A stretch of 64,000 nucleotides of DNA from Nitrospira japonica (GTDB taxonomy: Bacteria > Nitrospirota > Thermodesulfovibrionia > UBA6902): contig DYJL01000014.1 of NCBI GenBank assembly GCA_020723105.1, positions 1 to 64,000 on the forward strand. Direction: 5' to 3'. Positions within the stretch are counted from its first letter, which is position 1. Each line of letters begins with the position of its first letter. A program made the translations under genes and the position numbers. The notes beneath the pieces were generated by a model that was not told the origin of the DNA, did not search any database, and saw nothing but the letters and a program-made list of their open reading frames with translations. Shown piece after piece: positions 1 through 64,000 of the stretch.

Positions 1-70
1 GTCAACGATTTGTTTTTACTTCTACCTACGGTAACATTTTTTATGAGTCAATTCGAGAGGACTAAAAGTA

Positions 71-100
71 TTGACAGATTTACAACCAATAATTTATACT
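71..100 (+). promoter_or_regulatory. sigma-70 type promoter of the LamG lipoprotein gene
   Basis: A perfect -35 box TTGACA (71-76) and a -10 box TATACT (95-100) are separated by 18 bp. The predicted start near 107 gives a leader of about 48 nt ending in the AGGAGG ribosome site before the ATG at 155. Seen directly; activity is inferred. The first 70 bases of the window show no gene. Confidence 0.7.
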
Positions 101-154
101 TTTCAAACATTCCGATAATCTCGCTTTTAATTTTTAATATTATTAGGAGGATAG

Positions 155-1108
155 ATGAAACAGCTTCATGAGATTAAGAAAAAATTACCGCTATTATTAC
201 TGTTTGGTATCTTAATGTTATGTTTGGGTTTTGTACTAATAAATTGTGGTAAGGGCCCGCTGAGTAAGATTATCAATTCCGATGCCGGACAATTTGCGAT
301 TGATTTTGGTGATACATCGAATGGTGCGTCAAGCGCAGTTTTCTTTGTGACTGAAGAACTTCTTAAGAGGCAGGGTACAGAAGTGACTGTAGAAGCCTGG
401 GTTAAAAGAAAAACAGCAGCCCTTAATGGAGCTGTGTTCTCACGTCATAATGCAGAAGGTGTATTTATGTGGATTAATGATAATGAGCCCAAATTTGCTA
501 TAAGATTAGTAAGTGGTACAAGTACAGATTTCGTTGTCGAGAGCAATGTTTCGCTATCTGCAAATACATGGTATCATCTTGCAGGCGTTCTTGCTAATGC
601 TGCGCATTCTCATCCATCAAGTACAAGCTGTTCACCGACGGTTATGGCTGAAACACCGCATTTAGATATTTATGTAGATGGAGAATTTAAAAACTGTGCA
701 ACGACAGGATCACGTTCTATGGCTGATTTAACATGTACTGCTGCTACCTTAGGTGGTGGGACATGTGAAGGTGATACTCTTGGTGTGGGTGTCTTGATAG
801 GCAGTGCTTCTTCGGATGGCATGGGAAACACTTTTAATAGCATAATTGATGAAGTCAGATATTGGACTGCAGAAAGAACAGAGACGCAAATACAAGCCTG
901 TATGAATCAGGAGCTTATTAGCCATAATAGCGGAGATTGTGGTGTAAATAACAGCAACCTGGCAGGCTATATGCGGTTTAATGAAGGCAAAGGATCTGCC
1001 CCCTCTGATTGGACTGGTTTGGGTTCAGGAAGTAAAGAAAGTCCTTCCGGTACGATTGGCTGGGAAGGAGGTTGGGTGAGCGGAGCTCCTATTACAAGGA
1101 AAGATTAA
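155..1108 (+). CDS. LamG/concanavalin A-like domain lipoprotein
   Basis: This 317-residue protein starts with a basic stretch, a hydrophobic segment (11-30) and a lipobox LINC with the lipidation cysteine at residue 31, so it should be an exported, lipid-anchored protein. The rest fits one LamG-type jelly-roll domain: phrases such as VTVEAWVKR, TWYHLAGV, LDIYVDGE and IIDEVRYW are the usual strand signatures of this fold, which in other proteins binds glycans or extracellular matrix. Two loops carry extra cysteines. It has its own strong promoter and an AGGAGG ribosome site. It faces the convergent glycosyltransferase gene across a shared terminator. The ligand is unknown. Confidence 0.8.
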   Translation: MKQLHEIKKKLPLLLLFGILMLCLGFVLINCGKGPLSKIINSDAGQFAIDFGDTSNGASSAVFFVTEELLKRQGTEVTVEAWVKRKTAALNGAVFSRHNAEGVFMWINDNEPKFAIRLVSGTSTDFVVESNVSLSANTWYHLAGVLANAAHSHPSSTSCSPTVMAETPHLDIYVDGEFKNCATTGSRSMADLTCTAATLGGGTCEGDTLGVGVLIGSASSDGMGNTFNSIIDEVRYWTAERTETQIQACMNQELISHNSGDCGVNNSNLAGYMRFNEGKGSAPSDWTGLGSGSKESPSGTIGWEGGWVSGAPITRKD

Positions 1109-1140
1109 TTAACTGAAAATAATTTAAAGAATTTTTAAAA

Positions 1141-1169
1141 GGGAGACGTTTAATCGTCTCCCTTTTTTT
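1141..1169. terminator. rho-independent terminator, probably bidirectional
   Basis: GGGAGACG (1141-1148), a 6-nt loop and CGTCTCCC (1155-1162) form a perfect 8-bp stem followed by seven T on the plus strand. A-rich sequence on the other side gives a weaker U-tract for the minus strand. It sits between two convergent genes. Confidence 0.88.
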
Positions 1170-1188
1170 ATGTGCAGCCTTAACTAAT

Positions 1189-2124
1189 TTACTTCTTATC
1201 AGGTTCTTTTAAAACATATAGAGGCTTTCGCTGGCTTTCATGATAAGAATTTACAAGCATTTCTCCAAGAAGCCCCATTCCTATAAGTTGTATGCCAATA
1301 ATAATGAGGAGAGTCCCAAGAAGGAGCATTGGTCTTGTTCCTATCGGATGTCCTAAGAACCATTCTATGACAAGATATGTATTAATTATTAATCCGAGAA
1401 TTCCTGTAAAGAGACCAATGGGTCCAAAGGCCTGCATAGGTTTTGTGGAATATCCCTGCAGGAATTTTACTGTTATTAAATCAAGAATTACCATCAGCGT
1501 TCGTGAAATCCCGTATTTTGATTTACCATGACGCCGTGGATGATGCATGGTTTCAATTTCTTTTATCTTTACCCCATACCAGCTTGCAACTGCAGGAATA
1601 AACCTGTGCAGTTCCCCATAGATATTTATATTTTTTACAACATCAGCTTTATATGCTTTTAAACCAGAACCGTAATCACGCAGTTTCACACCGGTGACCT
1701 TGCTAATAAGCCAGTTGGCAATTATAGATGGAAATCTTCTGATAATAAACGGATCCTGCCTTTTTTTTCTCCAACCATTGACAACATCATAGTCTCCAAT
1801 CAGAGAAACTAATCTGGGGATGTCTTCTGGATCATTCTGGAGATCTCCATCAATTGTAACAATCACATCGCCCTTTGCATGATCAAAACCTGCTGCCCAT
1901 GCAGCAGCTTTGCCAAAGTTACGCCTGAAACGTAACAATTTTACTTTTGAATCTTTTTGTTCATAGGGTTCAAGAAGATTCAGAGTTTTGTCAGTACTTC
2001 CGTCATCAATGAACAGAAGTTCATGATCGTAATTTTGTGTATTCATTACAGACTTGAGCGCAGCATAAAGTTTCTCAATATTTTCTTCCTCGTTGTGTAA
2101 TGGAACAATTATGGTTACTAACAT
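1189..2124 (-). CDS. family 2 glycosyltransferase, polyprenyl-phosphate type
   Basis: The N-terminal GT-A domain has the PLHNEEEN entry motif and the DGDLQNDPED metal/nucleotide-sugar motif of dolichol/undecaprenyl-phosphate sugar transferases (DPM1/ArnC-like). Two C-terminal hydrophobic segments follow, as in ArnC/GtrB relatives that load a sugar onto a lipid carrier at the inner membrane. I place the start at 2124 (MLVTIIVPLHNE) because an AAAGGA ribosome site lies just upstream; an in-frame ATG at 2154 would add ten residues with no homologous role. The sugar cannot be read from sequence. Neighbouring radical SAM and phosphatase-superfamily genes suggest envelope glycolipid work (inference). 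Confidence 0.88.
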   Translation of the reverse strand: MLVTIIVPLHNEEENIEKLYAALKSVMNTQNYDHELLFIDDGSTDKTLNLLEPYEQKDSKVKLLRFRRNFGKAAAWAAGFDHAKGDVIVTIDGDLQNDPEDIPRLVSLIGDYDVVNGWRKKRQDPFIIRRFPSIIANWLISKVTGVKLRDYGSGLKAYKADVVKNINIYGELHRFIPAVASWYGVKIKEIETMHHPRRHGKSKYGISRTLMVILDLITVKFLQGYSTKPMQAFGPIGLFTGILGLIINTYLVIEWFLGHPIGTRPMLLLGTLLIIIGIQLIGMGLLGEMLVNSYHESQRKPLYVLKEPDKK

Positions 2125-2227
2125 ATTTTCCTTTCTTTCAGGCAAAAAAAGCATAACGTCCGTCCATTAATGGTGGGGGAGAGGGGGTGGAAATGTCGGC
2201 AGTATTCCCTACGCAAGAATAACAAAA

Positions 2228-3670
2228 TTATACCTTTGAGACAAATAGTTCATTATAAATTATTCTTACACTTTCTATTGCGGAGACTTTATATGGATAT
2301 ATCCTGTATCTGTAAACATACCCTTTCCAGAATTTCCTGATCCTGTTATAAATAGGACGCAGAGGAAGTTTTATCAGAACATTTTTAATCAGAGGCATCA
2401 GTGATGGAAATTCTACAGCAACTCCCAGAAGATGCATGAAATTTTCCAACTGTCTCCTGTCTTTCAAGGTAAGAATAATCCGCTCATGGTAAGTTTCAGG
2501 ATATTGTATGCCAGGATCGAAAAAGCCGTTAGCTACTGAATAGTCATATATAGCCGTTTTGGGATATGGCGTGAGCAAAAATGCATCACAAAATGTCGGT
2601 TTGCATTGTACGGTCAACGCCCATGTTTCCATAGCGGTTTCAAGGGTTTCATGGGGAGCACCAATAATATTGTATAAAGAAAATTTTACATTTTTATCTC
2701 TCAATATTTTGATTCCCTTAACAATCTGTTCTTTACTCATTTTTCTATTTAACACTTTGTTTCTTATAAAGTCATTACCTGATTCTATCCCTATTCCAAT
2801 ATAATATAATCCGGCTGTTATCAGATCGTCAATTACATCTGCATTAATAATCTCCGGTCTCATGAGGCAATAAAATGGAATACCTATCTCTTTAGGATAC
2901 TTCTCTGAAAATTCTTTTATCCATTTTTTATTTACTGTGAGAATCTCGTCTCTGAATATAAGATATTCAATTTTTGGATAATCTCTTTTTAATTCCTTTA
3001 ATTCATTAATGACATGGTCCACGCTCCTCTGACGGAAAACAGGATCTCCTTTTAGTCTCATTTTATGCAATTGGTGGTTATGGCAATACGTACAATTAAA
3101 TGGGCAGCCTTGACTGGTCATTACTGTTGCTGTTCTTGCGAGCTGATAATCTTTATATCTATTGTACAGACTTCTATCAGGGGGTGGAAGAATATCAAGA
3201 TTTTTTATAAGAGGACGTTGCTCATTCTTATATATTTTTCCATCAACCTTAACCCACCAGTTTTTTACATTTGTTATATCTTCTCCTTTTTCCAGTTTAT
3301 TAATAAATTCTGGCATGGCCTCAAACCCTTCCCCTCTGCATACAGCATCTACTCCATCTTCTTCAACCATTTCAGGGGAAAAAGTTGTATGTGGTCCTCC
3401 GAACATAGCAAAAAAACTATATTTTTCTTTTAGTTTTCTATTCCAGTCTAAATATGTCTTGTGTCCTCCGCTAAAAGTAGTATATGCAACTATATCAGGT
3501 TTAAATTCCTCAAAGGTTCTTTCAACTTCCTTATAATTCACCCCTGCTATATCACATTGATGTCCGTGTTGTTTCAGGACTGCAGAGAGCCACATGGGAC
3601 CAAAAGTAACGAATCCTCCGCTTAATAACATAGTCCTGTCAATATGGGCTATAAATAGAATACGACTCAT
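2228..3670 (-). CDS. B12-binding-domain radical SAM protein
   Basis: The 480-residue protein has an N-terminal cobalamin-binding-like Rossmann domain (about 1-150, with FGGPHTTFSPE) followed by a radical SAM barrel. The iron-sulfur motif CPFNCTYC is the canonical CX3CX2C that binds the 4Fe-4S cluster cleaving S-adenosylmethionine. GIGIESGND is the usual second SAM-contact segment. The C-terminal 120 residues are basic. Members often carry out methylations or carbon-skeleton changes on lipids, hopanoids or natural products; the substrate here is unknown. It has a good promoter upstream and is divergent from the phosphatase-superfamily gene. Confidence 0.87.
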   Translation of the reverse strand: MSRILFIAHIDRTMLLSGGFVTFGPMWLSAVLKQHGHQCDIAGVNYKEVERTFEEFKPDIVAYTTFSGGHKTYLDWNRKLKEKYSFFAMFGGPHTTFSPEMVEEDGVDAVCRGEGFEAMPEFINKLEKGEDITNVKNWWVKVDGKIYKNEQRPLIKNLDILPPPDRSLYNRYKDYQLARTATVMTSQGCPFNCTYCHNHQLHKMRLKGDPVFRQRSVDHVINELKELKRDYPKIEYLIFRDEILTVNKKWIKEFSEKYPKEIGIPFYCLMRPEIINADVIDDLITAGLYYIGIGIESGNDFIRNKVLNRKMSKEQIVKGIKILRDKNVKFSLYNIIGAPHETLETAMETWALTVQCKPTFCDAFLLTPYPKTAIYDYSVANGFFDPGIQYPETYHERIILTLKDRRQLENFMHLLGVAVEFPSLMPLIKNVLIKLPLRPIYNRIRKFWKGYVYRYRIYPYKVSAIESVRIIYNELFVSKV

Positions 3671-3726
3671 AAACCCTTCCCCCTACGATTCTCAATAGAT
3701 TATAGTATTATAAAAATATATTATTT

Positions 3727-3756
3727 ATAATATGTAATCTAATTTTTTATTGTCAA
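3727..3756 (-). promoter_or_regulatory. sigma-70 type promoter of the radical SAM gene
   Basis: Read on the minus strand, TTGACA (3756-3751) and TATTAT (3732-3727) are 18 bp apart, about 57 nt upstream of the ATG at 3670, in a very AT-rich divergent intergenic region. A weaker plus-strand pair (TTGTCA at 3750-3755, TAATTT at 3773-3778) overlaps it and could serve the divergent gene at 3866. Confidence 0.65.
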
Positions 3757-3865
3757 GTTGCTTTATATTGTTTAATTTAAATGAAATAAATTTTACAATT
3801 AATTGTAATTCATTTATCCTAAAAAAGTCTAAGAAATAATATGTTAAGGAAGAGGTAATATAAAA

Positions 3866-5764
3866 ATGACAACTGAAGGTTTATTAAAGATATCCGAAAA
3901 TCCTAACTATAAGAAGGTAATACTTCTTGGAATGGATGGGCTGGATCCAAAGATATTAAGTTATTTAATGCAGAGAGGGGAGTTGCCGAATTTTTTAAGA
4001 CTTAGACGGATGGGGGGGTATTCACCGTTGATAACCAGTAATCCAGCTCAAAGTCCTGTTGCATGGGCATCCATTGCTACTGGTAATAACCCCGGGTACC
4101 ACGGTATATTTGACTTCTTAAACAGGAGAATAACTGATTATATGCCGGAACTGGCTATATTAAAAATCAATCCTAAAAATATTTTTGGAAAAAGAGAAGC
4201 AATGTTTTTACCTGTTATGAATGGAGATACATTCTGGGACTATACATCAGCTCAAAATATCCCGTCGACGGTTTTGAAATGGCCTATGACTTTCCAGCCA
4301 AGACAAAATCAGGCAAGACTGTATGCAGGACTTGGTGTGCCAGATATCAGGGGTGGTCTTGGTAAATACGCTTTCTATACATCTAAGGATATTACTAAAA
4401 ATGACGAAGGTTATGAAAAAGTTATAAAAGTACATATAAATGGTGATCTTATTAAAACTCATGTGTTTGGCCCTAATATTTCCAAACTAATGTCAAGAGA
4501 ACTTGCTAACACAGAAATGAAGATTAAAGTTCTGTCCGAAGATAGCGTTGAGATAACCATAGACGATAAGATCGTTTTAATAAAAAGAGGCACATATAGT
4601 GGTTGGATTGAGGTTAAGTTTAAGCTTGGAATGATGAAGACAGCATCGGGTATTGTGAAATTTTATTTAAACTGCGTCAAACCGGTATTTGAATTATATA
4701 TGACAGCGGTACAAATAAACCCGAGGGATCCTGCATTTGTAATTTCAACCCCGGATGATTATATAAAAGAACTTGCAGATAATTTGGGTTGTTTCTATAC
4801 ACTTGGCATGCCTGAGGATACAAAAGCTCTTGAAGAGGGAAGAATAGACGAAGAGGCTTTTATAACAATGTGTGATGAAATCATCTATGAACAGGAAAAA
4901 ATGCTATGGCATGAATTTAATAAATTTAAGGAGGGACTGCTTGCTGCAGCATTTTTCTCGACTGATCGGATACAACATATTTTTTGGGTTACAAAAGATC
5001 CCGAGCATCCACTTTATGACAAAGCATATGCTCATAAATACGGGCGGGTTATTGATGACTATTATTGTAGAATGGACAGAATTCTTGGTGAAATTATTAA
5101 CCACGCTGACGATAAAACAGCACTTATGGTTTTTTCGGATCATGGCTTTTCTACCTTCAGACGGGCTGTACATATAAATTCATGGTTGGTCCAGAATGGT
5201 TTTATGAAACTTACTCAGAAAATACCCTCAGACGCAAAGGATGGAGGTGGTCTCTTTCAATATGTGGACTGGAAAAAAACAAAGGCTTATGCTCTTGGTT
5301 TTGGGAGTATTTATTTGAATATAAAAGGTAGAGAAAGACAGGGTGTTCTTGAAAAGGGAGCAGAAGCGGGAACTGTTGCTGAACAGATTAGAGATAAACT
5401 TGTTACATTGGCAGACCCTGAGAATGGTCAGTCTGCCATCAAGAGGGTCTATAGGAATAATGATATATATTCCGGGAGTGAGGCCAATAATGCGCCTGAT
5501 ATTGTCGTTGGATTTCAGGATGGTTACAGAGCTTCGTGGCAAACCGCCGTTGGTGGTTCTCCTGATGAGATATTCTCAGACAATTTAAAAAAGTGGAGTG
5601 GGGACCATATTGTGGACCCTTCAATTGTTCCTGGTATTTTTCTGACAAATTTCAAAATAAATACTGGGAGGCCGTCTCTTATTGACATAGCTCCAACTGT
5701 TTTATCCTGTTTTGGAATGACTGCCTCAGATATGGAAGGAAAGAACCTATTTGTAGAGAAATAA
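3866..5764 (+). CDS. alkaline-phosphatase-superfamily phosphodiesterase/nucleotide pyrophosphatase-like protein
   Basis: The 632-residue protein shows the metal-site pattern of the type I phosphodiesterase family. LGMDGLDP near the N-terminus gives the first metal-binding Asp. The nucleophile segment is NPAQSPVAWASIATG, and FSDHGF holds the later metal ligands Asp-His. The end, IDIAPTVLSCFGM, is the common closing motif. There is no signal peptide, so the enzyme is probably cytoplasmic. A GGAAGAGG ribosome site precedes the ATG. Its last 18 bp overlap the convergent PEP-CTERM gene. Substrates in this family range from nucleotides to phospholipid head groups; the true one is not evident. Confidence 0.85.
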   Translation: MTTEGLLKISENPNYKKVILLGMDGLDPKILSYLMQRGELPNFLRLRRMGGYSPLITSNPAQSPVAWASIATGNNPGYHGIFDFLNRRITDYMPELAILKINPKNIFGKREAMFLPVMNGDTFWDYTSAQNIPSTVLKWPMTFQPRQNQARLYAGLGVPDIRGGLGKYAFYTSKDITKNDEGYEKVIKVHINGDLIKTHVFGPNISKLMSRELANTEMKIKVLSEDSVEITIDDKIVLIKRGTYSGWIEVKFKLGMMKTASGIVKFYLNCVKPVFELYMTAVQINPRDPAFVISTPDDYIKELADNLGCFYTLGMPEDTKALEEGRIDEEAFITMCDEIIYEQEKMLWHEFNKFKEGLLAAAFFSTDRIQHIFWVTKDPEHPLYDKAYAHKYGRVIDDYYCRMDRILGEIINHADDKTALMVFSDHGFSTFRRAVHINSWLVQNGFMKLTQKIPSDAKDGGGLFQYVDWKKTKAYALGFGSIYLNIKGRERQGVLEKGAEAGTVAEQIRDKLVTLADPENGQSAIKRVYRNNDIYSGSEANNAPDIVVGFQDGYRASWQTAVGGSPDEIFSDNLKKWSGDHIVDPSIVPGIFLTNFKINTGRPSLIDIAPTVLSCFGMTASDMEGKNLFVEK

Positions 5765-6508
5765 AGCGCGCTCTCTATCCATTATTGCTTGCTTACTTGC
5801 GTGCTGATTTTTTCTTTTAAGATAAAATCTGCTGACTAACATTACTCCCCCAATAACAAAGAGGGCAGAACTTACTGGTTCAGGGACCACGTTTACATTC
5901 AAACCAAAACTGCTAACCTTATTGCCGCTACCGTGGTTGATTGTAGCAACGGTAGTTATTGAATAAGGATTGAAGATGGAGAGGGTAACTGTGTTAGAAC
6001 CGTTGAATGCGCCAGAACCATACGTCCCAAAACTTCCAATTAGTGTTTCAGTACCAAATGCTGCATTTGTGCTGTCAATATATGTATTAAAACTGGTTGC
6101 ACCGCGAGTGGTACCACCTACTTTTGATTCAAAAACAGATGCTCCTGACGGCAAAAAATCAGTAGCAGTAAACATTATAGTGAGCGTACCGCCACCCTGT
6201 GAGCTGCTTACATCAACAGAATTTAGATTCATTACCGGAAACGAAGAGGTACCTAAGAAAGGCGTTACAAAACCTGTTGTTACATTAAGATTGAAATAAC
6301 CTACGGGCCCGAGATATCCAACTCCACCAATAATGCCTATAAGTGCGTCATTGGGTCCTTCATCAACAACCATTATCGTTGTTGAGCCATCAGATAGCTG
6401 TAGTGTGGGCATCGAATGAGCAACCTGAATACTTATAAGTATGAAGATAATAGAAACTATCATTGGTTTTGTTATTCCTATCATTTTATCCCTGATCCAA
6501 TTAATCAT
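5747..6508 (-). CDS. PEP-CTERM sorting-domain protein
   Basis: This 253-residue protein has an N-terminal signal segment (about 13-31, ending VAHS) and a beta-rich, Gly/Ser/Thr-rich middle. Its C-terminal sorting signal is VPEP at 208-211, then a hydrophobic helix and a basic stop (FYLKRKN). In known systems an exosortase (EpsH/XrtA) recognises VPEP and the protein goes to the envelope or extracellular matrix. A tail of about 18 residues after the basic stop is longer than usual and lies partly inside the convergent phosphatase-superfamily gene. AGAGGA precedes the ATG. It follows the small Cys protein by 51 bp, probably in the same sigma-54 transcript. No exosortase gene is in the window. 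Confidence 0.88.
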   Translation of the reverse strand: MINWIRDKMIGITKPMIVSIIFILISIQVAHSMPTLQLSDGSTTIMVVDEGPNDALIGIIGGVGYLGPVGYFNLNVTTGFVTPFLGTSSFPVMNLNSVDVSSSQGGGTLTIMFTATDFLPSGASVFESKVGGTTRGATSFNTYIDSTNAAFGTETLIGSFGTYGSGAFNGSNTVTLSIFNPYSITTVATINHGSGNKVSSFGLNVNVVPEPVSSALFVIGGVMLVSRFYLKRKNQHASKQAIMDRERALFLYK

Positions 6509-6559
6509 GTTGGTGTCCTCTTTATAATTCGAATTGATAGATGTAAGGTTTATTGTTAA

Positions 6560-6793
6560 TTATTCGGTTATTGCTATATTGAGGTTTGCTGCTATTTTCT
6601 TTTCCCCATTTCCTATATTTTTACCGTTACCATTTCCATTCTTTTTGCTATAAATTTCGCAATGCTCAAAATTATTACTGCATAAATTTACGGCTCTCTC
6701 TATATATTGGCTATCCATCTTGACACAATAGCAATTTTCAAAGGGCTCAAGAAGGAAAGGACAAAGTTTTTTATTAATAGTAGAAGTTAGCAT
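6560..6793 (-). CDS. small cysteine-containing protein of unknown function
   Basis: This 77-residue protein has an excellent AAAGGAG ribosome site. Its first half holds a Cys pattern (LCPF, CYCVKM, LCSNN, HCEIY) that looks like a small metal-binding or disulfide module. The second half is low complexity (repeated Gly-Asn and Lys). It has no signal peptide. It is the first gene behind the sigma-54 promoter at 6824-6839 and precedes the PEP-CTERM gene. I recognise no named family; the position suggests a regulatory or accessory role in the same response (inference). Confidence 0.72.
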   Translation of the reverse strand: MLTSTINKKLCPFLLEPFENCYCVKMDSQYIERAVNLCSNNFEHCEIYSKKNGNGNGKNIGNGEKKIAANLNIAITE

Positions 6794-6823
6794 ATTTCTC
6801 CTTTCTAATTATAAAGGGAAGAA

Positions 6824-6839
6824 TGCAATACATGTGCCA
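6824..6839 (-). promoter_or_regulatory. sigma-54 (-24/-12) promoter
   Basis: On the minus strand TGGCAC (6839-6834), five bases and TTGCA (6828-6824) match the RpoN consensus, with GG and GC 12 bp apart as required. The predicted start near 6813 gives a leader of about 20 nt carrying the ribosome site of the gene at 6793. The NtrC-family activator encoded immediately upstream is the obvious partner. Confidence 0.82.
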
Positions 6840-6926
6840 GAGATTCAATATCTTTCGATATTAAAATAAAGACGATAAATTAGGGGGTTATAGATATAGC
6901 GGGAAATGATCAAATAACAAAAAAAG

Positions 6927-6964
6927 TGTGTTACACATGTGCACTATGTCACAGCAATGTGACA
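6927..6964. promoter_or_regulatory. candidate upstream activating sites for the NtrC-type regulator
   Basis: Two dyads lie here: TGTGT-T-ACACA (6927-6937) and TGTCACA-GCAA-TGTGACA (6947-6964, perfect 7-bp arms). They sit about 115-150 bp upstream of the predicted sigma-54 start, the usual enhancer distance, and directly after the stop codon of the regulator gene. A weaker dyad AATATC-N4-GATATT is at 6847-6862. Binding is inferred. Confidence 0.6.
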
Positions 6965-6980
6965 TGTCTCAATCAGATAG

Positions 6981-8678
6981 TTAACTTTGCACAATTTTAA
7001 GTTCTTTAATCTTACGATAAATGGATCGTCTGCTAATGCCTAACAGTTGGGCTGCTTTGGATTTGTTCCAATCACTTTTATTAAGAGCCTGGAGGATTAT
7101 TTGTGGATCATTAATTTCTCCATTATTATAAAAGGGCATCTCTTTTACAGTAAAGGCTGATAATTCAGGAGGCAAATGATCAAGAGTAATGGTATGCTGT
7201 TTACAAAGAATGAAGGCATGTTCTAAGGCATGTTCTAATTCTCTGATATTCCCGGGCCATGGATATTCCATAAAAAGTTTTTCTGTATCTGCGGATACTG
7301 CCTTAATCGTTTTGCTGAATTTATTATTGAATTTTTTTATAAAGTGTTCGATTAGAAATGGTATGTCTTCACGTCGTTCTCTGAGAGAGGGCAGTTGGAC
7401 TTTCATAACATTAAGTCTGTAATAAAGGTCTTCTCTGAATTCTCCACGTTTGACCTTTTTTGAAAGATCCTGATTGGTAGCTGCTATGACACGAACATCT
7501 ACCTTAACTGTTGTTGAATCTCCGACCCTCTCAAATTCTTTTTCCTGAAGAACTCTCAAAAGTTCGATCTGTATCTTTGGAGATATGTCAGAGATTTCAT
7601 CCAGAAATATAGTTCCTCCATCTGCTGTTTGGAAACGGCCTATCTTATCTTTGATTGCACCTGTAAAAGAGCCTTTGACATGTCCGAATAATTCGCTTTC
7701 AAGAAGATTTTCTGACAAGGCAGAACAGTTTACTTTAACAATAGCATTACGGCTGCGATTGCCTTTATAATGAAGTGCTTCGGCTACTAATTCTTTACCA
7801 GTCCCGCTTTCACCTGTAATCAGAACAGTAGTTTCGACATCAGAAAGGAGTTCAATAAGAGAATATATCTCCTGCATTTTTTTACTTTTTCCTACTATCT
7901 TGTGAAATTGCTGCCGTTCGTTGAGTTCACGTTCAAGACCGGACAGACGGGTTTCGTCTTTGACTACCATAATGGCCCCGGAGAATTCACCGTGGCGGTT
8001 TAAAAGAGGAGATGTTGTGAGTGTTACAACCTGTTCAGAACGGTTCTTTAATTGGCATTCCAGCCGCTCGATTTCAACAGATTTTTTTGTGTTAATGGTT
8101 TCACTAAGGGCTTCAATACATTTCCCTTTGCATTTGGTTTGCAGGGAACGAAGTTTACTGCCAATTGACTCACGATTCAGTCCGCATATATTTCGGGCTG
8201 CCTGATTGATTTCAAGAATCAATAAATCTTTGTCCACGGTAATAATGGCATCTTTTACGCTGCTAAAAATTGCCTCAAGGTTTGAACGGTATTTTTCTCT
8301 CTCATCGAGAACTGCTTTATGTTGCAGTGCAACGTCAACTGCATGGAAAAGAGAATCTTTTTGTATAGGTTTGGGAATATAATCAAAGGCACCAAGACGA
8401 ATGGCCTCAGAAGCCGTTTCAATGTTTGGATATCCTGTTATCATGATGACAGGACAATTCAACCTTTTATTTTTTATCTCGCGCAGTATATCAATACCTG
8501 TTTTCCCTCGTAATATAATATCTGCAAAAATTACATCAAAGTCCTTTTTGGAAATGCATTCCATAGCTTCATCGAAATCTTTTGCAGTACTAACTTCATA
8601 ATTTCTTGCCGTAAGAAATTTATTAAAGGTGAATCTTATGCCTTCTTCATCATCAATTATTAGGATTTTTTCCTTCAT
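6981..8678 (-). CDS. sigma-54-dependent response regulator with internal PAS domain
   Basis: The 565-residue protein has an N-terminal receiver domain (phospho-acceptor Asp53 in IFADIIL), a PAS domain (about 130-240) and an AAA+ activator domain with Walker A GESGTGKE (289-296). The sigma-54 contact loop reads GSFTGA (336-341) instead of GAFTGA, a common variant. A Fis-type helix-turn-helix closes the protein (about 530-560). The PAS part has a CKGKC pair. The start ATG overlaps the kinase stop as ATGA, so translation is coupled. The sigma-54 promoter just beyond its stop suggests it controls the small Cys and PEP-CTERM genes. Confidence 0.93.
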   Translation of the reverse strand: MKEKILIIDDEEGIRFTFNKFLTARNYEVSTAKDFDEAMECISKKDFDVIFADIILRGKTGIDILREIKNKRLNCPVIMITGYPNIETASEAIRLGAFDYIPKPIQKDSLFHAVDVALQHKAVLDEREKYRSNLEAIFSSVKDAIITVDKDLLILEINQAARNICGLNRESIGSKLRSLQTKCKGKCIEALSETINTKKSVEIERLECQLKNRSEQVVTLTTSPLLNRHGEFSGAIMVVKDETRLSGLERELNERQQFHKIVGKSKKMQEIYSLIELLSDVETTVLITGESGTGKELVAEALHYKGNRSRNAIVKVNCSALSENLLESELFGHVKGSFTGAIKDKIGRFQTADGGTIFLDEISDISPKIQIELLRVLQEKEFERVGDSTTVKVDVRVIAATNQDLSKKVKRGEFREDLYYRLNVMKVQLPSLRERREDIPFLIEHFIKKFNNKFSKTIKAVSADTEKLFMEYPWPGNIRELEHALEHAFILCKQHTITLDHLPPELSAFTVKEMPFYNNGEINDPQIILQALNKSDWNKSKAAQLLGISRRSIYRKIKELKIVQS

Positions 8679-10675
8679 TCTGGTTCCTTCATTTCCGATG
8701 GTAAGTCTATTATTGTTTTAGTGTATTCACCTTCAATACTGTTGATAATCAACTTTCCGCCATGTTCTGCAATAATGCCATGACTGATGCTTAATCCTAA
8801 ACCTGTTCCAATTCGGTTGGGTTTTGTAGAGAAAAAGGGGTTTATTACTTTATCAATGATGTTTGAAGGTATTCCTACGCCGCGATCATGGAATACAATA
8901 CGCACATGAGAAGAATTATTTACTGTTATCTGTTCACAAGTAATTTCAAGAATCTTGTTTTCGTTAGTCCCTGGATATTTCTGATTTAGGGCATAACGTG
9001 AATTACTTATAATATTCAGAAATACCTGTTGAATCTGTTGCGGGTGTACAGGCACTTTAATAAATTTTGAAGGGATATTTACCTTTAGATGTATGCCATC
9101 TTTTCGTATCTGTGCTGAAGTGAGAGAGAGTGTGTCTGAAAATATTTCATGGATATATATATAATTCTTTTCTTCTTTTCTTATACGGGCAAATGATAAA
9201 AGGCTTCTGACGATTGTGGCAATTCGGTCGCCGTCTTTAATAATTCGCTGGGCGATATCATCGTCGCGGTTTTCTTTTTCAAACTCATCAATCAACAGCT
9301 GAGCATAATTGATGATATTATTGACGGGATTATTAATTTCATGAGCTACGCCAGCTGCAAGTTCACCAAGCGACGCCAGATGTTTTGAACGCATGGCTCC
9401 TGCCTGTAAATTTATTTTTTCTGTTATATCTCTGGATAATTCAATAACGTTTTTTACTTTTCCGGAGTCATCCTTGATAGGAAAGGCTCTTACATCCCAG
9501 ATTTTTCCTTCCGGTGTTGATATTTCAGATGTTTCTTCTATTCCGGATTGAAAACTTTTTTGTGTTGGACAATTTTCACATGGGGAAATATTTTTACAGC
9601 ACAAACTATAACAATATTGTCCCGCGAGGTCGATTTCTTCGCCAAACGTAAAGGCGGCTGCTTTATTAGCCCACATTATTTTCAGGTCAGAAGACAGAAG
9701 AACTAAATTGTCAGGGATGCAGTTGAGAAGCGTGTTAAATTCCTGAGAGAGGTTGCGGTATTTATATTCACTTTTCTGAAGTGCTTTAACAGCTATTTTA
9801 CGTTCAGTAATTTCTCCCTTTAATTGTTCATTGATTTCTTTGAGTTTGGCAGTACGTTCCTCGACTCTCATTTCGAGTTCATTTTTAGTTTTTGTGATAT
9901 CTTCTTCAGCCTCTTTACGCTTTGTTATGTCCCTGGCAATATGAATTAAACCTATTAACTGGTTGTTTTTATCAAATCTGGGCATAGCCCTTATTTCAAC
10001 ATACATATTTAAATGAGGTTCAAATATCTCAAAAGTTGCAGGAATCCCTGTTTTTAGGCAATTACAGCTCGGGCATCCCTCAGGAGGGCATGGCGTTCCG
10101 TGATAATATTTAAAACATTTTTCCATATTATTAGTGCCTACCAAAGGGATGTTCAACATTTGTTGAGCTGCTTTATTTGCATAAATGATATTAAAATCCT
10201 TATCATGCAGCGTAATTATATCTGTGATTGCATGGAAGGTATTTTCCCAATCATGTTTAGACTGGAAAAGTTCAGCTTCCAGCCTTTTGCGTATGGTTAT
10301 GTTGTAGAGTGTAAATTGTATTGCGGGTTTCTTACGGTAGATAAATTGAGTTGCCATTAATTCCACATCGAGAGCAGTTCCATCTATACAGGACAGTTTT
10401 GTTTCAAAGGGGCGAAATTCTATCCCTTTTTCGATGAGATTACAGAAGTGCTTCTTAACTAAGCCCTGATGGTCAATTTGAAGGAAATCTGTTAACGACT
10501 TCCCAATAATCAGTTCAGAATTTGCAGCACCAAAGAGAGTTGCACCAGCACTGTTTAAAAAAACTATCTCTTCGTCAACCTGTGCGCCAATTGCAACAGG
10601 AGATAGCTCTAACAATTGACGGTATTGATCATTTTTTTGTTGTAATAGACTGGAGGTCTCGGATTTATTAAGCAT
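8675..10675 (-). CDS. PAS-rich sensor histidine kinase with two cysteine-cluster PAS domains
   Basis: The 666-residue kinase has no membrane segments, so sensing is probably cytoplasmic. It carries PAS domains at about 15-130, 142-255 and 315-420, a coiled coil at 255-305, a HisKA domain with His445 in GVAHEINNP and a C-terminal ATPase domain (GTGLGLSI). PAS2 contains five Cys between 187 and 206, and PAS3 contains Cys355, 359, 360, 366 and 369. Such clusters could hold a metal, an Fe-S centre or a redox switch (inference). It is the partner of the regulator that overlaps it by 4 bp. No clear ribosome site precedes the ATG, although TATAAT lies at 10692-10687. Confidence 0.92.
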   Translation of the reverse strand: MLNKSETSSLLQQKNDQYRQLLELSPVAIGAQVDEEIVFLNSAGATLFGAANSELIIGKSLTDFLQIDHQGLVKKHFCNLIEKGIEFRPFETKLSCIDGTALDVELMATQFIYRKKPAIQFTLYNITIRKRLEAELFQSKHDWENTFHAITDIITLHDKDFNIIYANKAAQQMLNIPLVGTNNMEKCFKYYHGTPCPPEGCPSCNCLKTGIPATFEIFEPHLNMYVEIRAMPRFDKNNQLIGLIHIARDITKRKEAEEDITKTKNELEMRVEERTAKLKEINEQLKGEITERKIAVKALQKSEYKYRNLSQEFNTLLNCIPDNLVLLSSDLKIMWANKAAAFTFGEEIDLAGQYCYSLCCKNISPCENCPTQKSFQSGIEETSEISTPEGKIWDVRAFPIKDDSGKVKNVIELSRDITEKINLQAGAMRSKHLASLGELAAGVAHEINNPVNNIINYAQLLIDEFEKENRDDDIAQRIIKDGDRIATIVRSLLSFARIRKEEKNYIYIHEIFSDTLSLTSAQIRKDGIHLKVNIPSKFIKVPVHPQQIQQVFLNIISNSRYALNQKYPGTNENKILEITCEQITVNNSSHVRIVFHDRGVGIPSNIIDKVINPFFSTKPNRIGTGLGLSISHGIIAEHGGKLIINSIEGEYTKTIIDLPSEMKEPE

Positions 10676-10766
10676 TATATTCAGAAATTATAAGATAATC
10701 TTATTAGATAATAATTTATTCTACTAAATTATCTGTTTATTTCACAACATCTTTTTTAAGACGCAC

Positions 10767-10900
10767 GTAATCCTTCACTGAAGAGTGGTGACTGACGTCA
10801 TTCCGGCTTGTCCGGAATCTTCTTCCAAGAGGATTCCCGACGCGCTTCGCTTGCGGGAATGACAGTTTCAGTAGTATTGTACCCTTCACTGAAGGGTTAC
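10767..10900. mobile_element. 134-bp MITE with terminal inverted repeats and 8-bp target duplication
   Basis: The ends are imperfect inverted repeats of the form GTAAYCCTTCASTGAAG (10767-10783 and 10884-10900). The identical octamer AGACGCAC flanks both sides (10759-10766 and 10901-10908), the mark of transposition. Inside lies a second inverted repeat, GTCATTCC (10797-10804) with GGAATGAC (10856-10863). No coding capacity. It fills most of the 10676-10978 gap between the kinase and hslU; the rest is AT-rich sequence without a visible gene. Confidence 0.8.
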
Positions 10901-10978
10901 AGACGCACAGTATCAGGACTTTATGACAGGCATTTCAATGAGACAGTTAGAAGCGGATGACTGGCTGGCTTATTAACC

Positions 10979-12337
10979 TTACAAAATATATCTGCTTAGG
11001 TCCTCATTCTTAATTATATTGCTTAATTTTTCTTTCACATAGTTTGCATCTATGTTTAGCTCCTGTTTCTGAACTTCAGGAGCCTCAAAAGATATTTCCT
11101 CAAGGAGTTTCTCTAGAATAGTGTGAAGCCTTCGCGCCCCTATATTTTCTGTTATTTCATTCACAGTAACTGCAACATCGGCAATCTCTTCAATTGAATC
11201 ATCTGTAAATGTTAACTTTACTCCTTCGGTTTCAATAAGAGCTGTATACTGCTTGATTAGTGCATTCTTAGGTTCCTTTAATATTCTGATAAATTCATTT
11301 TTCCCAAGGGCATTGAGTTCAGCCCTGATAGGGAATCTCCCTTGCAATTCAGGGATAAGATCAGAAGGTTTTGATATGTTAAAAGCGCCTGCAGCAATAA
11401 AAAGGATATGATCTGTTTTTACAGGGCCGTGCTTGGTTGAAACAATAGAACCCTCTACAATAGGCAGCAGGTCTCTTTGTACCCCCTCTCTTGATACGTC
11501 AGGACCGTAGCTGGAGCCTCTGGAAGCAACTTTATCGATCTCGTCAATGAAAATAATTCCATTTTGTTCGGTGCGCTCAATAGCTTCCTTAACGACTTTA
11601 TCCATATCAATCAGTTTATTGGCTTCTTCATAATGAAGAATTTGCATTGCTTCAGGTATTTTTACTTTTTTCTTTTTGGCTTTTTCAGGTAAAAAGTTAC
11701 CGAGCATTTCTTTTAAATTCATCTCAAGTTCATCCATACCGATATTTGAAACAATCCCGAAGGGTACTACTTTCTCCCGTACTTCAAGGTCAATATACCT
11801 GTTGTCCAGCTTGCCTTCTTTTAATTGAAGGCGCAGTTTTTCGCGAGTTTCGTTATAGTTCTCTTTTTCTTCCTCAATAGGTTCAGGTGTTTCGGCAGGA
11901 ACTATTTTTCTCTGGGTTCTCGGAGGCGGCAATAAAATGTTCAGAATTTTTTCTTCAGCGAGTGAAACTGCTTTTTCCTGAACTTTTTCCATATGCTCTG
12001 TTTTTACCATGTTAAGGGCCAATCCTGTGAGGTCTCTTACCATTGACTCAACATCTCTGCCTACGTATCCCACCTCTGTAAATTTTGAAGCTTCAACCTT
12101 AATAAATGGTGCTTGTGCGAGTTTTGACAGTCTTCTTGCAATCTCTGTTTTTCCAATGCCTGTTTGCCCGATCATCAATATGTTTTTCGGTAAGATTTCA
12201 TCTTTTAATTCATCAGATAGAAGCTGTCTTCTCCATCTGTTTCTGAGGGCAATTGCTACAGCTTTTTTCGCCTGATGCTGGCCAATAATATATTTATCAA
12301 GTTCTTCTACTATTTTTTTAGGTGTCAGGTTATCCAT
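10979..12337 (-). CDS. hslU: ATP-dependent protease ATPase subunit HslU
   Basis: This is a full-length 452-residue HslU (ClpY), the AAA+ unfoldase that feeds proteins to HslV. Walker A is GQTGIGKT, Walker B is IIFIDEIDK, and the inserted I domain lies around 140-230. The C-terminus ends LSRYIL, the tail that docks into HslV pockets. The start overlaps the hslV stop by 8 bp. The order xerC-hslV-hslU matches the codV-clpQ-clpY arrangement of Bacillus and many other bacteria. Confidence 0.97.
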
Positions 12338-12863
12338 TTAACTCCTCTATGCTGAAAGATTCATTCGTGTAAATACAGATTTTTGCAGTTATCTTCATTG
12401 CTTCCTCAACAATTTTGATTGGCTCTAATTGTGTATGTTCAAGAAGCGCTTTTGCTGCTGCGTGCGCATAAGGGCCTCCGGAACCAATAGATGCTATTCC
12501 GTCGTCAGGTTCAATAACGTCACCGTTGCCCGATATGATGAAGGAATGTTCTTTGTCGGCAACAATGAGAAGCGCTTCAAGGCGTCTTAATATTTTATCA
12601 GTTCTCCAATCCTTGGCAAGTTCTACAGCAGCTCTCGTTATATTACCTCTGTATGTTTCCAGCTTGCCTTCAAATTTCTCAAATAAGGTAAAGGCGTCTG
12701 CAGTTGCACCGGCAAAACCAGCGAGGACACTGTTGTTGTACATTTTTCTGGTTTTCCTTGCATTGTGTTTAAGTATGGTTTGTCCAAGAGTTACCTGGCC
12801 GTCGCCGCCTATGGCGACCTTATCGTTTTTTCTAATACAAAGCACTGTTGTACCGTGAAACAT
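12330..12863 (-). CDS. hslV: ATP-dependent protease peptidase subunit HslV
   Basis: This 177-residue Ntn-hydrolase is the proteasome-like peptidase of the HslUV complex. The N-terminus MFHGTTV fits removal of a four-residue leader to expose the catalytic Thr (residue 5). GGDGQVTLG and SGNGDVIEP are family signatures. It lies between xerC (3 bp gap) and hslU (8 bp overlap). Confidence 0.97.
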
Positions 12864-12866
12864 TTC

Positions 12867-13748
12867 TTACTCCTTACTCTCCTTCGCCATGGGATGGGAC
12901 TTATCATAAACTTCCATAAGATGTCCTATGTCCACATGTGTATATTTTTGAGTTGTTGAAAGGGATGCGTGTCCTAAAAGTTCCTGAATGGATCTCAGGT
13001 CTGCACCTTCATGAAGCAAATGTGTTGCAAAGGTATGCCTTAAAGTGTGAGGACTGAGATCACTATTAAGATGAACCATCCTGCTGTAATATAATACTAT
13101 ACGCCTGACACTTCTCTGAGTCAACCTCCCACCACGATTATTCAAGAACAGGGCTTGAGATTTTCTTTTTAGGGAAATTCTTTCAGCAAGATAATTTTGT
13201 ATTCCTTCCATAGCCTTGGACCCAATTGGAATTATTCTTTCTTTCATGCCCTTACCTTTAACTCTGACAAGAGATTCTTTAATATCGAGGTCGCTTATAT
13301 CAAGCGTGGTTAATTCAGATACCCTGAGACCGGAGGAATAAAGAAGTTCAAGTATTGCTTTGTCCCTCGTTGGTTTAAATGTATCTCCACGAGGTGTTTC
13401 CATGAGGGAAAAGGTTTCATCGACGGTGAGAAACTTAGGCAGATTTTTTGGTATTTTTGGAGTTGAAACAAGCCTGGCAGGGTTACTTGTCACATAACCT
13501 TCTTTATGAAGGTATTTGAAATATGACCTGATGGTTGCAAGTTTTCTTGAAATGGATGATTTCTTCAGTTTTTTGTGATGCAGAGATGCAAGAAAACTCC
13601 TGATATCAAGATTGTCAATATCTTTCGGGTTCTTATTTGAAAAGGACTGAAATTCATATAAGTCTTCAGTATATGCTTTTATTGTGTGCGGAGATGAACC
13701 GCGTTCTGCTTTCAAATAATCAAGAAAGTGTCTGATGAGTTTTTTCAA
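12867..13748 (-). CDS. xerC: tyrosine recombinase XerC/XerD
   Basis: The 293-residue recombinase resolves chromosome dimers at dif sites. The N-terminal SAM-like core-binding domain (1-90) is followed by a catalytic domain with Arg in SSGLRVSEL, HTLRH, the later LLGHASLSTT and the nucleophile Tyr in QKYTHV, so all catalytic residues are present. Position upstream of hslVU supports the XerC (CodV) name rather than a mobile integrase. Confidence 0.93.
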   Translation of the reverse strand: MKKLIRHFLDYLKAERGSSPHTIKAYTEDLYEFQSFSNKNPKDIDNLDIRSFLASLHHKKLKKSSISRKLATIRSYFKYLHKEGYVTSNPARLVSTPKIPKNLPKFLTVDETFSLMETPRGDTFKPTRDKAILELLYSSGLRVSELTTLDISDLDIKESLVRVKGKGMKERIIPIGSKAMEGIQNYLAERISLKRKSQALFLNNRGGRLTQRSVRRIVLYYSRMVHLNSDLSPHTLRHTFATHLLHEGADLRSIQELLGHASLSTTQKYTHVDIGHLMEVYDKSHPMAKESKE

Positions 13749-13811
13749 TTTTAAACCTTAAAGTGAAATCAGGAGTCTTCGACCTTACTTGTTATTTTAA
13801 ATGGTGTATGC

Positions 13812-15020
13812 TCATCTTGCAAGATAGTAACGTGTGAGGATGAAATATTCTATCACAGCAACAGACATAATCAGAATTACCGCCCGGATTATTCTCAGGT
13901 ATATTCCCTTCATGGAGGCTTTAAAGTATTCTCTTGTCAGCACCAGGCAGAGATGAACAGGCGAAAGAAGCACTCCAACATATCCTGAGGCAAAGGCAAA
14001 AGAAATGGCGCCGATATGATTTACATTTTCAAGCCCTAAAAGTATTGGAAATGTGCTGCCGATAAAACCGACTGTTAACCCGGTGAGCAGTCCATAAATA
14101 AACGGTAGAAAAAACAATACAGGCAAAACAGGAATCCCTTCATTTGTGAAGAAGGCACTAATGTTTGTTACTGCTCCGGAACTATTGAGGATAGCCTTGA
14201 AAGTCATAACTCCAAGTATGATTAATATGATCTCCCACGAAAATCCTTCTTTGATACTCTTGAGAATATATGTTGGAGTACAACGCAATACTGCAAACAA
14301 CCCAATAATGACAAGCCCCAGGCTTATTGCAAGGTTAAGATGGAATATCATGACCATTATGAGAATGAGAGTTAAGGGAATAAAGCTTATCAGATCCGCC
14401 CTTGATATTTTTCTGAAACCCTCTTTTTGTCTTCCAATTCCGCTCAATCCCCAGATGCTTCCTCCAACCAGAAGACACAAGGCATATGGCATATTGGCAA
14501 TTATTAAGTCTCTCAGCGAATATGAAGTAATGGCTGATGCGAGTATAATGCCGGGATAAAGAGGTAGTATGAACTCCCAGGGATGTCTGAATATATAATT
14601 CACAAAGGCTTTTTTCTCAGGAGAGATACAGGTATTTTTTGATGCCTCATCTACCATTGGAGCAGAGAAGAGAGCTCCTCCCATTGACGGCAGGAGACCT
14701 ATAAGCGCTGGCATTGATGCCATCAGAATTCTCCGGTCCATAACCATTCCCCTGAAGGAGTCCATCATTTGCTGCATGATCCCATTTTTTCTCATGACAT
14801 TCTCAAAAATTCTTATAAGGGTAAGTGAGAGAATAAGGCTGATTGTTGTATTATCAGTCGTAGCCTTATAGAAAGCGGTTATAAATTCAACTGGTGAAAG
14901 CAGATACAGAAAGGCAAGCATGACAGACGAGAAAGCCATTACGAGGCCTAAATTCCAACGCTTTTTTATCAAAAAAATAATGGCAATTAGAACCGAAGTG
15001 ATCTTAAGTATGTCTGGCAT
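13812..15020 (-). CDS. DUF401 family membrane protein (ion-transporter-like)
   Basis: The 402-residue protein is almost entirely hydrophobic with about ten transmembrane segments. The sequence around LIRIFENVMRKNGIMQQMM and the LPSMGGALFSAPMVDEASK loop fit the DUF401 family, distantly related to gluconate and anion permeases of the IT superfamily. The substrate is unknown. It is separated by 63 bp from xerC on the same strand and divergent from yajC. Confidence 0.78.
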   Translation of the reverse strand: MPDILKITSVLIAIIFLIKKRWNLGLVMAFSSVMLAFLYLLSPVEFITAFYKATTDNTTISLILSLTLIRIFENVMRKNGIMQQMMDSFRGMVMDRRILMASMPALIGLLPSMGGALFSAPMVDEASKNTCISPEKKAFVNYIFRHPWEFILPLYPGIILASAITSYSLRDLIIANMPYALCLLVGGSIWGLSGIGRQKEGFRKISRADLISFIPLTLILIMVMIFHLNLAISLGLVIIGLFAVLRCTPTYILKSIKEGFSWEIILIILGVMTFKAILNSSGAVTNISAFFTNEGIPVLPVLFFLPFIYGLLTGLTVGFIGSTFPILLGLENVNHIGAISFAFASGYVGVLLSPVHLCLVLTREYFKASMKGIYLRIIRAVILIMSVAVIEYFILTRYYLAR

Positions 15021-15105
15021 TTGTTAATTATACAACAAGTGTATAACGCAGACAGGGCAGGCCATTCCATGGATATTATTTGTTCTTTGTACGTTTCAGA
15101 ACTAC

Positions 15106-15134
15106 TTGATTAAATAATCCTGAAAAGGTATATT
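15106..15134 (+). promoter_or_regulatory. sigma-70 type promoter of yajC-secD-secF
   Basis: TTGATT (15106-15111) and TATATT (15129-15134) are 17 bp apart, 47 bp upstream of the yajC ATG. The leader contains the perfect palindrome TTGTTAATTAACAA (15151-15164), which could be an operator or a small hairpin, then a GGAGGG ribosome site. Confidence 0.6.
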
Positions 15135-15181
15135 AACAAGGTTTTAATTTTTGTTAATTAACAAATAGTTGGAGGGATATT

Positions 15182-15517
15182 ATGTTTATTGATTTAGCTT
15201 TTGCAATGGGCGGCCCGGGCGGTGCAGGCACTGAACCACAGGGAATAGGCGGTATAATTACATCATTCTTACCTCTGATATTAATTTTTGTAATCTTTTA
15301 TTTTCTTCTAATAAGGCCGCAGTCAAAAAAAGCGAAAGAGCACAAACAGATGCTTGACAGTCTTAAGAAAGGCGACAAGGTCATGACTACTGGCGGAGTA
15401 TATGGAGTTATAGAGGATATTGATGTTAATACCGTCACTTTGAAGGTTGGCGTTAAAGATGACGTAAGAATAAAAGTGAACCGTAATTATATTTCCGGAT
15501 TAAGGAGCGGGGAATAG
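15182..15517 (+). CDS. yajC: preprotein translocase subunit YajC
   Basis: This 111-residue single-span protein has a Gly-rich N-terminus, a membrane segment (about 28-45, ending FLLIRPQSKKAKEH) and a small cytoplasmic domain (KVMTTGGVYGVI), all typical of YajC. It assembles with SecDF at the Sec translocon. It starts the yajC-secD-secF operon, with 6 bp to secD. Confidence 0.95.
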   Translation: MFIDLAFAMGGPGGAGTEPQGIGGIITSFLPLILIFVIFYFLLIRPQSKKAKEHKQMLDSLKKGDKVMTTGGVYGVIEDIDVNTVTLKVGVKDDVRIKVNRNYISGLRSGE

Positions 15518-15523
15518 TATTTT

Positions 15524-17137
15524 ATGAAGAAGAAGTTTTTCTGGCGCATCTCCTTGATTATAACTGCTACCGTTTTCTCAATATTATTTTTTCTTCCTTC
15601 CACATCTTTGGTTTCATCGTTACCCGAATGGTTAAAAAAATACGGCATAACGCTGGGCCTGGACCTTCAGGGCGGGGTACATCTTGTTTATGAAGTTGAT
15701 ACAGATAGAACTGTAGATGTTACAACGGAAAGGATTGCTTCCAGCCTTGTCAGCATTTTCAAAGAGAAACGTATTGATGCCAAAACAGAAAAACAGGGTC
15801 TGGATCTTATTGTATCTCCTGATAATGATCAGGTGAGAAAGACCATACAGGAACAGTTTCCCAATCTCAGTCTGGACAAACAAAGTGAGGGAAAGGCTTA
15901 TTACAGGCTTGGCAGCGCTGAAATCAACAGAATAAAAAATTTCGCTGTTGATCAGGCGCTGGAGACGATAAGAAACAGAGTAGACCAGTTTGGTGTTGCA
16001 GAACCTGCAATTCACAGGCAGGCTGAAAACGAGATTGTAATTCAATTGCCAGGAGTAAAAGATACCAAAAGAGCCATTGATCTCGTAGGTAAGACGGCTC
16101 TTCTTGAATTTAAAGTTCTGGATGATGAGGCCCCCATTGCAGCGCAACTGCCCGGCACGATTGCACCCGGAGGAGAAGATGACTTATTAAAACAGTTTTC
16201 AGGACAGATTCCAGAAGGCGACGAGATACTCTTTGGAAGAATGCGCAGTAAAGAAACGGAAACAGAGATTAAGGCAGTATATCTTGTAAAAAGACAGACC
16301 CTCTTAACCGGAGATTTCCTTACAGAAGCCCGGGTCACTATTGACCAAAGATATAATGAACCGTATGTCAGCATATCGTTTGATTCTACAGGCGCCAAAC
16401 TCTTTGAACAGGTCACTGCCAGTAATGTAAAAAAGCGTCTCGCAATAGTCCTTGATAACAATATATATTCAGCTCCTGTAATACAGGAAAAAATTGAGGG
16501 CGGCAATGCCCAGATAACCGGTTCTTTCGGAATGGATGAGGCTAAGGACTTGGCTATTGTACTGCGCTCCGGCTCCCTGCCTGCGCCTCTCAAGATGCTG
16601 CAGAATGTGACAGTGGGCCCTTCCCTTGGAAAGGATTCCATTGATGCCGGGATTAAGGCCGGCATAATTGGAGCGATACTCGTAATAGCCTTTATGATAA
16701 TGTACTACAAACTGTCAGGATTGATTGCGGATTTTGCACTTGTGCTGAATATATTGTATCTCATCGGCGTATTATCAGCGTTTGGTGCTACGCTCACGAT
16801 GCCCGGTATTGCAGGAATAATTTTGGCAATAGGCATGGCGGTTGACAGTAACGTCCTTATGTTTGAGAGGATGCGTGAGGAACTAAGGCTGGGAAAAACA
16901 CCCAGGGCGGCCATAGATTCCGGATACGATAAGGCCTTCTGGACTATTTTTGACTCACATGTAACAACACTTATTACAGCTGTTGTTCTTTTCCAGTTTG
17001 GAACAGGTCCCATCAAAGGTTTTGCTGTTACACTTGGATGGGGTGTTCTCATTAATCTCTTTACCGCTCTTATCGGGACTAAGACTATTTTTGATTTAAT
17101 CACCTCCAGACGGGAGATCAAAAGGTTAAGCATATGA
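15524..17137 (+). CDS. secD: protein translocase subunit SecD
   Basis: The 537-residue SecD has an N-terminal membrane helix followed by [19 protein letters not shown], the family signature. A large periplasmic domain comes next and then five C-terminal RND-type membrane helices (from about 365). It uses the proton gradient to help pull exported proteins through SecYEG. The stop overlaps the secF start by 4 bp. Confidence 0.97.
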
Positions 17138-18045
17138 GAGAACTTATAAAAGATACAAAAATTGATTTTATGGGCCAACGATATATTGCCTTTACTGTTA
17201 CAGCAATACTGATGCTTATTGGACTTGTAGCTACAGTACAGGTGGCCCGAGGGTCTGCCAACCTCGGTATTGATTTTGCGGGGGGAACAGCAGTACAGAT
17301 TAAATTTAACACGCCGATTTCCCTTCATGATGTAAGAAAAACTCTGGAAGATGGGAAGATAACCGCTTTTGACCTTCAGGAACTTCCTACAGAAAACAAA
17401 GTCCTTATCAGTATAAAGAAAAGTAAAGAAAATCTCGGAGACCTTTCAAAAAGAATAATATCTGTCCTGTCACAAAAATTCTCTGCAGGCAATATAGTAG
17501 TGGATTCTACAACTGAGATAGGCCCCAAGGTCGGCTCAAAATTGAGAGAAGATGCAGTGAGGGCTGTTATTGCTGCAATGATAGGGATATTGATTTATAT
17601 AGCATTCAGGTTTCAGGTACGCTTTGGCATTGGCGCCACTATAGCTACATTTCATGATGTACTTGCCGTTCTCGGAATTTTCTATCTGATGGGCAAGGAG
17701 ATAAATCTTATGCTTGTCAGCGCCCTCCTGATAATTGCAGGATATTCACTTACAGACACGGTTGTTGTTTTTGACAGGATCAGGGAAAATCAGAGGACCA
17801 GATTCAAGAAAACCAAGTTCGAGATTGTCAATGAAAGCATCAATGAAGTTCTTTCAAGAACAATTATTACCTCGCTCACTACGTTCTTTACTGCAGCAGC
17901 TCTTTTTGCCTTTGGTGGCGAGGTGATTCATGATTTTGCTCTTGCGATTATGTTGGGCATAATCGTTGGCACATATTCTTCCGTATTTGTAGCAAGCCCT
18001 ATCGTGTTGCTGCTGGGAAAAGACAAAGCGTTTACCAACAAATAA
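17134..18045 (+). CDS. secF: protein translocase subunit SecF
   Basis: The 303-residue SecF shows [16 protein letters not shown] after the first membrane helix and the RND helices with [10 protein letters not shown]. It forms the SecDF complex with the preceding gene. The C-terminus is short and standard. Confidence 0.97.
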
Positions 18046-18083
18046 ATCCGAAATCCGAAGTACGAAACAATCTCAAATTTAGA

Positions 18084-19793
18084 GTGTTAATTATGAATCA
18101 CAATTGGCAGGTAAACAGAACTAATCCGGAATTTCTGCAATACCTCTCAAGTAGAATATCAATATCTACGGTACTGGCCCAGATACTTGTAAACAGGGGG
18201 CTCAAGGATGTTGATTCCATAAAAGATTTTCTGTATCCGTCTTTTGATAATATTCATGATCCTTATTTGCTGCCAGACATGGATAAGGCGGTTGACAGGA
18301 TAAAACTTGCCGTCAAGAGAGGGGAAACAGTTTTTATTCACGGAGATTATGATGTAGACGGCATAACTTCAACAGCGCTTCTGGTTGATGCATTGAATAA
18401 GTTAGGACTGAAAACTTTTTATCATATTCCCAACAGGATTACAGAAGGATATGGAATAAGCAATGCAGGCATACAAAAGGCAAAGGCAAATGGTGCAAGC
18501 CTGATTATAACTGCAGATTGCGGCATAAGTTCTGAAGAGGAAGTGGCAGCCGCTATGGCTATGGGAATAGATGTTATAATTACAGATCATCATGAACCTT
18601 CTGAGAAACTGCCTGCGGCAACGGCAGTTATAGATCCACACAGAAAAGATTCTGCATATCCATTCAAATATTTGGCTGGCGTTGGCGTGGTGTTCAAACT
18701 GGTTCAGGCACTTCTTCAGAGTGCAGAACATAGCATACAGAATGCAGACTTAAAGGAATATCTTGATTTGGTTGCATTGGGAACTATTGCAGATTCAGTC
18801 CCTCTTCTTGGTGAAAACAGGATTTTTACAGCTTTGGGGTTAAAGGTAATTAATGATGATTTTTGCAGAATGGGAATAAGGGCTTTGAAGATGATTGCGG
18901 GGAACGGGAAAAAATTAAATGCGGTACAGCTTTCTTACACAATGATTCCAAGAATTAATGCTGCAGGCAGACTTGATGATGCCAGCGTAGTTGTTGAACT
19001 CTTCCTGACTGATGCTGAAGCAGAAGCTGACAAAATAGCAGGACTGCTTGAAGCGCAGAACAAGAAGAGACAGAAGATTGAGGGGGAAGTATTCAAATCA
19101 GCTCTCGATATGATAGATCCTTATCATATTGAAAATGCGATAATCCTTTCATCATATGACTGGCATCCTGGTGTTATCGGTATTGTTGCATCGCGGCTGC
19201 TGGAGGTTTTTCACAGGCCTGTATTTCTTTTCTCAGTAAAAGATTCTGTTGCAAAAGGTTCAGCCCGCTGCATGCCTCCATTTCATCTTTTTAATGCAAT
19301 TGCTGAATGCTCGGACCTCCTTGTCAGTTTTGGGGGACATCGCCAGGCAGCCGGTCTTAAAATGTCTGCTGATAATTTGGAGGCGTTTAAAAAGAAGATG
19401 AATAAAATTATAGAGAATAGCCTCGTTGCTAAAGATATGGTCTCTGTTTTGGAAATAGATGCTGCTGTGACTTTTGCTGATTTAAATTTTACTCTTGTAA
19501 ACGAATTAAATCTTCTTGAGCCTTTTGGAGACTCAAATAGAGAACCCTTATTCGGGGCTAAAAACATAAAGATAGTTAACCACAAAATTGTTGGAAATAA
19601 TCATCTCAAAATGTATTTGAAGCAGGATAAAATAAATCTGGATACAATAGGCTTTGGTATGGCTGACAAACTTGGCAAGATCGGCCCTGCTGCTGCTTTG
19701 GATATTGCTTTTATTCCATCTGTCAATGAATGGAATGGTTCAAGAAACCTTCAGTTAAACCTCAAGGCCATAAGGCCGAGCAACCTCATTTAA
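18084..19793 (+). CDS. recJ: single-stranded-DNA-specific exonuclease RecJ
   Basis: This 569-residue DHH-family nuclease degrades single-stranded DNA 5' to 3' in recombination and mismatch repair. GDYDVDGITST, ADCGIS, ITDHHEP (the DHH motif) and the DHHA1 motif SFGGHRQAAG are all intact. The ATG at 18084 is followed by another at 18093 (MNHNW), and neither has a strong ribosome site. It lies 38 bp after secF, probably the same transcript. Confidence 0.95.
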   Translation: MLIMNHNWQVNRTNPEFLQYLSSRISISTVLAQILVNRGLKDVDSIKDFLYPSFDNIHDPYLLPDMDKAVDRIKLAVKRGETVFIHGDYDVDGITSTALLVDALNKLGLKTFYHIPNRITEGYGISNAGIQKAKANGASLIITADCGISSEEEVAAAMAMGIDVIITDHHEPSEKLPAATAVIDPHRKDSAYPFKYLAGVGVVFKLVQALLQSAEHSIQNADLKEYLDLVALGTIADSVPLLGENRIFTALGLKVINDDFCRMGIRALKMIAGNGKKLNAVQLSYTMIPRINAAGRLDDASVVVELFLTDAEAEADKIAGLLEAQNKKRQKIEGEVFKSALDMIDPYHIENAIILSSYDWHPGVIGIVASRLLEVFHRPVFLFSVKDSVAKGSARCMPPFHLFNAIAECSDLLVSFGGHRQAAGLKMSADNLEAFKKKMNKIIENSLVAKDMVSVLEIDAAVTFADLNFTLVNELNLLEPFGDSNREPLFGAKNIKIVNHKIVGNNHLKMYLKQDKINLDTIGFGMADKLGKIGPAAALDIAFIPSVNEWNGSRNLQLNLKAIRPSNLI

Positions 19794-19898
19794 TTTTCCA
19801 TTGAGTTTTCTAAACGATTTGAGTATGTTATCTCTATTAACTTACCTGAGGTCCTGCATATCAACACTTCATATAACCATCTTATTGTATAATGAATT

Positions 19899-22055
19899 AT
19901 GGCAGTATTGAGAGACATTAACACGGTTGATGCCCTTGTAGACAGGGTTTTTTCGTATAATCCTGAGTCAGATGCCAATCTTCTGCGAAGGGCGTATGCC
20001 TTCTCCAACGAGGCGCATTACAAACAGAAGAGGAAAGGCGGAGAACCGTATATTGAACATCCACTTGCAGTTGCAGCAATTCTATGCAATATGCGTATGG
20101 ATACCAATTCAATAGCTGCAGGACTGCTGCATGATACAATTGAGGATACTGCCACGACAGTTGAAGATATCAAGGAACTTTTTGGAGATGATATCGCCTT
20201 TCTTGTCGAGAGCTTAACAAAACTGAGCAGGATGGAATTCAAAACAAGCGAAGAGGCACAGGCTGAGAATTTCAGAAAGATGCTCATTGCAATGGCTGAA
20301 GACATGAGGGTTATACTCATTAAATTTGCTGACCGGCTTCATAATATGCGCACTCTTGAATACCTGTCCCAGGAGAAAAGGGAAAAAATAGCCCGGGAGA
20401 CCCTGGAAATATATGCGCCGCTGGCAAACCGGCTTGGTATCGGATGGTTAAAGTCAGAATTTGAAGACCTGAGTTTTAAATTTCTTATGCCTGAAATGTA
20501 TGAACAGCTTGTACACAACGTCGCCAAGAAAAGGGAGGAGCAGGAAGGTTATCTGGATGAACTCATAAAGATAGTGGAGGCGCATATAAAGGCGGCTGCC
20601 ATTCCAGCGAAAGTCTTTGGCAGAGTCAAACACTATTATGGTATTTTTCAGAAGATGCAAAAACAGAAGATCCCCTTTGAGCAGGTATATGATGTAATCG
20701 CTCTGAGAATAATTACTGATACACCTTCAAATTGTTACGGCATCCTGGGACTTATACATTCGCTATGGACTCCGGTTCCGGGCCGGTTTAAGGATTTTAT
20801 TGGCGCACCCAAATCAAATCTGTATCAGTCCCTGCACACTACAATCATAGGTCCGCGTGGCGAAAGGGTTGAATTTCAAATAAGGACCGAAGAGATGAAC
20901 AGGATTGCCGAAGAAGGTATTGCTGCACACTGGAAATACAAGGAAGGAGACCATGCTGAGAAGCTTGATGACAAATATTTTGCCTGGCTCAGAGAACTTG
21001 TAAAAACGCAGAAAGAGACACCGGATGCGAAAGAGCTGCTTGAGGAAATCAAGGGAGATTTTTCTCCCGGAGTTGTTTATGTATTTACCCCGGAAGGTGA
21101 TATAGTAGAACTTTCGCAGGGCGCTACTCCCGTTGATTTTGCTTACAGTATTCATACAATGGTAGGGCATCAATGCATAGGCGCCAAGGTTAACAGCAAG
21201 ATTGTCCCTCTGAGATATAAGCTTCAAAATGGCGATACTGTTGAGATTATAACTTCACATGGCCACGGCCCCAGCAGAGACTGGTTGAAATTTGTACATA
21301 CACAAAGAGCAAAGTCACGGATAAAACAATGGTTGAAGGTAGAGGAAAGGAAAAAGGGTTTGACACTTGGCGAGGAGTTACTGGAAAAAGCCCTGAGGAG
21401 ATATAATTTAAGCCCTTCGATGGCCAAGTCAAAGGAAATTCTTGACGTAGCTAAAACGTACAAGATACAAACGCATGAAGATCTGTTCGTTGCTATAGGA
21501 TATGGGAGAATTTCAGTCCATAAAGTTGTAAGAAAGCTTCTCCCTGAGCCTGAAAAGATTGAAAAAGAAAAGGCCCCTGTAAAAAAGGAAGTCCAGAAAC
21601 CGGAGGACAGCAAGGGGATAAGAATCAAAGGTGTTGATAATATCATGTTTCATCGCTCCAAATGCTGTTATCCTCTTCCCGGGGAAAAAGTAACAGGTTT
21701 TGTTACCAGAGGCAGGGGCATTTCCATACATACAACGGATTGTCCGACACTCGAAACCCAGACTATTGATGCGGATCGCCTTGTAGAGGTAGAATGGGCG
21801 GGGGGAGATGCTGCTACTTATTCAGTTAAGGTGCAGGTATTAACAGTGGATAAGCGGGGTTTGCTTGCTGAATTAAGCGCTGTATTGTCAACAAATAATG
21901 TCAATATAAACCATCTCGATGCTTCTACGACCTATGAAAAGCAGGCGCTTTTTAATTTCATTCTTGACATAAAAGATAAACGCCATCTGGATGATATCAT
22001 GAAAAAATTAGCCCAGATAAATGGCGTTATTGAAGTAAAAAGAGTGAAAACTTGA
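19899..22055 (+). CDS. RelA/SpoT family (p)ppGpp synthetase/hydrolase
   Basis: The 718-residue bifunctional Rsh enzyme controls the stringent response. Domain order is an HD hydrolase (HPLAV, LLHDTIEDT), a synthetase (RFKDFIGAPKSNLYQSLHT; the RFKD form is that of bifunctional enzymes), TGS (about 380-445), and a C-terminal regulatory part with conserved Cys (RSKCCYPLPGE) and an ACT domain (645-718). No ribosome site is visible. TATAAT at 19888-19893 would place the transcript start almost on the ATG, so a leaderless message is possible. The ogt-like gene follows after 3 bp. Confidence 0.95.
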   Translation: MAVLRDINTVDALVDRVFSYNPESDANLLRRAYAFSNEAHYKQKRKGGEPYIEHPLAVAAILCNMRMDTNSIAAGLLHDTIEDTATTVEDIKELFGDDIAFLVESLTKLSRMEFKTSEEAQAENFRKMLIAMAEDMRVILIKFADRLHNMRTLEYLSQEKREKIARETLEIYAPLANRLGIGWLKSEFEDLSFKFLMPEMYEQLVHNVAKKREEQEGYLDELIKIVEAHIKAAAIPAKVFGRVKHYYGIFQKMQKQKIPFEQVYDVIALRIITDTPSNCYGILGLIHSLWTPVPGRFKDFIGAPKSNLYQSLHTTIIGPRGERVEFQIRTEEMNRIAEEGIAAHWKYKEGDHAEKLDDKYFAWLRELVKTQKETPDAKELLEEIKGDFSPGVVYVFTPEGDIVELSQGATPVDFAYSIHTMVGHQCIGAKVNSKIVPLRYKLQNGDTVEIITSHGHGPSRDWLKFVHTQRAKSRIKQWLKVEERKKGLTLGEELLEKALRRYNLSPSMAKSKEILDVAKTYKIQTHEDLFVAIGYGRISVHKVVRKLLPEPEKIEKEKAPVKKEVQKPEDSKGIRIKGVDNIMFHRSKCCYPLPGEKVTGFVTRGRGISIHTTDCPTLETQTIDADRLVEVEWAGGDAATYSVKVQVLTVDKRGLLAELSAVLSTNNVNINHLDASTTYEKQALFNFILDIKDKRHLDDIMKKLAQINGVIEVKRVKT

Positions 22056-22058
22056 TTT

Positions 22059-22559
22059 GTGTCAATGAATCAGAAAATTTCTGTCTATTATGATATCTAT
22101 GATTCCCCTTTAGGGTTGCTCTACCTGATATATTCAGGAGATTTTCTTACTGGCATTTCCTTCGAAAAACCTTCCCATGTAGCTTTTAGAAGAGGTACGG
22201 CTTCAGTTAATTTCATAAAAGAGTTGGCCCTGTATTTTAAGGGCCAGAACAGCAAATTCAGTCAAAAAATAAACTTTCTCACAGGGACAGACTTTGAGAA
22301 GAAAGTCTGGGCCGTGCTCAGGGAGATACCATTCGGAGAGACAAGAACCTATAAGTGGGTTGCAGAAAAAATCGGGAACTCTTCCGCGGTGAGGGCTGTG
22401 GGTCGTGCGCTCTCCAAAAATCCCTTGCCTGTTATTATCCCCTGCCACAGGGTCATTGAATCAGACGGATCTCTCGGCGGCTATTCCTCGGGGGTAAATG
22501 TGAAAAAGCGCTTACTTGAGATAGAGTATTATGCAAAGATGAAGTTTGACAATGAATAA
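22059..22559 (+). CDS. ogt: methylated-DNA--[protein]-cysteine S-methyltransferase
   Basis: The 166-residue DNA repair protein transfers alkyl groups from O6-alkylguanine to its own Cys in IIPCHRVI. The helix-turn-helix motif RAVGRALSKNP and the GGYSSGVNVKKRLLEIE tail are typical. The likely start is GTG at 22059, with an ATG two codons later. It is co-directional with rsh. Confidence 0.95.
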   Translation: MSMNQKISVYYDIYDSPLGLLYLIYSGDFLTGISFEKPSHVAFRRGTASVNFIKELALYFKGQNSKFSQKINFLTGTDFEKKVWAVLREIPFGETRTYKWVAEKIGNSSAVRAVGRALSKNPLPVIIPCHRVIESDGSLGGYSSGVNVKKRLLEIEYYAKMKFDNE

Positions 22560-22583
22560 TTTAAAAAATTGCTTTATTGTTCA

Positions 22584-22604
22584 TTAATAATTACTAATTA
22601 TTAA
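22584..22604. repeat. perfect AT-only palindrome between convergent genes
   Basis: TTAATAATTA (22584-22593), one base, and TAATTATTAA (22595-22604) form a perfect 10-bp inverted repeat between the convergent ogt and radical SAM genes. It may slow transcription from both sides, but it has no GC stem and no clear U-tract, so it is not called a terminator. Confidence 0.5.
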
Positions 22605-22617
22605 TTGTTATCTTTTG

Positions 22618-24438
22618 CTACGTAACCATTACAACTACCTGATTACATTTGAACTCATTTCCTTCAATGCTTTTGAGGGCGTGTTCATATGCCTTGCGGA
22701 TTTTCTTGGAGTTTGCATCCAACAGCAGGCCGATGTTGACGCATGTTTTATATAGAGAAATAGACTCTATATTGACTACTTTGACCGAGTCTTTCCGATC
22801 CTTATATTTCTCGTAGAAATCTGACAATTGCTGCATTGCTTTTGGGTGTGTATTTTTTAAGTGTTCAACAAGCGGGGTGATGGCAAGTGTATCTTTCTGC
22901 ACTTTAAAATTTTCCTTATTAACGATAAGTTCTTTATCAAGCTTTTTGAGAAAGGTTGAAAAGAACCGCGATTCATTATTTTCAAGAGAGGCAGTATTCA
23001 GGATGATATTTTTTGCTCCCTGTTTTTGAGCAAGATACTGTCTTATTCTGTCGGTTTGCACATCGAACTTTGCGGATATGATGCCTTTTAAATTTTTCAG
23101 ATAGTCTTTGCTGTCGGAAAGAGACTTGCTTACCGATCTTTTTCCGTAAATTCCCACAAAAGAGTAGAAAAGATCCAGTTCCAGCAGATTGTGGAATATG
23201 GAATACCATGAATAGAAATTCCCCATCGCTTTTAATGTTTCAATATGCAGTTCAAAAGAAGTCATGAGCGTTGGCTCAAATACGGCATGATGAGCGTCGT
23301 ATTTGCTCCAGTCAGTATGCAGAAGACGACCCTGATCCTTCAATTCTTCAAATACAGGGGTGCCGGGTAACGGGGTAAGCATCATGAATTGTATCGAGTC
23401 TATATCAAGTCTCTTGGCATACTTGCCCGTATTTCTGATAGTCTGTAGATCATCGGTATCAGAGCCCAGAACAAACATTCCGTGAATGTTTATGGAATGT
23501 TTCTTCAATAACTTGATGGCGTTGTCTATATCTTCGATTCCCTGACCCTTATTATAAAGCGCTAAGGTTTTTGGATTAATTGACTCGAATCCAATATAAA
23601 CCGCAAAACATCCTGCCTCTGCCATTAACTCAACCAGTTCAATATCTTTTGCAATATCTGTACGTACTTGTGCGCTCCATTGAACTTTTATTTTATTGGC
23701 AATTATTGCACGCAGCAACTCTTTGGTCCTCTTTTTATTGGCAGCAAAATTATCATCAATAAAAAATACATGACGGGGCTTGTATGAAGCCGCTGCTTTA
23801 ATTTCTTCTATTATTCTGTCGAGTGTCTTATGCCTGTACTTTCTTCCAAACATCTGAATGACAGAACAGAATTTACAGGCAAAAGGGCATCCTCTTGAGG
23901 TTGCAACAGGCACAACCGTATAATCCCATTTGTAAACGAGACTGAAATCAGGGATGGGTGAATCATTCAAATTTTTTGAAAGCTCCCTGTCAGCGTTGTG
24001 AATGATTTGATCGCCGCTTTTGAAAGACAATCCCTTTATTGCATCCAACGGCTTACTGGATTCGAGATGCTCAAGGAGCTCAATGATGGTTTCTTCCCCT
24101 TCGCCTCTGATGACATAATCCGCATATTGCAGACTTTCTTCGGGAAGAAAGGTTGGGTGCGGTCCGCCGATGGCGACAGGGATGCCGAGCTTCTTGAATT
24201 TCTCAGCGATCTGGAAGGCACGCGGTGCAGTAGAGGTGATGGATGAAATACAGACGAGGTCAGCATCTTCGAGCAGCTTCCAGTCCGGTGTTGCTATATC
24301 CTCAATATATACTTTTGTGTTATATCCATTGTTTTTCAAGATGGTTGCCAGCAGAATTGAACCTAACCGGGGCATCGGAAACTTGCTGAATATGTTTGCT
24401 CCTGGAGATTTTGCTTCTACAAAATAAATATTTTTCAT
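22618..24438 (-). CDS. B12-binding-domain radical SAM protein with long C-terminal extension
   Basis: The 606-residue protein has a cobalamin-binding-like domain (1-140; PVAIGGPHPTFLPEE, YVIRGEGEE) and a radical SAM domain with CPFACKFC (CX3CX2C) and AVYIGFESINP. An extra helical region of about 180 residues follows (about 420-606) with a KNIILNT segment. It is related to the enzyme at 2228-3670 but clearly a different subfamily. Substrate unknown. It has its own promoter at 24507-24535. Confidence 0.86.
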   Translation of the reverse strand: MKNIYFVEAKSPGANIFSKFPMPRLGSILLATILKNNGYNTKVYIEDIATPDWKLLEDADLVCISSITSTAPRAFQIAEKFKKLGIPVAIGGPHPTFLPEESLQYADYVIRGEGEETIIELLEHLESSKPLDAIKGLSFKSGDQIIHNADRELSKNLNDSPIPDFSLVYKWDYTVVPVATSRGCPFACKFCSVIQMFGRKYRHKTLDRIIEEIKAAASYKPRHVFFIDDNFAANKKRTKELLRAIIANKIKVQWSAQVRTDIAKDIELVELMAEAGCFAVYIGFESINPKTLALYNKGQGIEDIDNAIKLLKKHSINIHGMFVLGSDTDDLQTIRNTGKYAKRLDIDSIQFMMLTPLPGTPVFEELKDQGRLLHTDWSKYDAHHAVFEPTLMTSFELHIETLKAMGNFYSWYSIFHNLLELDLFYSFVGIYGKRSVSKSLSDSKDYLKNLKGIISAKFDVQTDRIRQYLAQKQGAKNIILNTASLENNESRFFSTFLKKLDKELIVNKENFKVQKDTLAITPLVEHLKNTHPKAMQQLSDFYEKYKDRKDSVKVVNIESISLYKTCVNIGLLLDANSKKIRKAYEHALKSIEGNEFKCNQVVVMVT

Positions 24439-24506
24439 TTTTATTTCATTGCCTTTTCTTTTAAAAAGTAAGTTGATTTTTACTCCTTATTAACCTGATG
24501 TAGGAT

Positions 24507-24535
24507 ATCATAGTAAACTATATTTAACAATGCAA
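24507..24535 (-). promoter_or_regulatory. sigma-70 type promoter of the radical SAM gene at 22618
   Basis: On the minus strand TTGCAT (24535-24530) and TATGAT (24512-24507) are 17 bp apart, leaving a leader of about 60 nt before the ATG at 24438. Confidence 0.55.
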
Positions 24536-24621
24536 CTGATTTAAATCATGCTGTGTTAATGTCCCTTACAATAAGTTTGAAATGACGCAGTGGTTATTAA
24601 TTGTTTATAAACATTAAAAGT

Positions 24622-24657
24622 AAAAAAAGGGTGAGAAAAAATCCTCACCCTTTTTTT
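24622..24657. terminator. rho-independent terminator downstream of groEL
   Basis: GGGTGAG (24629-24635) and CTCACCC (24644-24650) with an 8-nt loop are flanked by seven A and seven T, so the stem can extend to 14 bp and the signal works in both directions. For groEL on the minus strand the A run becomes the U-tract. Confidence 0.88.
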
Positions 24658-24689
24658 ATCCTGACTGCCGTCTGACGTCTATGGTTTTC

Positions 24690-26653
<1,964 letters not shown>

Positions 26654-26713
26654 AGTTACTTCTCCTTTCTTTAGTAGTTTAGTTTTAACATGTTAGGAAC
26701 TTTTATAAGAAAG

Positions 26714-26740
26714 TTAGCACTCCATAGTGGCGAGTGCTAA
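26714..26740 (-). promoter_or_regulatory. CIRCE operator (HrcA binding site)
   Basis: TTAGCACTC, nine bases, GAGTGCTAA: a perfect copy of the CIRCE inverted repeat, 60 bp upstream of groES. By established knowledge HrcA binds it and represses the heat-shock operon. AT-rich -10-like sequence (TATTAT at 26747-26742) sits just upstream on the minus strand, placing the operator at or near the transcript start. hrcA is not in the window. Confidence 0.95.
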
Positions 26741-26908
26741 TATAATATTAATTAAATCTCAAGACAAGGTCTCAGATTAGCAGAAATATGGCTGAATATT
26801 GAAAATATTAGCAAATAAAGCTAAATAACTTACTATTTCTTAGAAATATGGTTATTGACCAACAGCAGTAAATTAAAAGCGTAGTATATTTCCACAAGTT
26901 TTTTATAG

Positions 26909-27574
26909 TTATTGCTTTTTAGTTTTTAAAAACAATTTGATTAAGAACAGACCGGCAAGAAAACCGCCTATATGTGCAAACCATGCAACTCCTCCATGTC
27001 CTGCAAAGCCTTTACTAATCAACCCGTTTATAAGTTGAAGAACAATCCAGAAGCCAATTACGAATATGGCAGGTAGTTTTATTACATCAACAAAGAAGCC
27101 AAAAAATACAAGAGTATGAATTCTGGCGTGTGGAAACAGAAGTAAATATGCACCGAGGATTCCTGATACAGCTCCACTGGCGCCAATCATAGGTATTTGT
27201 GATGCTGGATCTGTTATTGCGTGGGAATAAACTGCAATAACACCGCAGATTATATAAAATATTATGAATCTTACATGTCCTAATTTATCCTCGATATTGT
27301 TTCCGAATATCCATAGATAAAGCATATTTGTCAAAAGATGCAGGAAACCGCCATGCATAAACATTGAGGTAAATACAGTAAGGACAGGATGAACAGGTTG
27401 CAAGGGTTTCAATGTCAGAAGAAGATATGGGATTGCCCCATAGGAAAAAGCAATTTGTTGCTGGCCTGATGGAGAAGTTATTTGCATTAAGAGAATTATA
27501 GTATTTAAAGTTACTATGGTAATTGTTACAAAAGGGAAAATACGTGAGGGATTGTCGTCTTTAAAGGGAATCAT
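26909..27574 (-). CDS. rhomboid family intramembrane serine protease
   Basis: The 221-residue protein has six membrane segments. The catalytic Ser133 is in GASGAVSG and His201 in AHIGGFLAG. HGGFLHLLTNM (74-84) supplies the conserved His/Asn of the oxyanion site. No extra domains are present. It cleaves membrane proteins within the bilayer; the substrate is unknown. It is divergent from ssrA. Confidence 0.93.
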   Translation of the reverse strand: MIPFKDDNPSRIFPFVTITIVTLNTIILLMQITSPSGQQQIAFSYGAIPYLLLTLKPLQPVHPVLTVFTSMFMHGGFLHLLTNMLYLWIFGNNIEDKLGHVRFIIFYIICGVIAVYSHAITDPASQIPMIGASGAVSGILGAYLLLFPHARIHTLVFFGFFVDVIKLPAIFVIGFWIVLQLINGLISKGFAGHGGVAWFAHIGGFLAGLFLIKLFLKTKKQ

Positions 27575-27633
27575 TATTAAAAACCTAAACCAAAAACTGT
27601 AAGTTTGTCAAATTCTAAAATATCATCTTGTGT

Positions 27634-27639
27634 TATAAT
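27634..27639 (+). promoter_or_regulatory. -10 box of the ssrA promoter
   Basis: A perfect TATAAT ends 8 bp before the first base of the tmRNA, exactly the spacing expected for initiation there. The -35 region is not clear. Confidence 0.6.
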
Positions 27640-27647
27640 TAACTAAC

Positions 27648-27992
<345 letters not shown>

Positions 27993-28058
27993 GTGACTAT
28001 AAAATTTTTTTCATAAGATTGCCGGTATGCCTATAATGCAGAAATAAAGGTCAGAAAG

Positions 28059-28382
28059 ATGGATAAGAGGCGGCATAAAAGGATAATTGATAGTTTGGAT
28101 GCTGAAATTGTCGCAGGCGACATTAAGTATCCAGGTATTATTATGAATTTTTCAGAAGATGGTTTCTATATGGTAACTGCTACTTCAAATAAATCTGTAG
28201 AGTTCAATAATCATTCCAGGATAAAATTAAAATGTACCCTCCCAACAGGAAAACCATTGAACATGAATTGTGAAATTAAATGGTTTCAGACAAAAACTTC
28301 TCCATATGGTACATCTTTTAGCATGGGTATGGAGATCATTAACCCTCCTGTTAAATATAGAAAGTTTATTAACTCGCTTTAA
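28059..28382 (+). CDS. PilZ domain protein
   Basis: This 107-residue single-domain protein begins DKRRHKRI, matching the RxxxR c-di-GMP motif, and continues with IMNFSEDGFYM, a variant of (D/N)xSxxG. By family knowledge it binds cyclic di-GMP and could act as an adaptor for motility, secretion or polysaccharide. The next small gene follows after 5 bp. Confidence 0.82.
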   Translation: MDKRRHKRIIDSLDAEIVAGDIKYPGIIMNFSEDGFYMVTATSNKSVEFNNHSRIKLKCTLPTGKPLNMNCEIKWFQTKTSPYGTSFSMGMEIINPPVKYRKFINSL

Positions 28383-28387
28383 TAATT

Positions 28388-28561
28388 ATGAAGGAACTGA
28401 CAGTATATCAGGACGACAGGGGCGAGTGGATTGTTACAAGCGATAAGATGCCCGGTCTGATGGCAAGAGGCAAGACTCAGAAAGAAGCTGTAGAAAAAAT
28501 GAAGCAGGCCTTTTCTGTTTATTATCCCTGCGACAGCAGTAATTGCAGAGAATTAAAGTAA
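28388..28561 (+). CDS. HicB-like mini-protein (57 residues)
   Basis: This short protein (MKELTVYQDDRGEW, MPGLMARGKTQKEA, and a tail with two Cys) has the strand-strand-helix pattern of HicB/DUF1902 domains: an initial beta-hairpin, then PGLxAxGxTxxEA and a helix. HicB proteins are antitoxins of HicA toxins, but solitary copies are common and no HicA is adjacent. It lies 5 bp after the PilZ gene and probably depends on coupling, since no separate ribosome site is seen. Confidence 0.62.
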   Translation: MKELTVYQDDRGEWIVTSDKMPGLMARGKTQKEAVEKMKQAFSVYYPCDSSNCRELK

Positions 28562-28567
28562 GTCTTA

Positions 28568-29755
28568 TTAGTTGACTTTTCCCCTGTTGTCCATCCATCT
28601 GAGAACTATTAAGATGGTGATCAGGAGGGTCATTGTAGTTATTAAAGCACTTCCCATGCCGAACTCGTAAGGTAACACGTCAAACCTTTTATATAGCCAT
28701 GAATCCTGCAGAAGGGAGCTGATAGGCGCTCTTAAACCAACTGTAAGCATTGCTCCGAGTAATGCAAACCAGTGCCGTATATATCCTTCGGCCGACCGCC
28801 AAAGTATTCCGCTTACTCAGCCACCTGTAATAGTCATGCCAAATCCGAATATAATGCCGCCAATGAGGGAACGCAAACCTGTTTCAAATACGTATGGGGT
28901 TATTATTGGTTTTATTCCGGCCATCATAATAATAGTAAAACCGATAACACCCACTACCAGGCTGATAATAAGACTTTGCATCATGCGCGTAGTCCTGGTG
29001 AGAAAAATTTCCCGGAAGGCAGCGGCGAAACAAAATGCAGACCTCTGAAAGACTATACCGAAAAGGATGCCGGATACAAATGCGGCTGCAGGGAATTCTG
29101 TCCCGATTAGAATATCAATGGAAATAATAATCAATATAAGCAGGATTCCGGCTATGGCAATTTTGGGTTGTATATGTCTATAGTTTTTCTTAACAATATA
29201 GTTGATTGGTGCTGGTATTGTTTGACTGGATGCAGGGCTGAATAATTTTTCTGCCTGCCTGTCTATCTGCCACATCACGAATTTTCCACCAATGTAAGCG
29301 CCGGTTAATAACCCTGCCATCATAACAAAGCCGCTTAGGGATAACATCATAATGCTTGAATATAAGCCACCCAGAATACAGGCGCCGGCTAAAAAACTGC
29401 CGATTCCCATCAAGGCCCCGCCGATAAATCCCTGAATATAGCCGCCCGTTTCTTCTTTTTTCAGGCTGAACTGTTTTGCAAGTAGCGCTGACAGGAAAAC
29501 TCCGGCCATCAGGCCGATATACAGGATATGTTGCGGGAAATATCTTGAAGTCTGTAGAAAGTGTATTGGTGACTGCAGATTCATGGAAGCAGTGTTATAT
29601 GTCCATCTTCCCCAGTCAGCAATAACGGCAGTTGTTGTTGCTATAGGTCCTGAATATATGAACATTGCTGTATTCAGCAATGCCAGTATTATCCCGCCAA
29701 CCTCTGAGGGCCATTTTTCCTCAAAAATCTTTTTATAATACTTTGAGTTCATCAA
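28568..29755 (-). CDS. YeeE/YedE family sulfur/selenium-type transporter, probable selenoprotein (in-frame TGA)
   Basis: Reading through one TGA (28819-28817, codon 313) gives 395 residues with about ten membrane helices. The first half carries GSFLAGACILGG (Cys126). The second half has GMTITGG-TGA-VSGILWRSAEG, where relatives have Cys after GG. The frame stays open for 82 codons after the TGA and ends with a normal membrane helix and a basic tail. A SECIS-like hairpin follows (28786-28804). The family moves thiosulfate-like or selenium-linked compounds through Cys-lined paths. The alternative is a nonsense mutation; the intact downstream half and hairpin geometry make selenocysteine more likely. 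Confidence 0.78.
28786..28804 (-). promoter_or_regulatory. candidate bacterial SECIS element
   Basis: In the minus-strand mRNA, 12 nt after the UGA, CUUUGGC (28804-28798) pairs with GCCGAAG (28792-28786). The stem has seven pairs, one of them a U-G wobble, and a five-base GGUCG loop. The loop begins 19 nt after the UGA. E. coli fdhF has a comparable stem, a bulged U at the matching height and a GGUC loop about 18 nt after its UGA. SelB binding is inferred. Confidence 0.68.
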
Positions 29756-29865
29756 CGAAAATCAGGGAAAGCAGGATATGTTAGGCTATCATTCTGGAAA
29801 AACCAAAAACCTGTAACGAAGACTTCCATGTATAAGTTTAACAATATTCCCGGACAGATTCTACA

Positions 29866-29938
29866 TAGGGGATAGGGATTAGGGGATAGGGGGTAGAAAA
29901 ACGGTTTAAGCAGTTTAAACAGCTTAAAGCGGCTTAAG
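29866..29938 (+). repeat. dispersed G-rich/TTTAAGC repeat, copy A
   Basis: An irregular run of GGGGATAGGG and GATTAGGGG units is followed by GGGTAGAAAAACGGTTTAAG and related TTTAAAC/CTTAAAG words. It ends in the palindrome CGGCTTAAGCCG (29930-29941). The same block recurs inverted at 50724-50785 and in part at 42671-42709. The rest of the 29756-30039 gap shows only a TATAAT at 29964-29969. Confidence 0.65.
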
Positions 29939-30039
29939 CCGATCTCTGAATTCTGAATAGTGATATAATTTATTATAGCAGCAGCCTGTAAGTTTATGGA
30001 TGATGAAAGCAGAAGATCCTGGAGAGAGATAAATAAAAT

Positions 30040-31569
30040 ATGATAACAGCACGCAGTAAAATATTATTAATAGAAGATACTCGCATGGAGCAGCCGGTTT
30101 TAAGAAACATAACGGGGCACGAAGATTATGGATATGATTATTCATTTGTAGACTCTGTTTCAGAGGCAAAGCAATTTCTGGAATCCGATAAATTTGAGGT
30201 TGTAATTACGAATTACCACCTTAGCGATGGGACTGCAGTAGATATATTGAATTCGACAAAGGATGTACCTGTGATTGTGGTCTCAGGGCATTCTGATGTT
30301 GAGACGACAGTGAGTGCGATGAGGGCAGGGGCCTACGATTACATCATAGGCCAGGATAAAGATGGTGACTTTCTTAACGTCCTGTTGTTGAAGGTTGAAA
30401 ATATTATCAGACGGAAAAAATCAGAGGAAAAACTTAGATTGCTTGAGGCTGCGATTGCTAATGCTAACGACGCTATTATTATTCTGGAAGCAGAGCCCGG
30501 TGAATTACGAGGCCGGCAGATACTTTATGTGAACGAGGCATTTACAAGGATGACGGGACATACTTTTGAGGATGCCTACGGCAGGACGCTAAGGATGTTG
30601 CGCGGGCCCAATACAAGTCTGAAAGAGGTTAATAAAATACGTGAAGCATTTATTCAGCATAGGCCAGTCAGGGTGGAACTCTTAAATTACAGGAAAGACG
30701 GCTCTGCCTTCTGGGTGGAATGCAATATTGTTCCATTTGCCGATGAAAAGGGCGAGTTCTTACACTGGGTTTCAGTCCAGAGAGACATTACTGAAAGAAA
30801 ACAGGCTGAGGAAGAAAGGGAAAGACTGATGTATAAGATCAATACGATCAATGCGGACCTGACGGAATTGAACCAGCAATTAGAGACAATTGGCGCAGAA
30901 AGGACCATGAGCCTTATGGCCCTTACCATAGCAGACAGGGTAAGAAATCCTTCTGCCATGATAGGAGCCAGATGCAACAGGATACTTGCAAAACAGAATA
31001 TTCCGGAAGAAGCAAGAGAGAGCTTTAAATATATTGCAGAAGGTGCAGCCCAGCTTGATATGATAGTGAAGGAATTTGAAACATTACTCAAAAACAGGCA
31101 GTCACAATTTGAACATTATGATTTTAACAAGATTGTTGAACGTGTTGTTTTCATATTAAAAAATGAGGCCTCCAACAAAGGGGTAAAAATGGTAGTAAAT
31201 ATTTCCAGGGAAGCCCTGAAGATCAATATGCAAAGGGATTTATTAAGGGTAGCTGTTTACCATATTTTAAGAAATGCAATTGATGCTACATCAAATGGCG
31301 GCAGGATAACGGTTGAAACATACAGCGATGACAATAATGCCATTCTTGTCGTGTCAGATACAGGGCCTGGAATTTCCAAAGAAGATCTCGAAAATATATT
31401 TAAGCCCTTTTTTACCACGAAAGAGAAAGGCTTCGGAATGGGCTTGCCGCTGGTAAAACAAATAGTTTCAGAACACCTTGGAAAAGTGTCTTTGGAGAGC
31501 AAAGTTGGCGGAGGTTTAACCTTCAAGATATCGTTTCCTTTCAGATGGAAAGAAGAAAAAATTTCTTAG
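30040..31569 (+). CDS. receiver-PAS-ATPase protein with degenerate phospho-acceptor sites (kinase-like)
   Basis: The 509-residue cytoplasmic protein has a receiver domain (1-125), a LOV-like PAS (133-255), a short coiled coil and a C-terminal HATPase domain (HILRNAIDAT, DTGPGIS, GFGMGLPLV). The receiver phospho-acceptor position reads Asn58 (ITNYHL) instead of Asp. The usual histidine box AHEIRNP reads ADRVRNP (Asp299 in place of His). The PAS segment GRTLRML lacks the photoactive Cys of true LOV domains. It is therefore unlikely to be a classical kinase and may be an ATP-binding scaffold or regulator. It lies directly upstream of the secretion operon. Confidence 0.85.
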   Translation: MITARSKILLIEDTRMEQPVLRNITGHEDYGYDYSFVDSVSEAKQFLESDKFEVVITNYHLSDGTAVDILNSTKDVPVIVVSGHSDVETTVSAMRAGAYDYIIGQDKDGDFLNVLLLKVENIIRRKKSEEKLRLLEAAIANANDAIIILEAEPGELRGRQILYVNEAFTRMTGHTFEDAYGRTLRMLRGPNTSLKEVNKIREAFIQHRPVRVELLNYRKDGSAFWVECNIVPFADEKGEFLHWVSVQRDITERKQAEEERERLMYKINTINADLTELNQQLETIGAERTMSLMALTIADRVRNPSAMIGARCNRILAKQNIPEEARESFKYIAEGAAQLDMIVKEFETLLKNRQSQFEHYDFNKIVERVVFILKNEASNKGVKMVVNISREALKINMQRDLLRVAVYHILRNAIDATSNGGRITVETYSDDNNAILVVSDTGPGISKEDLENIFKPFFTTKEKGFGMGLPLVKQIVSEHLGKVSLESKVGGGLTFKISFPFRWKEEKIS

Positions 31570-31658
31570 CCCCCTTACCCTCGAAATATATGCAAATTAT
31601 ATGATATAGTAACTTGCTGTATTCTTTAACTTTTAACAGGCAAATCTATAAGGTGAGG

Positions 31659-33830
31659 ATGAAAAGGGAAATCATTATTCTTGTTTGCGTCTTAGTGTTT
31701 GTAAGTCATGTCTTTGCTCAGGAAACAGTAACTCCTCCGAAATCATCTCTGATGCCTGAGGCTCCGGCAAATGTTCAGCCTCAGGTCCCTGCAAACGTTC
31801 CAGCAAATATCCCTGCTAATATAACGCCTGAACAGGTGAAAGCGTTTCTTTCCAGGCCCAAGGAAGAGAACTATATAATTCTGAATTTTGACAATGCTGA
31901 TTTAAGAGATGTGATAAATACCGTAGGCTCGATCACAAAAGAAAATTTCATCATAAGTCCAGGCGTAGATGCGAGGATAACGATTCATTCTGCAAAGAAG
32001 ATTCCGGTCAGTGAAGTAATGAGTATATTTGAGTCTGTGCTTGAGGCTAACGGCGTATCACTTGTGAAATCAGGGGAATTTTATAAGGTAGTACAGGGCG
32101 CCACTGCAAAGCAGAAACCGCTTGAGGTCCGAAAAGGCCGCGAGGCTGAGAATATATTATCAGTTGACAGAATCATAACCCAGATTGTGCCAGTTGATTA
32201 TGTTCCGGTCAATGAAATCACTACCGTGCTTACCCCGCTGCTTTCCCAGTTTGGCAACATCATCCAGAATCCAAGGAACAATCTTCTTATAATCAATGAT
32301 ACCTCGTCAAATATAAAGCGACTTTTAGGCATTCTTGAGGAGATTGATGTAAATGCCTTCAAGAATACGAGGATGCTGTTTTTCAAGCCAAAGTATTCTG
32401 ACATAACTATTGTTACAAACGAACTGACAGAAGTGCTGAATGCGTTGAATATGACAAAGGAAGGCATAGCGCTGGTGCCTATAGAAAGGATTAACAGCCT
32501 GGTGATTTTCTCTGCAAGCGCCTCTCTCCTTGAAGCAGTTGAGGGGTGGTTGAAGAAGCTGGATGAAGAGATAATAAGCGGACAGAATGTTTTCATATAT
32601 CCGGTGCAGAATGTTAAGGCAGAGCATGTTGCAGAAATCCTGAACTCTCTTTACGGAGAGGGCAGCGGTGCAAAAAAAATATCTGCGCAACAGGCTGATC
32701 CGCAAAAAAAGGCGGCCCAGGCCCAGCAGCAAGTCCAGCCAGTTCGTCCTGCAGGCGGAAAAGAAGGAGCTGGCGGCAGGGTGGAAATTATTACCTTTGA
32801 ACCGACTAATTCACTCATTATTCTGGCGCCCCAGGGGATATACCGGGAGATGGTTGAGACGATAAAGAAGATTGATACATATCCAAGGGAAGTCCTGATT
32901 GAAGCTGTAGTAGCTCAGGTGACTCTTTCCAATGCTGACAAAGCAGGCATACAGTGGTCTGTGCTCCAGAACATAAATATAAGAGGCAGTAATTTCAAGG
33001 GAGTTACTCAGAGCAATTATCCGCCGAAAGATTTTCCTAACCTCGCAACTGCTGCGCCGACTATAGCATCTGCCGTGGCAAACGAAGGATTAGCAGGAGG
33101 GTTGTCGCTTATCTTATTCAGACCTGATAATCTTACAGCCCTCATCAATGCCTTTGCAAGCCGGGGGAAGGTAAATATACTTTCAAGTCCGAGGCTGCTT
33201 GTGAGGGATCAGGAAGAGGCTAATATCGAGGTGGGTTCTGAAGTGCCAACAGCTACAAGCAGCACAACCAACACTACCACGGGGGACCTGTCAACACAGA
33301 GTATTCAATACAAGACAGTAGGCATTAAATTGAAAATAAAACCTACCATCAATGAAGAAAAAACCGTAGTCCTGGATCTCGAACAGGAGGTGTCTTCACA
33401 GGGCGATAACGTGGCAGTCGGACAGGCCGGCAATACATACCCTTCATTCAATACTACAAAGGCAAAAACATCCATTGTTGTGCCAAACGAACACGGCATA
33501 GTCATTGGCGGCATTATGGATGAAACAAAGAGCAAATCATATCAGGGGATACCCTTCTTAAGTTCACTCCCAATCCTCGGCGGGCTTTTTCGCTATGAGA
33601 CTGATACGGTAACAAAAAAAGAATTAGTTATAATTATTACGCCTCATGTGGTGGTAAACAGGATGGAGGGAGAGAAACTTACAGATGAATTTATAAATAG
33701 ATTAAAAGAGGTAAAAAAATATCTCGGCGAAAAAGAGATAATGTCGCCTTCTGAAGAAGGAACGAACAAATCACAGCCGGCTGCATTGATAGTGCCTCCC
33801 GAGGGAATAAAACCATCCCGGAACGAATGA
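31659..33830 (+). CDS. gspD: type II secretion secretin GspD
   Basis: This protein forms the outer-membrane channel of the secretion machine. The likely start is ATG 31659 with GGTGAGG upstream, giving a signal peptide ending VFAQ; a TTG at 31614 would add 15 residues. N-domains follow (NFDNADLRDVINTVG and three N1-N3 repeats) with an Ala/Gln-rich linker around 360-385. The secretin domain comes next (VPNEHGIVIGGIMDE, IPFLSSLPILGGLFR) and then a short C-terminal tail. It overlaps gspE by 4 bp. First gene of an eleven-gene operon. Confidence 0.95.
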   Translation: MKREIIILVCVLVFVSHVFAQETVTPPKSSLMPEAPANVQPQVPANVPANIPANITPEQVKAFLSRPKEENYIILNFDNADLRDVINTVGSITKENFIISPGVDARITIHSAKKIPVSEVMSIFESVLEANGVSLVKSGEFYKVVQGATAKQKPLEVRKGREAENILSVDRIITQIVPVDYVPVNEITTVLTPLLSQFGNIIQNPRNNLLIINDTSSNIKRLLGILEEIDVNAFKNTRMLFFKPKYSDITIVTNELTEVLNALNMTKEGIALVPIERINSLVIFSASASLLEAVEGWLKKLDEEIISGQNVFIYPVQNVKAEHVAEILNSLYGEGSGAKKISAQQADPQKKAAQAQQQVQPVRPAGGKEGAGGRVEIITFEPTNSLIILAPQGIYREMVETIKKIDTYPREVLIEAVVAQVTLSNADKAGIQWSVLQNINIRGSNFKGVTQSNYPPKDFPNLATAAPTIASAVANEGLAGGLSLILFRPDNLTALINAFASRGKVNILSSPRLLVRDQEEANIEVGSEVPTATSSTTNTTTGDLSTQSIQYKTVGIKLKIKPTINEEKTVVLDLEQEVSSQGDNVAVGQAGNTYPSFNTTKAKTSIVVPNEHGIVIGGIMDETKSKSYQGIPFLSSLPILGGLFRYETDTVTKKELVIIITPHVVVNRMEGEKLTDEFINRLKEVKKYLGEKEIMSPSEEGTNKSQPAALIVPPEGIKPSRNE

Positions 33831-35548
33831 ACCAGGAAGCAGTAAGGATACAGAAATCAGATTTGCTGGGCCAGATATTGCTGGGTCAAAATCTGATAAA
33901 TTCTGAAAAACTCGATATTGCATTAAAAGAACAGGCCTCTCTGAACAAAGAGAACCAGCTCCGTCTCGGAGAGATACTGTTAAGGCTTGGTTTCATATCT
34001 GAAGAAGATCTGTTCAACGCACTCAGCCTGCAGTTTGGCCTGAAATATTTAAAGTTTTCTGAATTCCCCAAAGTGGTCCCGGCTGGTTCTTACCCTACCG
34101 TAAAATTCATGAAGCAGTATAAATTTGTGCCTATTGGCATGAATGACACTGTACTGAAAATCGTAATATCAGACCCGTTAAATGAATATGTTTTTGATGC
34201 ACTTCAAAGTTTCACTGGTAAATCTCTGGAAATATACCTCAGCAGTGAGAAGGATATCCTGGAGGCCATTGAACAGTTTTTTGGAAGCAATGTCCAGATG
34301 ACAAGCATCATGGAAGGCATGAGAGATGAAGAAGCCGGCGAAGAGGGGATTGAGCTGCAGGAGGATGTCCATCATCTCAGAGACATGGCGTTTGAAGCGC
34401 CTATCGTGAAACTTGTGAATATGCTTATCACCCGTGCTGTGGAAAGCAGGACCAGTGATATACACATAGAGCCTTTTGAAAATAACGTCAAAGTGCGCTA
34501 CAGGATTGACGGCGCCCTGACTGACATAGAATCTCTTCCAAGACGCATTCAGGCTGCCGTCATATCGAGGATAAAAATAATGTCCCGTCTTAACATTGCT
34601 GAAAGGAGACTCCCTCAGGACGGAAGGATAAAATTAAGGGTCGCAGGCAGGGATATAGATTTAAGAGTTTCCACCATACCTACGATTTACGGGGAAAGCA
34701 TAGTCATGAGAATCCTGGATCGGGGCACTGCGCTTGTAGTCCTTGAATATCTTGGTTTTCCTGAAGACACCCTGGAAAAATACAGGAATCTTATTACAAC
34801 TCCTTACGGGATGCTTCTTGTCACAGGCCCGACAGGCAGTGGAAAAACAACTACCCTTTATGCTTCTCTGAACAAGATCAATTCCTCAGCCAGAAAGATA
34901 ATCACCATCGAAGACCCTATTGAATATCAGATTGACGGCATAAATCAGATACAGGTAAAACCACAGATAGGACTTACCTTTGCAAATGGACTAAGGCATA
35001 TTGTGCGCCAGGACCCGGACGTTATCATGATCGGTGAAATCCGGGACCTCGAGACTGCAGATATTGCCATTCATTCAGCGCTTACAGGGCATCTTGTCTT
35101 CAGCACCCTCCATACGAATGATGCACCCGGTGCAGTAACAAGGCTTCTGGACATGGGCATAGAGGGTTTTCTTGTATCATCTTCTTTGATAGGAGTTTTG
35201 GCTCAGAGACTGGTCCGGGTGATATGCCCTAAATGCAAAGAGCCGTTTCAAACACAGCAGCAGTTTCTTGATAAAATAGAAATCAGTGAAAACATTACAA
35301 CCTATCACGGCGCAGGATGTGAGGAGTGCAGGTCTACAGGATATCTTGGCAGGACCGGTATTTTTGAGCTGATGACCGTGGATGCTGAAATCAGGCAGAT
35401 GATTCTCGACAAGGCAAGCTCAGATGTAATCAGACGGAAGGCAGTATCTGAAGGCATGCAGGTTTTACGTCAGAGCGGCTGGCAAAAGGTCCGAGAGGGT
35501 GTAACGACTATAGAAGAAGTATTGAGGGTTGCACAGGAAGGGTCGTAA
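33827..35548 (+). CDS. gspE: type II secretion ATPase GspE
   Basis: The 573-residue hexameric ATPase drives pseudopilus assembly. It has an N-terminal MshEN-type domain (about 1-160), Walker A GPTGSGKTT, an Asp box (TIEDPIEYQ), Walker B and a His box. A four-Cys zinc site (CPKC near 468, CEEC near 501) is the usual GspE insertion. It docks on GspL at the inner membrane. Confidence 0.96.
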   Translation: MNQEAVRIQKSDLLGQILLGQNLINSEKLDIALKEQASLNKENQLRLGEILLRLGFISEEDLFNALSLQFGLKYLKFSEFPKVVPAGSYPTVKFMKQYKFVPIGMNDTVLKIVISDPLNEYVFDALQSFTGKSLEIYLSSEKDILEAIEQFFGSNVQMTSIMEGMRDEEAGEEGIELQEDVHHLRDMAFEAPIVKLVNMLITRAVESRTSDIHIEPFENNVKVRYRIDGALTDIESLPRRIQAAVISRIKIMSRLNIAERRLPQDGRIKLRVAGRDIDLRVSTIPTIYGESIVMRILDRGTALVVLEYLGFPEDTLEKYRNLITTPYGMLLVTGPTGSGKTTTLYASLNKINSSARKIITIEDPIEYQIDGINQIQVKPQIGLTFANGLRHIVRQDPDVIMIGEIRDLETADIAIHSALTGHLVFSTLHTNDAPGAVTRLLDMGIEGFLVSSSLIGVLAQRLVRVICPKCKEPFQTQQQFLDKIEISENITTYHGAGCEECRSTGYLGRTGIFELMTVDAEIRQMILDKASSDVIRRKAVSEGMQVLRQSGWQKVREGVTTIEEVLRVAQEGS

Positions 35549-36766
35549 ATGGAAACTTTTTATTATGAGGCGACAACGCGTGAAGGCAATATAGTTACCG
35601 GCACCCTTGAGGTAGTAAGTGAGCGTTTAGCCATTGACCGCCTTCAGGATATGGGATATTACCCGTTAAGGGTCAGCAAGGTTGTCAGGCATGAAAATTT
35701 TATCAGCCGTATGCTTTCATCTCTGCAAGGCAGGATTACCACTAAAGATATAATGCTTCTTACATATCAGCTTGGTGTGCTGCTTGACGCAGGTTTTACC
35801 CTGGATAAATCTCTCTCGATTCTGGCAGAACTGTCAGATAAGAAAAAACTTAAAGAGATGATAAATGAAATTCTTTCACAGGTAAAAGGCGGCAAATCTT
35901 TTTCAGATGCGTTGTCGAAATACCCGGCAGTCTTTCCCTCATTTTATATAAACATGATAAAGGCTGGTGAAGCAGGCGGGTTTCTTGAAAGTACGATAGA
36001 GCGCATGGCAGCATATCTTGAAAATACTGAAGGGCTCAAGGAGGATGTCCGGTCCGCATTTATTTATCCTGTCATCCTTTCTATTGTAGGAGGGGCGGCA
36101 GTGGTGGTCCTGTTGACGTTTGTAGTCCCTCAGTTTGCAAAGATATTTACTGATATGGGGCAGAATCTTCCTTTGCCTACTGTAATTCTGCTTGCGGTAA
36201 GCGCAGTCCTGACAAAGTTCTGGTGGGTTATACTGCTGTTTTTCATTGCCGGAGCCTTTATTGTCAGCAGGCACCTCAGGAGCGAAGAGGGAAGGCGTAA
36301 TTGGGACCGTCTGAAATTCAGGCTTCCGTTATTCGGGAAACTTTTTAAAGAGATTGCAGTTTCACGTTTTGCCAGGACCTTTGGAACTCTTCTTGGAAGC
36401 GGAGTTCCCATACTGAATGCTTTGCATATAGTTAAGGGCACTCTTGGGAGCGAGAAAATATCCGGGATAATTTCTTCTGTGCGTGAATCTGTAAGAAAGG
36501 GAAAGGGCCTTTCTGAACATTTAAAAAACAGCGATATCTTCCCCCCGCTTGCCATACACATGATAACTGTTGGCGAAGAGACCGGAAGGCTTGATGAGAT
36601 GCTGATAAAGATCGCAGACCGCTTTGATATAGAGGTAAGAACTACTGTAAAACGCATGCTGTCCCTGCTGGAGCCGGCCTTGATTCTGGTTATGGGCATC
36701 TTGATAGGCTTTATTGTTATAGCGATGCTGACAGCGATATTCAGTATTAATGAACTGCCATTTTAG
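35549..36766 (+). CDS. gspF: type II secretion inner-membrane protein GspF
   Basis: The 405-residue polytopic protein contains two T2SSF domains (about 68-190 and 270-395), each with a KGGKSFSDAL or RKGKGLSEHL type helix pair, and three membrane segments. GEAGGFLES and GEETGRLDEML are family signatures. It begins directly after the gspE stop and forms the assembly platform. Confidence 0.96.
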   Translation: METFYYEATTREGNIVTGTLEVVSERLAIDRLQDMGYYPLRVSKVVRHENFISRMLSSLQGRITTKDIMLLTYQLGVLLDAGFTLDKSLSILAELSDKKKLKEMINEILSQVKGGKSFSDALSKYPAVFPSFYINMIKAGEAGGFLESTIERMAAYLENTEGLKEDVRSAFIYPVILSIVGGAAVVVLLTFVVPQFAKIFTDMGQNLPLPTVILLAVSAVLTKFWWVILLFFIAGAFIVSRHLRSEEGRRNWDRLKFRLPLFGKLFKEIAVSRFARTFGTLLGSGVPILNALHIVKGTLGSEKISGIISSVRESVRKGKGLSEHLKNSDIFPPLAIHMITVGEETGRLDEMLIKIADRFDIEVRTTVKRMLSLLEPALILVMGILIGFIVIAMLTAIFSINELPF

Positions 36767-36832
36767 AGGCAGGTGATGGTTGTTTGTCTAACAACTAAAA
36801 ACTAACAACTAAAAACTGATACGGAGGAGACG

Positions 36833-37282
36833 ATGAACACAAAGAAGAAAAAAATTTTTCTGAAATGCTGCGAGGGGTTTACTCTCATCGAGCTCATGGT
36901 GGTTATGATTATTCTGGGCCTTCTGGCCGCACTTGTAGTGCCGAGAATGTTTGGCCGGGTAGGGGAAGCCAAGAAAAAGGCTGCATATACCCAGATAGAG
37001 CTCCTTGGAACAGCGCTCGATTCTTTTAAACTCGATACCGGGCGTTATCCCACGACTGCTGAAGGGCTTGAGGCTCTTATTACATCGGTTTCAGGCGCTG
37101 ATAGCTGGAACGGACCCTATCTGAAAAAGTCCGAAATTCCTCTGGATCCATGGAACAATCCATACCACTATGAAGAGCCCGGGAAGCACGGCGATTATGA
37201 CCTTTATTCTTATGGCGCTGACAATGCAGAGGGAGGAGAAGGAGATAACGCAGATATTGTAAGCTGGCAGACGATGAAGTAG
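36833..37282 (+). CDS. gspG: major pseudopilin GspG
   Basis: This 149-residue pseudopilin has a short leader, then G-FTLIELMVVMIILG, the prepilin peptidase site and N-terminal helix. The C-terminal part DTGRYPTTAEGL, WNGPYLKK and NPYHYEEPG is the conserved GspG domain with a calcium-binding loop. A GGAGGAG ribosome site precedes it. The 66-bp gap after gspF contains two direct copies of CTAACAACTAAAAA (36788-36815). Confidence 0.96.
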   Translation: MNTKKKKIFLKCCEGFTLIELMVVMIILGLLAALVVPRMFGRVGEAKKKAAYTQIELLGTALDSFKLDTGRYPTTAEGLEALITSVSGADSWNGPYLKKSEIPLDPWNNPYHYEEPGKHGDYDLYSYGADNAEGGEGDNADIVSWQTMK

Positions 37283-37283
37283 C

Positions 37284-37790
37284 ATGAAGATTTCAAATTT
37301 CAAATTTCAAATTTCAAATCTTCAAAGGGATGGATTTACCCTTATTGAACTTGTCATCGTATTATTTCTACTGGGAATTGCCACGGGATTAGTTGGTATT
37401 GCTGTCAGCAGAACTTCAGGGGATCATCAATTAAAGGCATTCACAAAAGAGGTTTCAGCCCTTCTCAGATACGCAAGGAGTCATGCAGTTACGGAAAAAA
37501 GGATGTATTGTTTTTTTATTGACAGGAGTGCAGGGATGCTTAAGCTGTACACCGAGAATGCGGATAAAGACAGCCATGAAAAATTCGTGCAGGTGTCAGG
37601 TAAATCAATTCCAGTGGATTTGCAAATTGTTTTGTCCGGCAAAGATGCTGTTGCTTCATTTATTGAATTTTTTCCCATTGGGAACTCAACCGGAGGTGTT
37701 GTTGAGGTGAGCAATCAGAAAGAGAAAGTTTATTTTGTGACTGTTAATCGTATAACGGGAAAGGTTGAGGTTCAACAGGGTGAGAGCTGA
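37284..37790 (+). CDS. gspH: minor pseudopilin GspH
   Basis: The 168-residue minor pseudopilin has the cleavage/helix motif RDGFTLIELVIVLFLLG, followed by a GspH-type beta domain (LLRYARSHAVTEKR). Its leader is encoded by four tandem copies of the heptamer ATTTCAA (from about 37288), which could slip and change frame. It starts 1 bp after gspG. Confidence 0.88.
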   Translation: MKISNFKFQISNLQRDGFTLIELVIVLFLLGIATGLVGIAVSRTSGDHQLKAFTKEVSALLRYARSHAVTEKRMYCFFIDRSAGMLKLYTENADKDSHEKFVQVSGKSIPVDLQIVLSGKDAVASFIEFFPIGNSTGGVVEVSNQKEKVYFVTVNRITGKVEVQQGES

Positions 37791-38178
37791 AGAAATTTCA
37801 AATTCCCGAAGGGACGGGTTCACCCTTATCGAAGTAATTGTAGCAATTGCAATCCTGGGTATAAGCCTTGTTCTGGTTATGCAATTGTTTGCCGGCGGAC
37901 TGAGGGCTGCCAGGGCTTCATGCGACTACTCAAGGGCTGTTATCCATGCCAAGGACAAGATGGAGGAGATAACAGATTCTCCCGAATCGAACCGCGGTAC
38001 ATTCAGTGACGGCTATAGATGGGAAACAGAGGTCCAGCCTTATAAAGAACTTAAAGACAACGTCTATAAGCTGGTAAAAATAAAAGTAAGAGTGATGTGG
38101 CCTGATGTCAGGAAAAATTCAAGGATAGTTGAGCTTGTAGGGTTGAGGGTAATTTCTGGTGAGGAAGAAGAACTGTAG
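37780..38178 (+). CDS. gspI: minor pseudopilin GspI
   Basis: This small pseudopilin has RRDGFTLIEVIVAIAILG and the GspI hallmark of Cys and Glu spacing (ASCDYSRAVIHAKDKMEEI). I favour GTG at 37780, overlapping the gspH stop by 11 bp; a TTG at 37765 would add five residues. The leader DNA resembles that of gspH and gspJ. Confidence 0.85.
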   Translation: MRAEEISNSRRDGFTLIEVIVAIAILGISLVLVMQLFAGGLRAARASCDYSRAVIHAKDKMEEITDSPESNRGTFSDGYRWETEVQPYKELKDNVYKLVKIKVRVMWPDVRKNSRIVELVGLRVISGEEEEL

Positions 38179-38182
38179 AAAA

Positions 38183-38806
38183 ATGAAAATTTCAATTTCC
38201 CGAAGGGATGGTTTCACCCTTATTGAACTCGTTATTGCAATAACAATTTTCAGCCTTATTGCAGTAATAATCGGCGGCGCTTTTCGTCTGGGCATTCAGG
38301 CTTGGCAAAAAGGCGAGAAAGAAGCCAATGATGCACAACAGCTTAGAATCCTGTCAAGCGTATTGTCTCAACAGCTTAAGTCCTGCTATCCATATAAGAT
38401 GAAAATATCGGGCCGGGATGAAGATATTGTGGTCTTCAGGGGAGATGCGGACTCTATCATGTTTGTTACAACGCTGGCAGATTCTGCGTTCGGCGGAGTC
38501 AAATGGGTGCAATATGTTTTTAAGGATGCCACCCTTTCATATAAAGAGGGGTTGCTGCCTGATAAAGAACTGGAAAAGAGAATCAAGAATAAGGGAGAAA
38601 TAATTGATTCCAAAATAGATGAGTTGCAGTTTTCTTATCTCTCACCAGATGAGGAACAATGGCAGGAAACCTGGGATTTTGGCGAGGAGCTTCCATTGGC
38701 TATAAAGGTCCGGGTATCCAGTTACGAGCCTTTTGTCATTAACATCCTTGTAAGTGCAGATGCAGAGGATAATGAAAATGATGATGAATTACCATCGGAA
38801 ACCTGA
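38183..38806 (+). CDS. gspJ: minor pseudopilin GspJ
   Basis: The protein begins MKISISRRDGFTLIELVIA and has the longer beta-rich body of GspJ (YPYKMKISGRDED, SFLS-type strands, an acidic C-terminus). The ATG at 38183 is 4 bp after the gspI stop; a GTG at 38159 would overlap gspI and gives an unlikely Lys/Cys leader. It forms the pseudopilus tip with GspI and GspK. Confidence 0.88.
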   Translation: MKISISRRDGFTLIELVIAITIFSLIAVIIGGAFRLGIQAWQKGEKEANDAQQLRILSSVLSQQLKSCYPYKMKISGRDEDIVVFRGDADSIMFVTTLADSAFGGVKWVQYVFKDATLSYKEGLLPDKELEKRIKNKGEIIDSKIDELQFSYLSPDEEQWQETWDFGEELPLAIKVRVSSYEPFVINILVSADAEDNENDDELPSET

Positions 38807-39752
38807 GGGTACGGATAAGCCGGAGAGAAAGTCTTTTCTGATTTCAGACCAGACAGGCGGAGTGGCGCTTGTACTTGTTATCTGGGTTGTAGTGGTGCTT
38901 GTAGCTATCGTTGGAGAATTCTCATATTCCATGAGGACCGAGATTAATATTACAAGGAATTTCAAGGAAGAGGAGGAGGCATACCAACTGGCTCTGGCAG
39001 GCCTTGAGCAGGCCAAGGCTGAAATTCTTAATGTCAAAGACCTGTCCAGGATGTATGTTGATGATAACGGCGTTTTGATATTTGATCCGGAGGAAGAGTC
39101 GCCTCAAAGGAAAGGGGAACTGGGTAACGGAAGTTTCCAATATACCATAGCCAATGAAGACGGCAGGTTGAATCTTAATACTGCCACGATAGAGCAATTA
39201 AGGAATATTTTTGTGATCGCAGGGGTTGAAAGCAAAGAGATTGATGCAATCGTTGATTCCATTTTTGACTGGAGAGATGCGGATGACCTCCATATGCTAA
39301 ATGGCGCAGAAGATGATTATTACCAGTCTCTGGACCGGCCGTATAACTGCAAGGACGGCCCGTTTTATATGCCTGAAGAACTGCTGCTTGTCAAAGGCAT
39401 GACCTCCGGGATTTTTTATGGTTCCCTGACAGATGCCAAAGAAAAGGTGCCTGACGGTGTTGGGAAATATTTCACTGTTTATGGTTCCGGCGTGATAAAT
39501 AAAAATACTGCTCCAGAGGTTGTTCTCGAGGCTGTTTTTGGGCCTGACATGGCAGCTAATATAATTTCACAAAGGGCCTCAGGGCAGATAACCGGTTCAT
39601 CGGATCATGGTAAAATTGATTCGGAATTCTTTAATATCATATCAACCGGCTCAAATGCAGACGGCAGGATTAAAAGGTCGGTCAGGGCCATAGTGAGAAA
39701 AGAAGACGACACACTGGAGATTGTTTACTGGAATGACAACATTATTGAATAA
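38772..39752 (+). CDS. gspK: minor pseudopilin GspK
   Basis: The large pseudopilin has a leader ending at QTGGVALVLVIWVVVV and an alpha-helical insertion typical of GspK (LNLNTATIEQLRNIF, DWRDADDLHMLNGAEDDYY, which includes helix-hairpin-helix-like segments). It lacks the Glu5 of other pseudopilins, as GspK does. Several ATGs occur at the start (38760, 38772, 38778, 38781), so the exact one is uncertain. It overlaps the end of gspJ. Confidence 0.92.
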   Translation: MKMMMNYHRKPEGTDKPERKSFLISDQTGGVALVLVIWVVVVLVAIVGEFSYSMRTEINITRNFKEEEEAYQLALAGLEQAKAEILNVKDLSRMYVDDNGVLIFDPEEESPQRKGELGNGSFQYTIANEDGRLNLNTATIEQLRNIFVIAGVESKEIDAIVDSIFDWRDADDLHMLNGAEDDYYQSLDRPYNCKDGPFYMPEELLLVKGMTSGIFYGSLTDAKEKVPDGVGKYFTVYGSGVINKNTAPEVVLEAVFGPDMAANIISQRASGQITGSSDHGKIDSEFFNIISTGSNADGRIKRSVRAIVRKEDDTLEIVYWNDNIIE

Positions 39753-41370
39753 AATATCCGGAACCTTTCTGGGCATGGAGTTCAGAGAAGACACCCTAAT
39801 TGTATCGTGCCTGAGAAATAATATATCAGGTATGAGTCTGCTTTCAGCGTCTACTTTTCCTCTGAAGAACGATGACAGCGTCCTTGCAGAAATCCGGGAA
39901 TACATTAACCGGCAGGGTGCAGTCGCAGACAAAGTTTTTGTAAGCATACCTGATAAATGGGCCTTTATTAAATTTACCGAGATCCCATCAGTAAAGGGCA
40001 AGAGCCGGGAGAACCTTGCAAACCTGATGCAGTTTGAAATAGAACGTCATATACCGTTTAATCTTGAAGAAGTGTCCTATGATTTTCTGGTGGTTGCTGA
40101 AAAGGATGCGTCTTGTTCTGTTGTGTTTACTGCTGTAAGCAAAGAAAAGATGGCTTATATAACAGATTATCTTGAGAAACTGTCTCTGCGCCCTGGCGCA
40201 GTCGTTCCTGCAACATTTGCAGTCTTAAGTACAGTTGAATTAAGCGGGGTTCCAGCGGGTGGTTTTCTGGAGCTGGTCGGAATGGTCCGCAGGTCCAGAG
40301 TCATTGGGGGAAAAGGGGAAGCGAACATATGCCTGTACTTTGACAGGCAGCATGTAAGTTTATCTGTAATAAAAGACGGCCTTTTTATATATCAAAGATC
40401 TTTTGTCTTTCAAACAGCCCAGCCTCTGGAAATATCAGACAGTATTTCCCAGTACCTGACGGAGCTGCAGGACCGGCTTCAGATAGAGCAGTTTAATACA
40501 TTAATACTGGCCGGAGAGTTAGCTTCTATTGCTGATGTTATAAAGGAACTAAAAGACAGACTTGGCGTAAATGTCATATCACTGGATCAGGTTTCAGATT
40601 TCTCAAAGAAAATTAAGAGGACCGAAATTAACACACTTGCATCTTCTGTAGGCGCATGTTTTGCGGGACTTGAACTGTCAACATATTCAGTAAATCTGCT
40701 GCCGCACAAGAAAGAATTTGAAACGGGAAGGTTGATTCCATTGAGCACCAGAATAATTCTTGCATTGATACTGCTTCTTATAGCTGGGATTTTTACGACC
40801 GAAACGATTAAGAGAAAAAAATACCTGACAAATGTTTATGCGGAACTGAAGAAGAATGAGCCTATGCTGGCTGCAACTGAAAAGCTTTCTTCCGATGTCC
40901 GGGAGCTGAAGAAACAGATTGAATTGTTGCATGAGTTAAAAAGTAATGAAACGACACTCGAGATGCTCGCAGAACTTTCTGGTTTGCTGCCGGGCGAGGC
41001 CTGGATAACAAACCTCGAATATAAATCTTTTGATATAAAGGATGAAGACAAAGGGGCCGGGACCTTGACCATTAGCGGATATGCAGCATCTTCTTCTGCG
41101 CTCATACCGGTCTTGGAAGATTCTCCCTGTTTTGAGAAAGTTGCGTTTGTAGGCCCTGTAAAGAAAACTGGTGACAAAGAACAATTCAGATTGAGTGCAG
41201 TTGTTATGCCGGTAAAAAAAGAGGAAGTGCCTGAGGACGAAGATACCAAAGCTGAAGATGAATCGAAGGCCGGAGGGGTGGAGAAGAAAAGTGGAGTCAA
41301 GGTGAAGAGCGAAACGCCGGCTGGTGATAAGAAAATGAAAAAGTCAAAGAGCGTGGATGTGAAGAAGTGA
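39733..41370 (+). CDS. gspL: type II secretion protein GspL (PilM/PilN-like fusion)
   Basis: The N-terminal actin-like PilM domain (about 1-320; FLGMEFRED, VFVSIPDKW, QFEIERHIPF) binds GspE. One membrane helix follows (STRIILALILLLIAGIF), then a coiled coil and a PilN/GspL periplasmic domain. The C-terminal 50 residues are Lys/Glu-rich low-complexity sequence, an unusual extension. The ATG at 39733 overlaps gspK by 20 bp. Confidence 0.9.
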   Translation: MTTLLNKISGTFLGMEFREDTLIVSCLRNNISGMSLLSASTFPLKNDDSVLAEIREYINRQGAVADKVFVSIPDKWAFIKFTEIPSVKGKSRENLANLMQFEIERHIPFNLEEVSYDFLVVAEKDASCSVVFTAVSKEKMAYITDYLEKLSLRPGAVVPATFAVLSTVELSGVPAGGFLELVGMVRRSRVIGGKGEANICLYFDRQHVSLSVIKDGLFIYQRSFVFQTAQPLEISDSISQYLTELQDRLQIEQFNTLILAGELASIADVIKELKDRLGVNVISLDQVSDFSKKIKRTEINTLASSVGACFAGLELSTYSVNLLPHKKEFETGRLIPLSTRIILALILLLIAGIFTTETIKRKKYLTNVYAELKKNEPMLAATEKLSSDVRELKKQIELLHELKSNETTLEMLAELSGLLPGEAWITNLEYKSFDIKDEDKGAGTLTISGYAASSSALIPVLEDSPCFEKVAFVGPVKKTGDKEQFRLSAVVMPVKKEEVPEDEDTKAEDESKAGGVEKKSGVKVKSETPAGDKKMKKSKSVDVKK

Positions 41371-41379
41371 GGGTGTCAT

Positions 41380-41994
41380 ATGAAACTGCCATTTAAAATT
41401 AATGAGAGAGAAAAAAAATTTCTTGCTATCGGAGGAATTGTCGTTTGCGCTATTGTCCTGTTTTATGCTTATTCATGGTACAGCAATTCCAGAAAACATG
41501 CTGAAGAATTTTCAGATGCCAAACGCATCATGCTTGAAAAGCAGTTAAACAGGATATCAGAGAAAGATATGCTTGAGAAACAACTCAGGGAGCTTAAGCA
41601 GGAACTCGAAAACCAGGAGAAGGTGGTTTTGCAGGGGGCTACGCCGCCCATTGCGGCTGCAGCGCTTTCAAAAATTCTCAGAGACGCAGCTTCTGCGGTG
41701 GGTTTAAATATAGCGATGGAAAGAACTCTGAATCCTTATGATGTGCATTACTATCTTGCGGTTCCTGTGGAGATAGGGTTTACCTCAACTACCGGAAAAC
41801 TTAAAGAACTTCTGTACCGGTTGAGAATTTCTCCCTTTATGGTTACTGTCTCCGAGATCAAGATAAGGGTTGTAAATGTCGGCAATCCCGTAGATGTCTA
41901 TACGAGTTTAATCGTGACAGGCTTTATCAAAAAAACTGCAGACCCTGAAAAAGAAAACAAAGAAGCTGACAAAGAGGGCCGGAATGAGACGTAA
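41380..41994 (+). CDS. gspM: type II secretion protein GspM (PilO-like)
   Basis: The 204-residue protein has one N-terminal membrane helix (FLAIGGIVVCAIVLFYAY), a coiled coil (60-90) and a ferredoxin-like periplasmic domain (LSKILRDAASAVGLNI). It pairs with GspL at the inner membrane. It overlaps the last gene of the operon by 11 bp. Confidence 0.87.
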   Translation: MKLPFKINEREKKFLAIGGIVVCAIVLFYAYSWYSNSRKHAEEFSDAKRIMLEKQLNRISEKDMLEKQLRELKQELENQEKVVLQGATPPIAAAALSKILRDAASAVGLNIAMERTLNPYDVHYYLAVPVEIGFTSTTGKLKELLYRLRISPFMVTVSEIKIRVVNVGNPVDVYTSLIVTGFIKKTADPEKENKEADKEGRNET

Positions 41995-42640
41995 TTATTT
42001 TCTCATAAATCTCATATTGCTTATAATTGTCGGCTTGCTTGGCGTCAGATTCTACAGGGTATATACGCATAAATTAAATATTCCTGCGGGCCCGGAGGCA
42101 AAACAGATTCAGAAGGAAACAGCTCCGGTTAAAGGCGAAGAAGAAATTCTTTCAGCCTCGTCTTTTGAGATAATAGTAAACAAGGATCTTTTCAGGCCGG
42201 CCAGGTCGCCCTTTAAAGAAGACGTAGCACAACCGTCCCTGCCTAAAATTCCACCGAGACTTTTTGGAACGGTTATTCTTGGCAATGAAAAGACAGCGAT
42301 TCTCGAAGACCCTAATACAAAGTCAACACGCATATATCGTATAAATGATTCGATAGGGGGTTATGTTGTATCAGATATACGGGAAGATAAAGTTATTCTT
42401 TTGTGGAATGGTGAGAAGTCAGAGGTAAGGCTGAGGGATGAGAAGAAAGGCTTGCCACCGGTCAAACCGATGATGGTGCAACAGCCGCAGCAGCAAGCGC
42501 CGCAACAGCCGCAATCTCAACCGCAACAACCACAGATTCAACCTCAGGTTCCGCAGCAACCAGCTCCAAGACCGGTGCCTCCGCAAAGGCCTGTGCCTCA
42601 GAGGCCGGTTCCGCAGCGACCGGTCCCGCCTGCAAATTGA
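41984..42640 (+). CDS. gspC: type II secretion protein GspC, HR domain, with Pro/Gln-rich tail
   Basis: One membrane helix (6-22) is followed by an HR domain (about 58-150; NKDLFRPARSPF, PPRLFGTVILGNEKTAILED), which contacts the secretin. No PDZ domain follows; instead the last 70 residues are Pro/Gln repeats including the tetrapeptide-like unit RPVPQ. GspC stands at the end of this operon rather than at its start. It closes the 11-gene order D-E-F-G-H-I-J-K-L-M-C. No GspN or prepilin peptidase GspO is present. Confidence 0.82.
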   Translation: MRRNYFLINLILLIIVGLLGVRFYRVYTHKLNIPAGPEAKQIQKETAPVKGEEEILSASSFEIIVNKDLFRPARSPFKEDVAQPSLPKIPPRLFGTVILGNEKTAILEDPNTKSTRIYRINDSIGGYVVSDIREDKVILLWNGEKSEVRLRDEKKGLPPVKPMMVQQPQQQAPQQPQSQPQQPQIQPQVPQQPAPRPVPPQRPVPQRPVPQRPVPPAN

Positions 42641-42670
42641 TCCAATATTCATAAACTCTGCTCCAATAAA

Positions 42671-42709
42671 AAGGGATTAGGGGATAGGGAGTAGGGGGGT
42701 AGGGAAAAG
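42671..42709 (+). repeat. dispersed G-rich repeat, partial copy C
   Basis: A run of GGGATTAGGGG, ATAGGG and GTAGGGGGG units matches the G-rich part of the repeats at 29866 and 50724 but lacks the TTTAAGC half. It lies in the 221-bp gap between the convergent gspC and ntrX, where I see nothing else. Confidence 0.55.
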
Positions 42710-42861
42710 AAATAAAAGAAACTGCTTGAAGCAAAAATGAAATATGTAGTTTGTCGATTATGGAAATTCTGAAAGAGGCTGCCATGTCTGCTGAAAAATT
42801 TTAAATATCCATCCTTGCTCCAACTTTATGAATGATAAAGCAGGTTAGTGGCATGTAGCTG

Positions 42862-44214
42862 TTAAGACGTTTCTATGCCCAGGGACTTCATTTTCCTGTG
42901 GAGGTTGCTTCTTTCGATTTCAAGGTCTTCGGCTGTCTTTGAGATGTTCCAGTTATTTTCCTGAAGTTTTTTGTGAATAAAATCTTTTTCAAACTGATCG
43001 CGGGCTTCTCGTAATGTTTTGAAGGAGGAATAGTCGGTTTTAATCCCTCTGAAAGAAGGAATTTCTTTTATATCAATGAGGTCCGATGGATTCATGATTA
43101 CAAAACGTTCAATGGTGTTTTTCAGTTCTCTTACATTGCCAGGCCAGTCATAACTTATCAGAGCTTCCAGCGTGGCCTTACTTATTTTCTTGGGTTTCTG
43201 CCCGTATTGCTGTGCAAAGATGTTCAGGAAATATTCGACAAGAAGCGGGATGTCGTCCTTTCTTTCCCTGAGAGGAGGGACGTGGATGGGAATGACGTTT
43301 AAACGGAAATATAGATCTTCCCGGAAATTGACGTTCTTTATCTCATCTTCAAGGTCCTTGTTTGTGGCGGCAATTATCCTTACGTCAACTTTTATCTTCT
43401 TGCTTCCACCGACTCTCTGGAATTCCTGTGTTTCAAGAACCCGAAGCAGCTTGGCCTGTGTGGCGAGAGACATGTCCCCGATTTCATCGAGGAAAAGAGT
43501 GCCTTCGTCTGCGAGTTCGAACTTGCCTTTTTTGGATTCAAAGGCCCCTGTGAAAGAGCCTTTTTCATGACCGAACAGTTCGCTTTCAATAAGTTCATGA
43601 GGGATGGCTGCGCAGTTTACTTCAATAAAGTTTTTGCCCTTTCTGTCGCTTGCATTATGCAAGGCCCGGGCAACGAGCTCTTTGCCGGTTCCGCTTTCAC
43701 CAAATATGATGACCCGGCCCTGAGAGCTTGCTGCTTTTTGAATCTTGTCCTTTAAAGATATAATCCCGGAGTTGTTCCCTATGATTTCCCATTGCTGTGA
43801 AATGGTGGTTTTTAATGCGATGTTTTCTTTCTCGAGGTACTGTTTTTCAAGAGCCCTTCTGATAAGAATTGTAACCTTCTCAAGAGACAGAGGTTTTTCC
43901 ATGAAGTCATAGGCGCCGAGTTTGATCGCATGAACAGCCGTATCTATAGCGCTGTGTCCGGAGATCATGATTACACAGGCCTCGCTGTTTTTTTCTTTTA
44001 TGCTTTTGAGCGTTTCAATGCCATCCATGCCCGGCATCCAGACGTCCATCAGGACTACGTCGGGATGGGATTCGTTGAAATAAGCCAGGGCCTTTTCCCC
44101 TGATGATGCAGTGATAACTTCATGGCCTTCATCTTCCAGAATGCCGCTCAGGGTCTCACGGATACTGTCTTCGTCATCAACAATGAGAATTTTGGCTTTT
44201 GCAGATTTTGCCAT
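42862..44214 (-). CDS. ntrX: NtrX-type sigma-54-dependent response regulator
   Basis: The 450-residue protein has a receiver domain (phospho-acceptor Asp in VVLMDVWMPGMDG), an AAA+ domain (GESGTGKE; GSFTGA loop) and a Fis-type helix-turn-helix ending NLHRKMKSLGI, the NtrX style. Its partner NtrY lies upstream on the same strand but 424 bp away, an interval holding a MITE and possible IS debris. The pair senses nitrogen or redox status in other bacteria; its role here is unknown. Confidence 0.88.
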   Translation of the reverse strand: MAKSAKAKILIVDDEDSIRETLSGILEDEGHEVITASSGEKALAYFNESHPDVVLMDVWMPGMDGIETLKSIKEKNSEACVIMISGHSAIDTAVHAIKLGAYDFMEKPLSLEKVTILIRRALEKQYLEKENIALKTTISQQWEIIGNNSGIISLKDKIQKAASSQGRVIIFGESGTGKELVARALHNASDRKGKNFIEVNCAAIPHELIESELFGHEKGSFTGAFESKKGKFELADEGTLFLDEIGDMSLATQAKLLRVLETQEFQRVGGSKKIKVDVRIIAATNKDLEDEIKNVNFREDLYFRLNVIPIHVPPLRERKDDIPLLVEYFLNIFAQQYGQKPKKISKATLEALISYDWPGNVRELKNTIERFVIMNPSDLIDIKEIPSFRGIKTDYSSFKTLREARDQFEKDFIHKKLQENNWNISKTAEDLEIERSNLHRKMKSLGIETS

Positions 44215-44226
44215 TTGTTATTTAGC

Positions 44227-44365
44227 AGTCTGCTGAAAAAGTCTGTAATTGTCATTGCGAGGAGCGTATTTTGCGACGAAGCAATCTCAAACTTATTGAT
44301 TTATAAAGAAGTGAGTTTGCTTCGCTTCGCTCGCAAAGACAGCTAAAATACTTTTTCAGCAACCT
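44227..44365 (+). mobile_element. MITE of the AGGYTGCTGAAAAAGT family, copy 1
   Basis: The ends TGCTGAAAAAGT (44231 on) and CTTTTTCAGCA (44351-44361) are inverted repeats that extend inward through TGTCATTGCGAG and its complement. It is the same element as 50548-50713 in the opposite orientation, about 27 bp shorter through an internal deletion. It separates ntrY from ntrX. No coding capacity and no certain target duplication. Confidence 0.78.
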
Positions 44366-44490
44366 ATTAGAACTCCTGATTATAGAATTATTCAATTTTC
44401 AATTATACATTATAACGATTTTTCTTGACAGCAACTATACAGATTCGGTAGCGTAAAATCTTCTGTGTAAATTGAATAGAAAAGAGAAAG

Positions 44491-44615
44491 GGTGTATTCT
44501 CCATAAGTTTCGACCAAAAACTTCAAAGGAGGAATACACCAATGTTTTTAAGGAAAAGGCTGTAAAACACAATCTAAAACATGTGCTTGATGTTGCTGCA
44601 GTTCAAACAACATGA
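44491..44615 (+). mobile_element. possible insertion-sequence remnant
   Basis: GGTGTATTC (44491-44499) and its complement in GGAGGAATACACC (44528-44540) form a long imperfect hairpin that includes an AGGAGGA ribosome-site-like word. A short open frame across 44505-44612 reads KEEYTNVFKEKAVK, reminiscent of the start of IS3-type OrfA proteins, then stops at 44613-44615. No transposase body remains. Weak; it could be only intergenic sequence. Confidence 0.3.
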
Positions 44616-44638
44616 TAACCTGTGAAAAAAACGGGCCC

Positions 44639-46693
44639 TTACTTTTGCCTTATCGGCAGTTCAATAATAAATCGTGTGCCACGTGGCTGATGGTCCTGTA
44701 CCCTTATATATCCTCTGTGTTTTGAAATTATACTGTTGACGATAGCGAGGCCCAGTCCTGTGCCTTCTTTTTTTGTCGAGAAATACGGGAAAAATAGTTT
44801 GTCCTTGTCTTCTTCATTTATGCCTGTTCCTTCATCTATTATTTCTATGCGTATGATATCAAGGGCCGGGTTATGGTATGTATTCAGCCAGATCTTTCTG
44901 GTCTGTGCCTGAAGGGCATTATCTATAAGATTTATCAGGGCCATTTTTATCTGTTTTTTGTCAATTTCAATTTCAGGGATTTCTCCGTTTGATGTGGTGA
45001 TAATTTCAAGGTCTTTATGGTTGCTGTAAAGTTCAACGACTTCGTCAATTACTGATTTTATATCAGAGGGCTCAAGACTTATTTTGGGCATCTTGCCGAA
45101 TCTCGAAAATTCGTCAACAAGAGACCTGAGGCTGTTGACTTCCGAGACGATAGTCTTTGTGGACCTGTTCAGTACATCTTCAAAGTCATCGGCTTTCTCA
45201 TTCCATTTTTTCTGGAGCCTCTCCGCAGAGAGCCTGATGGGCGTAAGAGGATTCTTAATCTCATGGGCAATCCTCTTAGCGACTTCCTGCCAGGCCAGGG
45301 CGCGCTGCGCCATAATAATCTCTGTCAGATTATCAAAGACGGCAAGGGTGCCGACAAAATTATTTCCGGAGTCCTGAATGGTTGTCATGTACACTCTTAA
45401 ATCCAGTGGCCTGCCATTGATATAGATATGGATTTCCTTTTCAACTGCGCCATAGCCCTTTTCACTGAGATGTTTAACCATTAAACTTACTTCTTCGGAT
45501 TTAATTATGCCCAGTAATTCCCGGTAGCTTCTTCCTTCCATGCTGCTGCGCTCTATGTTCAGCATGGCACATGCTGCATTGTTGAGGGTTATTATCCTGC
45601 CGGGGCGGTCGAAGAATATGACCCCGGTATTTATGCTTTCAAGAATCGTTTCCATGCTCAATCTCCTGCGGTCTGATTCACGATAAGCATTTTCAAGGGA
45701 CCGTTTTCCATCCTGCAGGTCGTCAAGCATTTTATTAAACGAATTTATCAGCAGGCCGATTTCATCATCCCTTTTAAGCGCAATCCTGAAATCGAGATTG
45801 CCGTGCGCAACGGTCTTTGTCGCTTCAGCGAGGAACTGAATAGGCACTGTAATGCCTTTTGCTATACGGAAAGAGACCCAGAGCGCCAGAAAGATAATAA
45901 GAAGGGTTGCTGTGGTAAGAAGAAGAAAATATAAAAATCTTATAGGATTCTGCTGGTTCTGGACCTGAACATATTCTTTAAAGGCCTGCTGGATGGATTC
46001 CATTTTTGATACAAGGTCTCTTGTGATGATGGTTTCAATCACGACGACTCCCGTGATTTTCCCGCCTACCGTAACAGGGGAGGCGGCCCTGATTATATCG
46101 CCTTTTTCCGTTACTGCTATGTCTGTGCCGGTAAGGCCCTCGAAGGCGTCTTTAACTAATCTTGAACCGTCAGGTTTATTTTTGAAGTGACTTCTGAAAA
46201 TCCCTTGGTCCTGCAGGTGCAGGACCTGATTCTGGGGGGGTGGATTTGCTGCAAGAAGCCTTGCATAATTTTCTGCAAACTGCCTCTCTCTGGCATACAG
46301 GGTCTTTGCTATGTCCATTGAATCATACACAGGCTTTTGCACTTCAAGAGAGAACCAGGCATCAATGGAATTGTTTATTAACTGATTTGAAAGGATAAAG
46401 AGCAGGATGGACGGTATGAGAACGAGTCCGAGGAAAGAGGCCACGAGCCGGGTCCTGAATTTTGAACCGAGGGCTTTTCTTTTTTTCTCCGTATAAATGT
46501 TGATAAGGTTTTTGCCTACAAAAAAAATCAGGAGCAGGAGGTAGAGAATCAGATTCACAATAATAAAGATGAAGCCAATCCTTATCATCAGGGAGCCGTG
46601 TTCTATTCCGAGATAATTCATTATTGCTCCGGTAATGATTATGGCGACGATGCTGATGATAAAAAGGCCGAGGAGTATCTTCAGGTTTTTCAT
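44639..46693 (-). CDS. ntrY: NtrY-type membrane sensor histidine kinase
   Basis: The 684-residue kinase has three to four N-terminal membrane segments, a periplasmic sensor loop (about 115-250), HAMP (about 275-330), PAS (345-455), a histidine box (AKRIAHEIKNPLTPIRLSAERLQ, His in AHEIKNP; this string is the NtrY signature) and a C-terminal ATPase domain (GTGLGLAIV). It overlaps the DUF4390 gene by 4 bp and precedes ntrX. Confidence 0.92.
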   Translation of the reverse strand: MKNLKILLGLFIISIVAIIITGAIMNYLGIEHGSLMIRIGFIFIIVNLILYLLLLIFFVGKNLINIYTEKKRKALGSKFRTRLVASFLGLVLIPSILLFILSNQLINNSIDAWFSLEVQKPVYDSMDIAKTLYARERQFAENYARLLAANPPPQNQVLHLQDQGIFRSHFKNKPDGSRLVKDAFEGLTGTDIAVTEKGDIIRAASPVTVGGKITGVVVIETIITRDLVSKMESIQQAFKEYVQVQNQQNPIRFLYFLLLTTATLLIIFLALWVSFRIAKGITVPIQFLAEATKTVAHGNLDFRIALKRDDEIGLLINSFNKMLDDLQDGKRSLENAYRESDRRRLSMETILESINTGVIFFDRPGRIITLNNAACAMLNIERSSMEGRSYRELLGIIKSEEVSLMVKHLSEKGYGAVEKEIHIYINGRPLDLRVYMTTIQDSGNNFVGTLAVFDNLTEIIMAQRALAWQEVAKRIAHEIKNPLTPIRLSAERLQKKWNEKADDFEDVLNRSTKTIVSEVNSLRSLVDEFSRFGKMPKISLEPSDIKSVIDEVVELYSNHKDLEIITTSNGEIPEIEIDKKQIKMALINLIDNALQAQTRKIWLNTYHNPALDIIRIEIIDEGTGINEEDKDKLFFPYFSTKKEGTGLGLAIVNSIISKHRGYIRVQDHQPRGTRFIIELPIRQK

Positions 46694-47256
46694 TTGGCGG
46701 TACCGACAGCAAACGGCTGAGATTCTTTGGCCAGGCTCATTTCCACTTCAGGCAGCAGGTGCATCAACAGGCCTACAAGGGGCAGGCGTTCTCTGCTTTT
46801 TGATTCCACTATAACCCTGATATAGTAACGTCCCGGATCCAGTTCTTTAATGTTTGCAATGCTAAGAGGATCAACGGAGAAAATCCGGTTTTTCATTGTA
46901 TCGAAGTCTGTAAATTTGATATCAGTGCGCACCGTACCGTCCCGCGATGAAACCAGATAGTGGTTTCGGAGGTTATCATATTTGATGACATTCCTGATTT
47001 TTTTTGAAACCACGAATTCGTCAGGCCAGAAATTCCATAGCCGCATGAGTTCTATGGTGAAGATTATTTCTTTCCCTACGCCAGAATTAATTTTCTCATC
47101 AAGGCCGGCGATACTGGTAATAGATGTTTTTACAATAATGTTATTATCTATTATCTTTATATCAGGGTCTGTAATATACGGCGTTACGGCAAAAGCGGCA
47201 GAAGGCCCTAAAATCGTATACAAAGGTATAAGGAGAATGAACAGAAGGTTCTTCAT
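46690..47256 (-). CDS. DUF4390 family exported protein
   Basis: The 188-residue protein has a signal peptide (1-23, ending AAFA) and a single beta-rich domain (IVKTSITSIAGLDEKINSGVGKEIIFTIELMR; LDPGRYYIRVIVESK), matching DUF4390. By family context these proteins sit directly before ntrY and may modulate its periplasmic sensor (inference). The stop overlaps the ntrY start (ATGA). It is divergent from the GlrK-like kinase with 43 bp between. Confidence 0.82.
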   Translation of the reverse strand: MKNLLFILLIPLYTILGPSAAFAVTPYITDPDIKIIDNNIIVKTSITSIAGLDEKINSGVGKEIIFTIELMRLWNFWPDEFVVSKKIRNVIKYDNLRNHYLVSSRDGTVRTDIKFTDFDTMKNRIFSVDPLSIANIKELDPGRYYIRVIVESKSRERLPLVGLLMHLLPEVEMSLAKESQPFAVGTAK

Positions 47257-47299
47257 TTTGGCCCTGGAAAAATATAAAAATTTATTTTGATTATAACAT

Positions 47300-48748
47300 A
47301 TGAAACTATCGATCTTTTCACGTCTGGTTATTGGTTACCTTGCAATATTTACCCTTGCAATGGCTGTGAGCATGTACACCATTATTCAGCTTTATCAGAT
47401 GGAAAGCATAACGCGCTCCATACTGGCGGTGGATAACAGGCTGACAGATTACGAACAGAAACTTTCAGATATATTTCTGACGTCGCTGCTGTATGAAAAA
47501 AAATTTATCATCATTAAAGATAAGGGATTGTACAACCAGTTTCTTCAGGCCCGGGATGATTTTGACAAAAATCTTAAAGAAGCCGTAGCCACGTCAGATG
47601 ATGCCGAGGTCCGCAATATGCTGACAGCCATAAGGCATTTTTACGATCGTTACCAGTCCTTATTTCAGACCGAGGTGCAATACCTTAGCTCCGGAGAACA
47701 TTATCCTGTCAGCAGGTATAAGGAAGAAAAAGACCAGGCTGTGAATGAAATAACAGAATCTTTGAAAAGTTTAAGGGCCTATAACCGGCAGAACACTTAT
47801 AATAAGGTAAAAAAACTGGACGGCATTGGAGCTACTACCAGCAGGGTTGCTGTAGTAACAGGCATAATGGCACTCACTATTGGTATTATTATATCTGTCG
47901 TTATCACCATAAACATAACAAAACCGCTTTCTGTTATAAAGAGAAAGACCCGGGAAATTGCAAAAGGGAATTTCGGAAATGATTTAATGCTTTTCTCCCC
48001 GCCGGAGATAAAAGAGCTGGCGCTGGCTTTTAATTTAATGTGCACAAAGCTGAAAGCCCTGGATAAGATGAAATCCGATTTCTTCTCACTGATGTCTCAT
48101 GAGCTGAGAACACCGCTTACAACGATAAAGGAAGGGATAAATCTTCTCTGGGAAAGCTTGCCGGGCCGGGAAGCAACAGAAAAGCAGAAAAGACTGATGA
48201 CAATTGTAAACGAAGAGTGCAACCGTCTGATAAATCTCGTCAACTCTTTACTGGATCTGGCAAGGATGGAAGCCGGTATGATGGTTTATAATTTTACTCC
48301 TGTGGACAGCAGTCATTTAATTAACAGGATTGTCCGCGAGATGGAGCCTTTGGCTGATACTAAAAATATCAGCATTGAAACGAGGCTTGCCGACGGACTG
48401 CCTCTTGTGAAAGCCGATAGCGATAAAATACTGGAGGTCTTGAGGAACCTGATAGGGAACGCAGTTAAATTTACACCTAATGGAGGACAGGTGCAAATAA
48501 TTGTTCAGGCCTCTGAAAAGGGGCTGAGTGTTTCTGTGCTGGATACAGGCATTGGCATACCAGCCGAAAAGATTGAAACTGTCTTTGATAAATTCAGGAG
48601 GGCCACTTTTGGGGATTCAGGCAAAATTGTCGGAAGTGGTTTAGGGTTATATATTGTTAAACAGATCATTACAGATCACGGAGGTAAAATTTGGGTAGAA
48701 AGTACAACTGGCAAAGGCAGTGTTTTTACATTTGTTCTGCCTGTCTGA
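47300..48748 (+). CDS. GlrK/QseE-type sensor histidine kinase
   Basis: The 482-residue kinase has a membrane helix (8-28), a helical periplasmic sensor (about 30-185), a second helix (188-208), HAMP (210-260), a histidine box with His in MSHELRTPLTT, and an ATPase domain (GNAVKFTPNGG, GSGLGLYIV). The gene order kinase-lipoprotein-sigma-54 regulator equals glrK-qseG-glrR of enterobacteria, which senses envelope state and controls sigma-54 small RNAs there. Its last 58 bp overlap the lipoprotein gene. Confidence 0.88.
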   Translation: MKLSIFSRLVIGYLAIFTLAMAVSMYTIIQLYQMESITRSILAVDNRLTDYEQKLSDIFLTSLLYEKKFIIIKDKGLYNQFLQARDDFDKNLKEAVATSDDAEVRNMLTAIRHFYDRYQSLFQTEVQYLSSGEHYPVSRYKEEKDQAVNEITESLKSLRAYNRQNTYNKVKKLDGIGATTSRVAVVTGIMALTIGIIISVVITINITKPLSVIKRKTREIAKGNFGNDLMLFSPPEIKELALAFNLMCTKLKALDKMKSDFFSLMSHELRTPLTTIKEGINLLWESLPGREATEKQKRLMTIVNEECNRLINLVNSLLDLARMEAGMMVYNFTPVDSSHLINRIVREMEPLADTKNISIETRLADGLPLVKADSDKILEVLRNLIGNAVKFTPNGGQVQIIVQASEKGLSVSVLDTGIGIPAEKIETVFDKFRRATFGDSGKIVGSGLGLYIVKQIITDHGGKIWVESTTGKGSVFTFVLPV

Positions 48749-49137
48749 TTTCACTTTTATTTTTTGGTTGCATTACGTTGAAGGAAAACAGAAACAGGCT
48801 CATGGCCGAGGGGTATCTCCTGAACAGTCAGAAACTGCTTGCAGCGGGTGATTACAAAGGAGCCCTTGAAGAAAATTTTAAGGTACTGTCAGTTACCGGC
48901 AAGGATATACCAGGGGATGAAGCGCTTTTTAATATCGGGCTGATTTATGCTCATTACGGCAACCCTGGAAAAGATTATAAGAAGTCAGCTTATTATTTTG
49001 GGAAGATTATTGATGAATATCCTCACAGCCGTTTGCTTGAACAGGTGAAGATAATGACAGGTATACTTAATGTCATTGAGAAGGCAAAGCAGGTAGACAT
49101 TGAGATTGAGAAAAAGAAAAAGGAGCTGGCAAGATAG
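48691..49137 (+). CDS. QseG-like lipoprotein with TPR-type repeats
   Basis: The 148-residue protein starts at TTG 48691, six bases after a GGAGG ribosome site, inside the kinase gene. Its signal segment (CFYICSACLISLLFFGC) ends in a lipobox with the acylated Cys near residue 27. Two tetratricopeptide-like helical pairs follow (LLAAGDYKGALEENFK, SAYYFGKIIDEYPHS) and then a coiled-coil tail. It sits between a GlrK-like kinase and a GlrR-like regulator, as QseG does. QseG in E. coli stimulates the kinase from the outer membrane. Confidence 0.75.
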   Translation: MGRKYNWQRQCFYICSACLISLLFFGCITLKENRNRLMAEGYLLNSQKLLAAGDYKGALEENFKVLSVTGKDIPGDEALFNIGLIYAHYGNPGKDYKKSAYYFGKIIDEYPHSRLLEQVKIMTGILNVIEKAKQVDIEIEKKKKELAR

Positions 49138-49139
49138 GA

Positions 49140-50504
49140 ATGGCAGAGTTAACAAGAAGGATATTAGTGGTAGATGACGACAGTAATCTCCTTGAAGTAT
49201 TAAGGATGAGACTTGAATCAGCACGTTATGCAGTTGATACTGCTTTAAGGGAAGAGGAAGCTCTCGAAGCTGTCAAACAACAGCCTTTTGACCTGGCTAT
49301 TATTGATTTACAGCTTGGTAGTTGTGATGGGATATCTCTTATGAAAGATGTGCATCAGATTAATCCGGACCTGCCTGTTATCATCCTTACAGCATACGGC
49401 AGCATCGAGAGCGCGGTAGAGGCCATTAAAAAAGGAGCGTATAGTTACATTACCAAACCCTTTGCTCCGGCTGAGTTGCTTTCACAAATCGAAAAAGCCC
49501 TGGAAACCCGCAGGCTCTCTATGGAGATTAAAAGACTTAAAGGGCTTATGGAAGAGAAATATGACTTTTCAAATATCGTGGTCAAAAGCGAAAAGATGCA
49601 GCACATACTGCAGCAGGTTTCAATCATTGCCAGGTCAGATTCTACTGTGTATATCAATGGAGAAAGCGGCACAGGAAAGGAACTTATTGCCAGGGCCATT
49701 CATCTCGGCAGTGATAGAAAAGACCAGCCGTTTGTAGCCATAAACTGCGCTGCTATCCCTGAGACCTTGCTGGAAAGTGAGCTCTTCGGCTATGAAAAAG
49801 GCGCATTTACCGGTGCTGTACAGAGGACCAGGGGACTGTTTACTCAGGCTCACAAAGGGACTCTTTTTCTGGATGAGATCGGAAACATGCCTCTTTCATT
49901 GCAGAAAAAAAGCCTGCGTGTTCTTCAGGAACGGCAGTTTTATCCTCTCGGCAGTGACAAACCGGTTGAAATTGATGTGAGGTTTATTGCTGCAACGAAT
50001 CAGGACCTGAAAAATGAGGTCAGGGAAGGCCGCTTTCGTGAAGACCTTTTTTACAGAATTCATGTTATCCCGATTAACCTCCCTCCTTTGAGGGAGAGGA
50101 AAGAGGACATCCCTGTACTGGTCGAACAATTTTTAAATGAGTTTAACAGGAGGATGAAAAAAGGCGTAAAAGGGTTAACACCTGCGGCCCTGCAAAAGCT
50201 TATGCTCTACAACTGGCCCGGCAATATCAGGGAGCTAAAGAATACTATCGAGTTTGCAATAACAATGACCCGTCACGATGTCATTGCCGAAGACCTTATA
50301 CTTCAGTCCACGGATCAGACTCATGAAAAATTACAACCTCTTAAAGAGGCGAGGGCTGCTTTTGAAAAAAACTATCTTGTGCATCTTCTGGAGATTACCG
50401 GAGGTAATGTCAGCAAGGCCTCGGAACTGGCCGGTAAATACAGGGCGGATTTTTATAACCTCATCAAGAAATATGACTTAAAGCCCGAAGCCTTCAAAAA
50501 GTAA
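49140..50504 (+). CDS. GlrR/QseF-type sigma-54-dependent response regulator
   Basis: The 454-residue protein has a receiver domain (phospho-acceptor Asp in LAIIDLQLGSCDG), an AAA+ domain with GESGTGKE and a perfect GAFTGA loop, and a C-terminal helix-turn-helix (GGNVSKASELAGKYRADFYNLIKKY) of the GlrR kind. It starts 3 bp after the lipoprotein stop. By family knowledge it activates sigma-54 promoters; no such site is evident beside it. Confidence 0.9.
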   Translation: MAELTRRILVVDDDSNLLEVLRMRLESARYAVDTALREEEALEAVKQQPFDLAIIDLQLGSCDGISLMKDVHQINPDLPVIILTAYGSIESAVEAIKKGAYSYITKPFAPAELLSQIEKALETRRLSMEIKRLKGLMEEKYDFSNIVVKSEKMQHILQQVSIIARSDSTVYINGESGTGKELIARAIHLGSDRKDQPFVAINCAAIPETLLESELFGYEKGAFTGAVQRTRGLFTQAHKGTLFLDEIGNMPLSLQKKSLRVLQERQFYPLGSDKPVEIDVRFIAATNQDLKNEVREGRFREDLFYRIHVIPINLPPLRERKEDIPVLVEQFLNEFNRRMKKGVKGLTPAALQKLMLYNWPGNIRELKNTIEFAITMTRHDVIAEDLILQSTDQTHEKLQPLKEARAAFEKNYLVHLLEITGGNVSKASELAGKYRADFYNLIKKYDLKPEAFKK

Positions 50505-50552
50505 ACCTGTCAATCCAGTGTATGCAATAACATACACTGCCTCTAACAGGTT
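50504..50552. terminator. two-tier hairpin after the GlrR-like gene
   Basis: CAGTGTATG (50516-50524) and CATACACTG (50531-50539) form a perfect 9-bp stem with a 6-nt loop, enclosed by AACCTGT (50504-50510) and ACAGGTT (50546-50552). There is no U-tract, so termination would be rho-assisted, or the structure protects the message end. It directly abuts a MITE. Confidence 0.5.
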
Positions 50553-50713
50553 GCTGAAAAAGTATTTTAGCTGTCATTGCGAGCGAAGCAATCTTTCTTT
50601 ACCGCTCGGGATAAACTCCGTAAACTCACTTCTTTATAAAGCAATAAGTTTGAGATTGCTTAGTCGCAACATCCGCTCCTCGCAATGACAATTACAGACT
50701 TTTTCAGCAGCCT
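50548..50713 (-). mobile_element. MITE of the AGGYTGCTGAAAAAGT family, copy 2
   Basis: This 166-bp element has inverted ends AGGTTGCTGAAAAAGT and its counterpart ending CTTTTTCAGCAGCCT. Its reverse complement matches copy 1 at 44227-44365 over nearly the whole length, with GTCATTGCGAGGAGCG and CAATCTCAAACTTATT in common. It is the longer version. The two inverted copies bracket the ntrY-DUF4390 and glrK-qseG-glrR genes. Confidence 0.78.
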
Positions 50714-50723
50714 TTTAAAGACC

Positions 50724-50785
50724 AGCTTAAGTCGCTTAAACCGTTTTTCTACCCCCTACCCCCTACACCCTAATCCCTATTCCCT
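50724..50785 (-). repeat. dispersed G-rich/TTTAAGC repeat, copy B
   Basis: The reverse complement reads GGGATTAGGG, GTAGGGGGTAG, then AAAAACGGTTTAAGC and CTTAAGC, matching copy A at 29866-29938. It follows the MITE directly. From here to 50937 I see no further gene or signal. Confidence 0.6.
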
Positions 50786-50937
50786 GTCTTAAAGCTCTGC
50801 ACGTCAATTCTTTGATTGCTGCTGTTTGGTAATCCATACAAAATTTGACGCTTCAAAAGTTGTCTGAAGCCCTAACCTGAAGAATTACCTTTTGATTAAA
50901 AGAGGTTGTAAGGATAGTTACATCTTGGGCAAGTTTA

Positions 50938-51915
50938 TTGCTTTATCCTCGAGGAGCTTTTTTAAAGCAGCATCAAATTTATTTGCTCAGGGGAGCTGAG
51001 AAGCAAATCATTAGTTTGAAATTGAGACAGGTTAGTAATTTTAAACATAAAGTTATTTTTGTTGGATGGGTCCTGTGTATAATCCTTTCTCTTTCTCCTG
51101 CAAATCTCTTTGCAGGTGAAGCCGTCATTACGTGGAATGCACCTGTATCGAATGCTGACGGAACACCGCTTACGGACCTTGCCGGATTTAAAATCTACTA
51201 CGGCACCATTTCTGGTATTTATACAGACAACATTGATGTCGGCCGGGTTACAACCAGTCGTATAAGCAACCTGACTGACGGGCTTATCTATTATTTCGTT
51301 GTCACTGCATATGATTTTGCAGGTAACGAAAGCGGGTATTCTAATGAGATCAGCCGGGATATCATAACCTCAAATAATAACCCGCCTTCTGTGGCTCAGC
51401 TTGTTTTCCCGTTAAACTATCAGGAGGATCTGGGCGCAACAGTTGAATTCAGGTGGGACAAATCTGAGGACCTTGATGGAGATATGGTGGCGTATGATCT
51501 TTATGTATGTGAAGATGAGAATTTTATAACAAGCTGTATAGTTGAGTCAGATATAGCGGGCCTTTTGAATAATGATATTGTCTATGCAGGAATCAGCAGT
51601 TCTGAAATAGAGCTCTTAATGTTTGCATTAGTAGCAACGCTTGCAGGCATTGTTATAAAAAGAGATAGAGTGTTCTCATTGCTGGCAGTGACAGTAACTG
51701 CAGGAATCATTCTAATATCCTGTGGAGGCGGGGGCGGAGGTGGCGGCAGCGGCAGCGGAGTAGCGACATCAGTAAATGATGACAGGGGTTCTGACGAAGT
51801 TACCATGACGGTATCAGGCCTTAAGACTGGAACTGTTTATTATTGGAAAGTTGTTGCAAAGGACTACAACGGTGGAGTAACGGACAGCAGTGTATGGAGT
51901 TTTGATACACGGTAA
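50938..51915 (+). CDS. fibronectin type III domain protein with internal membrane/lipobox-like insert
   Basis: The open frame starts at TTG 50938, but the signal peptide (VIFVGWVLCIILSLSPANLFAG) suggests a nearer start such as TTG 51016. One fibronectin type III domain follows (about 60-138; AGFKIYYGTISGIY, YYFVVTAYDFAGNES). A second begins at 145 (FRWDKSEDLDGD) and finishes at the C-terminus (TGTVYYWKVVAKDYNGG). Between its halves lies an insert with two hydrophobic stretches (LLMFALVATLAGIVI, VFSLLAVTVTAGIILISC) and a run of eight Gly, which resembles the start of a lipoprotein. Exported; function unknown. Confidence 0.7.
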   Translation: MLYPRGAFLKQHQIYLLRGAEKQIISLKLRQVSNFKHKVIFVGWVLCIILSLSPANLFAGEAVITWNAPVSNADGTPLTDLAGFKIYYGTISGIYTDNIDVGRVTTSRISNLTDGLIYYFVVTAYDFAGNESGYSNEISRDIITSNNNPPSVAQLVFPLNYQEDLGATVEFRWDKSEDLDGDMVAYDLYVCEDENFITSCIVESDIAGLLNNDIVYAGISSSEIELLMFALVATLAGIVIKRDRVFSLLAVTVTAGIILISCGGGGGGGGSGSGVATSVNDDRGSDEVTMTVSGLKTGTVYYWKVVAKDYNGGVTDSSVWSFDTR

Positions 51916-52028
51916 CAGACTGCAGACGTTTCAACTAATCTTTAAACCCTCGATGCTGGCTTATCAGGCTTTTCAATGGTTGTATGGTAAAATAGTCATA
52001 CTTTACTGGACCATTTCAAGGAGGACTG

Positions 52029-52355
52029 ATGATTCCCGAACTTAAATATGATGACAAAGGGCTTATTCCTGCGATAATACAGGATGTGAAAAATAACGAA
52101 GTTCTTATGATGGCGTATATGAATGCAACTTCTCTGGAGCAGACTGTAAAAACCGGCAAGACTCATTTCTGGAGCAGGTCCAGGCAGAAGTACTGGATGA
52201 AGGGAGAGACTTCAGGGAATGTGCAGCATGTCAGGGAAATTTATTATGATTGTGATGCGGACACGTTACTGATAAAAGTTGAGCAGGCCGGCGCCGGCGC
52301 CTGTCACACAGGCCACAGGACGTGTTTTTACAGAAAATTAGATTTGGAAAAATAG
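52029..52355 (+). CDS. hisI: phosphoribosyl-AMP cyclohydrolase
   Basis: The 108-residue HisI opens the purine ring of phosphoribosyl-AMP in histidine synthesis. The motifs [27 protein letters not shown] and [10 protein letters not shown] supply the zinc and magnesium ligands. There is no fused HisE domain. It has an AAGGAGG ribosome site. No other his genes are in the window, so the pathway is scattered. Confidence 0.96.
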
Positions 52356-52442
52356 TGCAGGGCCTGTCAAAATATTTGTAAGTTTTTAGTCTAATCACTA
52401 ACAACTATTTACTAATCACTGTTTTTAAACGGGGGGGGCAAA

Positions 52443-52787
52443 ATGAGTTTAGGCAAAAAGGGCGAGGAGCTCGCAGAGGGATATCTCAGAAAACAGGGCT
52501 ATAAAATTATTGAGCAAAATTACAAAACTCCATTTGGCGAAATAGATATAATTGCAAGGCATAATGATGCGCTTGTCTTTATTGAAGTCAAGACCAGGGA
52601 GAGTATCGAGTTTGGTCTGCCGTTTGAATCTGTAACCAGATCGAAAAGACGAAAGATTACCAACGTAGCCCTGTCATACCTTAAGAGATTTCAGGACTTG
52701 CCTCCGTGCAGATTTGATGTTTTGAGTATTTGCTATAAGGACCGGAAGCCCGAGTTTGAATTAATAAGGGATGCCTTTGAGATATAA
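52443..52787 (+). CDS. YraN/UPF0102 family nuclease-like protein
   Basis: This 114-residue protein has a Holliday-junction-resolvase-like fold: KKGEELAEGYLRKQGYKI, GEIDIIARHNDALVFIEVKTR (the D-ExK catalytic pattern) and a C-terminal FDVLSI segment. Its biological role is not firmly known in the family. An unusual run of G (52432-52438) serves as ribosome site. Confidence 0.93.
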   Translation: MSLGKKGEELAEGYLRKQGYKIIEQNYKTPFGEIDIIARHNDALVFIEVKTRESIEFGLPFESVTRSKRRKITNVALSYLKRFQDLPPCRFDVLSICYKDRKPEFELIRDAFEI

Positions 52788-52910
52788 GTTTTCTGCTATA
52801 CAAGCGTATTAAATTTTTCTTGCTTACTGATGAAAGAATCTGATATAAACTAATCAAAAGCGATGAAAACATAGAGATTGCTCGCGGTGGCCCTTTAGTC
52901 ATCAGATAGT

Positions 52911-53066
52911 TATGTCTATGAAATACAGAACCGTTTTACGGTGTTGGTGAGAAAAAATTACTGGTATGCAAATGATATAGGGATGATTAAGGAATGCAAT
53001 ATTATTAAGAATAAATGCGTAGAACTTATAAATATCACAGATGGAATATCGCGACCGGTTAATTAG
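52911..53066 (+). pseudogene. possible degenerate gene remnant next to the tRNA genes
   Basis: An open stretch of about 51 codons without a proper start reads YVYEIQNRFTVLVRKNYWYA, then NDIGMIKECN, and ends at TAG 53064-53066. The segment YWYANDIGMIK recalls a motif seen in some exported lipoproteins (Y-A-x-x-VG-I/L-K). It may be leftover sequence from an older insertion. The rest of 52788-53149 shows no gene. Confidence 0.25.
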
Positions 53067-53149
53067 TGTGACATCTTAATTGTCAAGGGCCTGTTATTAA
53101 GCACCTGCATCTTAGAATTTGAGGGGCGAATTATGCTATTATTCATGCA

Positions 53150-53228
<79 letters not shown>

Positions 53229-53236
53229 ATCCCCGT

Positions 53237-53310
53237 GCCCCCTTAGCTCAGTCGGATAGAGCACAGGTTTCCTAAACCTGGTGCCGCAGGTTCGATCCCT
53301 GCAGGGGGCG
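53237..53310 (+). tRNA. tRNA-Arg (anticodon CCT), integration target
   Basis: The acceptor stem GCCCCCT pairs with AGGGGGC. The anticodon loop TTCCTAA inside CAGGT/ACCTG gives CCT, and the T-arm is GCAGGTTCGATCCCTGC. Unlike the neighbouring tRNA-Pro, no CCA is encoded (G then CTTTTC). The 3' half also serves as the end of the integrase gene on the opposite strand, so the element restored this part on integration. Confidence 0.95.
53272..53310. other. attachment site (attL) in the 3' half of tRNA-Arg
   Basis: The integrase coding frame enters the tRNA and ends at TAG (53274-53272) in the anticodon loop, so the crossover lies within the tRNA 3' half. The other end (attR) should be a direct repeat of part of this segment. 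I find none up to 64000, so it lies outside the window. Confidence 0.65.
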
Positions 53311-54399
53311 CTTTTCTTTACAAGCAGTTACGGTCTGTTCTGTAGAATCTGCATTAAGAATTTTTTTTGACTGTAGCAAAATTGTAGCAGAGTCCAGCAA
53401 TTCAACACTCGATCTTAATGATTCCGGGTAGTGATGAGCGTACCGCTGGGTCGTGGATACATCCTTATGTCCAAGCAGTTTTGATATCTTGTAAATATCC
53501 ACTCCGCTTTGAGCGAGCCTCGTAGCAAAAGAATGCCTCAGATCATGAAATCTGAATTTCTCAATACCGGATTCTCTGACCGCTTCGTTGAATTTATTCT
53601 TGAGCTTCCACCTGTCAATCTTTTTATTTGCACCGTTGAAGAATACATAACCTGAAATGCTCTTGACCTTTGATCTTTCCATGAGCACTTGAAACGCCGT
53701 CTGATTAATCGGAATGGTTCTTGTGTCGTTTGTCTTTTCTCTTGTAGTTGTAAGTGTCATTCGTTGAAGGTCAATGTTCTTCCACTTCAGGTTGATGATT
53801 TCTTCCTGACTCATGCCGGTGTTTAACCCGATAACAATGATTTCCGCTAACTGCCCGTTCATCTTGCCATAAGACGCCTCCAGAAGTTTTGTCTCTTCTT
53901 CGGGTGTCAGCCAACGGTCAATCTTGCCTGCTTTAAGGCCCAACTTGACCTGACTTACGGGATTCTCCTTCAACCACCTCCATGTCTTGATTGCAGCGTT
54001 GAAAGCGTTGCTTAAGAGTCTGATCTCGTTTAGCACTGTTGAGTCCGCTGCTTTCTCCTGCTTCCTTTTGAGCTTGTAATCAATAATGGATTCGGGAGTG
54101 ATTTCGGAAATTGTCCTGCCGGAAAACACGGTTTGAAGATGAGTAAGAGCGTCCCTTTTTCTTTCTATCGTTGACTGTTTGTTAGTGCATTCTGTGAAGT
54201 ATCGTGTCATCATCTCGTCAAAGGTCTTTGTCCGGGCCAGGGCATTTTGGAAGTATTTTCCTTCCTGAATCTCCATAAGAATTTTGGCATAAATCCTCTC
54301 GGCCAGTTTTTTGTTTTCGGTGTCGGTGGAAATTTGAGTCCGTCTTCCATCCTGCGTAATGCTGATCCAGTAAATTTTATCTCTTCGATAAAGCCCCAT
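53272..54399 (-). CDS. tyrosine-type site-specific integrase
   Basis: This 375-residue phage-type integrase has an N-terminal arm domain, a core-binding domain (55-150) and a catalytic domain with HDLRH (His285, Arg288), LLGH (His311) and the nucleophile in QRYAHH (Tyr320). The first catalytic Arg, normally in TGMR/TGLR, is Ser197 (NTGMSQEEI). The last residues PLQGSNLRHQV are encoded by the antisense of the tRNA-Arg 3' half, a hallmark of integrases next to their attachment site. It starts at the stop of the excisionase-like gene. Confidence 0.9.
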   Translation of the reverse strand: MGLYRRDKIYWISITQDGRRTQISTDTENKKLAERIYAKILMEIQEGKYFQNALARTKTFDEMMTRYFTECTNKQSTIERKRDALTHLQTVFSGRTISEITPESIIDYKLKRKQEKAADSTVLNEIRLLSNAFNAAIKTWRWLKENPVSQVKLGLKAGKIDRWLTPEEETKLLEASYGKMNGQLAEIIVIGLNTGMSQEEIINLKWKNIDLQRMTLTTTREKTNDTRTIPINQTAFQVLMERSKVKSISGYVFFNGANKKIDRWKLKNKFNEAVRESGIEKFRFHDLRHSFATRLAQSGVDIYKISKLLGHKDVSTTQRYAHHYPESLRSSVELLDSATILLQSKKILNADSTEQTVTACKEKRPLQGSNLRHQV

Positions 54400-54627
54400 T
54401 TACATATCGCCTCCTTTCCTGGGGCCTCTGGCCTGAATAAAAGGATTATAACTTGAATGGGGTACTCTTGTGCAGTCTCTCTTCCATTTTTCGATATCGT
54501 CAAGGTCAAACCTGAGGCAGCCGTTTAATTTAATGCAGGGGATCTGGCCCAACTCCGACCACTGGTAAAGGGTCTTTACCTTGATTTTGAGTATCTCCGA
54601 CAATTCTTTTATTGTGAGCAGCTTCAT
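54400..54627 (-). CDS. AlpA/excisionase-like helix-turn-helix protein
   Basis: The 75-residue protein begins LTIKELSEILKIKVKTLYQW and continues with IPCIKLNGCLRFDLDDIEKW, the MerR-like HTH_17 pattern of excisionase (Xis) and AlpA regulators. It directly abuts the integrase gene, so it probably steers integrase direction or controls its transcription. Confidence 0.85.
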   Translation of the reverse strand: MKLLTIKELSEILKIKVKTLYQWSELGQIPCIKLNGCLRFDLDDIEKWKRDCTRVPHSSYNPFIQARGPRKGGDM

Positions 54628-54712
54628 TGTTTGTTTATTATATTCTTAACTCCTTTCTGGTTTCTGACTCATTATTAAATTTCGGGCAGAAATCATGTAA
54701 GTCATTTTCAAA

Positions 54713-57583
54713 TCATAAGAATCGACAGAAATCATAGACCAGCCCGATTGAAATTTTATATTGTTCTTTTTCTGTGAAAACGTCTTTAACAATGTTTTGA
54801 AATTCAGTCATTTTATTCTCTTCTAAAAACAATATGACTATTTGATCATATCCTGCTTGGAGGCTCTTTTGGACATTGCCGACTTCTTGATTTGTCTTAG
54901 TGGTGACGGATATCTCAACAGCGGTCTTTTTTCCGCCCCGTAGAAGTCCGATATCGACAGCCTCTTTGTTTCCAGGAATCGGTTCTTCTATTACTGCACG
55001 AAAGCCTTTCCCTTCAACAGAGGATTTTATGACTGACTGAAAGTATTTGTGCAGTAGCCCGCCCTTGCCGCTATTTTCCGTCCCCTTACCAAAGGCGTTA
55101 AAACCCTGTGGAGTGATTATGAGAAACTTGGCAACACGGGAACCTTCTCCTAAATGTGTTATGATTTCATGGATAATACCCTTGCCCTTAAGAGATGATT
55201 TTAGCTTATCTCCCATGTAGGCACTTAATCCCTGTTCTTTGTACAGCTTTGTTACGGAAAGAGCAGGATTATTGAAAGCGAATTCAAGGAATGTCTTTTC
55301 CTGAATTGATAATGTTACTTCCGGTTTCTGATCTTTTTCTTTTTTATAACTGAATGAATCCTTTTCCGATAGAGAGTACTTTTTGCGCGAAGCGGCTATA
55401 ATATCGTCCGTGTAGTGGACTGCCAGAATGTCAGATATCCGTTCGGTCGTCATGTTAAAGACGCTGTTTAGCATCTTCACATAGGTTTCGCCGCGTTTGA
55501 GCCGTCCAATGTCTTCAGCTTTGAATTTCCGGGACAGGTTCTTTTCTATCATCATCTGGTCCTGGGGACAATCCGTGGCAAAGAATATTAAGGTCGAGGC
55601 GTTAAAGACATGGCGAAGAATGGGGTCAGGGATGTCTCTAATCATCTGATTAGCAAGCCATAAATGAAGTCCGAATTTCCGAGCGCCGCTTAAGATGTCG
55701 GCCATTGAGGGACAGGCCATATGCTGAAATTCATCAATGTAGAGATAAAAGTCAAGGCAGTTTTCCTCTATCTTCCGCATCATGGCGGCAATCTGAATTT
55801 TTGAGACAAGCAATTTTCCCAGAAGAAGGCTGTTTCTTTTTCCAATATCTCCGTGAGAAAGGTTGCAGAGCAGTATTTTTTTACTATCCATGATCTCAAG
55901 AAAATCTATCTTGTTTTCTCTCTGGCCAAGCATAGGGGCAATCGCGCTGTCAGGAAGTATCAAGGGGCTTAGTTTATTGGAAATGGAAGTAACAATGCCT
56001 CTTCTTTCCAGGAAAGGAAACTCGCTCTCCCAAAACATTTGAATCCGGTCGTCAGTGATTCCCTGCAAGAACTTGTTCCTCCAGTTCTTATCTATCATCA
56101 GTCTTTCGATATCACAGAGGGTGGAGTCCTGCCTTGTTAAGAGGGTGATGATAAGGAAATTCAAAGCATGCTGGATATTCACTCCTAATGGAGCTTCAAA
56201 TAGGTCTTCAAAGAAGTTTAAGAGGTCAACCCGGATATGTTCTTTTTCAAGTTTTGTTCCGCTGTGAACAAGAGGGTTGATAGCCATAGGATATTGATAA
56301 TCGCCGCTATTGAAGTAGACAACATCGTCTATACGGTGTTTAGGGATTCGGGGTAGAATCCCGTCTTTGATTAAAGAACCGTGCGGGTCGATGATTGCAA
56401 TACCGTCTCCGCGCTCAATCCTCTGGATTGCCTGAGACAAGATAAGATTGGATTTGCCGTAGCCGCTTTTTCCTGTGCCATACACATGCTGGTTTGGTAA
56501 AGAACATGAATGACAGACCGGTGTCTTTATTCCCTGATACATATTGAATCCGAGTACCGGCCCGTTTGATGTAAATTCAGAGGGTACAGGATAGCACTTT
56601 CGGGCTTGTTCAATATATGGGAGGGATTCGATAAGTTCAGGAGAAGGAAGATGAATAAAATATGCCAGCTCGGTCAGATTTAAAATTATTCCATGAACAT
56701 GGCTGTTTCGCTCTATAATGCTTTCATGCGGATATTCTCCTGCTACTGGAATTATTCCGTTTTCACCCTGAAACTGATTAAAAAACGTTTCCATAGACTG
56801 AAGCAGATTTTTATCGGAAGCAATCATTCTTATTGATACCGCATAGAGGGGTCTTGAGATTTTGTCATCGACAATTTTGGGAAGATTCGGAAGGTCAAAG
56901 AATACTGACAACTTGGGGTCATAAGGATTCCTTGAAGCCTGCCGCATATTCTCCTGCCAGTTGTGCCTAACAGGAGTAAATAGAATCTGAAAGGCCCCGG
57001 CCTGTGCTTTTGAAAGATTCCCCAGGAATCCGAAAAGCGGACGGAAGGGGTCGATTTTGTCATCAATGCATAAAGGGAAGAAGTGGGAATTTTTTAAGCG
57101 ATAAGCGCGGCAATAAGGACGGGAAGAAAAGGTCGTTCTTATATAATCTTTCTCGGTATGCGCTTCAGCATTCGGGAAATGCGATCTTAGCTGGGAAAGG
57201 ACGGGATTAACCTGATTCTCTTTAACCGTGATCTGAAAAAAGATTCTTCTGTTATGGCCGATAATTTCAAAACTTATGGGATTGCTTGCAGGTAGAGAGA
57301 GGATGAATTGTTCAGCAGTAATCAGGGTGTTTTTGTCGTCTGTCGAGGGCGTAATGCGGATAAAGAGAAATCTTTGATTATCAGGAGATTTTTCCGCTAT
57401 GCGGCGGCTATTATCCGGCATGTTTGAAAACAATCGTTTCAAGAAAGAATTGTGTTCCTCTCTTAAACCAAAGGGTCTAAATGGAGGCTCTAAGGAAACG
57501 GGATGTGAAAAAATTTTGGCTGATCCCCGTCCTTTTTCCATTTCCTCTATGATTATTTTTCTTTTTTGCCCTATTACTCCCAT
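54713..57583 (-). CDS. VirD4/HerA-type ATPase with C-terminal nuclease-like domain
   Basis: The 956-residue protein has an N-terminal alpha/beta region (1-340), then a RecA-type motor with Walker A GKSGYGKS (371-378), Walker B FYLYIDE (612-618) and sensor-like motifs (SGARKFGLHLWLANQ), like TraD/VirD4 coupling proteins. There are no clear N-terminal membrane helices. The last 80 residues (from EAVDIGLLRGGKKTAVEIS, Asp877 and Glu890) resemble a PD-(D/E)xK fold in which the Lys is Ser. It may pump or process DNA during transfer. It is followed by a gap of 85 bp before the excisionase-like gene. Confidence 0.78.
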   Translation of the reverse strand: MGVIGQKRKIIIEEMEKGRGSAKIFSHPVSLEPPFRPFGLREEHNSFLKRLFSNMPDNSRRIAEKSPDNQRFLFIRITPSTDDKNTLITAEQFILSLPASNPISFEIIGHNRRIFFQITVKENQVNPVLSQLRSHFPNAEAHTEKDYIRTTFSSRPYCRAYRLKNSHFFPLCIDDKIDPFRPLFGFLGNLSKAQAGAFQILFTPVRHNWQENMRQASRNPYDPKLSVFFDLPNLPKIVDDKISRPLYAVSIRMIASDKNLLQSMETFFNQFQGENGIIPVAGEYPHESIIERNSHVHGIILNLTELAYFIHLPSPELIESLPYIEQARKCYPVPSEFTSNGPVLGFNMYQGIKTPVCHSCSLPNQHVYGTGKSGYGKSNLILSQAIQRIERGDGIAIIDPHGSLIKDGILPRIPKHRIDDVVYFNSGDYQYPMAINPLVHSGTKLEKEHIRVDLLNFFEDLFEAPLGVNIQHALNFLIITLLTRQDSTLCDIERLMIDKNWRNKFLQGITDDRIQMFWESEFPFLERRGIVTSISNKLSPLILPDSAIAPMLGQRENKIDFLEIMDSKKILLCNLSHGDIGKRNSLLLGKLLVSKIQIAAMMRKIEENCLDFYLYIDEFQHMACPSMADILSGARKFGLHLWLANQMIRDIPDPILRHVFNASTLIFFATDCPQDQMMIEKNLSRKFKAEDIGRLKRGETYVKMLNSVFNMTTERISDILAVHYTDDIIAASRKKYSLSEKDSFSYKKEKDQKPEVTLSIQEKTFLEFAFNNPALSVTKLYKEQGLSAYMGDKLKSSLKGKGIIHEIITHLGEGSRVAKFLIITPQGFNAFGKGTENSGKGGLLHKYFQSVIKSSVEGKGFRAVIEEPIPGNKEAVDIGLLRGGKKTAVEISVTTKTNQEVGNVQKSLQAGYDQIVILFLEENKMTEFQNIVKDVFTEKEQYKISIGLVYDFCRFL

Positions 57584-57592
57584 ATAATCCTC

Positions 57593-57967
57593 TTAAATCG
57601 GTATCGAAGTCTGGCAGACCGGGCAGTTGAGCCACGAGAAATATTTTTTGCACATGGGGCAGGGACTAAAGACATGTCGTTCTTTGTAAGACATAAATCC
57701 GCAGCCGCAGCGATAGAGGCTTACAAGCTCGATGACAGTTCCACAGCCGAGGCAGACAGAGTCTCGGATAAGTTTTTCCTGAATCCACCGCGAGACAGGG
57801 ATTACCCGGAAGGTTGATAAATGAAAGAGCAGGAGAGCCGCCGAGAGCTCAGCTATTAAGTGACTGTTTAATGCGCTTCCGATCTTAAACCCTGCGATAC
57901 TCACTACAATGATTCCTGAGTGATACAAAAAAGCGATAATCCGCCGTTTGGTCTTTATGCCTATCAA
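57593..57967 (-). CDS. membrane protein with C-terminal zinc knuckles
   Basis: The 124-residue protein has two hydrophobic segments (10-50), then six to seven Cys in pairs (CLGC, CGCG, CPMC, CPVC), typical of zinc ribbons. It lies 9 bp before the ATPase gene and 1 bp after a small membrane protein, in the same operon. No known family recognised; it may recruit a partner to the membrane (inference). Confidence 0.62.
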   Translation of the reverse strand: MIGIKTKRRIIAFLYHSGIIVVSIAGFKIGSALNSHLIAELSAALLLFHLSTFRVIPVSRWIQEKLIRDSVCLGCGTVIELVSLYRCGCGFMSYKERHVFSPCPMCKKYFSWLNCPVCQTSIPI

Positions 57968-57968
57968 A

Positions 57969-58277
57969 CTAAAGCCTCCATCTCATTCGCGACTGCCTTA
58001 TTTGAGCGCCGCCTTTTCTTTCAGGTTTTCTCCACAGCCATTTGAGAGCGCTTAACGCAACTTTCAATAACCATTTGGCAAGTCGCTTGATGAACCTAAA
58101 GGCAAAGGGGAAGTATCTTTTGACAAGCATGAAAATGAGAATCAGGAAAAGAAGCGGTAATACCAGGGCAGCGTCTATGTGAAGCCGCGCCGCCACATAG
58201 TAGGCAAGTCCTGCAACAATGACTGATTTCAACAACAGTTTAAGCAGCGAATCGAAGTTAATAACTTTTCTGCTCAT
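57969..58277 (-). CDS. small basic membrane protein
   Basis: This 102-residue protein has two membrane segments (about 13-30 and 36-52), followed by an amphipathic, Trp/Lys/Arg-rich C-terminus (LAKWLLKVALSALKWLWRK). Unknown family. It lies 5 bp after the Rossmann-like gene and is part of the element operon. Confidence 0.6.
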   Translation of the reverse strand: MSRKVINFDSLLKLLLKSVIVAGLAYYVAARLHIDAALVLPLLFLILIFMLVKRYFPFAFRFIKRLAKWLLKVALSALKWLWRKPERKGGAQIRQSRMRWRL

Positions 58278-58282
58278 AATAA

Positions 58283-59149
58283 TCAGTCCGTTACCACTGC
58301 TGGAACAGAAGTCTCTGTACCAGCAAGAAGTCCGAGTCCCGAATTAACATCCGGGGGAAGGACATGCATAAGAGGCAGATGAAATCTGATGACGCGCCGC
58401 TCTTTTATTTGTTCAACTACAAAGAAGTCAACATTGCCCTGGCCGAGGCTGGCTACGGCAAAGTTGCTGTAGTCTGTTTCCGTCTCTAATGCCTGCTGTT
58501 TTGTCTCTTTCCAGTTTTCGCTTTCAGGCTTTTCCTGAACCGTCATCGGATATGCCTTCATGCCCCAGATAAGGTTTAACGCCCCTCCGTTTAAATCTTT
58601 GGGATCGCGGTCTAATACTTGCAGTCTTCTGACGCTGTGCTCAGAGACCTTCTTTCTGACCATATAAAGCGCGTCCGCATTCAGGGGGTTCTGCCTGATG
58701 CTTGACGAACTCTGAGGCTCGATAAATGAGCTTAGAACGTTGATGAGTCTTGCCGATGATCTCCTATTTGCAGAGTCTCCTTTTACGATGGTTCCAGAGA
58801 GACCGATAACAGGGCCGTTATGTCCCAACCCTCTGACCAATAACTGCCATTGAGTCGGCAGATTCTTTTCTTGAAGGATTTGTGCCATAGGCGAAATATC
58901 ATCTATTGCCAACAGGACTTTATCCGCCTCGATTTCGTTTATCACCTCTTCGCATGGCTTTTTAATGCCCGTGGAACTGATGCCTTCATCACTCCATCTT
59001 TCTGCTAACCTTAGTGCCCGGTCTTCTTTCGGATCGGCTATAATGATCCGGTCAAAGATTTTGGGGAAGGGCAGAGTTCTTAAGGCCGCATCGGTAACAG
59101 CCCTGCCGCCTCTATGCGCTCCGCCTATAAAAACTATATCTTTTTTCAT
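58283..59149 (-). CDS. Rossmann-like nucleotide-binding protein of the element
   Basis: From the ATG at 59149 (ribosome site GGAGGT lies in the end of the preceding gene; an upstream ATG at 59164 is less likely) the protein begins MKKDIVFIGGAHRGGRAV, a glycine-rich loop after a first strand. A second strand ends in IIIADPKED and a later one reads DKVLLAIDDISPM, together a Rossmann-type fold that would bind a dinucleotide or ATP. Similarity to ThiF/E1 or TrkA-type domains is only in outline. The C-terminal half (about 150-288) is unrecognised. Located between the vWA and small membrane genes. Confidence 0.6.
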   Translation of the reverse strand: MKKDIVFIGGAHRGGRAVTDAALRTLPFPKIFDRIIIADPKEDRALRLAERWSDEGISSTGIKKPCEEVINEIEADKVLLAIDDISPMAQILQEKNLPTQWQLLVRGLGHNGPVIGLSGTIVKGDSANRRSSARLINVLSSFIEPQSSSSIRQNPLNADALYMVRKKVSEHSVRRLQVLDRDPKDLNGGALNLIWGMKAYPMTVQEKPESENWKETKQQALETETDYSNFAVASLGQGNVDFFVVEQIKERRVIRFHLPLMHVLPPDVNSGLGLLAGTETSVPAVVTD

Positions 59150-59154
59150 TGTCA

Positions 59155-60954
59155 TTACCTCCATTGATTATTTATTTGGCAGACCTCGGAAATGCTTGCT
59201 CGCACTCCCCATTTGTCAAATGCCGCCTGCCAGAGTCTTAACAGTTGTTCATAATTTTGAGTTGTCATCTTGCCGGTGTTGTCAGGGGTGTATGGATGCA
59301 CCCCGCAAGCCACAAGCTTTGTCGAATCTTTGAATTTTGGTTTGATGGCTTTTCTGTCAAGCCAATTTAGGAATTCCCTTTCAGAGGGGACTTGCCTTTC
59401 AAAATTGAATGACTTATTTACTTCGCGCATATCGGATAGAACATAAATGAGTGTTTCTCCTTCATCTGGAATTCTTAAAGAAGCCCTATGGACAGCTTCA
59501 ACAATGGCCGAGCCTTTATTTACCGGAAGAGATGGGGTTTTTTCGGAAAGGTTTTGTAGAAATTTGTTCTTCCACTTTTTCTTATTCACCGTGACCGGCC
59601 CCGGAAACCTCGGTGGATATGATTCAGAAAAAAGGACAGACGTTGTATCAAAGCCTCTGTCAACGAGAAACACTTCAAATGAGCCGCCCCCGGCCTGATC
59701 CGCTCTTTCCGTCCAGAATCTTCCCGCATCTTCTAACGATTCTGACGAACAGGAAAACTCCTGAGCGGAACTGCTCCGGTCGCAGACAACCAGTATGTTA
59801 AAGCGGTCATCGGCGTAGGCGGGATAGGCAAAGAGAATGAATATGGACAGGAGCGTTGCAATTTTAATAAGCGCTTTAACTGGTTTTGAAACGGAGGTTT
59901 TAATCGACTGCCAGCCTTTCCAAAACAGGAAGGCAAACTTAAGATCGGCAAGATAGCCTTCAACGTATCGGGCATGTCTTTCCCAGGCCGTTTCTAATCT
60001 CTCTTTCTTTGACAGCGCCCTTTCATAATGCTTGACATACTCCTTTGTGATTTTATCAAGCTCGTTAAGCGACCTCTGCCTTTCCGAATTTGCCTCATTA
60101 AGCCTTTCAAGGCAGGCCTGTTCCTGTTCGTTTAATCTTCTTATTTCGCTTTCAACTTTGCCGGTCTTCTCTGATATTTCGTTCCATCTCTTAAAGAAGA
60201 ACGCGGCTGATATGGGGAGTATAAAGCTGATAGCCGTGTATAGTGCTTGCCAAAAAGAATTATCCATAGCGTTTCCCTCGATGACAGCTCCCTGGACGGT
60301 GCGCATTTTCCCGATAATCACGGCTAAAACGGCAAGGCAGGCAAACCACAGGAAACTCTTTTTTGATAACGCTTGATGGGCGATCAGGACTGAAGCGACT
60401 ACGAAAGCAAAAGTAAAAAAGAGAGTGAAAAGAGCAGATGTCGAGTAAAAGAACATCCTTGCCAAGTCAACGCCCCAAAAATCGCAAAACAAATAGAATA
60501 AAGAAACCGCGTCTCCTAAGCCGATGAGCAGACATACAAGAAAGCTTCTTAAGGCATCTTGCTTCAATAAATGATGATTAGGGGTGGTTTTTAATATTTC
60601 GTCATGAGCCTTCCGGATTTCATTTAAGGAAGTCGCCGCGTCTCTGATTTCCATTTCAGCTTGTGAGATAGATTCGATAATTTGAGTCACCAGCCGTTGT
60701 TTGAGGTTTGAATAAATGTTTCCCTGCTTTTTTCTTAAAGCCTGTTCATCGGAGATGTCTTTCTCCTCTTTCACAGTTTCCGTCCTTACGGTGCTGCCGT
60801 CAGGCTGGATGGAGAGGTAGAAGGGAGATTCGCCATCGGGGGCGCGGGATTTTAATGTCTTTTCTTTGATGTCAATAAACTCGTTTAAAGCGAGTCCGCC
60901 CTTATGGGCGATATACGCATCGATGTGGTTTTTGGCTTTCTTAAAGATGTTCAT
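59155..60954 (-). CDS. membrane-anchored coiled-coil protein with C-terminal vWA domain
   Basis: The 599-residue protein has an acidic/coiled N-terminus, four membrane helices (137-157, 173-195, 201-216, 237-254), a long coiled coil (257-330) and a fifth helix (363-379) ending AYA. A von Willebrand A domain follows with the MIDAS motif DRSSS (Asp392, Ser394, Ser396) and LSDMRE. The vWA domain probably faces the outside or periplasm. Its ATG overlaps the stop of the small frameshifted gene (ATGA). I know no named family with this layout. Confidence 0.7.
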   Translation of the reverse strand: MNIFKKAKNHIDAYIAHKGGLALNEFIDIKEKTLKSRAPDGESPFYLSIQPDGSTVRTETVKEEKDISDEQALRKKQGNIYSNLKQRLVTQIIESISQAEMEIRDAATSLNEIRKAHDEILKTTPNHHLLKQDALRSFLVCLLIGLGDAVSLFYLFCDFWGVDLARMFFYSTSALFTLFFTFAFVVASVLIAHQALSKKSFLWFACLAVLAVIIGKMRTVQGAVIEGNAMDNSFWQALYTAISFILPISAAFFFKRWNEISEKTGKVESEIRRLNEQEQACLERLNEANSERQRSLNELDKITKEYVKHYERALSKKERLETAWERHARYVEGYLADLKFAFLFWKGWQSIKTSVSKPVKALIKIATLLSIFILFAYPAYADDRFNILVVCDRSSSAQEFSCSSESLEDAGRFWTERADQAGGGSFEVFLVDRGFDTTSVLFSESYPPRFPGPVTVNKKKWKNKFLQNLSEKTPSLPVNKGSAIVEAVHRASLRIPDEGETLIYVLSDMREVNKSFNFERQVPSEREFLNWLDRKAIKPKFKDSTKLVACGVHPYTPDNTGKMTTQNYEQLLRLWQAAFDKWGVRASISEVCQINNQWR

Positions 60955-61123
60955 ACTTCATACTCCTTTTTTTTAAATAAGTGCTCGTACCCAAGGACCC
61001 TGTCGGGCTTATTCCCGATGAGCCAGTGGTAAAGCCGCTTGATCTCTAAGGACTATTGTTTTCAAGCTCGTCTATCTTGATCATTATTTCCTCATAGTCT
61101 TCTGTTGTTAATATTGATTTCAT
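60951..61123 (-). pseudogene. small gene split by a -1 frameshift
   Basis: From ATG 61123, after a GGGGG ribosome site, the frame reads MKSILTTEDYEEIMIKIDEL and stops at TAG 61048-61046. Shifting -1 near 61050 continues as EIKRLYHWLIGNKPDRVLG and then YEHLFKKKEYEV, and stops at TGA (60953-60951), which overlaps the ATG of the vWA gene. Continuous protein-like sequence and stop-start coupling suggest a real 57-residue gene. Mutation, sequencing error or recoding cannot be told apart here. Confidence 0.45.
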
Positions 61124-61203
61124 ATTCGCCCCCTTTACAGGATTCCTGATTTGCATTAAGTTTTAGAGACCCCAGGGTTCTTTGCATATCTTTATTTCAC
61201 CTT

Positions 61204-61248
61204 CCCATAACTTATTAACAGGTATGGGAGTGAACAACATCCTCCCAT
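61204..61248. promoter_or_regulatory. overlapping dyads in the divergent control region
   Basis: ATGGGAG (61224-61230) pairs with CTCCCAT (61242-61248), and CCCATA (61204-61209) pairs with TATGGG (61223-61228), so two mutually exclusive dyads overlap. They lie between the divergent small gene (61123) and coiled-coil gene (61274). This could be an operator or an alternative leader hairpin. Function not shown. Confidence 0.4.
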
Positions 61249-61273
61249 GCCAATCCATCCATAGGAGGTAAAA

Positions 61274-61531
61274 ATGGAAAACAATATCAGGGAATTAAAA
61301 GCGCTTGCAAGGCAGCTTAAGAAGGAGAATAAAAGACTTACTAAAGAGAACCGTCTGCTAACAATGAAGCATAACAATATCAAGGAGACGTATGACGGAC
61401 TTTGTTTCGCTTCAAAGGAGTTGGTAAAGGACATGAATAGATTACGCAAAAATCTTGAAGCTGCCGAAGGCAGAATTACGCTGTTTGAACACCGGGTCCA
61501 CGCCTTCTCCCCTTTATCTCTCTTTAAATGA
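61274..61531 (+). CDS. small coiled-coil protein
   Basis: The 85-residue protein has a strong AGGAGGT ribosome site and is followed by a clean terminator, so it is probably expressed. It is almost wholly helical with heptad-like Leu spacing (LKALARQLKKENKRLTKENR) and basic-acidic alternation, so it is likely a dimerising coiled coil. It is divergent from the element operon. No family recognised. Confidence 0.65.
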   Translation: MENNIRELKALARQLKKENKRLTKENRLLTMKHNNIKETYDGLCFASKELVKDMNRLRKNLEAAEGRITLFEHRVHAFSPLSLFK

Positions 61532-61560
61532 AAAAAAGCCATTTTTTCACCTCATCTTCA

Positions 61561-61588
61561 GAGCCGTATCAGATACGGTTCTTTTTTT
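61561..61588 (+). terminator. rho-independent terminator after the coiled-coil gene
   Basis: GAGCCGTAT (61561-61569), loop CAG and ATACGGTTC (61573-61581) form a 9-bp stem with one G-U pair, followed by seven T. Confidence 0.9.
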
Positions 61589-61774
61589 ACTGTTATGCAT
61601 CAGTTCCGAAACAAAACGCAAATAATCTTAGTTAATATTTAATGAAAATTATTGGTAGGAAAAATTAATGCAAAAAGATATAATAATGTCCTGTATTTAT
61701 TGAATAAATTAGAAGGGGTTCGACGACAGAAATTCATAAATTATCACAAAAAAGTAAGCCGATAAAATAGGAAA

Positions 61775-62887
61775 ATGGAAAAAGCGAAATATGATGTGCA
61801 TAAAGTAATAACCTGGAAAGATATAGATGATCTTGTAAAAAATGTTGAAGAGTACTATGAGACCTATACGCACAAAATTCAGAGTCCCCTTTATTTATTA
61901 AAAGTGATCCATTCTATTTACAAGAAATTTATGGATGAGCAACTGGATAAAAACATTAACCTCAATGATGAAAAAAACAGGCCGAAAGTATTAAGAAGCG
62001 AGGTTATAAAAATGTATAGGCAGAAGGAACCCGGCCAGTGGAAACCTGATGAAACTCCCAACGATACCTACGCAAGACACAAAGGAACGATTAATTCTTT
62101 GCTTGAAGATTTGGCTTATGAACGAGACAGGAAAATGAAGAGGATACTTAATCCAAAAGGAATTGTTATAGCGGGCAAGAAAAGAAGCGGCGCTGGTGAA
62201 AGCACCAATTATTTTATTCCTCTAGCTCCTAAACATATCCGTCAAAAAAAGGATTATTTTATTTTTTATCTAAAGACAAATTCTTCAGTGACAGTAAGAC
62301 AATTTTTGAAAATTAAATTTGATATTTGGAAACGCCATCATTTCGATGGCGATAGAATGCTTAAGCCCCCCGATCTGTTTCGAATACACTCAGGATTAGA
62401 CCCGGCAGTCCTTGATGATGATAGTCTCGGCTTTTTTTACGCAAGCTGTTTGTACAGACGTTATTATTACCACATATGGTGGGAAAAACTTAAAGACAAA
62501 ATCAGAAATAATCCAAAAGTGCTTCGGCATATTGTTATTCTCTTACTCTTATCTGATGAACGACCTTTTTGGCGAGCTGCATTTGTGTTGCAATATATTG
62601 ATAAGCGAGTATTTCATGAGGTGCTTTCCAAATTTTCGGGTGATATACATAAGGATGAAAGAATCGAGAAGGGCATTGAAACGATCTGTTTGAGAAAAGT
62701 GGAAGAATTTCTATCAACCCATAAAGATGTGGAAGGGTACTCGGAAGAAATTTTAAATGAAATTACTAAATATAAATACTCTTTTGAAGGTAAGCCTCCT
62801 ATTGACATAAAAAGGAGGGAACAACAGATGGCAAAACTTTTTAGCTATAAAAAGAAAAGAAGAAAAACTTCTAAAAAAATAGTATAG
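61775..62887 (+). CDS. unrecognised basic protein (370 residues)
   Basis: The open frame starts with ATG in AT-rich DNA after a 186-bp gap without other features. The N-terminal 150 residues look helical, with a possible winged-helix segment (LRSEVIKMYRQKEPGQWKP, then GTINSLLEDLAYERD). The middle is rich in Trp/Tyr (FYASCLYRRYYYHIWW). The C-terminus is Lys/Arg-rich (KKKRRKTSKK). The last third exists again as a decayed copy immediately downstream. No family recognised; DNA binding is possible from the basic tail. Confidence 0.6.
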   Translation: MEKAKYDVHKVITWKDIDDLVKNVEEYYETYTHKIQSPLYLLKVIHSIYKKFMDEQLDKNINLNDEKNRPKVLRSEVIKMYRQKEPGQWKPDETPNDTYARHKGTINSLLEDLAYERDRKMKRILNPKGIVIAGKKRSGAGESTNYFIPLAPKHIRQKKDYFIFYLKTNSSVTVRQFLKIKFDIWKRHHFDGDRMLKPPDLFRIHSGLDPAVLDDDSLGFFYASCLYRRYYYHIWWEKLKDKIRNNPKVLRHIVILLLLSDERPFWRAAFVLQYIDKRVFHEVLSKFSGDIHKDERIEKGIETICLRKVEEFLSTHKDVEGYSEEILNEITKYKYSFEGKPPIDIKRREQQMAKLFSYKKKRRKTSKKIV

Positions 62888-62891
62888 AGAA

Positions 62892-63233
62892 ATGGAGGGC
62901 AGAATCACAAACAGCCCCACAATAATTCGACATTTAATTAACCTGATACTTCAATTATACCAGCGACCTTATTGGTGAGCTGCATTTCTTCTGCAATATG
63001 TCGAGCTACCGTTGTTCAATAAAGTCCTTGATCAATTTTTTCCAGGTAGCCTATTGAAAGACGAAAGAACTATGGTAGCCTATGACGCTATTACTAAAAG
63101 AAATGTGGAGGAATATCTGACAACGCATAGAAAGACTGAACAATGGTCAAAGGACTTGTTGAAAGAATTTGATGCATATAGGCATTATGTCAAGGAAAGT
63201 ATAATATTAAGAAAGGTCCCAAAAAAGAGGTAA
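62892..63233 (+). pseudogene. decayed partial tandem copy of the preceding gene
   Basis: This reads (I)TNSPTIIRHLINLILQLYQR, PYW, stop, AAFLLQYVELPLFNKVLDQF and on to EEYLTTHRKTEQWSK. It aligns with NNPKVLRHIVILLLLSDER, PFWRAAFVLQYIDKRVF and EEFLSTHKDVEGYSE of the gene at 61775. The codon after Trp is TGA (62977-62979) where the parent has CGA (Arg), a single C-to-T change. Only the C-terminal third is duplicated. The 74-codon stretch from 63012 could still be translated from TTG, but there is no ribosome site. Confidence 0.75.
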
Positions 63234-63250
63234 GAATAGATGGGAGGACT

Positions 63251-64000
63251 TTATAATAAATTATTTACTTGATTTGAAAGTATTTTTTTAACCTCACGAA
63301 TATATATGTCTTCATTGTCAATTTGAGATAAGGAAATAACGTGTAGAATCTTCATCTTCAATAAGTTCGGATTAAATAATAGAATACCTTCATAGCCGGA
63401 TAATTGACCAAATAATATTTTATTCCTACGAAGTAAAGTAATAACTGTTAAAAAATCTATCGCCTTTCTATTGTAATAATCCAAATTGATAAAGGTACTA
63501 GCTATTTTTAAGTTGTAATTGTCTATAATCCCTATTAATTTTTCAATAAAAAAAAGTACATATATCACCCCTGTCTTGCGAGGATTAAAATCATGAAAAA
63601 AAATATCGTTAGTATTACTAACGATAAAATCTAATCCGAAATATCCTTTTCTTATGAAATATTGTTTTAAAAAACTAGCAATTAATTCAGCATAATCCTT
63701 GATCTTGCTATGGCATTCCTCAGGGAAAGTTGCAGGATATTTAAATCCTTTGAAATGGTTATTATCCATACTACACTCATCAATAAATATTCGAGGATTA
63801 TTATTTTGAAAAATAAATTGAATACTCCCATTCCAAACAGCTTCTATTTTCTTTTCCAGTAAAAATAAATCAGTTGGATATTGTTTAACTATTTTTTTTA
63901 GTATTTGATTTGAAGATATATCATATACGCCTAAACTGCCGATTGTATTATTCTTTTTAAGCAATACATCTTGATTCCTTTTTATAAAATGCCTATAATC
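63251..64000 (-). CDS. ATP-grasp domain protein, C-terminal part (gene continues beyond the window)
   Basis: The reading frame is open to the window edge (first codons DYRHFIKRNQDV), so the start lies outside. GYFGLDFIVSNTNDIFFHDF and NPRKTG match the ATP-grasp core in which Asp and Asn-Pro-Arg bind magnesium-ATP. Such enzymes join a carboxylate to an amine or similar group. The C-terminal 100 residues are unassigned. GC is about 30 %, much lower than in the chromosome to the left, suggesting foreign origin. Confidence 0.6.
   Translation of the reverse strand, partial: DYRHFIKRNQDVLLKKNNTIGSLGVYDISSNQILKKIVKQYPTDLFLLEKKIEAVWNGSIQFIFQNNNPRIFIDECSMDNNHFKGFKYPATFPEECHSKIKDYAELIASFLKQYFIRKGYFGLDFIVSNTNDIFFHDFNPRKTGVIYVLFFIEKLIGIIDNYNLKIASTFINLDYYNRKAIDFLTVITLLRRNKILFGQLSGYEGILLFNPNLLKMKILHVISLSQIDNEDIYIREVKKILSNQVNNLL

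Follow-up and report, generated by a model that had tools for sequence, protein, structure and literature searches.

A YeeE/YedE-family transporter with a predicted selenocysteine at a TsuA relay-cysteine position in a deep-subsurface bacterium of the Thermodesulfovibrionia

The stretch of DNA analysed here (64,000 nucleotides, hereafter the window) comes from a deep-subsurface bacterium whose genome of 3.13 Mb is estimated to be 100% complete, and it carries a gene for a YeeE/YedE-family membrane transporter that is interrupted by a single in-frame TGA (Table 1). The residues around this codon read ...GMTITGG-U-VSGILWRSAEGY..., after which 82 family-like codons stay open up to a TAA stop at 28568-28570; an earlier note on this DNA had placed the one TGA exactly here with the same open frame behind it, and re-reading the coordinates gave the same picture. 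Since an ATG at 29752 adjoins a TTG at 29755, the TGA is codon 312 or 313 depending on the start, and the former count is used below. A mechanical list of open reading frames covers only the part of the gene before the TGA. The neighbours are groES-groEL, a rhomboid-like gene, tmRNA, a PilZ gene and a sensor kinase gene, the transporter standing alone between tmRNA/PilZ and the sensor kinase in an order kept in two relatives, and none of these neighbours is a sulfur gene. No gene for a TusA-family partner of the kind that adjoins TsuA is found in the 64-kb window, and a Sec-TusA partner within it was likewise considered and rejected. A short HicB-like frame (TVYQDDRGEWIVTSDKMPGLMARG...) lies on the forward strand between the PilZ gene and the transporter (28391-28561).

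Table 1. Features of the window and of related loci
Feature	Position	Strand	Basis or remark
YeeE/YedE-family (PF04143) membrane transporter gene	28568..29752	(-)	394 residues with TGA = Sec; read-through translation
In-frame TGA, predicted Sec312, aligned with Cys91 of S. thermophila TsuA	28817..28819	(-)	phmmer against 6leo; homologue codons
SECIS-like hairpin CUUUGGC-GGUCG-GCCGAAG	28786..28804	(-)	Loop 19 nt after TGA; predicted
Cys241, equivalent of TsuA Cys22, third relay cysteine	29030..29032	(-)	Alignment and codon reading
Cys125, equivalent of TsuA Cys293, first relay cysteine	29378..29380	(-)	Alignment; invariant in 31 homologues
Formate dehydrogenase alpha subunit, TGA in canonical CARV-U-HAPTVAGL site	L107:3053-5743		Upstream of C6 cluster, same genome
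TusA-like, TGA at active-site Cys, NTM-U-PYP	L107:7859-8089 (G000:C6)		Directly after Sec-YeeE paralogue
TusA-like, TGA at active-site Cys, NGT-U-IPP	L108:10628-10858 (G000:C88)		Directly after Sec-YeeE paralogue
DsrE-like with TGA, U-GGC	L107:8110-8463		C6 cluster, source genome
DsrE-like with TGA	L047:3889-4242, L048:11203-11556, L049:11359-11712, L050:8907-9257, L052:423-773		

The machinery for inserting selenocysteine, which the earlier note had proposed to look for, is present in the genome with all four of its components, namely a tRNA-Sec (74.5 bits, above the gathering score), SelB (343.6 bits, above the cut-off), SelA (623 bits) and SelD (333.8 bits), the selD gene itself containing one TGA. 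That TGA might be a general sense codon was ruled out because 10 of the 33 long frames in the window terminate with it.

A search of 396 genomes of the phylum (Nitrospirota) with the window protein as query returned 11 genes including the query (43-100% identity), each with exactly one TGA, and the source genome has three such copies, on contigs C25 (the window), C6 and C88. Addition of the Thermodesulfovibrionia/Nitrospirae records of a named collection brought the total to 18 TGA genes from nine Thermodesulfovibrionia genomes, all of which have the TGA at this codon and nowhere else. As the earlier note had supposed, the codon is one at which the family has a conserved cysteine: remoter family members have TGC or TGT exactly there, while the close homologues, whose truncation at this point would have told against read-through, share the TGA. 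The closest Cys form, from a Dehalococcoidia genome (L053), is 36% identical; by maximum likelihood it is sister to a single clade (96/92 support) that takes in all 18 Sec forms, its long branch being a caveat to this placement. Such a topology fits one residue change in the Thermodesulfovibrionia lineage, in either direction, that would have been retained through gene duplication. The part after the TGA is evolving much like the part before it (dN 0.14-0.23, dS 0.6-1.3 in comparison with the four nearest orthologues), and dN/dS values of about 0.1-0.3 downstream of the TGA relative to close relatives indicate purifying selection. In two Sec-YeeE forms, from G162 and G328 (L021 and L022), the residue matching Cys22 is missing (QRASFGF) and DG-U-VVG stands in place of GG-U.

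The sequence 3' of the TGA bears out the hairpin described in the earlier note, with its 12-nt and 19-nt spacings: a 7-bp stem (28804-28798 paired with 28792-28786) encloses a GGUCG loop (28797-28793). Its candidacy as a SECIS element gains from comparison, since a hairpin with a GGUC loop, resembling that of E. coli fdhF, is kept in all 18 TGA homologues. Moreover, among the columns of the gene whose amino acid is invariant, the least variable fourfold site is that of the alanine codon at +9 from the TGA (GCC in 18/18 genes) and the least variable sixfold site that of the arginine codon at +7. Both codons lie inside the hairpin; the serine codon between them (+8) reads TCN throughout, its third position being free and placed in or at the loop. 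In the three C88-type genes, where Trp is replaced by Gly and CGG by AGG, a 6-bp hairpin with a GGUC loop still forms in a shifted register, and in the other 15 the base of the stem pairs CUU with GAA or CUC with GAG in all but one (14/15, the exception being G158). Many copies can be drawn as two 3-bp stems with a bulged U between them, the arrangement found in E. coli fdhF. In contrast, the Dehalococcoidia Cys gene specifies ILWRSAEGY as well, but with the codons CGT-AGT-GCG; it has no comparable hairpin, and its stability does not exceed that of synonymous shuffles (fraction 0.68). An Rfam scan of the locus gave chance matches only. Single TGA-containing sequences are modestly more stable than their synonymous recodings (11/18 at a fraction of 0.06 or less), and the case for this putative signal is therefore one of conservation, single-sequence stability being modest. 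The retention of TGA at one codon, the low dN/dS and the constrained hairpin codons argue together that the TGA is no chance event. Insertion of selenocysteine at the UGA of the window gene by SelB and tRNA-Sec is almost certain, about as certain as sequence permits.

An idea of what this residue might do came from aligning the window protein with TsuA (6leo) by phmmer, in which query residues 226-333 match TsuA 7-112 and residues 74-151 match TsuA 241-319, so that the two halves occur in the opposite order, as in a circular permutation. By position, U312 corresponds to Cys91, C241 to Cys22 and C125 to Cys293, and all three relay positions of TsuA are thus occupied, one of them by Sec in place of Cys. 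An AlphaFold model built from 31 homologues is of moderate quality (pLDDT 72.9; a first model from 11 rows, with pLDDT 49, was discarded), and its only good fold matches are TsuA structures, the top Foldseek hits being 8j4c, 6lep and 8k1r (probability 1.00, E 0.0009-0.012, TM about 0.5). In TsuA, Cys293, Cys91 and Cys22 are lined up toward Cys17 of the TusA-like partner YeeD (PMC11073785), Cys91 and Cys293 are indispensable (PMC11582611), Cys91 being needed to transport thiosulfate, and the PDB title of 6lep reads 'inactive mutant - C91A'. By the alignment of U312 with Cys91, together with this published cysteine path, Sec replaces a cysteine of the transport path. As for family membership, the protein passes PF04143 easily (159.4 bits, cut-off 27) and falls below the cut-offs of the narrower models, namely NF033796 for YedE/FdhT (149.1 against 350), TIGR04112 (30.1 against 200) and the TsuA models NF052577 (100.7 against 400) and NF041049 (89.4 against 645).

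Whether such a selenoprotein had been described was left undecided in the earlier note; in fact a YeeE/YedE selenoprotein with the motif GUxSG (WP_012471001.1) is tabulated in two reviews, of 2026 (PMC13188914) and 2022 (PMC9312934). Both tables cite studies of 2008 and 2016 for it, the accessible portions of whose main texts do not name it. DsrE-like selenoproteins are likewise already listed (PMC13188914), while TusA and SirA are not mentioned in the same 2026 review, and no report of either with selenocysteine was found in the literature searched, the coverage of which is incomplete. The window gene thus belongs to a known selenoprotein family, and the newer part, a proposed relay with several selenocysteines, lies outside the window in the paralogous operons.

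In one of these, the C6 locus (L107), Sec-FdhA and two ArsR-type regulators are followed by Sec-YeeE, TGA-containing TusA-like and DsrE genes, and then DsrF/TusC-like, DsrH/TusB-like, SQR-like flavoprotein and DsrE2-like genes, after which come genes for an RND transporter and for LolA-like and DUF1302-like proteins. The best model for the SQR-like flavoprotein is a type III SQR selenoprotein subtype, which it matches with 100.7 bits against a cut-off of 525. Much of this gene set is found again in six further loci, and the paralogous operons keep TusA, DsrE, DsrF, DsrH, the SQR-like flavoprotein and DsrE2 adjoining Sec-YeeE. The TusA-like protein of C88 passes PF01206 (43.3 bits, cut-off 28.6) and that of C6 does not (24.7). 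The C6-type gene has a 7-bp hairpin with a GGUC loop, the C88-type one being weaker. TGA-containing TusA genes occur in the source genome, in one more sample genome and in the DeMMO and SURF_45 loci, and TusA with TGA is a candidate new selenoprotein family. The DsrE-like genes have the TGA in the motif LRVYL-U-GGC or LKVDL-U-GGC, and lie together with DsrF, DsrH, SQR-like and Sec-YeeE genes in a conserved cluster. In the Dehalococcoidia locus YeeE and the TusA that follows it both have Cys, and the exchange between Cys and Sec therefore appears to have been a joint one in the two partners. The surroundings of the paralogues suggest that sulfur is relayed by carriers which, one after another, use selenols. 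For a membrane-to-cytoplasm relay in the Thermodesulfovibrionia running from Sec-YeeE through Sec-TusA and Sec-DsrE to DsrFH/DsrE2 and the SQR-like enzyme, with Sec-TusA as an undescribed family, we see about an even chance.

The explanation that we favour for the window gene, and consider probable as a whole, is that of a Sec-YeeE relaying sulfane sulfur with Sec at the position of TsuA Cys91. The full-length transporter would be made, with the hairpin just 3' of the UGA directing insertion by SelB and tRNA-Sec, and Sec would take the place of the second of the three cysteines lining the TsuA channel (Cys293 to Cys91 to Cys22), along which a thiosulfate-like ion is passed through the membrane to a carrier of the TusA family. 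The selenol may speed the relay step, or ease its reversal, for sulfane-sulfur species (thiosulfate or polysulfide/persulfide), and carriers of the TusA and DsrE families would then receive the cargo, for example the putative Sec-TusA and Sec-DsrE encoded beside the paralogues elsewhere in the genome. A sulfur species is the likely cargo, rather than selenium, since the conserved sulfur-relay neighbours of the paralogues point to sulfur; that the window copy adjoins no sulfur gene speaks against this reading.

The main rival, by virtue of the closest curated model being YedE/FdhT, is that the same selenoprotein imports a selenium compound as FdhT/YedE might, a selenoprotein thereby helping to feed selenoprotein synthesis. 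We regard it as unlikely. The match to NF033796 is full length with the same domain order, yet below the cut-off for that model. Also in its favour are the control of formate dehydrogenase by FdhT/FdhU in C. jejuni (PMC4178425) and the Sec-FdhA gene upstream of the C6 paralogue; FdhA, however, was identified beside this one copy only, and sulfur-relay genes are the conserved company of the paralogues. YedE co-occurs with SelD and has been proposed as a selenium transporter (PMC5322559), but selA, selB and selD adjoin none of the three copies in the source genome, and deletion of yedE in M. maripaludis was tied to no selenium species tested (PMC11097638).

The UGA could also act as a selenium-dependent switch, giving the full transporter when selenium is available and a non-functional or regulatory protein of 311 residues when it is not. 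Sec-UGA codons do terminate when selenium is short, a general property that singles out nothing in the window gene; there is no signal of a functional truncated product, truncation would cut the conserved repeat short by removing its second half, and we hold such a switch to be very improbable. A pseudogene, or a TGC or TGT miscalled as TGA, has nothing in its favour beyond the stop itself, and is as good as eliminated by the sharing of this TGA among 18 copies in nine genomes, with no other stops and with dN/dS well below 1 after it; the pseudogene reading was rejected on these grounds. Most known selenoproteins are redox enzymes. The sulfane-sulfur relay favoured here would place Sec at a substrate-relay site of a membrane transporter, and because the Cys counterpart has been solved structurally and tested by mutation, the merits of a selenol versus a thiol in sulfur transfer can be asked directly. 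The paralogous operons would contribute TusA, as a candidate new selenoprotein family, together with several relay proteins that switched to Sec jointly, and the Sec-YeeE, Sec-TusA and Sec-DsrE genes are probably missed or cut off in standard annotations.

Three known systems lend themselves to comparison. With YedE/FdhT (NF033796), the best-scoring NCBIfam model, the window protein shares domain order and a full-length alignment, but has Sec for Cys, and the surroundings of its paralogues are sulfur genes. With the TsuA (YeeE)-TsuB (YeeD) pair of Spirochaeta thermophila and E. coli it has in common the fold, the three relay positions and, in the paralogous loci, a TusA-family partner, while differing in the Sec at the place of Cys91, in the reversed order of its halves and in the lack of an adjacent partner for the window copy. 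The catalogued WP_012471001.1, which presumably comes from Desulfuromonadales, is of the same Pfam family and was compared by motif, the GG-U-V-S-G of the window protein conforming to GUxSG. Protein searches of a Desulfuromonadales sample and of the class returned no TGA forms; the relatives found, all free of stops, came from 57 of the 136 and 43 of the 271 genomes. Compared with the catalogued form, the C6- and C88-type copies have GUAAG or GUAVG and the G162 type GUVVG, some species have three paralogues per genome, and the TGA extends to the partner genes.
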